Shown here: positions 1 through 64,000 of the stretch, piece after piece
Numbering within the stretch: the first letter of the stretch is position 1
How the letters are laid out: the number at the start of each line of letters is the position of its first letter
Source of the DNA: Candidatus Acididesulfobacter guangdongensis
Lineage (GTDB): Bacteria; SZUA-79; Acidulodesulfobacterales; Acidulodesulfobacteraceae
Reading direction: 5' to 3'
DNA: 64,000 nt
Assembly: GCA_004195045.1 (NCBI GenBank)
Contig: SGBC01000002.1
Span: 1 to 64,000, forward strand
Notes under the pieces: generated by a model
The model's input: only the letters and a program-made list of their open reading frames with translations
Databases searched by the model: none
What the model was told of the DNA's origin: nothing
Made by a program: the position numbers and the translations under genes

Positions 1-18
1 TAGCCTCATATCCTCTGT

Positions 19-702
19 CTAAATGATATATTCTCGATATAGAAGTATAATCCTTGGACGAAGCCAGCCCTGCAACGGTTCATAAAGGTTTAAATACAGT
101 TTCTTTTTAAAAGCCATGTGCCATATAACAGGCAATACCGTCATTTTTTCTAAATTGTTTAATGCAGTCATATTTAAAAGTCCGTTTACGGTTAAACCGT
201 TTTCGCTGCCGCATAAAGCGGAATAAATCCTGTTTTCGTATTCACCGTATCTGCCGTTTAATTTCGGTTTTTCCGAATATCTGTAAAGAAATTTAATATT
301 GTCTATATAGGTTTCGTTAAGTTTTTTATCAGTAAATATCTTAAAGAAATAGCCGTTTTCTTTAGAATATTTTGAAACCGCCTTAACTTTATTTGCTATT
401 TTTTCTTTCTTTTCTTTTATTTCTTTAAGATATTTTATTTCGACCAGGAAAGGTTTTTTATTTAATTCAGGCTTAAAGTAAATCAAACAGTCTGGAATAT
501 ACGTTATTTTTCTGCCGTTAAGCAAAGTTTCGACTTTAACCGGCTGTTCCTGATAGCTTTCTATTTCGTCGTCGAATTCAAACATAAGATAAAATTTCTT
601 TTCGAGCTGTGATTCGAAATCGATATTTCTTTTATTCTTGACGCTGTAAAAGTATCCGGCGACTGACCTTGTTTGGATGGGAATTTTTCTGACTAAAGCC
701 AT
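19..702 (-). CDS. tnsA: TnsA-like endonuclease of a Tn7-type transposon
   Basis: TnsA is the endonuclease subunit of Tn7-family transposases and cuts the 5' ends of the element. This 227-residue protein shows the family pattern in order: E34 in an FESQLEKKFY helix, a QP pair at 53-54, a YIPD strand with D71, and an E88-I-K90 motif, which together form a restriction-like active site. The rest fits the C-terminal domain that contacts TnsB. The ATG is preceded by an AGGAT ribosome site. The next gene on this strand (tnsB expected) would lie off the left edge; an ATG at 9-7 (minus strand) just after an AGAGGA could be its start. Family assignment rests on motifs only; a solitary TnsA-like nuclease is the alternative. 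Confidence 0.75.
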   Translation of the reverse strand: MALVRKIPIQTRSVAGYFYSVKNKRNIDFESQLEKKFYLMFEFDDEIESYQEQPVKVETLLNGRKITYIPDCLIYFKPELNKKPFLVEIKYLKEIKEKKEKIANKVKAVSKYSKENGYFFKIFTDKKLNETYIDNIKFLYRYSEKPKLNGRYGEYENRIYSALCGSENGLTVNGLLNMTALNNLEKMTVLPVIWHMAFKKKLYLNLYEPLQGWLRPRIILLYREYII

Positions 703-740
703 TTTAATTATCCTGTTTAAAATTAATTAAATTTTAGCTT

Positions 741-810
741 TGTCAATATAGTATCATTTACTTTTGTATTTGTCAAGTTATTTTCATTATATTGTGGTAT
801 AGTTTCATTA
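741..810. repeat. Three imperfect 17-18 bp direct repeats, candidate TnsB-binding sites
   Basis: Three related words lie just upstream of tnsA: TGTCAATATAGTATCATT (741-758), TGTCAAGTTATTTTCATT (771-788) and TGTGGTATAGTTTCATT (793-809). The first two match at 14 of 18 positions; the first and third share TATAGTNTCATT. Tn7-like elements carry arrays of about 20-bp TnsB sites at their ends, and the end beside tnsA usually begins right behind that gene, so position and spacing fit. I could not identify a terminal TGT/ACA or a target duplication, so the element boundary is unresolved. Confidence 0.4.
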
Positions 811-838
811 AATTTTGTAATTTATATTTTTAAAAAAT

Positions 839-1033
839 ATGATAAAATCAAAAAAAATAATTTTAAATAGTATCAATAAATTTTGGAATCTACATCATCT
901 GTACAAAGGTAAAGTAGACGGCATTATCGGAAAAAATACAATCAGTGCCGTTAAAGTTTTTCAGAAGAAAAAAGGGCTTCATGTTGATGGAATAGTTGGA
1001 CCGTTAACATTAAAAGCTTTAAATGTAAAATAA
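839..1033 (+). CDS. Small peptidoglycan-binding domain protein
   Basis: This 64-residue protein is almost entirely one PG_binding_1 module: YKGKVDGIIG at about 22-31, then TISAVKVFQKKKGLHVDGIVGP, the usual repeat of VDGIxG and AVxxFQ motifs found in cell-wall hydrolases. There is no signal peptide or catalytic domain, and no clear ribosome site before the ATG. It may be a fragment of a larger wall-binding enzyme, perhaps truncated by insertion of the adjacent Tn7-like element, or a small stand-alone binding protein. The domain call is firm; that the gene is functional is not. Confidence 0.6.
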   Translation: MIKSKKIILNSINKFWNLHHLYKGKVDGIIGKNTISAVKVFQKKKGLHVDGIVGPLTLKALNVK

Positions 1034-1053
1034 TACGTATTTTTAATTATTTT

Positions 1054-1076
1054 CTCCCGTTCTTAACAAACGGGAG
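1054..1076 (+). terminator. Hairpin after the peptidoglycan-binding gene
   Basis: An 8-bp perfect stem, CTCCCGTT paired with AACGGGAG, closes a 7-nt loop 20 bases after the stop codon. The following TTTA is a weak U-tract, so termination may be partial. Confidence 0.5.
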
Positions 1077-1180
1077 TTTACGTCTCTCCGTCAGATTGGA
1101 ATACTATAAATATTCTTATTCTTCGTATCTACCCTAAAAAGATATAATAACAGCATAACAACGGCTAAACAAAAAAAATC

Positions 1181-1209
1181 TTGATTTTTTTATATAAAAT
1201 TATGATAAT
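1181..1209 (+). promoter_or_regulatory. Candidate sigma70 promoter of the phosphohexomutase gene
   Basis: TTGATT (1181-1186) and GATAAT (1204-1209) are separated by 17 bp, placing a start site near 1216, 17 bases before the ATG. Similar matches arise by chance in AT-rich DNA, so this is tentative. Confidence 0.35.
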
Positions 1210-1232
1210 AGGATAAAATAATTTTATAAATA

Positions 1233-2816
1233 ATGATGGATAATTTGAAATTTTCTAATATCTCTAATATCATAAAAGATAATCATATCAAAATCAATTT
1301 TGGAACTGACGGTTTTAGAGGTATTATAGCCGAGAATTTTGATTTTGATAAAATAAGTATTATTTCTACAGCGTTAGGATTATATTTACTGAAAAAAAAT
1401 GATATAAACGGTACAAAAGACATTTTGTCATTCAGTACCGATGGCAATGCCCCCGCCGCCGCGTCTGTGAATATCAAAAATACTCAGTCTATTGCAATAG
1501 GCTATGATACCCGTTTTTTATCTGAAGAATTTGCTTTATCATGTGCTAAAAATCTTATGAAAATGGGCTTTAACGTTCTGCTGTCCGATTCTTTTTGTCC
1601 TTCTCCCGTATTATCTTATTCAGTAAAAAATAATTTATGTGAGTGCGGTATTATGATTACCGCCAGTCACAATGCATTTATGTATAACGGTATTAAATTT
1701 AAAAATAATTACGGCGGTTCAATGTTAGAATCGGACGTTAAAAACATTGAAGAGATAGCCAATGATATTTTATTGAATAAAGAATCATCGCTTTATACTT
1801 ATTTTGGTGACAATATTAAATCAGGAGAATTGATAAAAGTTGATTTTAAAAAAAAATATTTAGACCATATTATAAAAATAATCGACTTAGGAAGTGCAAC
1901 AGGCAGTTCTATTTCAAAAGCTATAGATATTGTCATAGACCCCATGTATGGAGCAGGTATCGGTTATATATCCGCCGTATTGAAAAAATTTTTTATACGA
2001 CATAAAACTATAAATAATTCAGTTAACCCAAATTTTCCCCAAATTAATCCTGAGCCTATAGAATTAAATTTAAAAAAACTTTCGGCGGCAGTAAAAAAAG
2101 CAGGGATAAACAATAAATTTGCAGTGGGTTTTGCAACGGATGGAGATGCAGACAGGGTAGGTACCGTTGATTATAAAGGAAATTTCATAGATTCTCATAA
2201 AATATTTTCCATATTATTAAACTATTTATTAGAAGAAGGATTTAAGGGGGAAGTTGTAAAAACAGTGTCCGTATCAAAAACGATTGATTATTTATGCAGC
2301 AAATATAAAATAAAATTACATGAAGTGCCTATCGGATTTAAAAACATAGCTAATCTTATGATAAACCCTGAAAACAATATTCTTATTGGCGGTGAGGAAT
2401 CGGGAGGCATCGGAATTAAGTTTCATATACCGGAAAGGGACGGAGTTTTTAATTCTTTAATGCTCTTAAAAATTATGCTGGTACGCGAAAAAAATTTAAA
2501 TGAATTATTAAATGATATTTACGGTAAAGAATATCCTCTAGAATACAGAAGATTGGATATCCGCATAGACAATAATATTAAAGAAAAATTAATAGGAATT
2601 CTAAAAAATAATAGCTTTAATATACCATTTAAAGAAAAAATTTCCGTAATTAATTTTATTGACGGTTATAAATTTGAATATAGCGATAATTCATGGCTTT
2701 TAATAAGACCTTCCGGGACAGAGCCTGTTTTGAGAATTTACGCAGAATCAGCCGAAAAAAAGAAAACTGAATTATTAATAAAAAAGGCCATAAATGAAAT
2801 AAATAAAATAAAATAA
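1233..2816 (+). CDS. Phosphoglucomutase/phosphomannomutase family protein
   Basis: This cytosolic alpha-D-phosphohexomutase interconverts sugar 1- and 6-phosphates (glucose or mannose) for glycolysis and envelope sugars. All four active-site loops are visible: FGTDGFRG near residue 23, the phosphoserine loop TASHN with S145, the metal loop DGDADR at 303-308, the sugar loop GEESGG at 387-392, and the phosphate loop RPSGTEP at 492-498. At 527 residues it is longer than bacterial GlmM or ManB (about 450), with extra sequence between the first two loops. Substrate cannot be read from sequence. Enolase follows after 109 bp, so a glycolytic or gluconeogenic role is plausible. The start is one of two adjacent ATGs without a clear ribosome site. 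Confidence 0.88.
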   Translation: MMDNLKFSNISNIIKDNHIKINFGTDGFRGIIAENFDFDKISIISTALGLYLLKKNDINGTKDILSFSTDGNAPAAASVNIKNTQSIAIGYDTRFLSEEFALSCAKNLMKMGFNVLLSDSFCPSPVLSYSVKNNLCECGIMITASHNAFMYNGIKFKNNYGGSMLESDVKNIEEIANDILLNKESSLYTYFGDNIKSGELIKVDFKKKYLDHIIKIIDLGSATGSSISKAIDIVIDPMYGAGIGYISAVLKKFFIRHKTINNSVNPNFPQINPEPIELNLKKLSAAVKKAGINNKFAVGFATDGDADRVGTVDYKGNFIDSHKIFSILLNYLLEEGFKGEVVKTVSVSKTIDYLCSKYKIKLHEVPIGFKNIANLMINPENNILIGGEESGGIGIKFHIPERDGVFNSLMLLKIMLVREKNLNELLNDIYGKEYPLEYRRLDIRIDNNIKEKLIGILKNNSFNIPFKEKISVINFIDGYKFEYSDNSWLLIRPSGTEPVLRIYAESAEKKKTELLIKKAINEINKIK

Positions 2817-2892
2817 AAATAAAAAAAAGACAAATACTAAAAAATATAAAAATAAAAATAATTACGACAAATATTAGATAAGATAATGATAA

Positions 2893-4227
<1,335 letters not shown>

Positions 4228-4447
4228 AAAAATTAAAACTACATTCAGAATGCATTATTGTATCTACTTGCATATTAGTATTATTATACTTAATGTATTT
4301 TTTATATACTTATTTTTTTATTTAATTCGATGAAATTATTTGCTATAATTAAATATCGAATATTTGGCTTAGATCTTGTATTGTATCGTTTTTAAAAAAT
4401 AAAACTTAAACTTAAACTTAAATTCAAAATTATTATGGAGGTTTTAA

Positions 4448-4711
4448 ATGGCTATAATTATTACTGATGAATGTATCGCATGCGGTGTTTGTGTCCCGGA
4501 ATGTCCAAATGACGCAATAACAGAAGGGGATATTTATGTTATAGCTCCCGATCTTTGCACTGAATGTCACGGTTTTTATGATTCTCCCCAGTGTGCTTCA
4601 GTATGCCCTGTTGATTGCTGTATTCCTGATGACAATCATAAAGAAACCAAAGAGCAGCTCGAAGCGAAAGCAAAAAAAATTCATCCAGACAAAACTGATT
4701 TTAAATTTTAA
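4448..4711 (+). CDS. 2[4Fe-4S] ferredoxin
   Basis: This 87-residue ferredoxin has the first cluster set C9-x2-C12-x2-C15-x3-C19-P and the second C37-x2-C40-x8-C49-x3-C53-P. The eight-residue spacer in the second set and the C-terminal tail mark the Chromatium-type (YfhL-like) ferredoxins, whose clusters have unusually low and unequal potentials. It is a soluble one-electron carrier; its partners cannot be read, though the dehydratase-type activators in this window are plausible users. C57 and C58 are extra cysteines. A GGAGG lies seven bases before the ATG. It stands alone between 220 and 337 bp of non-coding DNA. Confidence 0.93.
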   Translation: MAIIITDECIACGVCVPECPNDAITEGDIYVIAPDLCTECHGFYDSPQCASVCPVDCCIPDDNHKETKEQLEAKAKKIHPDKTDFKF

Positions 4712-5048
4712 CTAATTTTGTGTAATTTCCATTATTTATTTGCAATATATTTTTGATTAGTTAATAATATCGCGCTGATATTGTTAATATTTGCATATAG
4801 TAAAAATAAATAAATTAATCAGATTATCAGATTATTATAACGGTTTTTTCAAAATGGCAGCGTAAGACCTGTTCCGCAGGCAGCTGCCGGTTGTATTTAT
4901 TAGTATTTGAGCATTACCGTTTTTGGTCATATTAAATTATTCATTGTCTTTGCGCACTCTGTGTGCTTTTATGTCTTAAATCGGTCTAATTATAGAGAGA
5001 GGCATAGATAATATGATTTAATCATAATCCATAATAAAAGGAGTATCT
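4712..5048. other. 337-bp intergenic region with a nested hairpin
   Basis: Mostly AT-rich, but 4856-4888 is GC-rich and can fold: GGCAGC pairs with GCTGCC around an inner CCTG/CAGG stem. There is no T-run after it, so it is not a standard terminator; a small RNA or leader structure is possible. AAAGGAG before 5049 is the ribosome site of the next gene. Confidence 0.3.
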
Positions 5049-5741
5049 ATGGCTATAACAAAAGAAAATTCTAAAAATTATGATTATGAACTTAATTCTC
5101 TGAATAAAGGTGAACCATGGCGATTATTCAGAATAATGGGCGAATTTGTAGACGGATTCGATGTTCTTCCTTCCGTTTGTCCAGCCGTTACTATTTATGG
5201 AAGCGCCAGAGTTGATGAAAATAGCGATGTCTACAAAAATACAAAAGAAATAGCCAAGGGCTTAGCTTTAAAAGGTTATTCCATAATATCCGGCGGCGGT
5301 CCGGGGGTAATGGAAGCCGCAAATAGGGGGTGCAGAGAGGCTAAAGATGAGTTTGACCTTCAGGTTAATTCAGTAGGACTTAATATTAAACTTCCTAAAG
5401 AACAGAATATCAATAAATATGCAGATTTTACACTTGAGTTCCGTTATTTTTTTGTGAGAAAGGTCATGCTCGTCAGGTACGCTTCAGCTTATATAATGAT
5501 GCCGGGCGGATTCGGCACATTAGATGAACTTTTTGAAACGGTGGAATTAATTCAAACCAATAAAACTAAACCTTTCCCCGTCATATTGTACGGTTCCGAT
5601 TACTGGAATGGACTTATAGATTGGATTAAAAGTAATACCCTTAAAAAAGGCTATATCTCGCCTTTGGATATTGATATTTTACAGATAAAGGATGATCCTG
5701 ATGAAATTATCGATACTATCTTGAAATTTAATTTAAGTTAA
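5049..5741 (+). CDS. LOG-family (TIGR00730-type) nucleotide phosphoribohydrolase
   Basis: Members of this Rossmann-fold family cleave the base from nucleoside 5'-monophosphates; in plants and some bacteria the substrate is a cytokinin precursor, and many bacterial ones were annotated as lysine decarboxylases in error. The 230-residue protein has the family motifs GGGPGVMEA (82-90) and PGGFGTLDE (152-160), which build the phosphate-binding and catalytic site. AAAGGAG precedes the ATG. It precedes dcd by 58 bp, so a nucleotide-salvage or clean-up role is reasonable; the physiological substrate is unknown. Confidence 0.88.
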   Translation: MAITKENSKNYDYELNSLNKGEPWRLFRIMGEFVDGFDVLPSVCPAVTIYGSARVDENSDVYKNTKEIAKGLALKGYSIISGGGPGVMEAANRGCREAKDEFDLQVNSVGLNIKLPKEQNINKYADFTLEFRYFFVRKVMLVRYASAYIMMPGGFGTLDELFETVELIQTNKTKPFPVILYGSDYWNGLIDWIKSNTLKKGYISPLDIDILQIKDDPDEIIDTILKFNLS

Positions 5742-5799
5742 GTTATGCAATGTTTGAATTTAAGATTTTTAAAAATTTAAATCGACGGTTATTTTTATA

Positions 5800-6348
5800 A
5801 TGATTAAGAACGATATCTGGATTGAAAAAATGGCTAAAGAGCATGATATGATAACGCCATTTGAAAATGCGCAGGTTAGAAACGGTGTTATATCTTATGG
5901 CGTTTCGTCATTTGGATATGATTTGCGGATATCTAACGAATTCAAAATTTTTACCAATATTAATACTACTATAGTTGATCCTAAAAATTTCGATACAAAA
6001 TCATTTGTTGATATAACTACCGAAGAATGCATTGTGCCCCCTAATTCTTTTGCTCTTGGAAGGTCTGTTGAATATTTTAAAATACCAAGAAATGTAGTTA
6101 CTATTTGCCTCGGCAAATCTACTTACGCGAGGTGCGGTATAATAGTGAACGTTACTCCTTTTGAACCAGAATGGGAAGGATACGTTACTCTTGAAATTTC
6201 AAATACAACCCCGTTGCCCGCGAAAATATATGCCAATGAGGGTCTCGCTCAAGTTCTATTTTTCGAAGGAGAGGCGCCCAGGGTTTCATATAAAGATAAA
6301 AAAGGAAAATATCAATCACAAACGGGTATAACTCTTCCGCGTCTTTAA
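5800..6348 (+). CDS. dcd: dCTP deaminase
   Basis: Dcd deaminates dCTP to dUTP, supplying the precursor for dTMP. The trimeric-fold protein has 182 residues with SSFGYDLR (36-43), KSTYARCG (106-113) and the catalytic EGYVTLEIS with E132, ending in a TGITLPRL tail typical of the nucleotide-covering C-terminus. Whether it also hydrolyses dUTP, as bifunctional forms do, cannot be told. There is no good ribosome site before the ATG. Confidence 0.92.
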
Positions 6349-6377
6349 GCATTTGGCGCTTTCTGCCATCATAATTT

Positions 6378-7196
6378 ATGAATGATTACGCTATTTCAGT
6401 TGAAAATTTAACCAAGTTTTACAATGATTTTTCAGCCCTCAATAATATCTCATTTAGGATTAAAAGAGGAGATTTTTTTGGCATAATAGGTCCAAACGGA
6501 GCCGGAAAAACTACAATTTTGAAAATTTTATATTCCGTAGTGATTCCGTCAGCCGGCAGCATTGACATTCTCGGTTTAAGTCCTACGAATGATTCAAAAA
6601 AAATTAAATCCAGATTGGGCGTTGTTCCTCAGGATGATAATCTTGACGAAGATTTAAGTGTTTTTGAAAATTTAATAATATATTCCATGTATTTTGGAAT
6701 TAACAAAAAAGAATCTTTCAGGAGAGTTTCCGAATTGCTGGATTTTTTTAATATTGCCGAAAAGAAAGATTCTAAAGTTATTAACTTATCGGGAGGCTAT
6801 AGAAGAAGATTGCTTTTAGCAAGAGCTTTGATTAATAGTCCTGACATTATAATACTCGATGAACCTACAATCGGACTGGATCCAGAATATAGACTGAATA
6901 TATGGAATAAATTAAAATTGTTAAACAAGAGCGGTATTACTATATTAATGTCAACACATTATATGGATGAAGCAGAGAAATTATTCAGAAATGTTATATT
7001 GCTAAACCATGGAAAAATAGTTTTGAACGGATCTATGGACTATATTTTGAATAAAAATAATAATGAAAATATAAATGGCGCATCGAATAATATGGCGTAT
7101 AAAAAAGAGGATGTGTATAATAACAATAAAGGATTGAAGTCATTAGAGGAAATTTTTATGGATATAGTTAAAAATGAAAATTTTAAAAGTAATTGA
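6378..7196 (+). CDS. ABC transporter ATP-binding protein, NodI/drug-export type
   Basis: This is the ATPase of a two-gene exporter. It has the Walker A GPNGAGKTT (38-46), a Q-loop VVPQDD, the signature LSGGYRRR, Walker B IIILDEPTIGLDPE and the switch histidine in STHYMDEAE. The C-terminal 60 residues are low-complexity and Asn/Lys-rich, as is usual for a poorly conserved tail. The last 23 bases overlap the permease gene, which implies translational coupling. The substrate is unknown; related pairs export lipo-oligosaccharides, polyketides or drugs. Confidence 0.9.
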   Translation: MNDYAISVENLTKFYNDFSALNNISFRIKRGDFFGIIGPNGAGKTTILKILYSVVIPSAGSIDILGLSPTNDSKKIKSRLGVVPQDDNLDEDLSVFENLIIYSMYFGINKKESFRRVSELLDFFNIAEKKDSKVINLSGGYRRRLLLARALINSPDIIILDEPTIGLDPEYRLNIWNKLKLLNKSGITILMSTHYMDEAEKLFRNVILLNHGKIVLNGSMDYILNKNNNENINGASNNMAYKKEDVYNNNKGLKSLEEIFMDIVKNENFKSN

Positions 7197-7974
7197 TGAA
7201 ATAAATAGTAATATCAGTCTTAGATTTTATGCAGTTTTTTACAGAAATTTCAGAGTCTGGCTCAAGTTTTACAAACCAAGTATAATAGGGGATATTCTTG
7301 AGCCGCTGCTTTTTCTTGCTGCTTTAGGACTGGGCATAGGAAAATTTATACATAACATAAACGGCACGCCTTATCTTTTATACATTATCCCCGGAATAAT
7401 ATCCTCTTCTTCAATGTATGCAGCTTCTTTTGAAGGTACATTCGGCTCATATACCAGAATGACTACAAAAGGTATATTTGATGCAATATTAGTTACTCCG
7501 GTAAGCATTGAGGAAATTGTGGCAGGAGAAGTTTTATGGTCGGCGGTAAAAGCGGTTATGAGCGGTTTGGCGGTGCTATTAATAGCGTTAATTTTTTTCA
7601 GACCGTATATTTCTGTTTTCATCCTACTAATTCCTGTTGTTATTATTTTAAACGGATTGTTATTTGCGTCCTTATCTTTATTTATAACGTCGTTTGCTCC
7701 ATCTTACGATTTTTTTTCATATTATTTTACCGTAGCAATTTCTACTATGTTTCTATTTTCCGGTGTTTTTTACCCGGTTTCGGCACTGCCTGCTATAATC
7801 AGATATATTGTTTATATAATGCCTTTGTATTATACGGTACAAATTACCAGAGCGTTATTTTTGGGACATCTTCATTTGCTGCCGCTGCTGTTAGATTTAT
7901 TAATTGTTATAATTTTTTCCCTTATCTTTTTTTATCTTCCGGTTTATTTTATAAAAAAAAGAATGATTTCATAG
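7174..7974 (+). CDS. ABC-2 type permease, NodJ-like
   Basis: This 266-residue membrane subunit belongs to the exporter encoded just upstream. It shows about six hydrophobic segments and the family features RNFRVWLKFYKPS near the N-terminus, LEPLLFLAALGLGIG in the first helix, and FLFSGVFYPVSALP in the fifth helix region. These are characteristic of NodJ-type ABC-2 permeases. It ends in a basic FIKKR tail. The start ATG lies within the upstream gene; later starts would remove only a few residues. Confidence 0.88.
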   Translation: MKILKVIDEINSNISLRFYAVFYRNFRVWLKFYKPSIIGDILEPLLFLAALGLGIGKFIHNINGTPYLLYIIPGIISSSSMYAASFEGTFGSYTRMTTKGIFDAILVTPVSIEEIVAGEVLWSAVKAVMSGLAVLLIALIFFRPYISVFILLIPVVIILNGLLFASLSLFITSFAPSYDFFSYYFTVAISTMFLFSGVFYPVSALPAIIRYIVYIMPLYYTVQITRALFLGHLHLLPLLLDLLIVIIFSLIFFYLPVYFIKKRMIS

Positions 7975-8387
7975 AGTTCAAAAACAATTTTAAAATAATA
8001 AATTTAATAATAAATTGAAAGATTAAGAAAAACTTAAAAAAATAGCAATATATTATTATATTCAGATAAATTAGCGTATTTTATAGCTGCATAATGCAAA
8101 TTTACGTGATTGTATTTTCAAAAAAGTGAGTGTATATTGAGAAAAGTTAGCACTCAATATATTTAAGTGCTAAAACGTAAAACTTATGATATTATAAACA
8201 AATTAAGCATGGCAACATTTTTGCTGGGATACATTATATAAATATATATGCAGCAAAATGTTATAGTTGAAGTTATACCGCACAATATAATTTTTAAAGC
8301 AATGCCTTAGTAATAAAAAAATTAACAGTGCAGTTTATGATAATTTTAGTAAGATAACTAATTTAAATAATTAAGGAGAGAACATTT
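7975..8387 (+). other. groES leader and upstream region
   Basis: This 413-bp gap holds the CIRCE operator with its promoter (8137-8173) and then about 210 nt of predicted 5' leader. Within the leader AACATTTTTGCTG (8214-8226) pairs with CAGCAAAATGTT (8251-8262) around an AT-rich loop. AAGGAGAG before 8388 is the groES ribosome site. Nothing else is evident. Confidence 0.5.
8137..8173 (+). promoter_or_regulatory. CIRCE operator (HrcA-binding) overlapping the groESL promoter
   Basis: TTAGCACTC (8147-8155), nine bases, then AAGTGCTAA (8165-8173) match the CIRCE inverted repeat with one changed base (consensus right half GAGTGCTAA). TTGAGA (8137-8142) and TATTTA (8160-8165), 17 bp apart, could be the promoter elements, so bound HrcA would block polymerase. 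HrcA control of groESL is the known role of CIRCE; no hrcA gene is in the window. Confidence 0.9.
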
Positions 8388-8678
8388 ATGAAAGTTAAAC
8401 CTTTACAGGACAGAATACTCGTTGAAAGGCTTCAAGAAGAAGAAAAAACTAAAAGCGGCTTGTTTATACCTGATGCTGCAAAAGAAAAACCTATGCAGGG
8501 CAAAGTTATTGCTACCGGCAGCGGTAGAACATCAGAAGACGGGAAGAAAATACCAATGGAAATTAAAGAGGGCGATTTGGTTTTATTTGCAAAATATTCA
8601 GGTAATGAAATTAAAGTAGATGATAAAGAATATCTTATCATGAAAGAAGATGATGTGTTAGCCATTATCGAAAAGTAA
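8388..8678 (+). CDS. groES: Co-chaperonin GroES
   Basis: GroES forms the heptameric lid of the GroEL folding chamber. The 96-residue protein is of normal length, begins with KVKPLQDRILVER, carries the mobile-loop region EEKTKSGLFIPDAA that contacts GroEL, and ends with the LIMKEDDVLAII strand. AAGGAGAG precedes the start. It is the first gene of a heat-shock operon behind CIRCE, with groEL 155 bp downstream. Confidence 0.97.
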   Translation: MKVKPLQDRILVERLQEEEKTKSGLFIPDAAKEKPMQGKVIATGSGRTSEDGKKIPMEIKEGDLVLFAKYSGNEIKVDDKEYLIMKEDDVLAIIEK

Positions 8679-8812
8679 GCCATGCTGTTTTTATTGGTAG
8701 TACTTGCTTAACAATAAAAGCAAATAGTAACTGAGTGAAAAAGCTGTGCATTTTGCGCATTATAATGTAAAAAAAGTTTACAAGAATGTTAATATTTTTA
8801 AATGAAATTTAA

Positions 8813-10477
<1,665 letters not shown>

Positions 10478-10520
10478 TTTAATAAAGAAAAATATATTAA
10501 GTTAAAAATTAATAAATTAA

Positions 10521-10574
10521 AAAATGCCGAAAAGCAGAGTGAACAATCGTTACTCTGTAATCGGCATTTTTTTT
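10521..10574 (+). terminator. Rho-independent terminator of groESL
   Basis: AAATGCCGA pairs with TCGGCATTT around an inner CAGAGT/ACTCTG stem, followed by eight T residues. It lies about 45 bases after the groEL stop and is one of the clearest terminators in the window. Confidence 0.9.
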
Positions 10575-10701
10575 GATAAATCTAATTCTGACGTTGTAAA
10601 CAAAAATGGATTTAAAGATACAATCATCTAATAAAATAAGGTAGATATAGCTTTTTAATAGATTATATTATATAATATGATTTATCGGTCAATTGTTTTA
10701 T

Positions 10702-10730
10702 TTGACAATAAAAAAAAAATAGTTTAAAAT
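10702..10730 (+). promoter_or_regulatory. Sigma70 promoter of moaB, leaving an almost leaderless mRNA
   Basis: TTGACA (10702-10707), a 17-bp A-rich spacer and TAAAAT (10725-10730) form a near-consensus promoter. A start about seven bases after the -10 box would fall near 10737, only about four bases before the ATG at 10741, and no ribosome site exists. Confidence 0.65.
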
Positions 10731-10740
10731 TTCATATATT

Positions 10741-11259
10741 ATGGGACATTTAGAACATAAATCAGACAGTAGCGCAAAAAAATCTTTGAATATATTTATT
10801 ATAACATTAAGTGATACGAGAAATAAAGAAACAGATGAAAGCGGAATTTATCTGAAAAATTATTTAACGAAAAATAATCACTGTATAATAGGCTATACAA
10901 TATTAAAGGACGACAAAGATTTACTTCAGAAAGAATTAGTTAATATATGCGCTGAAAATTTTCATGCGGATTTAAATGCCGTTATAATCAACGGCGGTAC
11001 GGGTATATCACAAAGAGATTACACATATGAGTCAGTGAGTGAACTTTATGATAAGGAGATATACGGATTCGGAGAATTATTCAGATATCTAAGCTTTGAA
11101 GAAATCGGTTCCGCATCAATTATGTCAAGGGCATCTTGCGGCATTTATAATAAGAAAATTATTTTCTCTATTCCCGGGTCTATCAATGCTGTTAAATTGG
11201 CAATGGAAAAGATAATAATTAAAGAAATAGGACACATATATTATGAAATTACTAAATAG
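10741..11259 (+). CDS. moaB: Molybdopterin adenylyltransferase family protein, MoaB/Mog
   Basis: MoaB/Mog proteins activate molybdopterin by adenylation before metal insertion. The 172-residue protein shows LSDTRNKETDESG near residues 23-35 and the MPT-binding GGTGISQRDYT at 85-95, followed by the SIPGS motif. It heads a short molybdenum-cofactor operon (moaB, moaD, moaE) with moaA, moaC and moeA absent from the window. The ATG sits four bases after the predicted transcription start. MoaB versus MogA naming is by similarity only. Confidence 0.88.
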   Translation: MGHLEHKSDSSAKKSLNIFIITLSDTRNKETDESGIYLKNYLTKNNHCIIGYTILKDDKDLLQKELVNICAENFHADLNAVIINGGTGISQRDYTYESVSELYDKEIYGFGELFRYLSFEEIGSASIMSRASCGIYNKKIIFSIPGSINAVKLAMEKIIIKEIGHIYYEITK

Positions 11260-11304
11260 TTGTGTTTAATTTTGATAACATAATAATATAAAAATAATAT
11301 AAAA

Positions 11305-11556
11305 ATGCAAATTAAATTAAGGCTATTTGCGGCATTTAAAGATTTAATAGGAAAAAGCGAGTTAGATTTAAATTTTAAGGAAGGCGATACGTTAGAAGAC
11401 TTAAAAAACTATCTCACAACCCATTACCCTCAAATAAATCATTTACTCTGTATTTCTAAATTTGCTGTAAATATGGAGTATCAAGATTGCAATCCTGTTT
11501 TAAATAATAACGATGAAGTTACAATCATAATGCCGGTCAGCGGCGGATTAAAATAA
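11305..11556 (+). CDS. moaD: Molybdopterin synthase small subunit MoaD, with residues after the Gly-Gly
   Basis: MoaD is a ubiquitin-like sulfur carrier whose C-terminal Gly-Gly is adenylated and thiocarboxylated and then donates sulfur in molybdopterin synthase. This 83-residue protein has the family start IKLRLFAAFKDLIG and the end VTIIMPVSGG, but two more residues, Leu-Lys, follow the Gly pair before the stop. MoaD normally ends exactly at Gly-Gly. The frame is unambiguous. Either the tail is removed by a protease, or this copy is handled differently. moaE lies 15 bp downstream. Confidence 0.88.
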   Translation: MQIKLRLFAAFKDLIGKSELDLNFKEGDTLEDLKNYLTTHYPQINHLLCISKFAVNMEYQDCNPVLNNNDEVTIIMPVSGGLK

Positions 11557-11571
11557 AAAGGAATTAAAATA

Positions 11572-12000
11572 ATGGCTACCTGTAATAGTTTTTATTATAT
11601 AGATATAGTTAAAATACCCATTGATGTAAATATAGCTCTGAATTTTGTGAATGATGCAGCATCCGGTTCAACACTTTTGTTTAATGGAACGGTTAGAGAT
11701 AATGAGGACGGGACGCCCGTTAAATTTCTTTACTATGAAGCATATGAAGAAATGGCGTTCAAAGAAATAGATAAACTTATAAGCGCCGCTTTCGAAAAAT
11801 ATGATTTAAATAAGATTGCTGTTATTCATAGAACAGGAAAGATAGAAATAGGCGGAATTTCAATTTCAATTGCAGTTTCCAGCCCGCACAGAGATTCTTC
11901 TTATATAGCTTCAAAATTTTTAATAGACAATATAAAAGAAACAGTGCCTATATGGAAAAAAGAATCCTTCGGCGAATATGAAAAATGGAAAAGGATTTAA
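11572..12000 (+). CDS. moaE: Molybdopterin synthase large subunit MoaE
   Basis: MoaE binds precursor Z (cPMP) and, with thiocarboxylated MoaD, forms the molybdopterin dithiolene. The 142-residue protein has the family motifs FNGTVRDNEDG (38-48), YYEAYEEMA (54-62), VIHRTGKIEIGG (84-95), VSSPHRDSSY (102-111) and the catalytic lysine region KETVPIWKKESF (122-133). It is followed after two bases by the large activator gene, so they are probably co-transcribed. Confidence 0.93.
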   Translation: MATCNSFYYIDIVKIPIDVNIALNFVNDAASGSTLLFNGTVRDNEDGTPVKFLYYEAYEEMAFKEIDKLISAAFEKYDLNKIAVIHRTGKIEIGGISISIAVSSPHRDSSYIASKFLIDNIKETVPIWKKESFGEYEKWKRI

Positions 12001-12002
12001 CT

Positions 12003-14996
12003 ATGAATAAATTGGATAAATTTTTTTTAGGTATAGATATAGGTTCAACGACCGTTAAAACTGCGATATTAGATGAAAAATTAAATGTAGTTGCCAAAAC
12101 ATATACAAGGTCAAACGGAGAATCTCTTAAAACAGCCTACAATGTATTAGAAAATACTTTTAGTAAATTTCCGGCTGAAAATTTTTATTCAATGGGGGTT
12201 ACAGGCTCCGGTTCTAAAACTCTCGGCGATATATTAAACATACCTAATATAAACGAACTCGTTGCCCAGACAGAAGCTGTTAAATATTTTTATCCGGAGG
12301 TAAAAACAGTAATTGAAATGGGCGGGCAGGATTCAAAATTTATATTATTAAATAAAAATGAAAAAACCGGCGATATCTACTTAGATGATTTCGGATTAAA
12401 TGATTTATGCGCCGCCGGTACAGGCTCATTCTTAGATCAGCAGGCGGATAGGCTTAATATTGACATAGAAAAAGATTTTGGCAGATTAGCCGCTTCATCC
12501 GAAAATCCTGCAAAAATAGCCGGCAGATGCACAGTATTTGCTAAATCCGACATGATTCATCTGCAGCAAATTTCCACTCCTATACAGGATATAGTCGCGG
12601 GTTTGTGCTATGCCGTGGCACGGAATTTTATAGGTGTTGTCGCTAAAGGCAAAAAAATAAAAAAACCGGTAATTTTTCAAGGGGGAGTTGCATATAATAA
12701 AGGTATGATACGTGCGTTTGAAGACGTATTGGGTTTAAAGAGCGGAGAATTGATTATACCGGAGCATCATACCGTAATGGCAGCAATCGGAATTGCCCTA
12801 ATATCAAAAAACGAAGTCGAAAAAAACGGTAATAGTTGTTTTAAATTTGACGGATTGGATAAGTTAGAAAAATTTTTAGACGAGAGCAGATTGACCGGAA
12901 AATCTCACCCTAATCTTAATAAACCGCCGGCGGAAGAAGAATCTGATTTTAATTTTGACCAGAACAAAAATCTGAGCAAATATGCCGGACTGACAGTTCC
13001 TGTCTATATTGGCGTAGATACTGGCTCCGTCTCTACTAATATAGTATTATTGGATGACAGCAAAGAGCTTGTGATTAAAAAATATAAAAAAACGAACGGC
13101 GAGCCTATTAAAGTTGTAATGGAAACATTATTTGAAATTTATTGCGAGCTTACTGATTGCCATATAATTCCTGAAGTCAAAGGAGTATGCACAACCGGCT
13201 CAGGAAGATATCTGATTGCCGATTTTATAGGTGCCGATGTCGTTAAAAATGAGATAACTGCCCAGGCGGAAGCATCGGTGTTTATAGATGATAAAGTGGA
13301 TACAGTTTTTGAAATAGGCGGACAGGATTCAAAATACATAAGAATTAATAACGGCGTAGTAATAGATTTTGAAATGAATAAGGCATGCGCCGCAGGAACA
13401 GGTTCTTTTCTTGAGGAACAGGCTGATAAATTGCATATTGATATAATAAAAGAATTTTCTGAATCGGCGTTTAGAGCCGAAAATCCATGCAGTCTTGGAG
13501 AAAGATGCACGGTTTTTATGGAGTCGGATCTTGTATCGCATCAGCAGAAAGGAGCTTCAAAGGACCAGCTTCTGGCAGGACTAAGCTACTCTATAGTTGA
13601 AAACTACTTAAATAAGGTAGTGCTGGGGAAGCAGGTAGGAGAACATATTCTCTTTCAAGGCGGGGTTGCATTGAACAAGGCGGTAGTCAGCGCTTTTGAA
13701 ACTTTGTTAAATAAAAAGATTATAGTGCCTGAGCACAATGAAGTGACAGGAGCTATAGGGAGTGCATTGCTATCTTACAGAACGGAGGGAAAATCAAAAT
13801 TTGTAGGATTTGATTTAAGAAACAGAAAATATGAACAGGAATCTTTTGAATGCAAAAAATGTTCAAATCTATGCGAGGTTAATAAAGTTTCCGTGGAGAA
13901 AGAACCGCCGCATTATTACGGGGCAAGATGCGATATATTTGAGATAGAAAAAAATAAGATTAAAAAAGGCAAAAATTTTTTTATTGATAGAAAAAATTTA
14001 TTATTTGAAAAATATGATAAGGAGAAAAACGAAAATGATTTCTCTAAACCGCGCATAGGCATACCTTTATGCTTGGAAACATATGACCTGTTTCCGCTTT
14101 ATAACAGCTTATTTACAGAACTCGGTTTTACGGTAATACTATCCGATGAAACAACTAAATCTATAATAAGCAGTTCAAATATGCTGTCTATAACAGATAC
14201 ATGTCTTCCGGTTAAAGTACTTCTGGGCCATTCAAAAAATCTTATAGATAAGAAGGTGGACGCGATATTTCTGCCTGCACTGATAAATAGAGAAAAAAAT
14301 CATAAACTCCAAACGAACACCTCGCAGTGCCCGTATATACAGGGTGTTCCTTTTTCCACTAAATCGCTTGTCGATTTCGGCGGCATGTATCTTATCACGC
14401 CGGAATTTAGATTAAATAATGATAAACAGGATATAGACATAACTATTCGCAGCCTAACACATTATTTAAAAAAGTTTAAAGTTTCAAGGAAAAGAATTGT
14501 TAAGGCATTAGATAACGCATTATCTAAACAGATTGATTTTTTTAATGCACTTAAAAATAAAGGCAGGGAGATTCTTGAGAAATACGATGATATAACCGTT
14601 CTTATAGGCAGACCTTATAATGCCGGAGATGACGGAATTAATCTTGCAATTCCCGATAAAATTGCATCGTTAGGCATGACCGTCATGCCAATGGATTTTC
14701 TTGATTATAATGAAGTGTCTATATTTTCAGAACACGACAATATGTTCTGGCATGCCGGGCATAAAATATTGTCGTCAGCGAAAATAATAAAAGACAATCC
14801 TAAACTGAATGCGGTATATTTAACCAGCTACAGCTGCGGGCCAGACTCGTTTATCAAAACTTTTTTTGCTGATTATATGAAACATAAACCTTATTTAGAA
14901 ATTGAAATAGATGAACACAATGCAGACGCGGGGTATGTTACCAGACTTGAAGCTTTTTACGACAGCTTAAACAAAAACAATAAATGTTTTGTGTAA
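12003..14996 (+). CDS. Double-headed 2-hydroxyacyl-CoA dehydratase activator (BadF/HgdC type) fused to a DUF2229-like domain
   Basis: HgdC-type ATPases use ATP to push an electron from a [4Fe-4S] cluster to very low potential. This 997-residue protein holds two such ASKHA domains: the first starts GIDIGSTTVKTA and has cluster cysteines C136 and C176; the second starts GVDTGSVSTNIVLL with C462 and C502. The 40-residue spacing matches HgdC. A small cysteine group (CKKCSNLC, near 616-623) links to a DUF2229/HgdB-like region containing DTCLPVKVLLGH and YSCGPDSF. The fused family is widespread in anaerobes but its substrate is unknown. I choose the ATG at 12003, which has an AAGGA, over one 18 bases earlier inside moaE. 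The stop codon lies in a repeat element. Confidence 0.88.
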   Translation: MNKLDKFFLGIDIGSTTVKTAILDEKLNVVAKTYTRSNGESLKTAYNVLENTFSKFPAENFYSMGVTGSGSKTLGDILNIPNINELVAQTEAVKYFYPEVKTVIEMGGQDSKFILLNKNEKTGDIYLDDFGLNDLCAAGTGSFLDQQADRLNIDIEKDFGRLAASSENPAKIAGRCTVFAKSDMIHLQQISTPIQDIVAGLCYAVARNFIGVVAKGKKIKKPVIFQGGVAYNKGMIRAFEDVLGLKSGELIIPEHHTVMAAIGIALISKNEVEKNGNSCFKFDGLDKLEKFLDESRLTGKSHPNLNKPPAEEESDFNFDQNKNLSKYAGLTVPVYIGVDTGSVSTNIVLLDDSKELVIKKYKKTNGEPIKVVMETLFEIYCELTDCHIIPEVKGVCTTGSGRYLIADFIGADVVKNEITAQAEASVFIDDKVDTVFEIGGQDSKYIRINNGVVIDFEMNKACAAGTGSFLEEQADKLHIDIIKEFSESAFRAENPCSLGERCTVFMESDLVSHQQKGASKDQLLAGLSYSIVENYLNKVVLGKQVGEHILFQGGVALNKAVVSAFETLLNKKIIVPEHNEVTGAIGSALLSYRTEGKSKFVGFDLRNRKYEQESFECKKCSNLCEVNKVSVEKEPPHYYGARCDIFEIEKNKIKKGKNFFIDRKNLLFEKYDKEKNENDFSKPRIGIPLCLETYDLFPLYNSLFTELGFTVILSDETTKSIISSSNMLSITDTCLPVKVLLGHSKNLIDKKVDAIFLPALINREKNHKLQTNTSQCPYIQGVPFSTKSLVDFGGMYLITPEFRLNNDKQDIDITIRSLTHYLKKFKVSRKRIVKALDNALSKQIDFFNALKNKGREILEKYDDITVLIGRPYNAGDDGINLAIPDKIASLGMTVMPMDFLDYNEVSIFSEHDNMFWHAGHKILSSAKIIKDNPKLNAVYLTSYSCGPDSFIKTFFADYMKHKPYLEIEIDEHNADAGYVTRLEAFYDSLNKNNKCFV

Positions 14997-15137
14997 GATT
15001 AATTTTTTTGCAAATATTTTCTTTGTTAATTGAACTACTCCATATGCAAAAAAATAAAATCTGACACCTTTTTCTTATATTTTGCGTAGCCGAGCAAAGA
15101 AATGTATTAATATTTTCTATTGCAGGATTAAAATTAA
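14991..15137. repeat. Palindromic interspersed repeat, copy 1
   Basis: A left arm (GTGTAAGATTAATTTTTTT...) and an inverted right arm (...AAAATCTGACACC) flank about 32 bp, followed by a conserved 60-bp tail. It is nearly identical to 32405-32556. The outer left arm differs by one base from copy 2, and that difference makes the TAA stop of the preceding gene. No transposase is encoded, so it looks like a MITE or REP-type element mobilised in trans. Confidence 0.75.
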
Positions 15138-15280
15138 TGATTTCATTTGACATCTAATTTTATAAATTATATAATAATAATTACTATAATATAAATTTAT
15201 TGTGATGTTATGCATTTTATGTATAGGCAAACGTTTATATTTAAATAAAATTTTAATGTAAAAATCTTGATAATATATTA

Positions 15281-15306
15281 CTTAATAATTATTATTAATT
15301 ATTAAG
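15281..15306 (+). promoter_or_regulatory. PerR/Fur-type operator in the perR promoter
   Basis: CTTAATAATT (15281-15290) and AATTATTAAG (15297-15306) are perfect inverted repeats, and the segment contains a 7-1-7 dyad TAATAAT-T-ATTATTA (15283-15297), one change per half from the PerR box TTATAAT-N-ATTATAA. TATAAT at 15314-15319 is a likely -10 box, so the operator covers the -35 area. This implies autoregulation of the gene downstream. Confidence 0.7.
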
Positions 15307-15355
15307 TATAAGTTATAATTTAATCTAATTCATTATAGAGAGACAAATAAATAAA

Positions 15356-15811
15356 ATGATTAACAATAGCAGATTAGACCAAATATTAAATAAAGTAAAA
15401 AAACACGGTTATAGCCTTACGCCTCAAAGATATGAAATTATCAGGATACTTGCGGAATCAAAAAATCATCCTTCAGCAGTTGATGTTTATTCAAAGGTAA
15501 AATCCGTTTATCCTATGATTTCTCTGAACACCGTATATAAAAATATTGCAATGCTTTTGGAAATAAATGAAGTCCGCGAAATTAAATCTTTTCAAAGCGC
15601 TGTCAGATATGACGGCGATGTGTCCCCTCATGCGCATATAATTTGCAGAAATTGCAAAGAAATAATTGATTTGCAGGTTTACGACGATTCGAACGATGAA
15701 ATGACTGAAATTTATATTAACCCTAAATTGAAAAAAGAATATAATATAACGGGATATAATGTAGAGTTTTTCGGTCTATGTAATAATTGCAGAAATAAAA
15801 CTTCAAATTAA
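15356..15811 (+). CDS. perR: Peroxide/iron-responsive repressor of the Fur family, PerR-like
   Basis: PerR represses oxidative-stress genes and senses peroxide by metal-catalysed oxidation of its histidines. This 151-residue protein has the winged helix (LTPQRYEIIRIL) and the zinc cysteines C97, C100, C142 and C145. The regulatory metal ligands match Bacillus PerR with an offset of one: H38, D86, H92, H94 and D105. The aspartate at 105, where Fur usually has glutamate, favours PerR. A well-formed PerR-type box precedes it. It ends 11 bp from the convergent iorB. Confidence 0.85.
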   Translation: MINNSRLDQILNKVKKHGYSLTPQRYEIIRILAESKNHPSAVDVYSKVKSVYPMISLNTVYKNIAMLLEINEVREIKSFQSAVRYDGDVSPHAHIICRNCKEIIDLQVYDDSNDEMTEIYINPKLKKEYNITGYNVEFFGLCNNCRNKTSN

Positions 15812-15822
15812 TACCTTTTTTG

Positions 15823-16413
15823 TTAAGAATTAGCAAAATCGTAACCTGCGATTAAAGTGTTTATGTAATTCTTTTTTTCAGCATCGTTTTTAGCCATAGA
15901 AGCTAAAACAGACGTAATATTATTTAAATCAATTATCCCTGATTTAGCAGATAATGCTCCCAGCAAAGAAATGTTGGGGCTTACTTTATTTTTACCCATT
16001 AGATCAGTATTTGCTATTTTTTCTACCGGAATTTTAAGCAGATTAGCTGTTTTTTGTTTTATATTCTTGTCAACATTATCATTGTCTGAAAGAAAATAAT
16101 TGCATATATTAAATTTAGAATAATTGACTAACACTATTGTGCTGCTGTCAAAAAATTCTAAATAGTTCATTGCAGACTGATAATCTAGACTGACTAATGC
16201 GTTTATATTTTTTGCGCATACGGCAGAACGTACACTGCCAATTTTTATCAGGCTGGAAGAAAAATTGTAATTAGAAATATTTGACAACGATTTAATTGCG
16301 ATTGATGTATTATAATTTTCATTTAATAATGATAAATATAATATCTGACTTAAAAATTTTATCTCTTCGATGTCAGCTCCGTTAATAACAAAATTAAAAT
16401 TTATATTTTCCAT
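15823..16413 (-). CDS. Degenerate indolepyruvate ferredoxin oxidoreductase beta subunit-like protein (IorB)
   Basis: IorB carries the gamma-type domain of indolepyruvate:ferredoxin oxidoreductase. This 196-residue protein keeps the general layout: a starting strand NFVINGA, a strand LIKIGSVRSAVCAKNINALVSLD corresponding to the usual RIG...ADLLLGLE region, and STIVLVNY. The hallmark GxGGQG is replaced by NGADIE and the HGMAQRGG segment by SLSNISNYN. It is very Asn/Ile/Ser-rich. The frame is intact with an AAAGGA ribosome site. It sits next to an equally eroded iorA, so both probably still form a complex, but catalysis looks unlikely. Confidence 0.65.
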   Translation of the reverse strand: MENINFNFVINGADIEEIKFLSQILYLSLLNENYNTSIAIKSLSNISNYNFSSSLIKIGSVRSAVCAKNINALVSLDYQSAMNYLEFFDSSTIVLVNYSKFNICNYFLSDNDNVDKNIKQKTANLLKIPVEKIANTDLMGKNKVSPNISLLGALSAKSGIIDLNNITSVLASMAKNDAEKKNYINTLIAGYDFANS

Positions 16414-16433
16414 CTATTTTACATATCCTTTTT

Positions 16434-16484
16434 AAAATAAATTTAAGTTTAAAATAAATTTAAGTTTAAAATAAATTTAAGTTT
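16434..16484. repeat. Three exact 17-bp tandem repeats between iorA and iorB
   Basis: AAAATAAATTTAAGTTT occurs three times head to tail, with a decayed fourth copy to about 16501. It lies in the 126-bp gap upstream of iorB and downstream of iorA, and could affect their relative expression or simply be slippage in AT-rich DNA. Confidence 0.85.
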
Positions 16485-16539
16485 AAAACAAATTTTATTT
16501 ATAATTTAATTTCATAATGTTTTGCGATTATAAGTAAGA

Positions 16540-18324
16540 CTAAGTAATTTTATTTTTTTTAAATTTTTTTAGATTAATTTTATTTTCTATGCTATCCTCA
16601 ATTTTTACTTTTTTTCTTTTATACATTTTTATAGCGTTATGAGGACAAATTGCAATACATAATTTACAATGCGTGCATATAACAGGATCAATAACAAAAT
16701 TATTTGTTTCCTCTATTTTAATAGCAGGACAGCCGCTAGTTTGAAAGCATAGTTTGCATTCAAATTTTAAACAAATATCGTTATTGATTTTTAAATATTT
16801 ATAAAAATTATAATTCTTCGTTCCGTTAGATTTTTTTAGGCAACTGTCTTCAATAAAAATAAGGTTAGCTTTATATTTTATTTTAAAATCATGAAGAGTT
16901 AAGTTATTTCTTAATATTTCCGATTTTATGTTTTTTAGCTGCGGTAAATCATAATTAATTTTTATAGAATTATTGCTATAATCGAAAATTGAATCATAAA
17001 CAACAAAATAAATTGTTTCTTTAGGGGCGAGGTTGTTTATCTTATCAATAATTAAGTTAATATTATTTAAGAAATTAGAATAAGATATAATTAGGTAAAT
17101 TTTTTTGTTTAAATTTTTAGTATCCAGGTTTGAAATAAAATAAACAGGCTCTTTTATCAAAAATAAATCAGGAAATGAAAATTTTAAAGGACTTGACGAT
17201 ATAAGCGAAAAGCAATTTGTATCTCCTACTAAGATGGTATCTTTATTTTCAATTTTATTTATTTTCAGTAAAAAGGCAAAAAGGTTGCATCCTATACAGA
17301 AAGAGGGACTGGCATGAACATCTGCCGGAGTAAAATTTTCCAGATAAAAACAGCCAGAATTTTCATTGGCAGAATTATTTATTAAAGTTAATTTATTAAA
17401 TTTAATTTTATTATTACTCTTAAAAAAAGAATATAGCGGTTTTGATAATAGGTTGTAACTGTCATAAATGATAATCTGTTTAAATAATTTTTCCGGAATA
17501 TTATCAAATATGTTTTTAAGTTTTTCTATGTCTAACGGATTTAATAATTTAAAATAAATTATATTATCTTCGCTAAACTTTTCTATTATCTCCGGAAAAG
17601 CCTTAGAGTCGCATAAAATTAAATTATCAGAGTTTTCATTCAGCATAAATTCAATAGAATTATTGTAATTTCTAAAACCTTCATAATTAGCCGGCAAAAT
17701 AAATTGATTTTTATCGGATTCTGAATTGTCGGCTGCCTTAAGAACAGTTTTTGCTTCAGTCCTTTCCGCAAATTTATTGTTGTCGCATATTTTATATTCA
17801 GACAATATAGAATTATTAAGATAAATTATCACGGGAAGTTTTAACTTTTCAGACAGCTGAAATTTAGAAGGGATTAAATCAATAAATTCATCTAATTTAG
17901 AATAATTAAAAATAGGAAATTTTTTTTCAATTTCGGTGGAAAAATTATTATAGCTGTTTCTATTAAGAAGACATATTACTATGCCGCCATAAAATTGATT
18001 TGGTTTTAAAAAAATGTCTTCAAGCTGAGAAAAACTAAAAAAAGAACCGGCATTGCAGACAATAAAACTTCTCTGTCTGGCAATGCTTAAGGCGAATACG
18101 CTGAACCATAGCAAATTAATATTCGAGTATTTTTTAACCCCAGAAAAATCTAAAGATAGATCTAATAATATCTCAGGCAATAAATAATTAATATCCTCAT
18201 CATAAAAAAGATTATTTACGCCATTACCCTTAGCTCTTTGAAAAATTATTTCAATGCCGGGAATTATTTTTTTTTCAAATTTGTTCAAAAGAGCATTTTT
18301 ATTATTTTTATTAAATAATTGCAT
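16540..18324 (-). CDS. Degenerate indolepyruvate ferredoxin oxidoreductase alpha subunit-like protein (IorA)
   Basis: IorA binds thiamine diphosphate (TPP) and Fe-S clusters and oxidises aryl-pyruvates to aryl-acetyl-CoA with ferredoxin. This 594-residue protein has IorA length and order: an N-terminal transketolase-like half, a SFCIGC motif (341-346), a GDTNCFSL remnant (367-374), and a C-terminal ferredoxin domain (about 518-562). The TPP/Mg motif expected as GDSTFFHSG is instead YLIISYSNF (410-418), and the NEKVA and GMNVA segments of the N-half are gone. The second cluster set C550-x2-C553-x2-C556-x3-C560-P is intact; the first has lost its usual spacing. The frame is uninterrupted, so it is kept but probably not a normal oxidoreductase. 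Confidence 0.7.
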   Translation of the reverse strand: MQLFNKNNKNALLNKFEKKIIPGIEIIFQRAKGNGVNNLFYDEDINYLLPEILLDLSLDFSGVKKYSNINLLWFSVFALSIARQRSFIVCNAGSFFSFSQLEDIFLKPNQFYGGIVICLLNRNSYNNFSTEIEKKFPIFNYSKLDEFIDLIPSKFQLSEKLKLPVIIYLNNSILSEYKICDNNKFAERTEAKTVLKAADNSESDKNQFILPANYEGFRNYNNSIEFMLNENSDNLILCDSKAFPEIIEKFSEDNIIYFKLLNPLDIEKLKNIFDNIPEKLFKQIIIYDSYNLLSKPLYSFFKSNNKIKFNKLTLINNSANENSGCFYLENFTPADVHASPSFCIGCNLFAFLLKINKIENKDTILVGDTNCFSLISSSPLKFSFPDLFLIKEPVYFISNLDTKNLNKKIYLIISYSNFLNNINLIIDKINNLAPKETIYFVVYDSIFDYSNNSIKINYDLPQLKNIKSEILRNNLTLHDFKIKYKANLIFIEDSCLKKSNGTKNYNFYKYLKINNDICLKFECKLCFQTSGCPAIKIEETNNFVIDPVICTHCKLCIAICPHNAIKMYKRKKVKIEDSIENKINLKKFKKNKIT

Positions 18325-18538
18325 AATTTATCTTTAATTAATTTAGTAAAAGAAATTAAGTAATAATTATCTTACGTCCAAAGTTTTGTGCAGATAGGTA
18401 GTTATTTATCTACACAAACAGCGCAGCGTATCCTGCTGGTGCCCTGCTTGTCATATCTTTGTAGTTTATGTTATTTAAATATTATTTTATATTTATTTAT
18501 GTTCAAGATGCAAGAGTATCAGTTAAATTTAATAATAT

Positions 18539-20038
18539 TTACATAAGGTCTATAGGTTCGGCGCCTTCAATTTTACCGCCTTTAACATCTTTTTTTGCCG
18601 CAGATAAAATTGTTGCAACTAAATTAATTGCAACTAAAGTGAACATAACAAATGCTATGCCGTGAACAAATGCGTTGTTTTTTATCAGTTCAGAAACTTT
18701 TGAAATGTGTATATGATGAGAAACCATATAATTTGTTAAATAGTTATGTCGTAAGGAAGTAAATAAAAGACCTGAAATGGCAACGCCGAATATTAATCCC
18801 AAAGCCCGCATCATATTCAGTATCCCGCCTGCGACGCCGAGTCTTTCCGGAGGAGCAGAATGCATTATGCTGCTGTTGTTAGGCGGCGTAAAAAGACCCA
18901 TACCGATTCCCAATACTATAAACTCTATCAGCAGTAAAATAATGTTTGCGCTTGTTCCGATGAAAACAAAACTGAGAGTTGCTATTGTACATACAAACAT
19001 TCCTAGCGACGTCATTATTCTTGAGCCTATTTTATCGGAGATAGACCCGGCAAAAGGCGCTATAATAGCCATTGAAAGAGGGATAGGCGTTAACATGATA
19101 CCTGTCGCTGCAGCATTATATTTTAAAACCTCCTCAAAATAAAACGGCATTAGAAACAGGACGGCAAATAGGACGTAATACGACATCATTCCAGTTATAT
19201 TTCCTGCAGAAAAAGCCCATTTTTTAAATAGTGTTAAATCAATCATCGGATGTTCCACTTTTAATTCTATATATACAAAAAGCGGCAGCAAGATAGCAGC
19301 AGCAATAAAAAATCCGATTATTAAAGGTGATGACCAGCCGAATGTGCTCCCCTGGTTAACTGCCAGAACCAGCAATGCAAGACCCGCCGCAAAAACGGAA
19401 ATTCCGAAGAAATCTATTTTTTCCTTTTTCTCGTTTTTCTTGCTTGCCGGTAAAATATACATGGCTGCGATTGTTCCTATTATTCCTATGGGAACATTAA
19501 CGTAGAATATAAATCTCCAGCCGATTGCGCTTATAATCATACCGCCTATAAAAGGTCCGATTGACATTGCAATAGCCTGGACAGCACCTTGAAGACCGAT
19601 CGCCTTTCCTAATTCATTTGAAGGAAACGCTTGAGTTATTATAGCAACGGAGTTTGCCTGAAGCATTCCAGCACCGACAGCCTGAATAACACGAGACGCT
19701 ATAATAAAATTTGCATTAGGAGCAAAACCGCATAGCGCAGAACCGGTTGTGAAAACAATGAAACCTATATTATACATCTTTGTTCTGCCGAACATATCGG
19801 CGAGTCTGCCGAAAAGCGGCAGGAATATTGTAAGAGTAAGCATATAAGCCATGGCAACCCACTCTATGACCGCCATAGAAACTTTAAAGCCATGTTCCAT
19901 GGTCGGCATGGCAACATTTACTATGCTGACATCAAGCGCCGACATGGTCGCGCCTATTAAAACCGTGGTAAGGATAAACCATTTCCAGTTTGGATGAGAA
20001 ACAAAATAAGGGTGCGGTAAAGAACTTGTTTTATCCAA
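18539..20038 (-). CDS. MFS multidrug transporter, DHA2 (EmrB/QacA) family
   Basis: This 499-residue, 14-helix drug:proton antiporter has the DHA2 hallmarks: ALDVSIVNVAMPTM in helix 1, the motif A loop GRLADMFGRTKMY after helix 2, VIQAVGAGMLQANSVAII, and the motif C-like region ...GLQGAVQAIAMSIGPFIGG. It should sit in the cytoplasmic membrane and expel hydrophobic toxicants. No EmrA-type membrane fusion gene is beside it. A GGAGG lies before the start. The downstream 214 bp up to iorA hold no clear terminator. Confidence 0.92.
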   Translation of the reverse strand: MDKTSSLPHPYFVSHPNWKWFILTTVLIGATMSALDVSIVNVAMPTMEHGFKVSMAVIEWVAMAYMLTLTIFLPLFGRLADMFGRTKMYNIGFIVFTTGSALCGFAPNANFIIASRVIQAVGAGMLQANSVAIITQAFPSNELGKAIGLQGAVQAIAMSIGPFIGGMIISAIGWRFIFYVNVPIGIIGTIAAMYILPASKKNEKKEKIDFFGISVFAAGLALLVLAVNQGSTFGWSSPLIIGFFIAAAILLPLFVYIELKVEHPMIDLTLFKKWAFSAGNITGMMSYYVLFAVLFLMPFYFEEVLKYNAAATGIMLTPIPLSMAIIAPFAGSISDKIGSRIMTSLGMFVCTIATLSFVFIGTSANIILLLIEFIVLGIGMGLFTPPNNSSIMHSAPPERLGVAGGILNMMRALGLIFGVAISGLLFTSLRHNYLTNYMVSHHIHISKVSELIKNNAFVHGIAFVMFTLVAINLVATILSAAKKDVKGGKIEGAEPIDLM

Positions 20039-20314
20039 TTTTATATCCTCCTATAAAATTAAATAGTTAATAAATAATTTTTATTAAGAATATTATCACA
20101 GCATAATACATAATGCGTAATAATATATTTAAAAAGTTATTTATTAATTTTTTGTTATATATATTGGTTTCAGAAATTCTTTCTTTATTTATGATTTATG
20201 TGCTATTGGTCCCATTTTTGCCTGTCCGCTTCCCGACATAGCTATAAAAAAACTAATTAATATATAATTTGATTTATATATTAATTATGAAGGAAAATAA
20301 AAAAAATAATATAA

Positions 20315-22168
20315 TCATATACGCTTATCTTTTTCTATTACTTTAATTCCTAATTCGCGCAATTGTTCATATTTTACTTCGGATGGAGCGTCAGATAACG
20401 GACACTGAGCTTTCTGAGTTTTTGGAAATGCTATGACGTCCCTTATAGAATCTTCGTTTCTTAGAAGCATAAGAACTCTGTCTATCCCAAAAGCTATTCC
20501 GCCGTGAGGAGGAGCGCCGAAGCCGAGAGCGTCTAAGAGAAAACCAAATTTTAATCTTGCATCTTCCGGTTTAATTGAAAGAATTTCAAATATTTTCGCC
20601 TGCAGTTCCGGTTTGTGTATTCTTATGCTTCCGCCGCCTATTTCCTCTCCGTTTAAAACAAGATCATAACTTTGAGATTTTGCAATAAGCGGATTTGCAT
20701 CGAGAAGCTCTATATCTTCAGCGTTTGGAGCCGTAAAAGGATGATGAATCGCAACTATTTTCTTTTCCTCTTCAGAATATTCAAAAAGCGGAAAATTGAT
20801 AACCCATAAAAAATTAAATTTGTTATCTGAAATAAGATTATATTTTTTTGCTAAATATAGTCTAAGTCTGCCGAGAACCATATCGGCAATTTTTTTTGCA
20901 TCCGCCTGATAAAATATAATATCTCCGTTTTCCGCTTTAAGTCTGTCAATCAGAATATTTCCTTCTTCTTCCGTGATAAATTTAGCTATTCCGCCTTCTA
21001 ATCTGCATTTCTGAATATAAATACTTTCAGCGTTATGAGCGGAACATTTGTCTGATTTTGATTTTTCTTCAGCCGCCGCGACTTTTGTCCAGGCAAGACC
21101 TTTACCGCCAAAATCTTTAACTACCGTTAAAAGTTCGTCTATATCTTTCCTGGAAAGCAAATCTGCCCCGTTTTTAAAACATATAGCCTTTATAACACCT
21201 TTTTTTGACAGACAGTCTTTAAAAACATTCAGAGAAGAATTTTTAAAAATGTCAGAAATCGTGTTGAGCTGCATTGCAAATCTTGTATCCGGTTTATCGC
21301 TGCCGTAAATTTCCATTGCATCGTCATAGTCCATAATTTTTATAGGCAGATTTATTTTAATATTTAAAAGTTTGTCGAAAATAAATGCAAACATTTCTTC
21401 GGCAAGAGACATAATATCCCTTTGTTCAATGAAGGACATCTCCATATCTAACTGAGTAAATTCCGGCTGCCTGTCTGCCCTTAAATCTTCATCCCTGAAG
21501 CATCTTACTATTTGATAATATTTTTCGAAACCGCTTACCATTAAAATTTGTTTAAATAGTTGAGGAGACTGAGGAAGAGCATAGAAATTTCCGTTGTTAA
21601 GCCGTGAAGGTACAAGAAAATCTCTTGATCCTTCCGGTGTACTTTTAGTCAGAAAAGGCGTTTCTATATCAAAAAAACCGTTTTTATTTAAAAATTCTCT
21701 TATTAAAAAATTAAATTTAGATCTGAATACCAAATTGTCCTTCATTTTTTTTCTTCTAAGGTCAAGGTATCTGTATTTCAGACGGAGCAGTTCATTTGTA
21801 TCGGATTCTTCTTCTATCTGAAACGGGAGAACTTCGCATTCGTTTAAGATTTCAATATCTTTAGCCTCAATTTCTATTTTGCCTGTTTCTAAATTTTCAT
21901 TTTCTGTTCCTTCGGGGCGGATTCTAACCTTGCCGGTAACTGAAATGACATATTCATTTTTAATCTTTTTTGCAGTATTAAAAGACTCATTAGATACCGT
22001 CTCGTCAAAAACTATCTGAATAATGCCCGCATAATCACGCAAGTCGATGAATATAAGTCCTCCGTGGTCTCTGTAATGCATAACCCAGCCTTTCAGATTA
22101 AATTCCGCACCTGTGCAGCTTTCGTTTATTTCTCCGGATAACGTTCTTTTTAATTTGCCGGTTTCCAC
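20315..22168 (-). CDS. aspS: Aspartyl-tRNA synthetase, probably non-discriminating
   Basis: This class II synthetase charges tRNA-Asp. The 617-residue bacterial-type enzyme has the N-terminal OB anticodon domain, motif 2 FRDEDLRADRQPEFTQLD, the GAD insertion domain, and motif 3 GIAFGIDRVLMLL. In the anticodon-binding domain the sequence is YRDHGGLIF with H35-G36, where the discriminating E. coli enzyme has leucine (L30) and the non-discriminating Pseudomonas enzyme has histidine. By that known rule it should also charge tRNA-Asn, so the cell would need GatCAB. About 25 residues longer than E. coli AspRS. Confidence 0.95.
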   Translation of the reverse strand: METGKLKRTLSGEINESCTGAEFNLKGWVMHYRDHGGLIFIDLRDYAGIIQIVFDETVSNESFNTAKKIKNEYVISVTGKVRIRPEGTENENLETGKIEIEAKDIEILNECEVLPFQIEEESDTNELLRLKYRYLDLRRKKMKDNLVFRSKFNFLIREFLNKNGFFDIETPFLTKSTPEGSRDFLVPSRLNNGNFYALPQSPQLFKQILMVSGFEKYYQIVRCFRDEDLRADRQPEFTQLDMEMSFIEQRDIMSLAEEMFAFIFDKLLNIKINLPIKIMDYDDAMEIYGSDKPDTRFAMQLNTISDIFKNSSLNVFKDCLSKKGVIKAICFKNGADLLSRKDIDELLTVVKDFGGKGLAWTKVAAAEEKSKSDKCSAHNAESIYIQKCRLEGGIAKFITEEEGNILIDRLKAENGDIIFYQADAKKIADMVLGRLRLYLAKKYNLISDNKFNFLWVINFPLFEYSEEEKKIVAIHHPFTAPNAEDIELLDANPLIAKSQSYDLVLNGEEIGGGSIRIHKPELQAKIFEILSIKPEDARLKFGFLLDALGFGAPPHGGIAFGIDRVLMLLRNEDSIRDVIAFPKTQKAQCPLSDAPSEVKYEQLRELGIKVIEKDKRI

Positions 22169-22396
22169 AAATGACCCCTTAAATAAAATAATGTTTTAGT
22201 TTTATTTGACTGTATATCTTATCAATAAATTAGCAAATATTAAAGTTAAAATTTAAATGTTATAAAAAAAGTGTTAAATAAATTAAATAAATAAAATAAA
22301 ACATAATTATTAAATTAGCATTATCAATATCAAAGAAGGGATTTTAAATTCAATTTTTAAGTTTATAACTAATACTATTGTGATGTCAATAAAAAT

Positions 22397-23236
22397 TTAT
22401 TGTTCTAAAAATTCATCTATAAAATTGTTTAGTTTACGACTGCCAAAAATAATTTCTATATGACTTTTTCTTTCTATTAAGTTTAATTTTGCGAATGATA
22501 ATTTATTTTTTAAGGCCAGTATGCAATCTTGATTTATAATTTTGTCCCGTTCAGAGTATAAAATATTGAAATAAATATTTTTTTTATTTAATTCTGCAAA
22601 ATCGATATCTTTATCTGATTTATTAAAAGATTTAACCGCGGCAAAATCATTTATGACAATTTTATAATGTGTTCTGTTTATGTCGTCTATAGCGTTTTTA
22701 AATTTAACCATATCATGATATGTTTCATTGGAATAAGCGTCTTTCAGAAACAGCTTAATTGTCCTATCGTAATTATTATGCAAACTTAAAATAAAGCTGT
22801 CTTTTACAGGAACCTTATCGCATCCTGCTATGAGCATAATTTTGTTAATATTTTCTGCAAAAAGAGAGGCATACCGCAAAGATATTTGAACCCCCATAGA
22901 ATGACCGACCATTATAATATTATTGTTAGAGATCAGGTGCAATTTTTCAAGCAGTTCATGCAAAACCGACGAATAAAAATTAATAGTAACTTTTTTATTA
23001 ATTGTACATATTGCATTTGTATTTTTTGCATAAGTTGATTTATAATGAAATGGAAGGTCAAAAGTTATAATATTAAAAAAATTGCCCCATTTCTTTTTGA
23101 TATAATTAAAAATATAGAGCATAGATAAATGATTGCCGCCGGCGCCATGGACTAAAACTATAGTTTTTGCGTGTTCATTTTTTTTATGCAATATATAGAA
23201 TATTTCTAATTCTTCCTGTATTGTGATAAAAGACAT
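22397..23236 (-). CDS. Alpha/beta hydrolase
   Basis: This 279-residue serine hydrolase has the oxyanion motif HGAGGN (30-35), the nucleophile elbow GHSMG with S113, a probable acid D231 in YSERDKI and the histidine H259 in RKSHIE, so the catalytic triad is complete. It lacks a signal peptide and is probably cytosolic. Substrate cannot be inferred. It is transcribed away from uppS, with about 145 bp between their starts, and away from any metabolic gene that would give a clue. Confidence 0.85.
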   Translation of the reverse strand: MSFITIQEELEIFYILHKKNEHAKTIVLVHGAGGNHLSMLYIFNYIKKKWGNFFNIITFDLPFHYKSTYAKNTNAICTINKKVTINFYSSVLHELLEKLHLISNNNIIMVGHSMGVQISLRYASLFAENINKIMLIAGCDKVPVKDSFILSLHNNYDRTIKLFLKDAYSNETYHDMVKFKNAIDDINRTHYKIVINDFAAVKSFNKSDKDIDFAELNKKNIYFNILYSERDKIINQDCILALKNKLSFAKLNLIERKSHIEIIFGSRKLNNFIDEFLEQ

Positions 23237-23380
23237 ATTAAATTTGATTATTTCTTTTTGATTATTTCTTGTTATGATATATTATATATAAATTACATTC
23301 GTGCAGCTTAAGATTATAGTCTATCATTAATATTTTAATTTCTTTATACATAATACATCAAATATGGACTGTTTGCTAAT

Positions 23381-24217
23381 ATGTTTTTTTTGAAAAAATT
23401 AATTTATTACTATTATGAAAAAAAATTACAGAAGGAAGTATTAAACAAAAAAGTACCTTCTCATGTCGGTATTATACTTGACGGCAACAGAAGATATGCG
23501 GAAAGGAAAGGTTTTACGAATGTGTCGCAGGGACACCGTCAAGGCGCCGACAAGATTGACGAGGTAATATTATGGTGTTTGGAACTTAATATTAAAATTG
23601 TTACTATATGGGGATTTTCAACGGACAATTTTAAGAGGACGGAAGGGGAAGTAGATTCATTATTTAATATAATAAAATCTAAATTAGAATTATATATAGA
23701 TTCCGATTTTATAAATAAAAATAAAATAAAAGTTAATATTATAGGCAAAAAAAATTTACTTCCCGATGACTTGAAAGACGTTATTAGACGGCTGGAAGAA
23801 AAAACAGTTTCGTATTCTAATTTGTATCTATATATAGCATTAGGTTACGGCGGCAGGCAGGAAATTTGCGATGCATTCGGCAAATTTATAGCGGATAATT
23901 TTTGCGATATATCATTTGCGGTGAAAGAAGATGAAAACAATAAAAATACATCCTCTGCTCAAACATTGTCTTGCAGCAGTTTGTCAAACCTGATAACAAT
24001 CGAAAATATTTCTAAGTATATTTACGCTACAGGCGTTCCGGACCCTGAACTTATTATAAGAACAAGCGGAGAAGTCAGACTTTCAGGTTTTTTATTATGG
24101 CAGAGCGCCTACAGCGAATATTATTTTTGCGATGCTTACTGGCCTGAATTCAGAAAGATTGATTTTCTGAGAGCTATAAGAAGTTATCAGTTTCGCCAGA
24201 TAAGACAGGGCAGGTAA
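23381..24217 (+). CDS. uppS: Isoprenyl (undecaprenyl) diphosphate synthase
   Basis: This cis-prenyltransferase builds the polyprenyl carrier lipid for peptidoglycan and other glycans. The 278-residue protein has the catalytic D34 in ILDGNRRYAERKG, the WGFSTDN motif, and the C-terminal RTSGEVRLSGFLLWQSAYSE motif that binds Mg and isopentenyl diphosphate. The start DGNRRYA, rather than the common DGNGRWA, and the YQFRQIRQGR end resemble archaeal and actinobacterial members. An Asn/Ser-rich insertion of about 20 residues (near 190-210) is unusual. Chain length is not readable. No ribosome site is obvious at the ATG. Confidence 0.92.
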   Translation: MFFLKKLIYYYYEKKLQKEVLNKKVPSHVGIILDGNRRYAERKGFTNVSQGHRQGADKIDEVILWCLELNIKIVTIWGFSTDNFKRTEGEVDSLFNIIKSKLELYIDSDFINKNKIKVNIIGKKNLLPDDLKDVIRRLEEKTVSYSNLYLYIALGYGGRQEICDAFGKFIADNFCDISFAVKEDENNKNTSSAQTLSCSSLSNLITIENISKYIYATGVPDPELIIRTSGEVRLSGFLLWQSAYSEYYFCDAYWPEFRKIDFLRAIRSYQFRQIRQGR

Positions 24218-24257
24218 CTTACTTCAGGATGTATGTGCAGATAGCGCATTTTCAAGG

Positions 24258-24286
24258 TTGACACGCGGCTAATAGTTTGATAAATT
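24258..24286 (+). promoter_or_regulatory. Sigma70 promoter upstream of the MFS gene
   Basis: TTGACA (24258-24263) and TAAATT (24281-24286) are exactly 17 bp apart and precede the MFS gene by about 100 bp. Confidence 0.6.
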
Positions 24287-24324
24287 AAAAAAAGGTAAAT
24301 AAATATATTTGATATAAAATATCG

Positions 24325-24348
24325 TTTGCTATTGCTATTGCTATTGCT
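24325..24348. repeat. Hexamer tandem repeat TTGCTA
   Basis: Three copies of TTGCTA plus TTGCTT lie in the predicted leader of the MFS gene, 39 bp before its ATG. Slippage here would change leader length. Confidence 0.8.
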
Positions 24349-24386
24349 TACATTTTTTTATCACATTGTTATTGAAATTATACAAT

Positions 24387-25562
24387 ATGTCGTTTACTTC
24401 CGCGCAAAAAAAAACTATAGGCGCAATGAGTTCTGTCGTTGGGCTAAGAATGCTGGCAGTTTTCTTAATATTGCCGGTTTTTACCTTGTATGCCCGCCAA
24501 TTTACAAACAGCTATCTGCTTATAGGTCTTGCCTTTGGAATATACGGTTTATCAAGGGCAATATTTCAAATACCTTTTGGATTTTTATCCGATAAATACG
24601 GCAGAAAGAATATTCTTTTTATAGGTATGCTGCTGTTTGGTATTTTTACTATTTTTATAGGATTTTCCTCTAATATTTTAGAACTGATACTGCTAAGATT
24701 TTTGCAGGGGGTTGCAGCCGAAAGTTCAGTAGCTTTCGCCCTCGTTTCCGATACTGTTTCAGAAAATCAAAGGGCTACCGCTCTTGCATATCTTGGAATT
24801 CCAATAGGTTTAAGTTTTGTGATAGGAATAGTTCTCGGACCGCTTCTTTCGCTATATTTCGGATATTCTTTTTTATTTTATTTTTCAGGAGCGCTCGGAA
24901 TACTGTCGGCAATTTTCATCTATCTATTTGTTGAAGAGCCTAAAAATAAAAAAGTTCTTAAAGAAATAGAAATGTCTTTCGGCAGGTTTATAAGTATATT
25001 TAAAAATAAAATAGTTGCCAATCTTTCTATGCAGGGTTTTATACTATCTTTTTTTATGACCGTTTTCTTTTTTGCGCTTCCTATGATTGTCAAATCGCGG
25101 CTTGGAATGGCAGATTATTATAAAGTGTTAATTCCTATGGTCGTTTTTTCTTTATTTGCAATGATGAAAGCTTCAAAAAAAGCCGATATGGGATACGAAA
25201 GCCATTTGTTGAAATTAAGCTATCTGCTTATGGGAATTTCGGCATTGTTTGTATTCTCAAACAGCGGAACGTATTCGCTGCCTGTAATAATAATAGGAGG
25301 AATTTTATTTTTTACCGGATTTTCAATTACCGAACCTATAATGCCGTCCTTGGTTTCTTCGTCTTCCGACCCTTCTTTTGTAGGAACGTCAATGGGTATA
25401 TACAATACCTTTCAATTTTCCGGAAGTTTTGCAGGAGGAGTTCTCGCAGGATTTTTATTTAAAAATTATTTTGGAATTATCCCTGTTATTTTAGTTTTGT
25501 CATCTATTATTTTATATTTTACGGTAAGCAGGATGTCCCCTGAAAAATCAAAAAATAATTAG
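24387..25562 (+). CDS. MFS transporter, YajR-like
   Basis: This 391-residue transporter has 12 predicted helices. The N-terminal GLRMLAVFLILPVFTLYA, the LIGLAFGIYGLSRAIFQIPFG helix and the motif A loop GFLSDKYGRKN closely follow the YajR group of the major facilitator superfamily. The cytosolic ferredoxin-like YAM domain found at the C-terminus of E. coli YajR is absent. I use the ATG at 24387; an in-frame TTG lies 21 bases earlier. There is no clear ribosome site. Substrate is unknown. It ends 10 bp from the convergent APC permease. Confidence 0.85.
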   Translation: MSFTSAQKKTIGAMSSVVGLRMLAVFLILPVFTLYARQFTNSYLLIGLAFGIYGLSRAIFQIPFGFLSDKYGRKNILFIGMLLFGIFTIFIGFSSNILELILLRFLQGVAAESSVAFALVSDTVSENQRATALAYLGIPIGLSFVIGIVLGPLLSLYFGYSFLFYFSGALGILSAIFIYLFVEEPKNKKVLKEIEMSFGRFISIFKNKIVANLSMQGFILSFFMTVFFFALPMIVKSRLGMADYYKVLIPMVVFSLFAMMKASKKADMGYESHLLKLSYLLMGISALFVFSNSGTYSLPVIIIGGILFFTGFSITEPIMPSLVSSSSDPSFVGTSMGIYNTFQFSGSFAGGVLAGFLFKNYFGIIPVILVLSSIILYFTVSRMSPEKSKNN

Positions 25563-25572
25563 AATAATTATG

Positions 25573-27147
25573 TTATTCATCGAACTCTTCGCTTATAAAC
25601 TGCTCCTCCAAAATCATCTTGATTTCATCTGTTTTAATGAATGTTCTTATCGATATGCCGTAGTAAATCAGAGCTGCTACTGCAACAGTTATAATATCAT
25701 ACGGAAATATCAGCAAATTTATTCCGCCAAAATCACTGCTGCCTAAATACGATAAGATTATTACCGTAATTATGTAAAACAAAAACCAGAGTCCCGGTAA
25801 AAAATTTTTTTTGAAATTTTTCTTCTTGCGGTCTTTTATTATAAATATTATACATCCTGCCGCTATGCCGATAGAAAGTTTCCATAAAACCCCGAAACCG
25901 GACCAGTAAATTATTAATGTGCCGACAATAAAAGCGATTGGGGATATGATTGATGCAAAAGGAAGATAAAAAGGTCTTTTAAGCTTTGGCGTTAATTTCC
26001 GAAAAGACATCAGACTTACAGGACCGAGTATATATGTAAACACAATACTTGAAGTTATAAGTCCAACCAAGGCTTGCCAGCTTGGGAAAGGCATTATATA
26101 TATTATGGAAAGACAAAATACAAAAATAAGCGAGATATATGCAATACCGTATTTATTAAATTGTGAAAGTTTACGCGGCAAAAAATCCATTTTTGACATA
26201 GCATAGCTAACCCGCGAAGTTGTTCCCATATATGTTAACCCGGTTCCGAACGGAGAAATAATAGCGCCGATAATAATAAGCACTGTCAAAAAAAATAGGT
26301 TATAGTTATTAGATAGATTTATAAAAGGCGATGAATAATTTAAGGCGTGCCAGTTATTCGATTTTACGAGAGGAACTGCAAAAATAAAACTTACTGATAA
26401 CGCTCCGTAAATAATGATTCCGATAATCACCGATATTATAGTAGCCAGCGGAACATCTCTGCCCGGATTTTTAGATTCGCCCGCAAGCTCTATTGATTGC
26501 CTGAATCCTAAAAAAGAAAACATAATGCCGCCTAAAGAAATGCTTTTCATCATTCCGCTAAATCCATAAGGCATAAAACTGTAACGATTTATATAAGAAA
26601 TATTATTATTTTTAAAAGCGGCATAAATTAAAGCCGATGCTGCAATTACGGGAATAGCTAATTTAAACCATGTTAGAAATGTATTAGTTTTTGCAAGAAT
26701 TTTTACCCCGAATATATTAATAACAAAAAATAGCATAAGCAGAAAAAATGTTACAAATAAGCCTGAAGGCGTGAGGGAAGAATTCATATAAAGCCCATGA
26801 ATATAATAATTTAAATATTGGACAGAAGCCTCCGCTTCTATTGAACTGACGGCGGCTCCAGAGATTACCAATATCCAGCTTGAAATAAAACCGAGAAGCG
26901 CTCCGTGGGTATATTTTGGATATCTGGCGATGCCGCCGGACAGCGGAAGCATGCTGCCCAATTCGCTGTAAACAAGTGCTATAAGCATTACTGCAAAGCC
27001 GCCCGCTATCCAGGAAATAATCGAGGACGGACCGGCATATTTAGCACTGAAATATATGCCGAGGAGCCAGCCCGAACCGATTATAGCGCCGGTAGAAGCA
27101 AATGTCAGCTGTAAAAGATTTAATGATTTTTTTAATGTTTTTTTCAA
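25573..27147 (-). CDS. APC-family amino acid permease
   Basis: This 524-residue membrane protein has about 12-14 hydrophobic segments. The helix 1 motif TGAIIGSGWLLG, the helix 6 segment GGIMFSFLGFRQSIELAGESKNP, and GRDVPLATIISVIIGIIIYG are diagnostic of amino acid-polyamine-organocation transporters. It probably imports an amino acid by proton symport; the substrate is unknown. The only in-frame start is a TTG directly after a stop codon, and it lies in the first unit of a 14-bp tandem repeat. No ribosome site is evident, so expression may be weak or repeat-dependent. Confidence 0.88.
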   Translation of the reverse strand: MKKTLKKSLNLLQLTFASTGAIIGSGWLLGIYFSAKYAGPSSIISWIAGGFAVMLIALVYSELGSMLPLSGGIARYPKYTHGALLGFISSWILVISGAAVSSIEAEASVQYLNYYIHGLYMNSSLTPSGLFVTFFLLMLFFVINIFGVKILAKTNTFLTWFKLAIPVIAASALIYAAFKNNNISYINRYSFMPYGFSGMMKSISLGGIMFSFLGFRQSIELAGESKNPGRDVPLATIISVIIGIIIYGALSVSFIFAVPLVKSNNWHALNYSSPFINLSNNYNLFFLTVLIIIGAIISPFGTGLTYMGTTSRVSYAMSKMDFLPRKLSQFNKYGIAYISLIFVFCLSIIYIMPFPSWQALVGLITSSIVFTYILGPVSLMSFRKLTPKLKRPFYLPFASIISPIAFIVGTLIIYWSGFGVLWKLSIGIAAGCIIFIIKDRKKKNFKKNFLPGLWFLFYIITVIILSYLGSSDFGGINLLIFPYDIITVAVAALIYYGISIRTFIKTDEIKMILEEQFISEEFDE

Positions 27148-27184
27148 TTATTTGCTTTCAATTATTTGCTTTCAATTATTTGAT
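27143..27184. repeat. Three 14-bp tandem repeats over the APC permease start
   Basis: TTCAATTATTTGCT occurs twice exactly and once ending GAT (27143-27184). On the minus strand each unit contains a TTG, and the outermost unit provides the permease start codon. Fourteen is not a multiple of three, so copy-number changes would shift which upstream TTG is in frame. Confidence 0.85.
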
Positions 27185-27459
27185 TTAAAACTTTTATTAT
27201 GATTAAATATTATCAAAGGCAATATTGTAAAATTATATTTTAATTAGATTATGACTATATATTTCCCATAATTATTTCTAACTAATGCAGTAAATTATAT
27301 TTGATAACACTATAAAATAGTACACAAATATTTTTTTAATTTCAATAAAATTCAATATTAAAGACAAAAAATCCGGCATTATTTTATTTAACCTGTTGTA
27401 TTCTATTAATAAAATATTTAAGAAAATAATAAATAATGAATTTTAAGGAGGTATAAATT
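27185..27459. other. Divergent intergenic region between the APC permease and trxB
   Basis: Together with the tandem repeat this makes a 312-bp gap. It is AT-rich, contains no readable palindrome, and ends with the strong AAGGAGG ribosome site of trxB. Promoters for both genes should lie here but none stands out. Confidence 0.4.
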
Positions 27460-28371
27460 ATGTATGATTTAATAATTATCGGAGGCGGACCTGCCGGCTT
27501 GTCGGCAGCTATTTATGCCTTAAGAGCCCGTATGAATATAATATTAATAGAAAAAATGGCAGTCGGCGGTCAAATAGCATTATCTGATAATATAGAAAAT
27601 TATCCAGGTTTTCCGTCGCTTTCAGGCTATGAACTTATGACTAAGTTCGAAGAACATGCAAAAGGATTGGGCTTGACAATAGTATATGACGAAATAAAAG
27701 AAATAACGGATAATGTTGATTACAAAACATTAAAAGGCGCCGAAAACAATTACGAGACAAGAAGCATTATAGTCGCAGTCGGAGCTTCACCAAAAAGATT
27801 GGGGATTCCGGGCGAACTTGAATATACAGGCAAGGGAGTTTCTTACTGCGCAACATGCGATGGTCCGTTTTTCAGAGACCAGGACATTGCCGTTATAGGC
27901 GGCGGAGATACGGCAGTAAAAGAAGCGCATTATCTTTCTAAACTTGTAAAATCCGTTGTCTTAATACACAGACGAAAAGAACTCAGAGCGGAAAAAATAA
28001 TTCAGGAAAGATTGAATCATGCCAATAACGTTTCGCTTAAGTTAGAGCATATACCAATTTCTATTAACGGGGATAAAGGGGTGGAGTCTATAACTATAGA
28101 AAATGTTAAGACGAAAGAAAGAAATACTATTCCGGTAAAAGGCGTTTTTATATTTGTCGGAATAAAACCGCAGACTTCTTTTTTACATAATGTTGACAAG
28201 GATGAACTTGGTTTTATTAAAGCAGACCCTTATACTTTAATGACTTCTATGCCCGGAGTTTTTTGCGCAGGAGATTCTCATTCCAAAAAACTTCTCCAAG
28301 TGGCGACTGCTGTCGGAGAAGGCGCTTTAGCGGCAACCTCTGCGGAAGAATTTGTTTGCGATATTTGTTGA
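27460..28371 (+). CDS. trxB: Thioredoxin reductase
   Basis: TrxB passes electrons from NADPH through FAD to thioredoxin. The 303-residue enzyme has the FAD motif GGGPAGLSAA, the redox-active C130-A-T-C133, the second Rossmann motif GGGDTAVKEA, the NADPH-phosphate contacts HRRKELRAE, and the C-terminal FAD motif GVFCAGDS. Because HRR...R is conserved, NADPH rather than ferredoxin dependence is expected. AAGGAGG lies upstream. It stands alone with long gaps on either side, and would serve the TlpA/thioredoxin systems of the cell. Confidence 0.95.
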   Translation: MYDLIIIGGGPAGLSAAIYALRARMNIILIEKMAVGGQIALSDNIENYPGFPSLSGYELMTKFEEHAKGLGLTIVYDEIKEITDNVDYKTLKGAENNYETRSIIVAVGASPKRLGIPGELEYTGKGVSYCATCDGPFFRDQDIAVIGGGDTAVKEAHYLSKLVKSVVLIHRRKELRAEKIIQERLNHANNVSLKLEHIPISINGDKGVESITIENVKTKERNTIPVKGVFIFVGIKPQTSFLHNVDKDELGFIKADPYTLMTSMPGVFCAGDSHSKKLLQVATAVGEGALAATSAEEFVCDIC

Positions 28372-28753
28372 TTAGAATAGCTCTTATTTTAATATTTTAT
28401 AGTCTTGATGTTTATTTTTCTTGACGTTTATCTTCTCATCGGTATAGAACAGGTATACATAGATTTATATAGATTTATTTATCCGAACAAAAAAATATAA
28501 AAATATTTTCTATTGCAGAATTAAGGTTATAGCCGCTTAATTTTTTCTAAATTTAAGCGTTATTTTTTAGTATTTTTATATATTATATTTTTATACATTT
28601 TATATATTTTGTGATAAATGTCATATTTAACATAAAAATTAAATTGTAGAATATTACTCATATACAACATATATAAACATTAAATATATATTATATATGC
28701 CAACTTTATAATGCGGATTAAAATATAAAGAAAGAGAACAAGAGGCAGTTAAA
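28372..28753. other. Intergenic region with a partial copy of the interspersed repeat
   Basis: This 382-bp gap contains the 48-bp tail of the interspersed repeat (28483-28530), without the palindromic head. The rest is AT-rich with an imperfect ATAGATTTAT duplication at about 28460-28480. No terminator was found after trxB. Confidence 0.5.
28483..28530. repeat. Interspersed repeat, partial copy 3
   Basis: This 48-bp segment matches the tail of copy 2 (32509-32556) at about 42 positions, including TATTTTCTATTGCAG and the following GAATTAA. The palindromic arms are absent, so the tail may be a separate unit or a deletion remnant. Confidence 0.65.
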
Positions 28754-29692
28754 ATGGAAGATAAAGATAAAGATAAAGATAAAAAAGAAACAGAAAATAT
28801 CAATTATGATCCTTCGCAGGATATGGTTTTGACAAGGCATGGTTTTGTCAAGGGCAAAGAAAAATCATTTCTGCAAAATCCGAAAGACAAACCGTTTATC
28901 GGAATTATCGGAATTCCTCCAAAAGCTGTTATGGAAGACCTTGTTAAAAGGAATGCAATCATCTTGTCTTTAGATATGTATAAAGTCGACCAATTAATTA
29001 CAGAACCTACCGAAAATATTCTTCCTAAAGCGTATTGCGCCCAAATTAAACGTATTATAGCCAATATTTTAGCTGCGACGGATTACTGGACTGAAGATGT
29101 CGTCGATTCCGTTCTTGTAGGAAGAAATCCTATATCAGAGATAATAATTGAAGATTCAGAAATATCTAGATGTAATGAAATGGGATTTGTTGCGGATTTT
29201 ATTGAAAATGAATTGAAAATAAAATTGACCCGCGTTAAAAATAACGACTTAGAAAGAAAAGGCGATTTTATTTGCAAAAGCGGTATTCCTCTAGATGATA
29301 AATTCGGACAAATTGCAGGTTATTTTTATAGAGATATTGAAAAGAAAAAACCGTTCAGACCCGAATATGTCAAGCCTAAATGCGCATTTTGGGGAACGCC
29401 TCCGTGGGGAGATTTTTCATTAGCAAGCTATTTTCCGGACGAAACACATATTTACGGCTGGACGAGGTGTGTTGAAAATTTAACGCCGGGCGATTTGAAA
29501 CTTGAGTTGGAATTTGACCCTGACGTGCCTACTGTTTTTTTCGCTCAAAGTTTTTGTCCAAAAGCAGGACTGGCTTCCTATCTTGCAAGCAAACATCCCA
29601 GGGGTATTTTCATAGATATGGATTTGGGGCTTACGCGAAGCACAGTGGCGAAACTTACCGCATTTTTGCAGCTTAACGGGGTTGTCGTTTAA
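28754..29692 (+). CDS. Uncharacterised six-cysteine protein paired with an HgdC-like activator
   Basis: I do not recognise this 312-residue soluble protein. It starts with a repeated Asp-Lys tail encoded by four GATAAA hexamers, has an N-terminal region with FIGIIGIPPKAVMEDL (48-63), and six cysteines: C95, C140, C174, C210 in KCAFWGTPPWGD, C239 in WTRC, and C268 in SFCPKAG. These, with the conserved-looking Trp/Pro/Gly stretch, suggest a metal or Fe-S site. The gene 87 bp downstream encodes an ASKHA ATPase of the type that activates 2-hydroxyacyl-CoA dehydratases by ATP-driven electron transfer, so this protein may be its electron acceptor. That is inference from adjacency only. Confidence 0.75.
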   Translation: MEDKDKDKDKKETENINYDPSQDMVLTRHGFVKGKEKSFLQNPKDKPFIGIIGIPPKAVMEDLVKRNAIILSLDMYKVDQLITEPTENILPKAYCAQIKRIIANILAATDYWTEDVVDSVLVGRNPISEIIIEDSEISRCNEMGFVADFIENELKIKLTRVKNNDLERKGDFICKSGIPLDDKFGQIAGYFYRDIEKKKPFRPEYVKPKCAFWGTPPWGDFSLASYFPDETHIYGWTRCVENLTPGDLKLELEFDPDVPTVFFAQSFCPKAGLASYLASKHPRGIFIDMDLGLTRSTVAKLTAFLQLNGVVV

Positions 29693-29779
29693 ATAAAAAA
29701 AAATAACTGAATCGCGTATTTTTGAAATATCAGGATTGTTAACAGAGATTAAATTAAAAAATCGGGCGGAAATATTAAC

Positions 29780-30442
29780 ATGATACTTTTAGATGCAGGA
29801 ACTACATACGCAAAAATATTAAATACCGAAACTAATGAAAAGACCGTCAAAAAAGTTGCAGATCTTGAAAAAACATTTAAGGCGGACATAGGGACTGGGC
29901 ACAATATAAGCAGATTTGCAAAACAGTCCGTAAACGAAATTATCGCGCTCTCTTACGCCGGCAAAAGATTAATAAAAGAAAAATCATTTACATTGTTAGA
30001 TGTCGGCTCAAGGGACGCAAAATATGTTATTTTTGAAAACGGTAATTTTATTCATAGCGATTGGAATACCGAATGCGGGGCGTTTACAGGACAGGCTATC
30101 GAGATTCTCGGAAGTTATTTAAATTTAAACTATAATGATATAGAACCTCAGAAAGAGTTTATTACTGCCACGTGCGGACTTTTAGGGATGGGGCACGTTT
30201 TTGATATGGTCGCTTCCAGCGTTGAGCCCGGAATTGCGGCGGCAAGATTAATAAAAGGCGTATGTATGTCAATGTACAGATTTGCTAGAAAACCAGATAA
30301 AATTTATTTGACCGGCGGTTTGGTAAATAATGCGCTTTTTGTAAGGTCTATGCCTGCGGAAACAATTTGTTTAGATAGATTTACATTGCTTGAAGGTGTT
30401 CTTGAATACGCTGCAAGCAAGAAAGATGGTATAAATTTATAG
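29780..30442 (+). CDS. Compact BadF/HgdC-type activator ATPase
   Basis: This 220-residue protein is a reduced ASKHA ATPase. The phosphate-1 motif is LLDAGTTYAKIL (3-14), phosphate-2 is LLDVGSRDAKYVIF (72-85), and the adenosine motif is YLTGGLVNNALF (176-187). C99 in TECGAFTGQA and C132 in TATCGLLGMG sit where the two cluster ligands of HgdC lie (spacing 33 rather than 41), so a homodimer could share one [4Fe-4S] cluster. It is about 40 residues shorter than HgdC. It is downstream of, and probably co-transcribed with, the six-cysteine protein. Its partner is expected to need low-potential electrons. Confidence 0.8.
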   Translation: MILLDAGTTYAKILNTETNEKTVKKVADLEKTFKADIGTGHNISRFAKQSVNEIIALSYAGKRLIKEKSFTLLDVGSRDAKYVIFENGNFIHSDWNTECGAFTGQAIEILGSYLNLNYNDIEPQKEFITATCGLLGMGHVFDMVASSVEPGIAAARLIKGVCMSMYRFARKPDKIYLTGGLVNNALFVRSMPAETICLDRFTLLEGVLEYAASKKDGINL

Positions 30443-30616
30443 AATGGCAGCATAATCATCCGGCGGTGACTACCGGTGTTTATTGATTTAAACCGGTTAT
30501 TTAGTTTAATTCGGCTTACTAATTGATAAAAAGTATTAGAGATAGTAAATAGAATGGTAAACGGAAACGGCATATTTAATTTTTCAAAATATAAATAATA
30601 TAGCGGATATAACTGT

Positions 30617-30642
30617 AGAGGACAGATTTAGGTCTGTCCTCT
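30617..30642. terminator. Hairpin between convergent genes
   Basis: AGAGGACAGA and TCTGTCCTCT form a perfect 10-bp stem with a six-base loop, just beyond the end of the dsrE-like gene and after the activator. Neither side has a good T-run, so it may be a weak bidirectional terminator or an mRNA 3'-end stabiliser. Confidence 0.45.
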
Positions 30643-30658
30643 TAACGGTATATTAATT

Positions 30659-31036
30659 TTAGTAAGCCAATACTTTTACGTCGTCATCCATAGCCATTTC
30701 GACGACATAAGCTCCGCCGACGACCCCGCTGCATTCAGGTATGAGGTCATCTTTCGTAAAATCGTTTAATTCTAAAGCAGGTGTGCATACTTTAAAAACA
30801 ACCCCGGCTTCGTAGGCATCTTTAATGAAATCATATACAGATTTAGGACTGCCTTCTTTTACCCTTAAATTTTCTGCTACGCCTTTTTTCATAAGAAGTC
30901 CTGCATCCGCAGTAAGTATCATTTCAACTTCATAATCCATAGTAGCAGCAGCTGCAGCTTGAAAAAACGGTGCGCCTAACTGGTGCGGATTTTCAGGTGT
31001 TGTGTTTTGAAGCATAATAAATAATTTGTTTGCCAT
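30659..31036 (-). CDS. DsrE-family protein
   Basis: DsrE-like proteins are small Rossmann-like subunits that often carry sulfur on a conserved cysteine. This 125-residue protein starts KLFIMLQNTTPENPHQLGAPFFQA, has an EMILTADAGLLMKKG strand-helix, and VCTPALELNDF with C84 at the position of the DsrE sulfur-accepting cysteine; C102 is extra. No DsrF/H or TusA gene is adjacent, so it is not part of a standard DsrEFH set. It is transcribed convergently with the activator module. Role unknown, probably sulfur transfer or redox sensing. Confidence 0.85.
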   Translation of the reverse strand: MANKLFIMLQNTTPENPHQLGAPFFQAAAAATMDYEVEMILTADAGLLMKKGVAENLRVKEGSPKSVYDFIKDAYEAGVVFKVCTPALELNDFTKDDLIPECSGVVGGAYVVEMAMDDDVKVLAY

Positions 31037-31110
31037 GTTTTTCTCCTCATTAAAGTTAAGTTAAGTTAATTTAATTTGTCCCCGCTTAATTTTATTTTTA
31101 AATTAATAAA

Positions 31111-32172
31111 TTAATAATTAATTTTCATATTTTCTTTTACTTCCTTGAGAGTTTCAGATGCAATTTTTTTTGCCTTATTTGTGCCGGCGAATAAAATGTC
31201 CCAGACTTCGGAGGCTCTTTCTTTATAATATTGCCGTTTTTCATTCATAGGTATTAAAATATTTTTAATTGATTCGTGGAGATTATTTTTGCACTGTACG
31301 CAGCCTATTGAACCGGCAATACAGTCGTGTTCAATATTTTTTGTTAAACCGCTCTCAGAAAAAGTTTTATGATAAGAAAAGATAGTGCATATATCGGGAT
31401 GTCCAGGATCTGACGGATGTATACGCGACTTATCGGTGAGGGCTGTTCTTATTTTAGACTTTATCGTGTCAAAATCATCAGATAGAAAGATTGCGTTTCC
31501 GTAAGACTTGCTCATTTTCAAATTTCCGTCGAGACCTATTAGTTTTGGGAACTCGCTTAAAAGAGCTTCCGGTTCAATCAAAGCTCCGCCGTAAAGTTCG
31601 TTGAATCTTCTCACTATTTTTCTTGAAAATTCTATGTGAGGAAGCTGGTCTATCCCTACGGGGACTAAATCTGCTTTAAATATAGCTATGTCTGCGGTTT
31701 GGCTGACAGGATATCCTAAAAAACCGTAATTAAGCTCTTTATACCCTCTTTCTTTTGCCTCGGTTTTAATAGTCGGGTTGTGCTTTAATGCATTTATCGA
31801 AACAAACATCGAGAAGAAAATTGTCAGTTCTGCTATCTCATTAATCATAGACTGAATTATAATTGTAGATTTTTCAGGCGCAATTCCGACGGCAAGATAA
31901 TCCAATGCAACATTAAATATGTTTTGCCTGAGAAGTTCAGGATGGTCAAAATTTGTAGTCAAAGCCTGAACATCGGCAATTAATATAAACGTATCGTATA
32001 TATTTTGCAGAGCGACTCTATTTTTTAAAGAACCGCAAAAGTGTCCTAAATGAAGAGGTCCTGTAGGTCTGTCCCCCGTTAATATTCTAGCGTATGATTT
32101 TCCGGAAGTATTTTGTGTATTTTCGAATTTAAATTCCGATGCTACGGCAGAATTCCGTTTTGTATTATTCAT
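31111..32172 (-). CDS. trpS: Tryptophanyl-tRNA synthetase
   Basis: This class I synthetase charges tRNA-Trp. The 353-residue protein has TGDRPTGPLHLGHFCGSL, whose LGHF replaces the HIGH box, the DIAIFKADLVPVGIDQLPHIEFSRK active-site region (split here over two motifs), and LKMSKSYGN as the KMSKS loop. CxxC in GCVQCKNN near the C-terminus is seen in some bacterial TrpRS and can bind a metal. I place the start at ATG 32172; a TTG 39 bases upstream would add 13 residues. No regulatory leader (attenuator or T-box) is apparent. Confidence 0.93.
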   Translation of the reverse strand: MNNTKRNSAVASEFKFENTQNTSGKSYARILTGDRPTGPLHLGHFCGSLKNRVALQNIYDTFILIADVQALTTNFDHPELLRQNIFNVALDYLAVGIAPEKSTIIIQSMINEIAELTIFFSMFVSINALKHNPTIKTEAKERGYKELNYGFLGYPVSQTADIAIFKADLVPVGIDQLPHIEFSRKIVRRFNELYGGALIEPEALLSEFPKLIGLDGNLKMSKSYGNAIFLSDDFDTIKSKIRTALTDKSRIHPSDPGHPDICTIFSYHKTFSESGLTKNIEHDCIAGSIGCVQCKNNLHESIKNILIPMNEKRQYYKERASEVWDILFAGTNKAKKIASETLKEVKENMKINY

Positions 32173-32211
32173 TATTCGGATATTATAATATTCTTTTATA
32201 TCTAAAATCAA

Positions 32212-32659
32212 GTTTTTGTTTAATTGATTAAATAGGAACAGCTGCCATTTTCTTATGATTTTGTTTTTTTAGTGAATTTTTTATTAATAATAAATCTCAT
32301 TATTTTACCGTGATTATATTACCTGCAACCAAGTTATATTATATGCTATCCAACATTTATATATATAATTTTTATACAATTACGGCTGAAAAATCTTATT
32401 GCGGAAAAGGTGTCAGATTAATTTTTTTGCAAATATTTTCTTTGTTAATTGAATTACTCCATATGCAAAAAAATAAAATCTGACACCTTTTCCTTATATT
32501 TTGCTTAACCGAGCAAAGAAATGCATAAATATTTTCTATTGCAGAATTAAAGTTATAAAATGCTATTGTTATTATAATAATAAATATGATAAAATATGAG
32601 TTTAATTAATTAAAAAAATAAAAAAAATGCAACACATAAAAGTCAAGCGATAAAAAAAT
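32212..32659. other. Intergenic region carrying interspersed repeat copy 2
   Basis: This gap lies between the divergent trpS and nadA. About a third is the repeat at 32405-32556. The remainder is AT-rich; I see no promoter strong enough to call for either gene. Confidence 0.5.
32405..32556. repeat. Palindromic interspersed repeat, copy 2
   Basis: AAAAGGTGTCAGATT opens and AATCTGACACCTTTT closes an 87-bp palindromic head (32405-32491). Arms of about 23 bp reach in to TTTTTTTGCA/TGCAAAAAAA with 32 bp between, and a 65-bp tail follows. Arm and tail are nearly identical to copy 1. The structure suggests a non-autonomous element; the GGTGTCAGA arm resembles REP units linked to Y1 (RAYT) transposases, from memory. 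Confidence 0.85.
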
Positions 32660-33586
32660 ATGGAAACAGAAATGACAGGCAGCGTAATCAAAAGAAAGCA
32701 AAACTTGTTAAAAGAATTGCTTAAAAAGAAAAATGCTATTTTGCTGGCACATAATTATCAGAGAGATGAAATTCAAGAAATTGCCGATTTTCAGGGTGAT
32801 TCTCTTGAATTATCTATCAAAGCAAATCAAACTGATGCCGATATTATAGTTTTTTGCGGCGTGAGATTTATGGCGGAAAGCGCTGCAATAATGAATCCGG
32901 ACAAAAAAGTCATATTGCCTGCCGAAAATGCAGGATGCCCTATGGTAGATATGATTACTGTTAAAGATATATTGAATATGAGAGCCGAATATCCTGACGC
33001 CGCAGTGGTAGCCTATGTCAATACTTCAGCCGAGTGTAAAGCCGTAAGCGATATCTGCTGCACATCGGCAAACGCTGTTAAGGTCGTAAATTCATTGCCC
33101 AATAAAAAAGTTATAATGATCCCCGATAAAAATCTGGGAGACTATGTTCAGAGATTTACGCAAAAAGAAATAATAAACTGGCCGGGGTTTTGTCCGCCTC
33201 ACAACAGAACAACTCCCTCAGATATAAAAAAATTAAAAGAAAAATACCCCGGCGCATTATTTGTTGCGCACCCGGAATCTCCGCATGATACCATAGACGT
33301 CGCAGACAATGTTTCTTCGACTTCAGGTATGTATAGATATGTAAGGCAGACTGACGCAAAATATTTTATTATAGGAACGGAAAGAGGTATAATGTATAAA
33401 ATGAAAACCGAAAATCCAGACAAGGTTTTTATTTCAGCGCATAAAGGTCTCGTTTGTCCTAATATGAAAAAAACACATTTAGATAATATAATAGACTCCC
33501 TTTCTAATATGAAAAATATAATCGAAATTCCTGAGGATGTCAGGCTAAAAGCCAGAAAATCAATTGAAAATATGCTTGCGCTATAA
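32660..33586 (+). CDS. nadA: Quinolinate synthase
   Basis: NadA condenses iminoaspartate with dihydroxyacetone phosphate to quinolinate in NAD synthesis, using an oxygen-sensitive [4Fe-4S] cluster. The 308-residue protein has AHNYQRDEIQEIAD near the N-terminus, the three cluster cysteines C93 (AGCPM), C178 (GFCPPH) and C266 (GLVCPNMKKT), and NTSAECKAVSDICC around 121-134. nadB and nadC are not in the window. glyQ begins 29 bp downstream, so the two may share a transcript. Confidence 0.93.
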   Translation: METEMTGSVIKRKQNLLKELLKKKNAILLAHNYQRDEIQEIADFQGDSLELSIKANQTDADIIVFCGVRFMAESAAIMNPDKKVILPAENAGCPMVDMITVKDILNMRAEYPDAAVVAYVNTSAECKAVSDICCTSANAVKVVNSLPNKKVIMIPDKNLGDYVQRFTQKEIINWPGFCPPHNRTTPSDIKKLKEKYPGALFVAHPESPHDTIDVADNVSSTSGMYRYVRQTDAKYFIIGTERGIMYKMKTENPDKVFISAHKGLVCPNMKKTHLDNIIDSLSNMKNIIEIPEDVRLKARKSIENMLAL

Positions 33587-33615
33587 TGAATATAAAAATA
33601 AAAAGGTAAGGAAAA

Positions 33616-34494
33616 ATTAATAATAATAAAAAAAATCATATAAATTTCCAAGATTTAATTTTTAAACTCCAAAGATACTGGTCTGATTTTGGCTGCGTTA
33701 TTATGCAGCCGTATGATATGGAAGTCGGAGCGGGCACATTTTCTCCCTATACATTTCTGAAATGTCTAGAAGAAAAACGTTGGAAGGCGGCTTACGTTCA
33801 GCCTTCAAGGAGACCCACGGACGGCAGATACGGAGAAAATCCTAACAGATTGGCAAGGTATTATCAATTTCAGGTTATTTTGCAGCCGTATATTAAAGAC
33901 ATTCAGGAAATATATTTAAAAAGTCTTAAAACATTAAATATCAACTCTAACGAGCACGATATAAGATTCATAGAGGACGATTGGGAATCACCTACGCTTG
34001 GCGCATGGGGACTGGGTTGGGAAGTCTGGATTGACGGCATGGAAATATCTCAATTTACCTTTTTCCAGCAAATCGGCGGCATAGAACTTGAAAATATAGC
34101 TATTGAAATTACGTACGGATTAGAAAGGATAGCAATGTATCTGCAGGAAAAAGAAAGCGTATTCGATTTATCATGGAATGATTATTTAACATATGGAGAT
34201 ATTCATAAAGACGATGAATATGAAACATCAAAATATAATTTTGAATTAGCGTCCGCCGATGCATTATTTGCACTTTTTAATATTTACGAAAATGAAGCAA
34301 AAGTAATTTTATTCGATAAAAAATTGGTTAAACCGGCGTATGAATATTGTCTCAAATGTTCGCATGTTTTTAATCTGCTTGACGCAAGAGGGTTTATTAG
34401 CGTTTCAGAAAGAATGAATTATATATTAAAAGTAAGGACGCTTGCAGAGCAATGTGCCTTAAAATATAAAAATCAGCTATCGCATAATATATAA
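33616..34494 (+). CDS. glyQ: Glycyl-tRNA synthetase alpha subunit, apparently starting at ATT
   Basis: The alpha subunit of the tetrameric enzyme holds the aminoacylation site. The body is canonical: [64 protein letters not shown]. The first ATG (33703) would delete the conserved [19 protein letters not shown] segment, which is in frame upstream. Between the in-frame TAA at 33607 and that ATG there is no ATG, GTG or TTG; an ATT at 33616 follows AAGGTAAGGA. Using it gives 292 residues, the normal length. ATA at 33640 is the only other plausible choice. A sequence error is possible. glyS follows 192 bp later. Confidence 0.85.
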
Positions 34495-34686
34495 TATACA
34501 TAGACAGTCATCATCGGTTTAGACAGCGGGAGATCCACGTGTCAGGCACAATATTTTTATACAGATTTAATTTTGTACAAATTTGTATTAGTAAATTTGT
34601 ATGAATAAACGTATAACTAAAGATAAATGTGTAGAAATATAAAATAATTGTATAACGTATAAAATATATAAGATAAAATATTATTT

Positions 34687-36870
34687 ATGAGCGAATTTTT
34701 ATTAGAAATAGGTTCAGGCGAGCTTCCATATCAGGAGGTTTCAGCATTTCCTCCCAGACTTTCAGAGTCGTTTAAAACTTTTTTTGCAAAGGAATTAGAT
34801 TTTAAAGATGATGAAAATAAAAATGTTGAATGTTATTCAACATCCAGAAGGGTAGCCCTGTTAATTAAAAATATACCTTTGAAAACGGAAGATAAAGAAG
34901 CAGAAATAATCGGACCTCCTCTAAAAGTCTGTTATATGCCGGATGGCAGTCCGGCAGCCCCGCTGATGCAATTTATAAAAAAAAATAATATAAAAAATGA
35001 TAAAAAAATTTATGCCGTGAGCCAGAAAAAAGGTGAATATGCAGCTTATAAAACAATTATTAAAGGAAGAAATACAGAGAAAATATTATCGGACAATATC
35101 CCTTCTATTATTAATAAGTTACCGTTCAAAAAATCTATGCGCTGGTCGAATGCCGACGTAAGATATCCGAGACCGATTTTATGGATTCTCGCTTTATTTG
35201 ACGGCAAAGTTGTACGATTTAATTATGGAGACTGCAAAGCAGGCAATTATTCATATATTTCAAGAAAAGATTCGTTTTTAAAATCATTTGTAAAAATTGA
35301 AAATATAAACGATTATATTGAGAAACTTAAAAAAGCAGGCATAATACTAAATAATCTCGAAAGAAAAAATTTTATAGAAAAAGAGTTAATAGATAATGCA
35401 AAAAAAATTGAATGCGTATTTGAAGACGACAGCAATCTTATTGATGAGATTACCGGAATTACTGAAAATCCGCATGCAGTGCGGGGGCAATTCGACAAAA
35501 AATTTTTACATATACCTCATGAGCTTTTATCTTTGGCTATGAAAAAACATCAAAGATTTTTTCCGTTATTTGCAAAAGAAAATTCTAAACTTATGCCTTA
35601 TTTTATAGGCGTTGCAAATATAACTTCAAATTTGCAGCATGACGAGCCGAGGGATAATAACATCTCGCGGGGTTATTCAAGAGTTTTGGCGGCAAGATTA
35701 AACGATGCGGATTTTTTTTATAAAGAAGACGTAAAAAAAAATATAGAGTATTTTATAGATAAAACAAAGGATGTTGTTTTCTATAAAGGTCTCGGCACAT
35801 ACTATGAAAAAACGGAAAGACTGAAACAACTTGCTCCGTACATTTTTGAGAATATATTCGGAAACAAGAAGGCAGTTTCTTCGGCAGTTTCTTCAATAGA
35901 CACGACAGAAACATTAACCGCAAATATTAAAAATAAAAAAATAATTGAAAGATGCGCATCTTTATTAAAATTTGATTTGACTACGCATGTTGTATATGAA
36001 TTTCCGGAACTGCAGGGGGTTATAGGCAGAATTTATGCAAATAAATTTGGAGAAAGCGAAATTGTCGCAAGAGCCATAGAAGAACATTATTATCCAACGA
36101 TGAAACATGGGAAAAAATTAATGCCGGCAGATAAATTCGGTGATATTTCGGCAATTTCCGACAAATTTGACACCGTTTTGTCATTTGCAATGCTTAATAA
36201 ACTTCCTACCGGCGAATCTGACCCTTTTGCTATAAGAAGAGCAATGATAGGCATGATTGAAATTTTGCTTGAAAAGCAATATAGCATATCATTAAATAAA
36301 ATATTTGATTTTTATTTTAATAATTTTTATAAAGGTAAAAGTTTAGATTTAATAAATTTAAAAGATATTTTTATTTTATTTGCCAAAACAAGATTTAAAA
36401 ATATAATGCTATCTTTAAATTATAATTTTGATGAAATATCGTCTGTAGCAGACGATATTTTTTTTGATGATATTTACACATCTTATTTAAAAATAGATTT
36501 TGTGTCTAAAAATAAATTACATGAATATATGTATGATTTAACATTTGTTTTCAAGAGATTGAATAATATTACTTTTAATTCAGGCAGCACAGTTTTTTTT
36601 GATAGCGAAAAATTAATTTTAAAAGAGGAAGTATCTCTTATTAAATCATATGAATTTATTAAAAATGAATCTCATAGATATATTAAATTAAATAATTATT
36701 ATAAATTAATGAATTTATATCATGAAATAGTACGTCCTGTTAATAAATTTTTTGATAATGTGATGGTTAATGTTGATGAGTTAGATTTAAGAAATTCAAG
36801 AATAGGTCTTTTGAATAGCATACTGCTCGAATTAAAAAATTTATGCGATTTTTCTAAATTGTCATATTAG
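34687..36870 (+). CDS. glyS: Glycyl-tRNA synthetase beta subunit
   Basis: GlyS binds tRNA-Gly and supports catalysis by GlyQ. The 727-residue protein begins FLLEIGSGELPYQEV, the family start (usually LLVELGTEELPP), and contains ALTENPHAVRG-like TGITENPHAVRG, KKHQRFFPLF, SRGYSRVLAARLNDADFFYKED, and the HD-like ELQGVIGRIYA region followed by PADKFGDISAISDKFDT. It is slightly longer than usual because of Lys/Asn/Ile-rich insertions. Spacing from glyQ is unusually long at 192 bp, without a clear promoter. Confidence 0.93.
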   Translation: MSEFLLEIGSGELPYQEVSAFPPRLSESFKTFFAKELDFKDDENKNVECYSTSRRVALLIKNIPLKTEDKEAEIIGPPLKVCYMPDGSPAAPLMQFIKKNNIKNDKKIYAVSQKKGEYAAYKTIIKGRNTEKILSDNIPSIINKLPFKKSMRWSNADVRYPRPILWILALFDGKVVRFNYGDCKAGNYSYISRKDSFLKSFVKIENINDYIEKLKKAGIILNNLERKNFIEKELIDNAKKIECVFEDDSNLIDEITGITENPHAVRGQFDKKFLHIPHELLSLAMKKHQRFFPLFAKENSKLMPYFIGVANITSNLQHDEPRDNNISRGYSRVLAARLNDADFFYKEDVKKNIEYFIDKTKDVVFYKGLGTYYEKTERLKQLAPYIFENIFGNKKAVSSAVSSIDTTETLTANIKNKKIIERCASLLKFDLTTHVVYEFPELQGVIGRIYANKFGESEIVARAIEEHYYPTMKHGKKLMPADKFGDISAISDKFDTVLSFAMLNKLPTGESDPFAIRRAMIGMIEILLEKQYSISLNKIFDFYFNNFYKGKSLDLINLKDIFILFAKTRFKNIMLSLNYNFDEISSVADDIFFDDIYTSYLKIDFVSKNKLHEYMYDLTFVFKRLNNITFNSGSTVFFDSEKLILKEEVSLIKSYEFIKNESHRYIKLNNYYKLMNLYHEIVRPVNKFFDNVMVNVDELDLRNSRIGLLNSILLELKNLCDFSKLSY

Positions 36871-36881
36871 CTTAGCTGCAT

Positions 36882-36911
36882 TATACCGTTAGTATAAATT
36901 AAAACGGTATA
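36882..36911 (+). terminator. Hairpin after glyS
   Basis: TATACCGTT pairs with AACGGTATA over a 12-base loop, directly after glyS. No T-run follows, so termination is uncertain; it could also be an operator upstream of ppdK. Confidence 0.35.
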
Positions 36912-37026
36912 TCAATATTAATTGGTGATATGTCTGCTAAAGCACGGAATTTAGATTAATATAATTTTAGCTATATAATTCATTATAATTAATATTTAAA
37001 TAAATAAACCTGGGAGGAAAATTTCA

Positions 37027-39684
37027 ATGGCGCAATATGTATATTTCTTCGGCAATAAATATGCTGATGGCGATGGTTCTATGAAAAATTTATTGGGAGG
37101 TAAAGGCGCTGGATTAGCTGAAATGACAAAACTTGGCATAAGAGTTCCAGCCGGTTTTACCATTACTACGGAGGTATGTACTTATTTTTATGAACACGGC
37201 AGAAAATACCCTGAAGACCTAGAGAATAAATTGCAGGTCAATTTAGAGACTGTTGAAAAGACTATGGGGACAAAATTCGGCGACGCTGAGAACCCTTTGC
37301 TGGTATCCGTTAGAAGCGGAGCCAGAATTTCTATGCCCGGAATGATGGATACCGTCCTTAATCTTGGTTTAAACGATGAAACAATAAAAGGCTTAATTAA
37401 AAAATCAGGCAATGAAAGATTTGCCTACGATACATACAGAAGATTTATTCAGATGTTTTCAAACGTTGTTCTCGGTTTAGATTCTAAAATTATGGAATCA
37501 ATATTAGAGAAGAAAAAGAAAGAAAAAAATGTTCACAACGATAACGAACTTAGTGCACCGGATTTAAAAGAGCTTGTATATAAATTTAAAGATGTCGTAA
37601 AAGAACAGAAGGGGATAGACTTTCCGGATGACCCGTACAAACAACTATGGATGGGCATCTCTGCGGTATTTGAATCATGGAATGTTCCAAGAGCTATTAC
37701 ATATAGAAAATTAAATCATATACCGGAAGATTGGGGAACTGCCGTAAATGTTGTTTCTATGGTGTACGGAAATATGGGTAATAATTCAGGCACAGGCGTC
37801 GCTTTTACGAGAAACCCTTCAACAGGCGAAAACGGGTTTTACGGCGAGTATCTAATTAACGCGCAAGGTGAAGATGTTGTAGCAGGCATAAGAACGCCGC
37901 AGCCTATAAATAATATGTCAAAGAAGAATAAAAACGACGTATCATTGGAAGAGGCATTGCCTTCGGTATACAAAGAGCTTATAGAGTACGCAAAAATTCT
38001 TGAAAATCATTATAAAGATATGCTTGATCTGGAGTTTACTATTCAGGAAGGAATTCTGTATATGCTTCAGGTGCGTTCAGGTAAAAGAACCGCAAAAGCA
38101 TCGGTGAGAATCGCTCTTGATATGTATAACGAAGGTTTAATCGATAAAAAAACGGCTGTTTTAAGAGTAGACCCTAATTCAATTGTTCAGCTGCTCTATC
38201 CTTCAGTAGATCCAAAATCAAAAAAAGATGTTATCGCAAAAGGTTTGCCCGCTTCTCCGGGAGCTGCAAGCGGAGAAGTTGTATTTTCTGCAGAAGAAGC
38301 GGAGGCAGAATCAAAAAAAGGTAAAAAAGTTATTCTTGTAAGAATGGAAACATCACCTGAAGATATACACGGAATGAGCGTTTCAGAAGGAATACTAACC
38401 GCAAGGGGCGGTATGACTTCACACGCTGCCGTTGTTGCAAGAGGCATGGGTAAATGCGCCATAACCGGGTGTTCCGCTCTTGAAATTAATGAAAAGAAAG
38501 GCGAAATAATTATAGGCGAAAGAGTTGTAAAAAAAGGAGATACTATCACGTTAAACGGTTCTACCGGAGAAGTTTATTACGGAAACGTAGATATGATAAG
38601 AAGCGAATTAAATGACGATTTTCTTACGATAATGGGTTTTGCGAACGGGCTTAAAAAATTAAAAATACGGGCTAACGCCGATACTCCAGAAGATGCGAAA
38701 GTTGCCAGAAATTACAGTGCCGAAGGCATAGGGCTCTGCAGAACAGAGCATATGTTTTTTAAAGGCGATAGAATTAAAGCAGTCAGAGAAATGATTTTAG
38801 CCGATTCAAAAGAAGAAAGAGAAAAAGCCCTTAGAAAACTGCTGCCTATGCAAAAAGGCGATTTTTTAGATATATACAACGAAATGAAAGGATATTCCGT
38901 TACAATAAGACTTTTAGATCCTCCTCTGCATGAGTTTCTGCCTAAAACAGAAGAAGAAATAAAAGAACTTGCCGGAATAATGAATGTTTCATTTGATAAA
39001 TTAAATACAAAAGCAAATTCTCTGCATGAAATCAATCCTATGTTGGGACACAGGGGATGCAGGCTCGGAATAAGCTATCCGGAAATATATGAAATGCAGG
39101 TAGAAGCAATTATGGAGGCTGCATGCGATTTTTATTCGCAGGGTAATGAAATAATTCCTGAAATTATGATACCTGTTGTAGGTATTTATGAAGAAATAAG
39201 AATATTGAAAGCTATGGTGGATAAAAAAGCAAATGAGGTTATGGCATCCAGAGGGGTTAAACTGAATTATCTTGTAGGTACAATGATAGAACTTCCAAGG
39301 GCATGCGTTATAGCCGGCGATATTGCCAAAGAAGCTGAATTCTTTTCATTTGGAACAAACGACCTTACACAGACTACATTTGGTTTTTCCAGGGATGACA
39401 TAGGTTCTTTTTTGCCTGATTATTTAGAAAGAAATGTTTTAAAAACAGACCCGTTTATCGAACTTGACAGGGAAGGGGTAGGCAGTTTAATGAAAATTGC
39501 GGTTGAAGGCGGAAAAAAGACAAGGAAAGACATTAAACTCGGAATATGCGGCGAACATGGCGGAGATCCAAGTTCTATTGAGTTTTGTCATATTTTAGGT
39601 TTAAATTACGCAAGCTGTTCTCCGTTTAGAGTGCCGGTTGCAATAATTGCCGCTGCCCATGCTGCAATAAAAAATGATAAATAA
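37027..39684 (+). CDS. ppdK: Pyruvate, phosphate dikinase
   Basis: PPDK interconverts pyruvate, ATP and phosphate with phosphoenolpyruvate, AMP and pyrophosphate. The 885-residue enzyme has the ATP-grasp N-terminus (LLGGKGAGLAEMTKLG), the phosphohistidine loop GGMTSHAAVVARGMGK, and the PEP-binding TIM barrel with LCRTEHMFF, GHRGCRLGIS, GTMIELPRA, SFGTNDLTQTTFGFSRDD and the catalytic cysteine in LGICGEHGGDPSS. It probably supports gluconeogenesis or pyrophosphate-linked glycolysis together with the enolase. GGGAGGA precedes the ATG. Its end overlaps mfd by 11 bases. Confidence 0.97.
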   Translation: MAQYVYFFGNKYADGDGSMKNLLGGKGAGLAEMTKLGIRVPAGFTITTEVCTYFYEHGRKYPEDLENKLQVNLETVEKTMGTKFGDAENPLLVSVRSGARISMPGMMDTVLNLGLNDETIKGLIKKSGNERFAYDTYRRFIQMFSNVVLGLDSKIMESILEKKKKEKNVHNDNELSAPDLKELVYKFKDVVKEQKGIDFPDDPYKQLWMGISAVFESWNVPRAITYRKLNHIPEDWGTAVNVVSMVYGNMGNNSGTGVAFTRNPSTGENGFYGEYLINAQGEDVVAGIRTPQPINNMSKKNKNDVSLEEALPSVYKELIEYAKILENHYKDMLDLEFTIQEGILYMLQVRSGKRTAKASVRIALDMYNEGLIDKKTAVLRVDPNSIVQLLYPSVDPKSKKDVIAKGLPASPGAASGEVVFSAEEAEAESKKGKKVILVRMETSPEDIHGMSVSEGILTARGGMTSHAAVVARGMGKCAITGCSALEINEKKGEIIIGERVVKKGDTITLNGSTGEVYYGNVDMIRSELNDDFLTIMGFANGLKKLKIRANADTPEDAKVARNYSAEGIGLCRTEHMFFKGDRIKAVREMILADSKEEREKALRKLLPMQKGDFLDIYNEMKGYSVTIRLLDPPLHEFLPKTEEEIKELAGIMNVSFDKLNTKANSLHEINPMLGHRGCRLGISYPEIYEMQVEAIMEAACDFYSQGNEIIPEIMIPVVGIYEEIRILKAMVDKKANEVMASRGVKLNYLVGTMIELPRACVIAGDIAKEAEFFSFGTNDLTQTTFGFSRDDIGSFLPDYLERNVLKTDPFIELDREGVGSLMKIAVEGGKKTRKDIKLGICGEHGGDPSSIEFCHILGLNYASCSPFRVPVAIIAAAHAAIKNDK

Positions 39685-42600
39685 TTTAAATACAGACAAA
39701 AACATCTTAAATATTTTATCGGCATTCGCATTAGAAGCGTCTGAGCTTATAGACGGCAATGCCGATGCCGGCGGTGTTTCTATTTTTATATGCAAAAGTG
39801 CATATACTGCAAGAAACTTGTATAAAGATATGAATTTATTATCCTGCCGCCGGTCTGCTTTTTTTGAAAAAAATGGTGAAGTTAAGCAGACAATTTCAAT
39901 TGAAACTAAGCATAAAAAAGCGGTTCTGTGCGAAGAAATAATTCCGGCAAGCATTTTATATACACTGCTGAATAGCGAATCAAACAAAGATGCTAATATT
40001 GCCGTCAGTTTAATACTCACCTATCAATCATTTTTAAGCAATGTTCCTTCCCTGCTTGATATTGACGAGACGATTATAAAAGTAAAAAAAGGACATATTT
40101 TAGACAGAAATAATTTAATTGATGCATTATTAGCTTTCGGATATGAGAAAACAGAGTATATTCAGGACCCGTTTCAATTTTCTGTCAGGGGAGAATTAAT
40201 AGATATATACGGAGGCGAAACCGATAGCCCTGTAAGAATTGATTTTTTTGACGACGAAGTTCAGGATATAAGATATTTTGACATAAACAGTCAAAGAAGT
40301 ATTCATAAAATAGATAACTATATAATATTCCCGTTAAAAGACAATGTACTGAAAAAAAAATTAAATATACTTGAGCTTATTGAAAAACCGCTAATTTTTG
40401 CTGAAGAATCTGATTTAAATAATAATAAAGGAAACATAAATGAAGTAATAAATATTATTGACAGGAATAATAGCCGGCGTATCAATAACAATGATCCAGC
40501 AAATCAGGATGAACTAAATTTTACGGTAAATGCCGCCACAGGTTGTAATAGCGAAATTGACGTTCTTGAAAATCAGCTTAATAATTTATTAAAAAAATAT
40601 AATAATGATATTTTTTATTTTAATTTAAATACAGATGGAAGTTATATACGCTCTGCAAAAAATTACTATAAATTAGATTATTATTCTGATGATTTTTTTT
40701 CTAAAAAACGTAAATTTCTCATTTCACCGGAACAGCATCCGTCTGAAAAACGCAAGGATATTATTGACGAGAATGAATTTAAAAAAGAAATAAATAACGC
40801 AGATTTCTTTGAAAATATCAGAGAGCTAAATCCCGGCGATTTTGTAGTTCATGTTAATCATGGCATAGGGAAATTTACAGGAATAAAAACAATCACATCG
40901 GGAAATTTGACCGCCGATTATTTTGAAATTATTTATGCCGGAGGCGACAAAGTATATGTTCCTTCCGAAAAAATATATCTCATACATAAATATATAAATT
41001 CAGGAGAATCGGAACCTGAATTAAATAAATTAGGAACCAGAACATGGGAAAAATCGAAGAAAAAAGCTAAAGAAAAAATCGAAGAGATAGCTAAAGACCT
41101 TATTGAATTATATGCTAAAAGAAAATCGGAACAGGGATTTGCTTTTTCAAAAGAAGATGAATCTTACAGGGAGTTTGAAGAAAATTTTGAATATGAGGAA
41201 ACAGAAGACCAGATTAAAGCAATAAAAGATGTTCTTGCAGATATGGAATCTAATAAACCTATGGACAGATTAGTTTGCGGAGATGTCGGTTACGGCAAAA
41301 CGGAAGTTGCGATACGAGCCGCTTTTAAAGCTGCGATGGACGGGAAGCAGGTAGTATTTTTAGCTCCTACGACTTTATTAGTCGAACAGCATTTCACTAA
41401 TTTTACAAAACGTTTTGAAAAATATCCGATTAAAATTGCTTATTTATCCAGATTTATGTCTGCAAAGAAAGAAAAAGAAACGGTAAAATTAATAGAAAGC
41501 GGCAAAATTGATATAATAATAGGAACGCACAAACTATTATCGGATAAAATAAAACTCAAAGACCCGGGACTTTTAGTAATCGACGAAGAACAAAAATTTG
41601 GAGCTTTCCAAAAAGAAAAATTAAAAAAATTAAAATCTTCCATTGACGTACTTGCTTTGAGCGCGACCCCCATACCGAGAACTCTTTATCTGTCGGTGTC
41701 CGGCATAAGAGACATAAGTATTCTTAATACGGCGCCTATAGGCAGAAAAAATATACACACTGTCATTTCGTTGTACAACGAAACTCTAATAAAAGAATAT
41801 ATTTATAGAGAAATAATGAGGGGAGGGCAGGTTTATTTCATAGATAACAGAATAGCGCATCTTGAATCCTTGCTGAATAAATTTAGCAAGTTCATGCCTG
41901 ATATAAGAATTGGCGTTGCTCACGGCAGGCTTGATGCCGGCAGCCTTGAAGAAATAATGCATAAATTTTATCATAAGGAATACGATATGCTGCTCAGTAC
42001 ATCTATAATTGAATCCGGTCTCGACAACCCAAATGTAAATACTATTATTATAAATAATGCTGAAGGTTTAGGTTTAAGCCAGTTGTATCAATTAAGAGGC
42101 AGAGTCGGCAGGTCATATTTGCAGGCTTATTGCGTGCTGCTAACCAATTCCGAAGAGTTAACCAAAGAGCAGAATAAAAGGATTGCCGCTATAATGGAAT
42201 ATAATGATTTAGGCTCCGGTTTCAGATTGGCTATGGCAGATTTAGAAATAAGGGGCGCAGGCAATATTTTAGGCGGAGCCCAATCCGGCAATATAAATTC
42301 TATAGGCTTAGAAATGTGTATGCAAATGCTTAAAGACGAGATTAAAAAAATAGAAGGCAAGGTTCTTCCTTTAGAAATATTCCCGGAAGTTAAGGCTAAT
42401 CTTAATATGTATATTCCAGACGGTTATATAAAAGACAGCAAGATAAAATTAAGTTTTTACCGCAGGCTGTCAACCTGCGGCAGCATTGAGGAAGTTTGCA
42501 GTATAGAAGAAGAATTAATAGATAGATTTGGAAGATACCCTGAAGAAGTTGACAATTTAATAAATGTTTCTAAGCTAAAAGTCTATATGAGAAAAATAAA

Positions 42601-43027
42601 AGTAAAATTTATCGATATACATAAAGAAGGATTTGATATAGAATTTTATAACCATTCAGATGAAAATAATAAAAACGGCGAAGATTTTAGACTCGAACGC
42701 GGAGAATGCCGCGGTAGATTTTACGACAGCCGTGACGAATTACGCCCTGAAACTTATATTCCTGAATTTTCCGATATACAAACATCAAATGATTTAAACG
42801 ATGGAAATGTAGAATTTGCGAAAGCATTGATAAGTTTTGTTAACGACAAAGAAATATTGTCCAAATATATGATTAATTTTATTTCTGAATATAAACTAAA
42901 GATAAAGATGAAAAAAAACAAAAATGATTTAAAAGATAATAGTTATAACGCAATTGCTAACCATACCCCTGATATCGGCGCTATTATATTTATCTTGCAA
43001 GAAATAGACCGCTATGTTAATATTTAA
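39674..43027 (+). CDS. mfd: Transcription-repair coupling factor Mfd
   Basis: Mfd removes stalled RNA polymerase from lesions and recruits UvrA. The 1117-residue protein has an N-terminal UvrB-like part, the polymerase-interacting domain beginning LNPGDFVVHVNHGIGKF, the RecG-like translocase with Walker A GDVGYGKTEVAIRAAF, DEEQKFG as motif II, SATPIPRTLYLS and QLRGRVGRS, and a C-terminal regulatory domain. The N-terminal region carries Asn/Lys-rich insertions near 270-300. Its start overlaps ppdK, and uvrA lies 3.2 kb downstream on the same strand, an apt functional neighbour. Confidence 0.95.
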   Translation: MINNLNTDKNILNILSAFALEASELIDGNADAGGVSIFICKSAYTARNLYKDMNLLSCRRSAFFEKNGEVKQTISIETKHKKAVLCEEIIPASILYTLLNSESNKDANIAVSLILTYQSFLSNVPSLLDIDETIIKVKKGHILDRNNLIDALLAFGYEKTEYIQDPFQFSVRGELIDIYGGETDSPVRIDFFDDEVQDIRYFDINSQRSIHKIDNYIIFPLKDNVLKKKLNILELIEKPLIFAEESDLNNNKGNINEVINIIDRNNSRRINNNDPANQDELNFTVNAATGCNSEIDVLENQLNNLLKKYNNDIFYFNLNTDGSYIRSAKNYYKLDYYSDDFFSKKRKFLISPEQHPSEKRKDIIDENEFKKEINNADFFENIRELNPGDFVVHVNHGIGKFTGIKTITSGNLTADYFEIIYAGGDKVYVPSEKIYLIHKYINSGESEPELNKLGTRTWEKSKKKAKEKIEEIAKDLIELYAKRKSEQGFAFSKEDESYREFEENFEYEETEDQIKAIKDVLADMESNKPMDRLVCGDVGYGKTEVAIRAAFKAAMDGKQVVFLAPTTLLVEQHFTNFTKRFEKYPIKIAYLSRFMSAKKEKETVKLIESGKIDIIIGTHKLLSDKIKLKDPGLLVIDEEQKFGAFQKEKLKKLKSSIDVLALSATPIPRTLYLSVSGIRDISILNTAPIGRKNIHTVISLYNETLIKEYIYREIMRGGQVYFIDNRIAHLESLLNKFSKFMPDIRIGVAHGRLDAGSLEEIMHKFYHKEYDMLLSTSIIESGLDNPNVNTIIINNAEGLGLSQLYQLRGRVGRSYLQAYCVLLTNSEELTKEQNKRIAAIMEYNDLGSGFRLAMADLEIRGAGNILGGAQSGNINSIGLEMCMQMLKDEIKKIEGKVLPLEIFPEVKANLNMYIPDGYIKDSKIKLSFYRRLSTCGSIEEVCSIEEELIDRFGRYPEEVDNLINVSKLKVYMRKIKVKFIDIHKEGFDIEFYNHSDENNKNGEDFRLERGECRGRFYDSRDELRPETYIPEFSDIQTSNDLNDGNVEFAKALISFVNDKEILSKYMINFISEYKLKIKMKKNKNDLKDNSYNAIANHTPDIGAIIFILQEIDRYVNI

Positions 43028-43107
43028 AGTAAAATATATGTCTATTATTTACAGTGCTTATAACTGTGTAATTATTAAAAAATTTAAATTATTTCAGGAG
43101 AAACTAA

Positions 43108-44058
43108 ATGTATTTCGGGAAGAAAAACGGCAAAGTCAATTTGTCAAAAAAATCAGAATTAACTAAAAGATTTTCAAAAATTATTGTATTTAGTTTATTT
43201 TTATTTGCAATATCTTTCGGACTTTACGGGTGCGCAAAAAAACCTGCTCCTTCGTCGAAGGTTTTAGCAACAGTAAACGGTAAACCGATAACGCTCAATG
43301 AATTTAAAGCAGAGATTGCAAAATTGCCTCCTTCTGTTACGTCATTTGTATCAACGCCGCAAGGACAAAAGCGATTTCTTAAAAGTATGGTTGAAAGGCA
43401 AATTTTGGCAGATAGAGCAATTAAAGACGGACTTAATAAATCAAAGGCATATAAAATGCAGCTGTCTGATTTTAAAAAAGGTTTGCTTGTGCAGCTTTTG
43501 TTAAATGAAAAAGTGCAAAAAAAATTGGTAATTACCGATCAGGCTGCTAAGAATTTTTATAAAAAACATCTTAATACATTTAATTTGCCGTCTAAAATTA
43601 ATGTAAGCTATATTCAACTTAGTTCATTAGCTGCCGCAAAAAAAGTATATGCAAATTTGCAAAAAGGGGTCTCTTTCCCAAAATTAGCAAAACAATATTC
43701 TGCGGCTCCAAATGCAAAAAGCGGAGGAGCTCTCGGCTGGATAAAATTCGGGGAGACGACGCCTTCGTTTAATCAGGCTGCATTCAGCATACCTAAAATA
43801 GGCGGTTATTCCAATATAGTACCTGTAGGCAAAAATTTTGATATCGTCAGGCTCAATAATATTTTATCAGGTAAGCCAAAACCGTTTTCTAAAATAAAAG
43901 ATCAAATCATTATGATTATGAAAGAAAAAGAAGGACAAAAATTGTTTAAAAATTACCTTAACAAGGTTAAAAAAGCTTCCAAAGTTACATATTATTATAA
44001 AAATTTAGCAGCCTTAAATCAATTTAAACCATTGGCTTCAACGCCTTCTAAAAAATAA
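43108..44058 (+). CDS. PpiC-type peptidyl-prolyl isomerase lipoprotein
   Basis: This 316-residue protein is a lipid-anchored periplasmic parvulin. A basic N-region and hydrophobic stretch lead to the lipobox LYGC with C42, followed by KKPAPSS. A SurA-like N-domain (VLATVNGKPITLNEFKAEIA) precedes a parvulin domain at about 155-255, with INVSYIQLSS, AKQYSAAPNAKSGGALGWIKFGE split over the usual motifs, and FSIPKIGGYSNIV. It is like PrsA in layout. The second parvulin gene follows after 81 bp, so the two probably cooperate in folding exported proteins. AGGAG precedes the ATG. Confidence 0.88.
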   Translation: MYFGKKNGKVNLSKKSELTKRFSKIIVFSLFLFAISFGLYGCAKKPAPSSKVLATVNGKPITLNEFKAEIAKLPPSVTSFVSTPQGQKRFLKSMVERQILADRAIKDGLNKSKAYKMQLSDFKKGLLVQLLLNEKVQKKLVITDQAAKNFYKKHLNTFNLPSKINVSYIQLSSLAAAKKVYANLQKGVSFPKLAKQYSAAPNAKSGGALGWIKFGETTPSFNQAAFSIPKIGGYSNIVPVGKNFDIVRLNNILSGKPKPFSKIKDQIIMIMKEKEGQKLFKNYLNKVKKASKVTYYYKNLAALNQFKPLASTPSKK

Positions 44059-44139
44059 TATTTGATAGTTATTAATAATTATTGTTTTTTATGTATATGT
44101 ATTAACGTGTTCCAAATTTAATACGGGAAATAATAAAAT

Positions 44140-45180
44140 ATGAGTAAAAAAGTTAAGTCAAGTTATAACAGCAATAAGAGACGCATTTTTACCGCGTCTC
44201 TTATTGTATTTTTGTCGGTTTATATCTTTTTGCCCATACTGAACGCTCACGCAATTATAGCAGATCAAGTGCTGGCGGTTGTTAACAAAACTCCTATCAC
44301 GTTATATGATTTTGCTAAATTTAACAAACCGGCGTTTGAGAATTACGAACAGATGCAAAAAGACGCGTCAAACGGTATATTTAACAGCAATGATGAACGA
44401 ATAATGACGCAGACAAAAAAAATTATTAATTTTTTGGTCGATAAAATGCTTATAAAGCAGGAAGAACAAAAAGCCGCTCTTTACATACCGCCTAAAAAAA
44501 TTGATGCTTATATTCAAGCTGTTGCGAAATCAAATAATATGACGGTGCCTGAATTTAAAAAAATGCTGAAAACTAAAGGAATTAGTTTTCATGAGTACAA
44601 AAAACAGCTTGAGAAACATTTTATGCAGTTCAGTCTCTTGAGAAAAATATACGGCAGTAAAATGAATATTACTAATGCAATGCTTCTCAACTACTACAAG
44701 AAAAATATTGAAGAATTCAGAGGCAGGGAAGAGGAAGACTTGAAACTTATATTCATTTCAGTTCCTACAGATGCAAGTAAAATATTGAGAGAAAAAATAT
44801 ATCATAAAATGCTTCATATCAGAAATATCGCCATTAAAGGGGCTATAAGCTTTTCATCGCTTGCATCAAAATATTCGGACGATCCTTCCGAAAAAAATGG
44901 CGGAAGAATAGGTTATGTTTATAAAGACAAATTGTCGCCGGCTTTTTCCTCGGCAGCGTTCAAATTAAAAGTAGGGCAGATAAGCAAAATAATTCCGTCA
45001 AAATTCGGTTATACACTGCTTAAGTCTGTAGGTAAAAAATATGGCTCATATAAGTCTTTCAGGCAGGTTAAATCAAGAATATTTATGCTGCTGGAAAAAA
45101 TTAAAACAGATAAATATTTATCTAAACTTGTAAAAAAAGCCAGAAAAAATTCTTTTATTAAGCTTCTTTTGGTTTCTTGA
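44140..45180 (+). CDS. surA: SurA-like periplasmic chaperone with parvulin domain
   Basis: SurA escorts outer-membrane proteins through the periplasm. The 346-residue precursor has a basic start (KKVKSSYNSNKRR), a hydrophobic core and an AHA cleavage site near residue 38, then the SurA N-domain IIADQVLAVVNKTPITLYDF, a long helical segment with IKQEEQKAALYIPPKKIDAYI, and a single parvulin domain with DLKLIFISVP, YSDDPSEKNGGRIGYV and FKLKVGQISKIIPSKFGY. E. coli SurA has two parvulin domains, so this is a short form. pdxA follows, as is common for surA. A perfect hairpin lies inside codons 11-23. Confidence 0.85.
   Translation: MSKKVKSSYNSNKRRIFTASLIVFLSVYIFLPILNAHAIIADQVLAVVNKTPITLYDFAKFNKPAFENYEQMQKDASNGIFNSNDERIMTQTKKIINFLVDKMLIKQEEQKAALYIPPKKIDAYIQAVAKSNNMTVPEFKKMLKTKGISFHEYKKQLEKHFMQFSLLRKIYGSKMNITNAMLLNYYKKNIEEFRGREEEDLKLIFISVPTDASKILREKIYHKMLHIRNIAIKGAISFSSLASKYSDDPSEKNGGRIGYVYKDKLSPAFSSAAFKLKVGQISKIIPSKFGYTLLKSVGKKYGSYKSFRQVKSRIFMLLEKIKTDKYLSKLVKKARKNSFIKLLLVS
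44172..44215 (+). terminator. Terminator-like hairpin inside the surA signal-peptide codons
   Basis: CAATAAGAGACGC (44172-44184) and GCGTCTCTTATTG (44194-44206) are a perfect 13-bp inverted repeat around a nine-base loop, followed by TATTTTT. By structure this is an intrinsic terminator, but it lies within codons 11-23 of surA. It may attenuate transcription or control translation early in the gene. Confidence 0.6.
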
Positions 45181-45232
45181 TTTTATCCAAAACTAATTAA
45201 ATTAAAAGTGATAAATATAAAACTTAAGAAAA

Positions 45233-46282
45233 ATGCCGTTGAAAAAAAATAATATTATCGGCATAACTATGGGAGACCCCGGCGGGATAGGACCGGAAAT
45301 CTCTATTTTGTCGTGCAAATATTTTATAGAAAAAAATAACAGGATTATTATGCCCGTAATTTTTGGTTCGGCAGCATATATAGATTTTGTTAACAGTTAT
45401 GTTGTTAAATCAAAATTTAAAATTAATTCTATCAGTCCGGATGTCATAAATAGCGAAGAAGACGCTTTAAAATATTATAGAAATGATTGTATCAACGTTA
45501 TTAATTGTTCAGATGAGTCATATAAATCAGTCAGTTTCGGGGTTGAAAATTATAATTATGCTAAAGATACTGAAAAATTTATATTAAAGGCGGTTGAATT
45601 TGCTAAGTCGGACAAGATAAAGGGCATCGCTACGGCGCCTATCAACAAAAATATGATGTTCAAAGGCGGAGCAATGTTTCATGCTCATACGGAGCTTTTG
45701 GCTCACCTTACTTCCGAAGAAAATTATGCAATGCTTTTTTATTCAAAAGAATTGATAACCATACTTGCTACTATTCATATACCCTTAAAATTTGTTTCGC
45801 AGAAAATAACTGAAAATTTGTTAGAAAAAATTATTAATATATCTTACAGATCGCTTAGAATTGATTTTGGTATAAATAATCCGCATATTGCAGTTCTTGG
45901 GCTAAATCCTCATGCAGGAGAAAATGGAGAAATCGGAAAAGAAGAAATTAATATAATCAGTCCCGTCATTGCTGAATTTAAACGAAATAATTTTAATATA
46001 GCAGGTCCTTTTCCTTCCGACAGTTTTTATGCAAAAAGATATAAAGATTTTGATATTGTGGTATCTATGTATCATGACCAGGCATTGATCCCTTTTAAAC
46101 TTTTATCATTCAATTACGGAGCCAATGTAACGGTTGGGCTGCCTATCGTCAGAACTTCACCAGTGCACGGAACTGCTTACGATATCGCAGGAAAAAATAT
46201 TGCGGACGCAAGAAGTATAATCTATTCAATATTGCTTGCTTCTAAAATTGCGGATAACAGATTAAAATGGAAAGAAAAATAA
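45233..46282 (+). CDS. pdxA: 4-hydroxythreonine-4-phosphate dehydrogenase
   Basis: PdxA oxidises 4-phosphohydroxy-threonine in the DXP-dependent route to pyridoxal phosphate. The 349-residue enzyme has [10 protein letters not shown] at the N-terminus, APINKNMM, the metal ligand motif [31 protein letters not shown] and [20 protein letters not shown] with metal-binding histidines. The last 16 bases overlap uvrA, so translation is likely coupled. No clear ribosome site precedes the ATG. Confidence 0.94.
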
Positions 46283-49107
46283 TAATAAAAGGCGCAAGGC
46301 AGCATAATTTAAAAAATATAAATTTAGAAATTCCCAAAGATAAACTTGTTGTTATAACCGGCTTATCAGGGTCAGGAAAATCAAGCCTTGCCTTTGACAC
46401 AATATTTGCCGAAGGACAGCGAAGATATTTAGAATCTTTATCTTCTTATGCGCGGCAATTTATGGAACAGATGGATAAACCCGATGTTGATTCAATTGAA
46501 GGTTTATCTCCTACTATCTCCATTGAACAGAAATCAGTCAGTAAGAATCCCCGCTCTACAGTCGGCACAATAACAGATTTATATGATTATTTAAGGGTGC
46601 TTTTCGCAAGAATAGGGACGCCTTATTGCTATAAATGCGGCAAAAAAATTGAACCGCAAACTATAGACCAGATGATAGATGTTATTTTTGACTATGGGAA
46701 GCTCGGCGGCAGATTGATAGTTTTATCTCCGGTAGTTATAGGACGCAAAGGCGAATTTAAAACAAAATTTGAAGAATATTTAAAGCACGGATTTTCAAGA
46801 ATTTACGCCGATAACGTGCAGCATAGCTTAGAAGACGATATTATTTTAGATAAAAATAAAAAACACGATATTGACGTTGTCATAGACAGGCTTGTTATAA
46901 AAAAAGAAATCAAACAAAGATTATATAATTCTATAGAAATTGCATTAAAATTATCTCTCGGTACATTAAAACTAAAATTTATAGCAGAAGATGAAAAAGA
47001 AACGGATATATTTTTGAGCGAACATTCCGTATGTTTAGATTGCGGGATCAATTACGGGAAACCGGAACCTGCGATGTTTTCTTTTAACAGTCCTGCAGGA
47101 GCATGCCCTTCTTGCGGAGGATTGGGCTATAAAACATTTTTTGATGAAGACCTGATAATTCCGGATAAAAAGCTGTCGTTAAAAGACGGCGCTATAGCCA
47201 TACTAAAAAATTCAAGTCCTGTTTACAGAAATCATATTGTAAATAGTTTAGCTCTGCATTATAAGTTCAATCCGAATACGCCTTATGAAAATCTTGAAGA
47301 AAATATACAACAAATTATTTTGTATGGCTCAAACGGCGAAAAAATCGAGTTTTACGATGAACATTCAGACAAGCAAAGTTTTAATTTAAAAGAATGGGAA
47401 GGGGTTATTCCTATGCTTAAAAAGAGTCTAAATAATAATTCCGTCAATTATATTATAGACCCATATAAATTCATGAGCGAAAAGCCCTGTCCCGAATGCA
47501 GCGGGTTCAGGCTGAAAAGAGAATCCTTAAGTTATAAAATAAATAATTTATCGATAGTTGATATTACAAATTTAAGCATAAAAGATGCGCTGCATTTTTT
47601 TAAGAATATTAATCTCAATGAATATGAACTGGATATAGCCGACAGAATCATTAAAGAAATTACTGAAAGATTATCTTTTCTCGTAAATGTAGGATTGGAC
47701 TATCTTACTCTTTCAAGGTCAGCCTCCACTCTTTCAGGCGGCGAATCTCAAAGAATAAGGTTGGCAACGCAGATAGGTTCCGGACTTACAGGTGTTCTAT
47801 ATATTTTAGACGAACCAAGTATAGGTCTTCATATGCGGGACAACGAAAGGCTTTTAAAGACTATATTTGATTTGAGAGATAAAGGCAATAGTCTGATAGT
47901 TGTAGAACATGACGAACTGACCATGCTGAAATCCGATTATATTATAGATATGGGTCCGGGAGCCGGTAAAAACGGAGGATTTGTTGTTGCTGCAGGGACT
48001 CCTGAAGAAATAATGCATAATCCGGATTCTTTGACCGGAAGATATCTAACTAAAAAATTAAAAATAGATATTCCGGCAAGAAGAAGACCTCAAGATAAAG
48101 GTTTTATAAAAATTATAGGGGCTAAAAAAAATAATTTAAAAAACATAGATGTTGCAATTCCTTTAGGCAATTTAGTCTGCGTCACTGGCGTTTCCGGTTC
48201 AGGCAAAAGTACTCTTGTTATTGACACGTTATACGAAGCAGTATCCGGCTATAAAAACGGAATAAAAGATTTTTCAAAATTTGATGTCGATTTGATTGAA
48301 AATATAAATTTGATTGAAAGAGTAATAGATATTGACCAATCCCCTATCGGAAGAACTCCTAGGTCTAATCCCGCAACCTATACAGGTATTTTTACGGTCA
48401 TAAGAACCCTGTTTTCAGAGACGAAAGAATCTAAAATAAGGGGTTACCAGCCAGGGAGATTCAGTTTTAATGTCAAGGGAGGCAGATGCGAAGCTTGCGC
48501 CGGTGACGGAGTTAAAAAAATTGAGATGCTTTTTATGCCGGATGTGTATGTTACCTGCGATGTTTGCAAAGGAAAACGATATAATAGTCAAACGCTGGAA
48601 GTCAAATATAAAGATAAAAATATTTACGATGTTTTAAATATGACTTTTAAAGAAGCATACGATTTTTTCGGAAGCATACCGTCATTAGCGCATAAGATAA
48701 AATTTTTAATAGACGTAGGACTTGATTATATAACTTTAGGGCAGCTTGCGACTACCCTTTCCGGAGGAGAAGCTCAAAGAATAAAATTATCAAAAGAATT
48801 GTCCAGACCTAATGAGTTCAAAACACTTTATATATTAGACGAGCCCACGACGGGGCTGCACTTTGAAGATATAAAAAAGTTATTAAAAATTATTAATCTA
48901 TTAGTAGACTCCGGAAACACCGTTGTAGTCATCGAACACAATATGGATGTGATAAAATGTGCCGATTATGTAATCGACGTGGGACCTGAGGGCGGAGACG
49001 GCGGAGGTTTTGTCGTAGCAGAAGGCAGTCCTTGCGAAATAGTATTAAATGAAGATTCATTAACAGGAAAATATTTAAAAAATGAAATAGGCATCAACAA
49101 CGCATAA
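46267..49107 (+). CDS. uvrA: Excinuclease ABC subunit UvrA
   Basis: UvrA recognises bulky lesions with UvrB and is recruited by Mfd. The 946-residue protein has two ABC modules: Walker [13 protein letters not shown] and [11 protein letters not shown], signatures [12 protein letters not shown] and [12 protein letters not shown], and Walker [11 protein letters not shown] and [10 protein letters not shown]. Zinc-binding cysteine pairs are present in CLDCG...CPSCGG and CEACAGDG...CDVCKGKR, and also in CYKCGKK near residue 120. Its ATG lies inside the pdxA end. Length and motifs are normal. Confidence 0.97.
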
Positions 49108-49155
49108 ATACTATATATAGAACGATATTATCTGAAATATAATTATAAAAAAGTA

Positions 49156-49184
49156 TTGACTTTAGACTGAGATAGTGATAAAAA
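49156..49184 (+). promoter_or_regulatory. Candidate promoter of the Rieske/cytochrome b genes
   Basis: TTGACT (49156-49161) and TAAAAA (49179-49184) are 17 bp apart, about 110 bp upstream of the Rieske gene. Confidence 0.45.
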
Positions 49185-49295
49185 ATAAATCTTGTAATGA
49201 AATTTATTACACGATTAATATAAATACCTACAAGATTAATTTTTCAGATTAATTATTTTTAAATTCATAATATTTAAACTAAAGGGGGGTAAAAA

Positions 49296-49820
49296 ATGGC
49301 AAAAAGCTCGGAAGAATCGCCTTCGAGGCGAACTTTTATGATGGTTGTCATTGGATTGATTTCAACAGTTATCGGTATCGCATTAGCGGTTCCTATTCTT
49401 GGTGCAGTCTTAAATCCATTGTTCAGAAAAAGAGACATTGTCTGGACAAAACTTGGCAAAATTAGTGATTTAAATTTAAAACCGTTAAACCCGAAGTTTG
49501 TTCCAGTTTATTTTAGAGTTAAAGAAGGCTGGTCCGTTAATACTTTGCCGAGACAGGTAGTTATCGTAAAGCAGGTTAACGGCGATTTGCTGTTCTTTTC
49601 TAATCAATGCACGCATTTAGGATGTCCCTTACACTGGATAGCCGCAAGACAAAAATTTTTATGCCCTTGCCATGGAGGCATGTTTAACGCAACAGGGCAG
49701 GTAGTCGGCGGACCTCCGCCAAGACCTCTTTATCAATGGGTTCATAAATTTGGCAAAGATAAGGATACTGTTTACATTCAAAATAAGTTCAAAGACAATC
49801 CAAAAGACAGGGGGATCTGA
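49296..49820 (+). CDS. Rieske iron-sulfur protein of a cytochrome b complex
   Basis: The Rieske protein takes an electron from quinol and passes it to a c-type cytochrome. The 174-residue protein has an SRRTFMMVVIG start (10-20) that can act as a Tat-type signal anchor, one transmembrane helix, and a [2Fe-2S] domain with C105-T-H107-L-G-C110 and C123-P-C125-H126; C110 and C125 would form the disulfide. A GGGGGG-rich ribosome site precedes the ATG. Its stop touches the start of the cytochrome b gene, so they are coupled. Confidence 0.95.
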   Translation: MAKSSEESPSRRTFMMVVIGLISTVIGIALAVPILGAVLNPLFRKRDIVWTKLGKISDLNLKPLNPKFVPVYFRVKEGWSVNTLPRQVVIVKQVNGDLLFFSNQCTHLGCPLHWIAARQKFLCPCHGGMFNATGQVVGGPPPRPLYQWVHKFGKDKDTVYIQNKFKDNPKDRGI

Positions 49821-50926
49821 TGTTTAAACAAATTCAGAACTGGTTCGATGAACGAATCGGTCTTACTAAAGTTATAGAAGAATTTAACGGTGAAAGAATA
49901 CCGAGACGCGGAGGCTGGGCATATACCTTAGGAAGCCTGCTTGCTTTTCTTTTTACCGTTCAGGTAGTGACGGGCATATTTTTGCTGTTTTATTATGTTC
50001 CTTATTTTCCGATAGCAAGAAATGCCACATATTTTCTGAAGCATCACGTTGTTTTTGGAAATATATTGTTAGGTATTCATCTCTGGGGCGCCTTTACCAT
50101 GATATTTGTTATACTCATACACATGGCAAGGGTATACTTTTCCGGAGCCTATAAAAAACCAAGAGAAATGCAATGGATTGCAGGTATGGTACTATTTTCC
50201 GTGGTTGTTGTCTTGGGTTTGACAGGTTATATGCTTGTCGGTAACGAGAACTCATGGTGGACGATAAACGTTCTTACAAATGTTGCTTCTCATACTCCGT
50301 TTATCGGAGGTTTTATAAGAGAAATTGCTAGAGGCGGCACCGAGACAAGCGTTTTGACTATGCAGCATATCTTTGCCGTTCACGTGTGGCTATTGCCTAT
50401 TGTGGTAATAATGTTTATTCCGATACACTTATTCTTAATAAGAAAAACCGGTCATCAGGGTATGGCATTAGAATACAAAAATAGCAAAATAAGCGAAGAT
50501 GATGAAAAAAGATGGCTGAAACCGGATGGAACGGTCCCTTTTTTTCCGGATCAGTTTTATAAAGACATGATTGTATCATTAGTTGTATTTGCGGTTATTT
50601 ATATATTGGCGGTATATGTCGGCGCGCCTATCGGTCCTATGTACAGACCTTTGGCACTCAACTTTGCTCCTGAAGCAGACTGGTATTTCTTGGCAAACGA
50701 AGAAATACTGAAATACTTTCCGGGGCACGGACTTATTATATTTTCAACGTTCCTAATTCCTTCAATCGGTTTTGGAATATTATTTCTTCTTCCGTTTATT
50801 GACAGAACAAAGGAAAGAAGTCCGTTTAAAAGACCGGCGGCAACTGTCTTGGGAATACTCTTTCTACTTTTGTTAGTTTATTTAACATTAATAGGCGGGG
50901 AACCGAAAGCGCCGGCAACCGTTTAA
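49820..50926 (+). CDS. Cytochrome b of a quinol-oxidising complex, b6-type haem spacing
   Basis: This 368-residue membrane protein binds two b haems and the quinol site. The haem ligands are H87/H101 and H188/H203. The 14-residue spacing in the second pair is that of cytochrome b6, not mitochondrial cytochrome b (13). The C-terminal portion adds three or four helices, equivalent to subunit IV, and contains APEADWYFL in place of the usual PEWY loop at the quinol site. So it is a fused b6/IV protein. Downstream 138 bp is a third subunit carrying c haems. Confidence 0.93.
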   Translation: MFKQIQNWFDERIGLTKVIEEFNGERIPRRGGWAYTLGSLLAFLFTVQVVTGIFLLFYYVPYFPIARNATYFLKHHVVFGNILLGIHLWGAFTMIFVILIHMARVYFSGAYKKPREMQWIAGMVLFSVVVVLGLTGYMLVGNENSWWTINVLTNVASHTPFIGGFIREIARGGTETSVLTMQHIFAVHVWLLPIVVIMFIPIHLFLIRKTGHQGMALEYKNSKISEDDEKRWLKPDGTVPFFPDQFYKDMIVSLVVFAVIYILAVYVGAPIGPMYRPLALNFAPEADWYFLANEEILKYFPGHGLIIFSTFLIPSIGFGILFLLPFIDRTKERSPFKRPAATVLGILFLLLLVYLTLIGGEPKAPATV

Positions 50927-51064
50927 TTTATATTTAATAATGGACACTCAGGCGTAGATAATTAATTTTGCCGTGAACAGCAATAGCCTGAGTGGCAATT
51001 TATTATTAAATATTAATTGCTGAGTTGCTAATAACAATTATATACTTAAGAGGAGCAAATCAAG

Positions 51065-52891
51065 ATGAATTTAGGAACAGTAGATATATTAAACCTATTT
51101 ATAAATCGATTGGCATTAGGATTTATGGCAATCGCATTTATATCTCACTACATAGGGATATTTAAAAAAAACGACAGGTATTTCAGGCTTGCAAAGCCGT
51201 TAATACTTGTATCGTTGATAATTGGTACAATACAGACGATTGTTTATTTCTATTTCTTAAGCATGCTTAGAAACGGTATACCAAATTTTTGGATACTTAT
51301 GAGCAAATTGCAGCCTGGAGTTATAGGATACTCAATGGATTTTCTGCTGCTGTTTTTAGTTTTGGGAGCAATATACTATGCGGGTTTTAATTCTAACCCG
51401 CAGCAAGGCAAACAGGGCTGGAATATTTTTATAGGAATATTGGCATTCGTTGCAGGATACGCTTCGGACGTTTTTTATACAATCACTGAAAGTTACACAA
51501 TGGGTCCTACGCCTAAAACTGCCATAAGAACACCAATGTCAATACTGCTGTCTATCGAAAAAAATATTCAGCTTTTTGCGCTATCCGCTGCAGTTCTTGC
51601 AATTTATGCAGCAATTAGATATATCCTTTCTTCTAAGAAAGAAGACAAAGAATTTTACGATTGGATGGGTTCTTTCGCAAGCATAATAACCGTAATGTTT
51701 TTGGTAGCATATCCTATTGTCTATTTTGGATGGTTTAAACATTATAGAGCTACTTCCAGTCATGGATTTAACAGAATTATGCTTGGGAAATATCAGTGGA
51801 TAATGTACGATTTCTTAGAATCGTTCGGAGGAGCATTGATTCTGAACTTTATTTATATGCTGTGGAAATTAATAAACGGAAGAGACAAGAGCAAGCCCAC
51901 CGTATCAGTAGGTTTGATTGGTTTTTTTATTATAGTCGCTATTGTTGCATTGGGATTTGGAGCTCTGCCTCTTTCTATAGGTGTTTTAGGTAATATGCAG
52001 CCGGTTAAATATTTAGCCCTTGCAGGATTATTCATAACAGGATTTATGACTTTAGGTTATTATCTTAAAGATTTAACGCCAAATTTTAAGTTCGGAACTA
52101 TTTCAAAAATACCGCAATTGTTCCTTATTGCAGGCGGATTATTAGTCGCCTTTAACGTTCCGCTTATGGGCTATATGAAGATAATGGCTAGAGGCAAAGA
52201 CAGAATAATTTATCAGACGATGAATCTTAACGGAACGAAATACGTTGCTCCAGTTGTATATCCATGGCCGGTAAAAAAAGGATATGGAATATTGCACGAT
52301 AAGTGCGTAATATGTCATACCTTGAACAGGGTTGAACGATATAACGGCAAGGCATACGGTCCGTTTAAGCATCTTGTTGAACACCAGATGAGAATAGTAA
52401 ACGGCTGTCCTATTACGTTGGCAGAAGCTAAGGAAGTCGTGCATTATTTAGATTCTTTAAACATTATTGCTTATAATCAGCATCTTGAGAAAGAACATAA
52501 AAAATGGACTCCGCCAGCATCTTTGCCATGGGGCAAACCTGCTTCATCGACAACGGCAAAGGCTAAGAAATCAACAAAAAAAGTAAAAGCAGCGTCTAAA
52601 GCAAAGGCTGCCGTGAAAGTTGCGTCAGTGTCAAACGGAGCTGTTTTAAAAACCGCTGCAATGAAAATCATTGATGCTCAAGGATGCTTAGGATGTCATA
52701 CAATAGACGGTAAAGGCGGTGCGGTTGGACCTAATTTATCGCAGGAAGGCAGCAGGGGCCATAGTGTGCACTGGATTGAGGTGCAAATCCAGACGCCAAG
52801 AGTTCATGACCCGTCATCGATAATGCCAGACCATCATTTGAATCCGGCACAATTGAAAACTGTAGCAACATATATAGATTCGCTAAAATAA
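51065..52891 (+). CDS. Polytopic dihaem c-type cytochrome, bd-oxidase-like membrane part
   Basis: This 608-residue protein begins with about nine transmembrane helices (to residue 390), starting INRLALGFMAIAFISHYIGIF, which recalls subunit I of the cytochrome bd superfamily. Then follow two c-haem motifs, C414-x2-C417-H and C541-x2-C544-H in GCLGCHTIDGKGGAVGPNLS, with a methionine-containing PDHHLNPAQ region after the second. An Ala/Lys-rich linker (about 490-520) joins them. Being in the Rieske/cytochrome b operon, it probably takes the place of cytochrome c1. It may receive electrons from the Rieske protein; whether the membrane part binds b haem or quinol is unknown. AGAGGAG precedes the ATG. 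Confidence 0.82.
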   Translation: MNLGTVDILNLFINRLALGFMAIAFISHYIGIFKKNDRYFRLAKPLILVSLIIGTIQTIVYFYFLSMLRNGIPNFWILMSKLQPGVIGYSMDFLLLFLVLGAIYYAGFNSNPQQGKQGWNIFIGILAFVAGYASDVFYTITESYTMGPTPKTAIRTPMSILLSIEKNIQLFALSAAVLAIYAAIRYILSSKKEDKEFYDWMGSFASIITVMFLVAYPIVYFGWFKHYRATSSHGFNRIMLGKYQWIMYDFLESFGGALILNFIYMLWKLINGRDKSKPTVSVGLIGFFIIVAIVALGFGALPLSIGVLGNMQPVKYLALAGLFITGFMTLGYYLKDLTPNFKFGTISKIPQLFLIAGGLLVAFNVPLMGYMKIMARGKDRIIYQTMNLNGTKYVAPVVYPWPVKKGYGILHDKCVICHTLNRVERYNGKAYGPFKHLVEHQMRIVNGCPITLAEAKEVVHYLDSLNIIAYNQHLEKEHKKWTPPASLPWGKPASSTTAKAKKSTKKVKAASKAKAAVKVASVSNGAVLKTAAMKIIDAQGCLGCHTIDGKGGAVGPNLSQEGSRGHSVHWIEVQIQTPRVHDPSSIMPDHHLNPAQLKTVATYIDSLK

Positions 52892-53012
52892 AAATCTAAA
52901 TATAGGAATGCATAGTTTAAATATTGCGTGCATGGTAAAATGTATGCGGCATGATTATTTAACAGTTATGTTTCGCTGTTTAAATCGTTGTTTATTCCTT
53001 TGATTCAAAATC

Positions 53013-53054
53013 AAAATAGGCATTTACTTAAAATAAAGTAAATGCCTATTTTTT
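53013..53054 (+). terminator. Terminator after the cytochrome operon
   Basis: AAATAGGCATTTACTT pairs with AAGTAAATGCCTATTT over a short AT loop and ends in TTTTTT. It separates the cytochrome genes from the atp genes and, being preceded by AAAA, could work in both directions. Confidence 0.9.
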
Positions 53055-53120
53055 AATAATTTGTCTGGATAAAGAGATAGGCAAAATATCTGTTAATAGA
53101 AAATAATAGGAATATAATAA

Positions 53121-53336
53121 ATGGATAAACAGTTTATAAAACAAATAACCAGAATGAGTTCATTAGGTTTAAACGTTATAATTTCTTCCGTTATAGGATT
53201 TGCCATAGGATACTATTTAGATAAATATACAGGGTATGTTTATCTATTTGTAATTATTTTCACTTTAATCGGATTCATTGCTGGAATTTATGAAATTTAT
53301 AAACAAATTAAAAAAGAACTTAACACAAAAATATGA
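53121..53336 (+). CDS. AtpZ/AtpQ-like ATP synthase accessory protein
   Basis: This 71-residue protein has two membrane helices (about 15-35 and 40-62) in the pattern GLNVIISSVIGFAIGYYLDKYTG...FIAGIYEIYK, typical of the AtpZ/AtpI-like F0F1 gene-1 family. Members assist Mg uptake or c-ring assembly. It heads a cluster atpZ-atpI-atpB-atpE. Its end overlaps the next gene by 47 bases. Confidence 0.8.
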   Translation: MDKQFIKQITRMSSLGLNVIISSVIGFAIGYYLDKYTGYVYLFVIIFTLIGFIAGIYEIYKQIKKELNTKI

Positions 53337-53712
53337 AAATTATAAAAAAATAGCATCGCTAATAAATACTCCTTTCCTGGTCGGTATAATAATTTTTTTT
53401 ATAATTAGTTTATTTATAGCAGTTTCAATTAAAAATTTAAATTTTATACTAAATATATTTATCGGATTGCTAATAGCTTTTGTTTTTTATGCAGATATGG
53501 GTTTATATGTTTCTAAACATATTGAAAAGAAAAATTTAAATCCTGCTATGCTCATTATTAATTTAATAAAAAACTTGCTCTTAATAACTTTTTTTTTTAT
53601 AATAACATATAAATTGATTAATTATAATTATATTGGAGTTTCTATAGGCTTCACTATAATGCCTTTGTCGGTTTTTTTAGCATTGGTTTTGCATCTGATT
53701 AATAACGACTAA
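53290..53712 (+). CDS. ATP synthase subunit I-like protein (AtpI)
   Basis: The 140-residue protein has four predicted membrane helices and is placed between AtpZ and subunit a, the usual position for AtpI, which helps assemble the c-ring. Sequence similarity is weak; KHIEKKNLNPAMLIINLIKN between helices two and three fits the family. I use the ATG at 53290 inside the previous gene; a TTG 12 bases earlier is also possible. Confidence 0.7.
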   Translation: MKFINKLKKNLTQKYENYKKIASLINTPFLVGIIIFFIISLFIAVSIKNLNFILNIFIGLLIAFVFYADMGLYVSKHIEKKNLNPAMLIINLIKNLLLITFFFIITYKLINYNYIGVSIGFTIMPLSVFLALVLHLINND

Positions 53713-53888
53713 AGAATGGCTAAACTAAAGAATGACAAAAAATGGATAGATAGCTTAAATAAAAATATTTATCATTTATTTATTATATGTATTATATAGC
53801 TATATATAATATTGCTGCATAATATAACAAATTGTGTGAATTAAATATATAAATAATTATATAGTTAGCAAATTATGAGGTTCAATAT

Positions 53889-54557
53889 ATGTTAAAAGCG
53901 CCAATTCTGATTAATATTCCGGGAATACCTATTTACTGGACTATGACTGTTATTGTAATGATTATAATTCTTTCAGTTGCTTTCATTGTTGGAAAAAGCA
54001 TGAAAGTCGTTCCCGGCGCCGTTCAAAGTTTTTTTGAACTTATCATTATCATGACGGAATATTTTCTTAGAGAAATAATCGGCGATGAAGGCGCAATGTA
54101 TTTGCCGCTGATTGCTTCATTTGCTATTTTTATTTTATTTTCTAATCTGCTCGGCAGTATTCCCGGGTTTACTTCTCCTACGGCAACAATTGATACTACT
54201 GCTACATTAGCGTTGATAGTATTTGTGTTATCTCATTTTATGGGCGCAAAAAAGCACGGTTTTAAATATCTGAAAAAATTTTTAGGTCCGTTAATAGTTT
54301 TAGCGCCTATTATGATAATAATAGAAGTTATGTCGGCGCTTTCAAGACCCTTTTCGCACGCGCTGCGACTATTTGCTAATATATTTGCCGAAGAATTTAT
54401 GGTGACGGTTTTATTATTTTTGCTTCCATGGGTAGTTCCGGCTATAATGATGTATATGCAAATTTTTACAGATTTCATGCAGGCTTTTGTTTTTTATCTT
54501 TTAGCAATAATTTATATAGCGCTTTCTTTAGAATCGGATGAGATGGAAGAGGTTTAG
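53889..54557 (+). CDS. atpB: ATP synthase F0 subunit a
   Basis: Subunit a forms the proton half-channels facing the c-ring. The 222-residue protein has five to six helices and the essential arginine in SHALRLFANIFAEE, followed by FLLAIIYIALSLE-like helix ends (TDFMQAFVFYLLAIIYI). Length is typical of a short bacterial form. A TGAGG site lies before the ATG. Subunit c follows 66 bp later. Confidence 0.94.
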   Translation: MLKAPILINIPGIPIYWTMTVIVMIIILSVAFIVGKSMKVVPGAVQSFFELIIIMTEYFLREIIGDEGAMYLPLIASFAIFILFSNLLGSIPGFTSPTATIDTTATLALIVFVLSHFMGAKKHGFKYLKKFLGPLIVLAPIMIIIEVMSALSRPFSHALRLFANIFAEEFMVTVLLFLLPWVVPAIMMYMQIFTDFMQAFVFYLLAIIYIALSLESDEMEEV

Positions 54558-54623
54558 CGTTTTATAGCTTAATATATATAACTTAATAAATTAATTTAAA
54601 AATAATATTGTATTGGAGGAGAA

Positions 54624-55022
54624 ATGTTTAAAGCTTTTTCTGTTTTAGTCGCTTTCGCACTTGTAATGTTTGAAAGCGCAAAGGTTTTTGCGGCAAATAT
54701 AGCAGGTAGCACTACGGTATCCGCAGTTCATGCGGTTGTTTCTTCACATGGGGATATCATGTCTAAAAGTTTATTTTTTGGGCTGTCTGCTCTTGGTGGA
54801 GGTTTGGCTATAGGTTTAGGTGTTATTGGAGCAGGCGTAGGTATGGGAAGCGCAGTCAGAGGAGCATTGGAATCTATGGGAAGAAATCCTGCAATGGAAA
54901 AGAAACTTATCGTATGGATGATTACCGGTATGGCAATCATGGAATCGTTAGCTTTGTACGCGCTATTAATTACATTTATTTTATTTTATGCAAATCCGTT
55001 CAAAGCAATAATTTTAAAATAA
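54624..55022 (+). CDS. atpE: ATP synthase F0 subunit c, with N-terminal extension
   Basis: Subunit c forms the rotor ring. The 132-residue protein has the two-helix hairpin: GLAIGLGVIGAGVGMGSAVRGALESMGRNP and ITGMAIMESLALYALLITFILFYANP, with the ion-binding glutamate in MESLALY. The helix-one glutamine of Na+-dependent rings is methionine here and the threonine after the Ser is leucine, so protons are the likely ion. About 50 extra N-terminal residues start with a signal-like FSVLVAFALVMFESAKVFAA, suggesting processing. No b, delta or F1 genes follow; they must lie elsewhere. Confidence 0.94.
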   Translation: MFKAFSVLVAFALVMFESAKVFAANIAGSTTVSAVHAVVSSHGDIMSKSLFFGLSALGGGLAIGLGVIGAGVGMGSAVRGALESMGRNPAMEKKLIVWMITGMAIMESLALYALLITFILFYANPFKAIILK

Positions 55023-55087
55023 GTTGATACATAAATATATCTAAAAAGCTAAGTACAAACTATTATTGAGTTTCAACATTTTGTTTT

Positions 55088-55126
55088 AAGCTGCCGTTCA
55101 TAACTTTATGAACGGCAGCTTTTTTA
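55088..55126 (+). terminator. Terminator of the atp cluster
   Basis: AAGCTGCCGTTCATAA and TTATGAACGGCAGCTT form a perfect 16-bp stem ending in a T-run, 65 bases after atpE. Confidence 0.93.
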
Positions 55127-55328
55127 TTTTTAATATATGCAATTAATTATGTAATATGTAATTATTTATCACCACTTTTATTATTCTAAAATTAATTATA
55201 ACCCTTTGATATTATAATATCTTATTTTTTATTTTGTAGTCCCCGTAGGCATTTTTATGCCCATAAATATAATAATATCAATATGGTGCAAGTAATTATT
55301 GTAAAGTTAGGTTAAATAATCAGAGTCA

Positions 55329-57701
55329 TCAGCTTATTAATTTTTTCATCAGCGGAAATTTTATAAAATCTAATATAACCATATAAATGAATGTGCCAAA
55401 CAACAGGCTTGCGATGTATATTAGAGAAATAGGCGCCATTAAGATACCGAAATATGCCATAAGTGTAACCGCGATTAAATCACCCAATGTAGCGAGCATC
55501 AAATAAGTGCCGGGACGGGATTTATAAAAATGCCTTCTTTCTCTAACCAGATAAACCGTTGCCTGACCGCTGAATACAAGTGCAAGAAAGACCAGGGTTT
55601 GAATCTTTGGTAGAGATAAATTCAAAACATCTGCACCTATAATATATACTAAGAATGAATAAATAAGCCACGCACCTGCGATAATCAGCGAAGCGGTTAC
55701 AATCAGTTTGATATGCCATTTATCAGGTTTATTTGAATATATAACGTTATCTTCTGCCAACGACATTGTTACAAAATCATTTGCAAATATTAGAATCAGT
55801 ATGAGAGTCGGGGTTGTTACAAATACTCCAAAAATTAATAAACCAAGACTTAGAAAAAAAGCAACCTGAAACGTTTTAGATATTTTATTTAAAGTATAAG
55901 TCAGCATTCTCTGATAAACCATTCTGCCGTCTTTTACGGCATCTACTATATTTTCCAGTCCGGGCTTTGTTAAAATTAAGCTTGCAGACGCTTTTGCAAC
56001 GTCTGTTGCATTTGACACGGCAATGCCGACTTCTGCCTGTTTTAGGGCAGGCGCATCGTTCACTCCGTCGCCCGTCATACCGGTTATTTTTTTAAGTTTT
56101 TGTAATCCCTGAACCAAATGAAACTTGTCTTCAGGGAAGACACCGGCAAAAACATCGCAGCCGGAAGGATTTTTGAAACTTTCCCGTTTGCATATATTTT
56201 GTCCGAGTCCTATTTTAGCGGCAATTGTTTTTGCCGTCAGTTCGGTATCGCCGGTTACCATTCTTACTCTAACACCAAGATCTTTAAGTTCCTGCAATAG
56301 TTGTTTCGAATCTTCTCTCGGCGGATCAGACAAACCCAAAAGACCTACGAGAGTTAATTTTTCATCATTTTCATTGCCCATAGCCACGGCAAGCACACGA
56401 AAACCGTTTGCTTCAAAATTTTTAGATTCTTTAGAAATTAATTCTGAATTATGAGCTATTTGCGATATTACAATGGGCGAACCTTTTACTACCCTGATTT
56501 TTTGTGTATCATTAAGTTTTTCGATAATTGATTCAGACCTCTTAGTCTGAGGGTCGAAAGGTATAAATTTTAATTTTTTGCCTAATTCTATAATTTTAAT
56601 TTTATTATTTTTAATATAAGAAATTATAGACATATCTATCGGGTCCTGGTCTGATTCATCAGATGCCGCCATCGCATAAGAAAAAAGTTCATTATCGCTG
56701 AATGGTTGAAAAGATTTAAAAGCTGAAAGCGTAAGAGTATTTGCCGTCAAAGTGCCGGTTTTATCGCTGCATAATTCTTCCATTGAAGCAATATCTTCGA
56801 TAGCGGAAAGATGAGTCACAAGGATACCTTTTTTAGATAATTCCAACGATGCAAGCGCTGTTGCCAAAGTAAATGTGACTGGAAGGGCAACAGGGATAGA
56901 AGCAACGAGTAAAATTAAAGCAAAAGGTAAAATTTCGCCAAAATTTAATTTATATATAAAAGCATAAATTAAAATTGCTCCCACTAAGATACCGTCAATC
57001 ATAATAAAGTACCTTACGATTTTCATAATGAGTTCTTCTAAATGGCCTTTGGTTTTAGCAGATTTAATGAGTTCCGCTGTTTTACCAAAATAGCTGTTTG
57101 CGCCGGTTGCTATAACTTTGCAGGTTGCTTCCCCTCTTTTAATTACCGAGCCGGAATAAATAGTCCCGCCCGGGTCACGATCGACAGGCTGAGATTCTCC
57201 TGTCAGAGAAGATTGGTCAACCATAACATTGCCTGATATTATTTCCGTATCTGCAGGTACTAAATCACCCATTCTTATATGAATAACATCTCCCGGTACT
57301 AACTGCTCCGCAGGTAATTTTATCCATTTATCGTCCCTTAAAACTCTTGTAATAATTTTAAGCTGCTGTTTCAACAGCTCTAATGCCTCATTTGCTTTGT
57401 TTTCTTGAGTAAAGGCAATAATGGCATTAAATAAAATTAAACCTATAATAATATATGCTTCCGCATATTTGCCTAAAATTAATTCTATTATAAATGTAAA
57501 TTCAAGCATCCACGAAACAGGACCCCAAAATTTAGAAATAAAAATAAGTAAAGCACCTTTTTTTTGTTCCTTTATCGCATTTAATCCGTATTGTTTTAAT
57601 AATTTTTCTGCTTCTTCGGATGTTAAACCTTTTATGTTTTGAACAGCATCAGATTTTAAACTTTCTGAACCGGGATTTTTTGTGATTTCATTATTAATCA
57701 T
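55329..57701 (-). CDS. P-type H+-ATPase (P3A, plasma-membrane type)
   Basis: P3A ATPases expel protons using ATP. The 790-residue protein has LTSEEAEKLLKQYGLN at the N-terminus, the TGES loop in SSLTGESQPVD, the phosphorylated D313 in CSDKTGTLT, KGSP in the nucleotide domain, and MTGDGVNDAPALKQAEVGIAV of the hinge. Ten membrane helices are expected. It resembles fungal and plant Pma-type pumps, which occur in some acidophilic or metal-exposed bacteria. It is transcribed towards the F0 genes. The presence of both systems suggests active pH homeostasis. Confidence 0.93.
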   Translation of the reverse strand: MINNEITKNPGSESLKSDAVQNIKGLTSEEAEKLLKQYGLNAIKEQKKGALLIFISKFWGPVSWMLEFTFIIELILGKYAEAYIIIGLILFNAIIAFTQENKANEALELLKQQLKIITRVLRDDKWIKLPAEQLVPGDVIHIRMGDLVPADTEIISGNVMVDQSSLTGESQPVDRDPGGTIYSGSVIKRGEATCKVIATGANSYFGKTAELIKSAKTKGHLEELIMKIVRYFIMIDGILVGAILIYAFIYKLNFGEILPFALILLVASIPVALPVTFTLATALASLELSKKGILVTHLSAIEDIASMEELCSDKTGTLTANTLTLSAFKSFQPFSDNELFSYAMAASDESDQDPIDMSIISYIKNNKIKIIELGKKLKFIPFDPQTKRSESIIEKLNDTQKIRVVKGSPIVISQIAHNSELISKESKNFEANGFRVLAVAMGNENDEKLTLVGLLGLSDPPREDSKQLLQELKDLGVRVRMVTGDTELTAKTIAAKIGLGQNICKRESFKNPSGCDVFAGVFPEDKFHLVQGLQKLKKITGMTGDGVNDAPALKQAEVGIAVSNATDVAKASASLILTKPGLENIVDAVKDGRMVYQRMLTYTLNKISKTFQVAFFLSLGLLIFGVFVTTPTLILILIFANDFVTMSLAEDNVIYSNKPDKWHIKLIVTASLIIAGAWLIYSFLVYIIGADVLNLSLPKIQTLVFLALVFSGQATVYLVRERRHFYKSRPGTYLMLATLGDLIAVTLMAYFGILMAPISLIYIASLLFGTFIYMVILDFIKFPLMKKLIS

Positions 57702-58029
57702 ATATATGCCCTCATTTCAAAAAAATATGAAAAGGTTATTAATTGAAAAAACTAAATTTGCTATTTAAAGCTGCTTACCGCAATGATGTTTTCGTTATGC
57801 GTAAAAAAATTTAAATAAATATAAATTAAATATTAATTTCCTGAAATTTATCCGATAAAATGGTAAAATATACAAATATATAGGAATAAAAATATGAATA
57901 AACTTTAACAAAATAAAATATTCACATACTTTTAATATAATTATAGCACAAATTTCACTTTTTTTGACTATTTAGGTAAATAAATGTAATTTAATCAATT
58001 ATTATTGTTATCATTATGGAGGTAATGCT
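57702..58029. other. Divergent intergenic region between the H+-ATPase and alcohol dehydrogenase
   Basis: This 328-bp gap is AT-rich. On the plus strand TTGACT (57964-57969) and TAATTT (57987-57992) with 17 bp between could be the alcohol dehydrogenase promoter, and TGGAGG lies before 58030. A region rich in TTT near 57950-57965 has no clear dyad. The ATPase promoter is not evident. Confidence 0.4.
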
Positions 58030-59196
58030 ATGTCTTTCTCTTTTAGATTTTTTAATCCGGTGAGAATTAATTTCGGAGTTAATTCATTGCAGGATGCGGG
58101 TAAAATGTCCAGAAAATATGGTAAGAATGCGCTAATTGTAACCGGAAAATCGTCAATGCATAAATCCGGCGTACTTGACAAACTTATTGATATTTTGCAA
58201 AAATCGGATGTACGTTCAATTGTATTTTCAGATATTACACCAAACCCGACAGTCAGTGAAATAGATGCTGCAGCGGCAATAGCCAGAACAAATCATATAG
58301 ATTTAATTATAGGTTTAGGCGGCGGAAGCGCGCTTGATTCAGCTAAAGCTATTGCAGTAGCTGCAAAGGGAGACAGAAGCGTCTGGGAATATCTAAAAAT
58401 TGAGCCGGAAAGCGCTCTGCCTGTTATAACGATAGTTTCTACCTCTGGAACAGGGTCGGAGGTAAACAGATTTTCAGTTATGACCAATGCAAAAACAGGG
58501 GAAAAGCCAGGATTTGGATATGAATGTATGTACCCGAAAGAAGCTATTATTGACCCGGTTATTATGCAATCAATGCCTGCATATGTTACGGCGACGACCG
58601 GTTTTGATGTTTTTGTTCATTCGTTAGAAGCGTATACAGGGAGAATAAGCAATCCAATCGCTGACAGTTATTGCGAAAAGGCATTTGCTCTTTTAAAAGA
58701 GAGTTTAGTTACGGCTTATAATGAACCTGAAAATATTAAAGCAAGGACTGATATGGCAGCGGCTTCAGCTTTAGCAGGTTTAGCGATAGATTCTGCAGGA
58801 GTAGGCATAATACATGCGCTTGAGCATCCTGTATCCGGTAATTTTCCAAATATTGCTCATGGAGCAGGTTTAGCTGCTTTAACCGTCGAATCTATGAAAC
58901 TGAACATCAATGATAAAACTGCAAAAGAAAAATATGCCAGAGCAGCGCATATATTTGGCAAAATTAAAGGCAATAAAACTGAGGGTGATATGGCTTATGA
59001 ATTGATTGAAACCGTTAAGAAAATGCTAAAGGATGTAAATTTAAACGTAAGCCTTGAAGGCTTAAAAGTGAGCGAAGATAAATTAGAAAAAATCGCAAAA
59101 GAAGCTTTTACGACTATGGATTTTGCAGTTTTAAACAACCCTGTGCAAGTTGATGAAAATGGCGCACTGAAACTGCTTAAAGATTCCTTTAAATAA
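58030..59196 (+). CDS. Iron-containing alcohol dehydrogenase
   Basis: This group III dehydrogenase oxidises alcohols or reduces aldehydes with NAD(P). The 388-residue protein has GLGGGSALDSAKAIA for nucleotide binding, PTTxGTGSE-like VSTSGTGSEVNRF, and metal ligands in TTGFDVFVHSLEAY and GIIHALEHPVSGNFPNIAHGAGLA. Length is normal. Homologues act on butanol, methanol or lactaldehyde, and its substrate is not readable. It is transcribed alone. Confidence 0.93.
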   Translation: MSFSFRFFNPVRINFGVNSLQDAGKMSRKYGKNALIVTGKSSMHKSGVLDKLIDILQKSDVRSIVFSDITPNPTVSEIDAAAAIARTNHIDLIIGLGGGSALDSAKAIAVAAKGDRSVWEYLKIEPESALPVITIVSTSGTGSEVNRFSVMTNAKTGEKPGFGYECMYPKEAIIDPVIMQSMPAYVTATTGFDVFVHSLEAYTGRISNPIADSYCEKAFALLKESLVTAYNEPENIKARTDMAAASALAGLAIDSAGVGIIHALEHPVSGNFPNIAHGAGLAALTVESMKLNINDKTAKEKYARAAHIFGKIKGNKTEGDMAYELIETVKKMLKDVNLNVSLEGLKVSEDKLEKIAKEAFTTMDFAVLNNPVQVDENGALKLLKDSFK

Positions 59197-59427
59197 TGAC
59201 GCAGAGATTTATCTATAGTCCGAAGCATTATCTCATAGCTATTATTTTATTCTTAAAAATTAGATATAAAAATAGCAAAAATTATATTTAGAAATAGCAA
59301 AATCAGAGAACATTTTTATTAATTTTATAAACAAGTATTAATTTCAAAAAATTAAAAATAAATAAATATAATAAGATATCAAAGATAGATATTGGCAGAT
59401 ATTTGCCGACATTTGTATAGATAAATA

Positions 59428-59456
59428 TTGACAAATGCTTGTATATATAATAAAAT
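59428..59456 (+). promoter_or_regulatory. Near-consensus sigma70 promoter of the dsrE-tetR unit
   Basis: TTGACA (59428-59433) and TAAAAT (59451-59456) are 17 bp apart, the best promoter in the window. The following dyad at 59457-59475 suggests repressor control. Confidence 0.75.
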
Positions 59457-59475
59457 ACAAACCAGTCGGTATTGT
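59457..59475 (+). promoter_or_regulatory. Candidate TetR operator
   Basis: ACAAACC and GGTATTGT flank AGTC to form an imperfect dyad, directly over the expected transcription start. ACCnnnnGGT cores with flanking AC/GT are common in TetR-family sites, and a TetR gene lies 600 bp downstream in the same unit. Direct evidence is the sequence symmetry only. Confidence 0.5.
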
Positions 59476-59671
59476 CTATTATTAATATTGAGAGCATTTA
59501 TATTTTTAAGGGATTGTAAATAATATTTTAGTAATTTTCTTGCAACTCTGATAAATAAATATACAGGTTTTGCATTTCATATTGAGTGGTTTCATAGCCG
59601 GCAGATATAAGTTTATAGTATAAGTTTAGAAATAGAAAAGAAGTATAACTTAATTAAAAGGAGGCATTAAA

Positions 59672-60022
59672 ATGGCAAAAGCAAAAGCATTAATTATTAT
59701 TTTGTCCGGCAGCGATAATCCTGTCAAAGTAAAGCTTGGTTTAAATGTTGCATGGAGAACTAAAAACAGCGGTGCATTTGAGGACGTGAAGTTGATTTTT
59801 TTCGGACCGGGAGAAGAATTTATTGCCAAAACAGAAGATAAGGAAATCATAGAAGCTTATGAGCAGGTTTTGAGCAATAATATAATCCCGCAGGCATGCG
59901 TAGCCGTTGCGGACGGCTACGGGGTCAGCAAAATTCTGATTGATAAAAAAGTTGAATTAGTGCACGCCGGACAGGCAATTGCGCAAATTATGTCAGAAGG
60001 ATATCAGCCGTTGACTTTTTAA
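59672..60022 (+). CDS. DsrE-like protein
   Basis: This 116-residue protein of the DsrE fold starts AKALIIILSGSDNPVKVKLGLNVAWRTKNSGAFEDVKLIFFGPGEEFIA in family style, with a single cysteine C76 in IPQACVAVADGYG at about the sulfur-carrier position. It ends GYQPLTF. A strong GGAGG precedes it. It is the first gene in a unit with a TetR regulator, so it may be induced by a small molecule that the regulator senses. Function is unknown; a sulfur-carrier or small redox role is likely. It is only distantly like the other DsrE protein at 30.7 kb. Confidence 0.8.
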   Translation: MAKAKALIIILSGSDNPVKVKLGLNVAWRTKNSGAFEDVKLIFFGPGEEFIAKTEDKEIIEAYEQVLSNNIIPQACVAVADGYGVSKILIDKKVELVHAGQAIAQIMSEGYQPLTF

Positions 60023-60100
60023 TCGGACTGTAATATATTACTTTTGTTCTAAAATAATAAAGTAAATTTTGCTGAACTGACAGCACAAGAATAACTAAAC

Positions 60101-60721
60101 ATGCTAAACACGTTAGACGTTAAGTTAAAAGACAGAAAAAGAATAGAAATAATAGATGCAGCCTATGCGCTAATGCTTGAAAAAGGCTATGAAGATATGG
60201 GTTTGCAGGATATTATAAATAATATCAGTGCAACTAAGGGCTGTATCTATTATTATTTTAAATCAAAAAAAGATATTGCCGCAGCAGTGATAGAAGAAAT
60301 AATTAAGCCTTTTTTTGAGAGCGCGTGGTCAAGCGTTTATGAGTTTGATGATCCGATAGACGGAATATGCCGCATTATCGATGATGTATATTTAAATAGC
60401 GCGGACAATCTTGCTAAAACGGGATGCCCTTTAGGCAATTTAATCCTTGAATTATCCGCAAAAGATCCTACCCTGTCAATTTTAACAAATGAAATAATGA
60501 TAACATGGCATGACTATATAAACAAAGCTATTCGTATAGCGAAAACGAAAAAGATTGTTAAACAGGAATTAAATGAAAGTTCCATCGCTAATTTCATAAT
60601 TGCGTCATTTGAAGGATGCATTATGATTGCCAAATCTAATCATAGCAAAGAAGTATTAAAGGATTGTTTTTCCGTTTTAAAAGAGTACCTGCAATTATTA
60701 AAATGCAGCAGGTACTCCTAA
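60101..60721 (+). CDS. TetR/AcrR-family transcriptional regulator
   Basis: The 206-residue regulator has an N-terminal helix-turn-helix (MLEKGYEDMGLQDIINNISATKGCIYYYFKSKKDIAAAVI) and an all-helical ligand domain with AKTGCPLGNLILELSAKDPTL, which resembles the YxaF/AcuR-like group. The CPLGNL cysteine could be a sensing residue. It probably represses its own unit via the dyad at 59457-59475. The 3' end carries a perfect inverted repeat that serves the opposite strand as terminator. Confidence 0.88.
   Translation: MLNTLDVKLKDRKRIEIIDAAYALMLEKGYEDMGLQDIINNISATKGCIYYYFKSKKDIAAAVIEEIIKPFFESAWSSVYEFDDPIDGICRIIDDVYLNSADNLAKTGCPLGNLILELSAKDPTLSILTNEIMITWHDYINKAIRIAKTKKIVKQELNESSIANFIIASFEGCIMIAKSNHSKEVLKDCFSVLKEYLQLLKCSRYS
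60679..60717 (-). terminator. Terminator of the tlpA-ccdA operon inside the end of tetR
   Basis: GAGTACCTGC (60683-60692) and GCAGGTACTC (60708-60717) form a perfect 10-bp stem. Read on the minus strand, it is followed by TTTT, and lies 93 bp beyond ccdA. On the plus strand no T-run follows. Confidence 0.6.
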
Positions 60722-60809
60722 AAACAGGTATCGATAAAATAGAAGAAACCATTGAACTTTTGTTGAGAACACCTTCATATCATTTCCAAATAATATCAAG
60801 AAATATGGT

Positions 60810-61577
60810 TTATCCGTTATACGGTATATTGTAATGAAAAGCGTTGCCGAAATACAAAGATATTATAGATAAATAATTGAAAAATATTAATATTCCCACG
60901 GCTACTAAAATAACCCCGCTTATAACCGATATAGTCTTTATAAAAGGTCTTATCTTTTTAAACGCCGATAAGAATAAATTTAACGATACAGAGCTTATAA
61001 AAAAAGGAACGGCGAGCCCCATAGCGTAAACAAACAACAGTTCTGCTCCAGCCGTCGTATTGTGCATGGTTGAAGCGATAAAAAGAATAGATGCGAGTAT
61101 CGGTCCGATGCACGGTGTCCAAGCTGCTGCGAATACGACGCCCACAAGAACGGAGCCGATAAGTCCCAGCGGTTTATTTTTAATATTTATATTGACGTCG
61201 GCGTTCATAAAAGACAGAAATTTTATCTTGTTAAAAGCCCCCAGAACAAACAATCCCATAATTATTATAAAAATACCCGCTATTCTCATAAGCCATATTG
61301 AATGAAGCAGGCTCCCTACGGCGCTTGAAAATACGCCTAACAGAACAAATACTATCGTAAATCCCAAGATAAACATCAATGAATGTTTAACCGCCGTAAA
61401 TTTAATTTTAGGCTTGTCCTTTGACGCTTCAGCACCCGTCAATTCTTTAACCGACAAACCTGATATATAAGACAGATAGGATGGTATTAACGGAAAAACG
61501 CAAGGACTTATAAAAGAAAATAGTCCCGCTAAAAATGCTACTAAAAATGACACATTAGGCGCAAAAAAAGAATTCAT
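60810..61577 (-). CDS. ccdA: Cytochrome c biogenesis / thiol-disulfide transporter CcdA
   Basis: CcdA moves reducing electrons from cytosolic thioredoxin across the membrane to periplasmic thiol proteins. The 255-residue protein has six helices with the redox cysteines in FISPCVFPLIPS (C26) and AWTPCIGPILAS (C156), and the repeated SPC/TPC halves. It follows tlpA with 32 bp between. The pair would keep cysteines of apocytochromes reduced, which the c-type cytochrome in this window needs. Start ATG with a GGAGG-like site. Confidence 0.92.
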   Translation of the reverse strand: MNSFFAPNVSFLVAFLAGLFSFISPCVFPLIPSYLSYISGLSVKELTGAEASKDKPKIKFTAVKHSLMFILGFTIVFVLLGVFSSAVGSLLHSIWLMRIAGIFIIIMGLFVLGAFNKIKFLSFMNADVNINIKNKPLGLIGSVLVGVVFAAAWTPCIGPILASILFIASTMHNTTAGAELLFVYAMGLAVPFFISSVSLNLFLSAFKKIRPFIKTISVISGVILVAVGILIFFNYLSIISLYFGNAFHYNIPYNG

Positions 61578-61609
61578 ATATAAATTACCTCCAAATTGTA
61601 TTGTAATTA

Positions 61610-62209
61610 TTATTTATTATATTTCTTAAAGTAGTAGCTTAAAAATCCTGGCGGAAGTTCGCCGGTAAAATGCGCCACAATGTCGCCCTGCTTGTCTATT
61701 ATAAAAGATTGCGGTATCTCGCTTATTTTACCGTAAGCTTTTTCTATTCCGTAATTTGCCATACCTATAGGATATGTTATATGTCCGCCGTCAAAATGTT
61801 TAAAAAAATTGCGAACCGCTTCAGGTCCGCTGTTGTTCACAGACAGCCCTATAACACGCAGACCCTCATTTTTATGAGCCTTATAAAATTTTTCAATCCC
61901 GGGCATTTCAGCACGGCATGGCGGACACCACGTAGCAAAAAAATTAATTAAGATTACGTGTCCGCGAAATTTTTTAAGAGATAAAATTTTATCTGGATAA
62001 TTAATACTTTTAACCGTGAATTGAGGCGCAAAAGTTTCATTGCCTGATTTATTTATTTTAATAGCTTTAGCTGTGTGCTCAAACCAGCTCCGATTTTTTA
62101 TTATCGCTAAAGAACCTGCAAAAGCAATCAGTACGGCTGCCGAAATTATTATCCATAATTTGTATTTATATTTATTAGAATATTTCAGTTTATTTGGTTT
62201 ATTTTTCAT
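61610..62209 (-). CDS. TlpA/ResA-like periplasmic thioredoxin
   Basis: This 199-residue membrane-anchored thioredoxin reduces disulfides in the periplasm, typically for cytochrome c maturation. A basic N-region and one helix (about 18-37) anchor it. The thioredoxin domain follows with HVILINFFATWCPPC: C95-P-P-C98, then LRVIGLSVNN, a long insertion, and SEIPQSFIIDKQGDIVAHFTG with the cis-proline. ccdA is downstream and would be its electron donor. Confidence 0.92.
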   Translation of the reverse strand: MKNKPNKLKYSNKYKYKLWIIISAAVLIAFAGSLAIIKNRSWFEHTAKAIKINKSGNETFAPQFTVKSINYPDKILSLKKFRGHVILINFFATWCPPCRAEMPGIEKFYKAHKNEGLRVIGLSVNNSGPEAVRNFFKHFDGGHITYPIGMANYGIEKAYGKISEIPQSFIIDKQGDIVAHFTGELPPGFLSYYFKKYNK

Positions 62210-62384
62210 AACAGATACACCTCTATTATTTAAGCATATTATTAATTGTATAATTTTAATTTTATGCTTCGTTAACTTATCTTAGCATAAAGCAAAATGA
62301 TATTAGAAAAAAATTATATAAAATTATATATTTTTACTAACGAAATAGCAGTCTTAAGTTTTAACAGATTTAAATTAAATTAGA

Positions 62385-62795
62385 TTAATTTATGAAAATG
62401 GAATGAAGGTAAGAAAATTTTGGAGGATGAACGATAGGAAATATAAATAATGTTTGAAGAAAAATATAGAGCATAGCCGCTAATAGCAAAACTATCCGAA
62501 AATATCCGATAATACGAAACAGGGATGCCGGTATATTTTGACATTCCAAACAATTAGCAAATTTGATGCGCTTTAAAGAAAGGTTATGAGAACTTATAAG
62601 AATAGAAGGCAATTTTTTAATTGTTAAAATATTGCTAAAATTTTGTACAAATAATGTTTTGCTGTTATATATTTTGCTGCGGTAATTACCGACCGAAGAT
62701 ATATTGCAAAGGTAGTTCAAATCATGCATACCTATGGACAATGCAACACTGAGAAAAGAGAGGGAAATAAAAATAACCTGCAGATACTTTTTCAT
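62385..62795 (-). CDS. Small hypothetical membrane protein
   Basis: I do not recognise this 136-residue protein. It starts with a basic, then hydrophobic stretch (KKYLQVIFISLSFLSVALSIG), which may be a signal peptide or anchor. It has a second hydrophobic segment (about 95-120) and four cysteines, two of them in CLEC (82-85). No homologue motif is visible. The gene has no overlapping longer frame. A start-linked ribosome site is not evident, so it is only a probable gene. Confidence 0.5.
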   Translation of the reverse strand: MKKYLQVIFISLSFLSVALSIGMHDLNYLCNISSVGNYRSKIYNSKTLFVQNFSNILTIKKLPSILISSHNLSLKRIKFANCLECQNIPASLFRIIGYFRIVLLLAAMLYIFLQTLFIFPIVHPPKFSYLHSIFIN

Positions 62796-62991
62796 TATTT
62801 AAATTTTTGTCATTTATTTAAAATTATAAATATTCATTTAAAATAACATATTTTACAGGTTTTGTAAAATAAAGTTTTATGCTATAATATAAAGATAAAT
62901 TTCTGTTAATTTCTGTTAATGAAATTTGCAGAACCGGCTATTTAAAATTATTATAAATTATTATTAAGCAAAATTAAAAAGGAGACGCTAT

Positions 62992-63456
62992 ATGAAAGGA
63001 AACGACAAAGTTATTGAAAAGCTAAATGCAAGGTTGGCAGATGAATTAACCGCGATCAATCAATACATAGTTCATGCGGAGATGTGCGACAATTGGGGTT
63101 ACGATATACTTCATAAATCTATTGAAAAAAGAGCGATAGACGAAATGAAACATGCAGAAAAACTTATCGGGCGCATTTTGTTTTTAGAAGGCAGACCCGT
63201 TGTTTCTGATTTAAAAAAATTATATATAGGCGCCGATGTAGAATCACAGTTTAAAAATGACCGTATTGCGGAAGAACAGGCAATAAAAGATTATAATGAC
63301 GATATTAAACTTGCAACAGAATTAGGCGACAACGGTACTAAAGAACTGCTTCAGTCTATTTTAGAAGATGAAGAAGACCATATTGATTCAATAGAGATCC
63401 AGCTTGACCAGATTAAACAGATGGGCATTCAGGTATATCTTTCAAAACAGATATAG
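62992..63456 (+). CDS. bfr: Bacterioferritin
   Basis: Bacterioferritin stores iron in a 24-mer shell and detoxifies iron and peroxide. The 154-residue protein has every ferroxidase ligand of E. coli Bfr at the same numbers: E18, Y25, E51, H54, E94, E127 and H130, and the haem methionine M52 in DEMKHAE. The C-terminus is close to normal. AAGGAG precedes the ATG. A PerR-type regulator in the window could control it, but I found no box upstream. TATAAT at 62883-62888 may be its -10. Confidence 0.95.
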   Translation: MKGNDKVIEKLNARLADELTAINQYIVHAEMCDNWGYDILHKSIEKRAIDEMKHAEKLIGRILFLEGRPVVSDLKKLYIGADVESQFKNDRIAEEQAIKDYNDDIKLATELGDNGTKELLQSILEDEEDHIDSIEIQLDQIKQMGIQVYLSKQI

Positions 63457-63499
63457 GACTGATATGATGTTGAGAATATAATATAATCAGAGGAAAATT

Positions 63500-64000
63500 T
63501 TGAGCTTAATCGCAACATTGACATTAAATCCGGCTCTTGACGTATCTTATAAAATTCAGAGAATAGTCAACGACGAAAAGGTTCATTCGTTTGAGACCCG
63601 TTTTGATGCAGGAGGAAACGGTATTAATGTTGCGAGAGCCCTCAAAAAACTAGGATTTAGAGCATCTGCCTGCTGTGTCTTGGCAGGAGAAATAGGCAAA
63701 TTAATTTCTAATACCCTGACCGGCGAATTAGACGACCCGCATTTTATATGGGGAGAAGGCGAAACAAGAATAAATTGCGTCATACATCAGATTGACCCTG
63801 TAACGCAGTATCAAATTGACGGTATCGGTCCAGATATTGATTCTTCGGTAATTGATAGGTTAGAAAAAGACCTCTATGAAAATTCAAAAGACGGATTTGC
63901 GGTTATTACAGGCTCATGTCCGTTAAATATATCTCCGAATATCTACTATATTTTAGCCGCAAGGCTTCAAAAATCAGGCGTAAAATGTCTCATTGACGCT
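63500..64000 (+). CDS. PfkB-family sugar kinase, 1-phosphofructokinase/LacC type (partial)
   Basis: The gene runs off the right edge and begins at a TTG preceded by AGAGGA, after which 167 codons are open. The encoded start is SLIATLTLNPALDVSYKI, then RFDAGGNGINVARALKKLGF with the sugar/phosphate-binding GGNGINVA, and ITGSCP near residue 137. This pattern is that of 1-phosphofructokinase, tagatose-6-phosphate kinase and 6-phosphofructokinase II. No ATG is available upstream in frame. It lies 43 bp after bfr, possibly on the same transcript. Confidence 0.85.
   Translation, partial: MSLIATLTLNPALDVSYKIQRIVNDEKVHSFETRFDAGGNGINVARALKKLGFRASACCVLAGEIGKLISNTLTGELDDPHFIWGEGETRINCVIHQIDPVTQYQIDGIGPDIDSSVIDRLEKDLYENSKDGFAVITGSCPLNISPNIYYILAARLQKSGVKCLIDA

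Follow-up and report, generated by a model that had tools for sequence, protein, structure and literature searches.

Two adjoining genes of Candidatus Acididesulfobacter guangdongensis probably encode a minimal reductase of two components that would use ATP to pass low-potential electrons to a non-CoA acceptor, and from sequence comparisons and structural models we put the probability of this reading at roughly 0.75. The genes lie in the window, the 64,000-nucleotide stretch of contig SGBC01000002.1 analysed here, and encode a six-cysteine protein and a compact ATPase. Sequence and model make them a scaled-down version of a machine already known, itself built of two components. The features of the locus are as follows.

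27460–28371, thioredoxin-reductase-like gene (trxB), upstream of the six-cysteine gene
28754–29692, + strand, six-cysteine protein gene, an ORF of 312 residues; compact two-domain relative of HGD-D, BzdN and DCCP, predicted cluster-bearing reductase component
29036–29038, + strand, C95 codon; candidate proximal-cluster ligand, aligns with DCCP-type C65
29171–29173, + strand, C140 codon; candidate proximal-cluster ligand, aligns with DCCP-type C95
29273–29275, + strand, C174 codon; extra cysteine with no DCCP counterpart, present in 61 of 64 homologues
29381–29383, + strand, C210 codon; candidate distal ligand, region of DCCP-type C262
29468–29470, + strand, C239 codon; candidate distal ligand in RCxENxTP, region of DCCP-type C291
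29555–29557, + strand, C268 codon; candidate proximal-cluster ligand, aligns with DCCP-type C324
29780–30442, + strand, gene of the compact HgdC/DCCP-R-like ATPase (activase), 220 residues; family matches, fold matches and a separate 100/100 clade
30074–30076, + strand, ATPase C99 codon; candidate bridging [4Fe-4S] ligand, aligns with the cysteine of HgdC KCAAGTG
30173–30175, + strand, ATPase C132 codon; second candidate bridging [4Fe-4S] ligand, aligns with the cysteine of HgdC STC
30659–31036, − strand, DsrE-family ORF, convergent to the pair

The first-pass annotation had described a two-gene module with six cysteines and a CAFWGTPPWGD motif, and the ORFs are exactly as it claimed. They are 87 bases apart, the upstream product contains exactly six cysteines and the motif occupies its residues 210–220. 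An insertion of about 18 residues (111–128, between C95 and C140) is carried in the window's family and missing from the distant homologues, and it is of low confidence in the AlphaFold model. Promoter and terminator scans gave nothing above shuffles.

The downstream product was correctly called a compact HgdC-like ATPase. It matches TIGR00241 (E 4e-11) and PF01869 (E 9e-5), in both cases below the cut-off (the gathering one for PF01869), and among PDB sequences 4eht and 1hux with E of about 1e-7. Its model has a pLDDT of 92.5, and activases of the HgdC/DCCP-R kind make up all of the top ten fold matches (4eht/4ehu, 9gai/9gba, 7yyl and 1hux). C99 and C132 are invariant in 63 sequences and throughout the alignments A4 and A6, and the nucleotide motifs of these activases are kept, while its length is 220 residues versus 243–276 for the PDB activases. 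A 100/100 branch parts 19 compact ATPases from 15 other activase domains, which include both domains of a large window protein at 11985–14996. By sequence and model, then, it is a small HgdC/DCCP-R activase homologue.

The six-cysteine protein is more remote from anything described. On its own it has no Pfam or NCBIfam match, and sequence-only PDB searches with a single sequence or a profile returned nothing credible; its kinship to PDB entries came out only by fold and profile–profile comparison. The AlphaFold model, built on a shallow alignment (Neff about 2.3), has two alpha/beta domains, a pLDDT of 77 and a disordered N-terminus of 42 residues. Its best fold match is the double-cubane protein 6eno (probability 1.00), along with 2-hydroxyisocaproyl-CoA dehydratase 3o3m_B (1.00) and the DCCP chains 7yzm/7yyl (0.94–0.98), at query TM values of 0.45–0.50. 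Among the 50 matches listed, those outside the HGD-D/DCCP family reach a probability of 0.41 at most.

Profile comparisons agree with the folds. Pfam HGD-D (PF06050) is matched by 14 of 64 homologues, with a best E of 9.2e-5 and scores of up to about 20 bits, below the gathering cut-off of 28.4 bits. Against a DCCP-type alignment assembled from other genomes, hhalign places the N-terminal half with an E of 1.8e-5 and the C-terminal half with one of 2e-5, the latter scoring 34.3 against a maximum of 19.0 over 60 column shuffles. The hhalign probability is a moderate 77–79%, so the case for kinship rests on the agreement of several methods.

Taken together, these comparisons identify the six-cysteine protein as a remote compact relative of the HGD-D, benzoyl-CoA reductase (BCR) and double-cubane components (BCR-I/HAD/DCCP). 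The first-pass annotation denied the neighbour both a dehydratase character and a known family; as regards ancestry this is wrong, for the fold, HGD-D and profile matches all point to dehydratase, BCR and double-cubane relatives. DCCP membership itself (NF040772) was considered and rejected: the window's genome has no NF040772 match, and the six-cysteine homologues stay short of its cut-off with a best E of 0.069.

The protein differs from its relatives by what it lacks. About 75 template residues between the two halves are unmatched in the alignment and replaced by one helix in the AlphaFold model, so by both measures the intermediate helical domain is absent; the distant homologues begin at the first strand. 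In BzdO, this domain and the N-terminal helix help to build the CoA channel (PMC11971306). Since both are missing here, the acceptor is probably not an acyl-CoA or other CoA ester.

The cysteines suggest a cluster. All six are invariant within the window's family and all six are kept in 58 of 64 diverse homologues, so the refutation named in the first-pass annotation, cysteines that are not conserved, does not hold. C95, C140 and C268 are invariant in the 64 homologues (A5) and in nine rows of a more distant set (A3), and each stands just ahead of a helix in the model; the DCCP-type numbering is that of L141. The cluster cysteines of BzdN likewise stand just before helices, and its [8Fe-9S] cluster is bound by Cys36/73/100/263/293/327 (PMC11971306).

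The other positions are looser. A cysteine at 206 or 210, in the loop of DCCP-type C262, is found in 61 of the 64, and C239, present in 64 of 64 in A5 and lost in L047, matches DCCP-type C291 exactly or to within two residues. Two homologues (L042 and L044) have no cysteine at 206 or 210, and L047 retains the proximal three only. A single site-differentiated [4Fe-4S] would therefore be the common denominator, and the predicted cluster is either of this type, one iron being open, or double-cubane-like in those members that, as here, have all six cysteines. From the cysteine pattern, a double cubane is possible in the six-cysteine members.

The pair is kept together and conserved well beyond chance. 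Within the window's 30-genome family, the six-cysteine protein is present in 16 genomes at 84–98% identity, and the ATPase (79–97% identical) follows it wherever the contig extends that far; a 17th genome (G024) has a partial ATPase at a contig edge. The dN/dS values within the genus are about 0.04 for the six-cysteine gene and 0.04–0.08 for the ATPase gene, so both genes are under strong purifying selection. In all family loci with the pair trxB lies upstream, and in all but two dsrE lies beyond.

Ten other genomes of the family have trxB followed directly by dsrE with the pair absent, and in the three remaining ones dsrE was not found or is at a contig end. These ten clean empty sites make the pair a discrete two-gene unit, with DsrE part of the locus and not of the unit. 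The DsrE ORF does lie just beyond and faces the pair as first annotated, but the partnership hinted at by its position fails on these sites, and for the same reason DsrE and TrxB were rejected as functional partners.

Outside the family the coupling persists. A profile search added six genomes, drawn from five further families, whose homologues are 37–41% identical and in each case adjoin an ATPase, and a GTDB contig scan found 424 relatives of the six-cysteine protein. Among these, 80 loci are readable, and in 80 of 80 the next gene downstream, with strand and order unchanged, encodes the ATPase; the two genes often overlap or are a few bases apart. The loci were picked by likeness to the six-cysteine protein alone, so the adjacency was not selected for. 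The conserved adjacency proposed as a check of the module is thereby confirmed, and the pair is strictly coupled across very different anaerobic bacteria.

Most of the 80 loci belong to Desulfobulbales, including cultured Desulfobulbus species, and one small phylum has the pair in 6 of 7 genomes; elsewhere it is sparse. The relatives were recovered in acid-mine-drainage metagenomes and in MAGs of deltaproteobacteria, and this would fit Candidatus Acidulodesulfobacterales (PMC6776010). The viral contigs searched contain no relative. A weak match in G281 was dropped as it fell within an ABC-transporter-like ORF.

No metabolic neighbour gene is conserved around the pair, and the conserved neighbours of the distant copies include no DsrE-type family. 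A link to dissimilatory sulfite reductase was rejected, as the pair occurs without dsrA in the window's genome and in several of its close relatives, and the empty-site genomes have dsrA. Most of the family has dsrA; the window's genome (G000) and four of the same genus (G001, G003–G005) do not. A nitrogenase link was dropped likewise, with nifH occurring both with and without the pair and present in G000.

Some neighbours recur within lineages. In Desulfobulbales (L062–L128, e.g. L070:4907–5986 and L104:280–1359), 56 loci have a gene for an LptF/LptG permease that ends just upstream of the six-cysteine gene, in most cases within 100 bases. MacB/FtsX-type permeases are found near the pair in two other lineages; they lie beside it in L117 and L045 and two genes downstream in L090. 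These permeases may reflect operon chance or point towards the cell envelope. In 13 loci the pair is followed by a DUF362 gene (e.g. L080:7618–8442, L095:8003–8842 and L104:2802–3620). At L042:5849–7193, a Vut_1 (YhhQ-like) transporter gene runs with its end into the six-cysteine gene, and this overlap suggests translational coupling in that lineage.

By homology, ATP-driven reductive activation, as first proposed, stays the most likely function. The ATPase dimer would hold a bridging [4Fe-4S] cluster, take an electron from ferredoxin or flavodoxin and dock on the six-cysteine partner. ATP hydrolysis would then send an electron of very low potential into the cluster buried in the partner, and the cluster so reduced would then reduce the bound acceptor. 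Neither a full-length HGD-D protein nor a DCCP was found in the window's genome, which leaves the adjacent six-cysteine protein as the obvious electron acceptor of the ATPase.

Besides the moderate hhalign and model scores and the want of a conserved metabolic neighbour, a point against the two-component reading is a second, large DUF2229-type activase in the same genome. This 1003-residue protein (11985–14996, + strand), 14 kb upstream of the pair, has two HgdC-type ATPase domains fused to DUF2229, and for it too the genome offers no full-length HGD-D. A similar DUF2229 activase (L046:2592–5732) lies 2 kb upstream of a compact pair. Also in the window, two adjacent ORFs (15823–18324, − strand) look, by eye, like a pair of the indolepyruvate ferredoxin oxidoreductase type; the larger one ends in a cysteine region resembling ferredoxin.

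What is reduced, and by what cluster, admits several readings. As a variant of the two-component reading, the six-cysteine protein may be a miniature DCCP that reduces small molecules at an [8Fe-9S] double cubane on C95/C140/C268, C210/C239 and C174. Five of the six DCCP ligand positions have matching or nearby cysteines, the sixth cysteine is 95% conserved, BzdN likewise has six (PMC11971306) and DCCP is the best fold match. However, ligand C27 is replaced by the invariant proline P56, C174 as a ligand lacks structural support and the homologues short of distal cysteines do not fit, so we hold this variant as a tentative possibility. A CoA-ester dehydratase or reductase in the manner of HAD or BCR, its CoA site being unusual, would suit the nearest characterised relatives of known function, which use CoA esters. 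With the CoA-channel parts missing, a single substrate component instead of two and no CoA-pathway genes seen nearby, such an enzyme is quite improbable.

The pair might instead serve repair or activation, in which case it would reduce not a metabolite but the metal cofactor or a radical site in some other enzyme. The variable neighbourhoods, the slow evolution and the near-universal presence in the small phylum would suit this, but no third protein is consistently linked to the pair, and a universal target would hardly be expected when close relatives cleanly lack the pair; on balance we consider this role unlikely. Sulfur transfer of a TudS-related, desulfidase-like kind, tied to the neighbouring DsrE and thioredoxin reductase, is suggested by the flanking genes in the window family, by the sulfur metabolism of the hosts and by the assignment of TudS to the same superfamily (PMC11971306). 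It is hardly credible, as 0 of 64 homologues match DUF523 even at an E of up to 1, the ten empty sites keep TrxB next to DsrE, neither of them is a conserved neighbour outside the window family, the pair does not track dsrA and the ATPase indicates electron activation. The two-component reductase for a non-CoA acceptor is the preferred reading.

Biology has few ways to reach very low redox potentials, and ATP-driven electron activation is one of them. Those superfamily members whose reductive function is defined use CoA esters, enzymatic Birch chemistry is said to have the activation of substrates without CoA as a goal, and the physiological role of DCCPs is stated as unknown (PMC11971306). 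A small, strictly paired system with a single substrate component in cultured Desulfobulbus would make both questions, CoA independence and the DCCP role, testable. Open-literature searches, with most subscription papers outside their scope, found no description of the pair or of compact family members. The fullest version of our reading is a hitherto unrecognised, widespread minimal two-domain BCR/double-cubane member with a rearranged six-cysteine [8Fe-9S]-type cluster and a dedicated mini-activase for ATP-driven non-CoA reduction in sulfur-metabolising and other anaerobes, a conjecture that we place on the doubtful side.

Compared with the known systems, the pair resembles DCCP/DCCP-R (6eno, 7yyl, 7yzm; NF040772) in the fold of both partners, the use of one substrate component and one activase, the proximal cysteine triad and at least two distal cysteine positions. 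It differs in that the compact reductase component spans about 245 residues versus about 370–420 in DCCP, is without the intermediate helical domain and has P56 in place of C27 and the new C174, so that the sixth ligand is absent or sits elsewhere, and in that the compact ATPase is smaller than DCCP-R and in its own clade. With HadBC/HgdAB and HadI/HgdC (3o3m, 4eht, 1hux; PF06050/PF01869) it shares the two-component ATP-driven logic, the activase fold and cluster cysteines, and the HGD-D motif region around C95/C140, whereas it has neither a two-subunit component nor a CoA-channel domain, and its Pfam scores stay under the gathering cut-offs.

Class I benzoyl-CoA reductase BzdNO/PQ (9gai) is of the same superfamily, and the six-cysteine pattern resembles that of its [8Fe-9S] subunit BzdN, but the pair is without the heterodimer and the CoA channel and no aromatic degradation genes were seen nearby. 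The desulfidase TudS (DUF523) is also a small member of the superfamily with one cluster (PMC11971306), yet it has one domain only and transfers sulfur, while the six-cysteine protein has no DUF523 match and a dedicated paired activase. The large fused DUF2229 activases share the ASKHA activase domains and are present in the same genome as the pair, but carry two such domains plus DUF2229 in about 1000 residues and form a separate tree branch.
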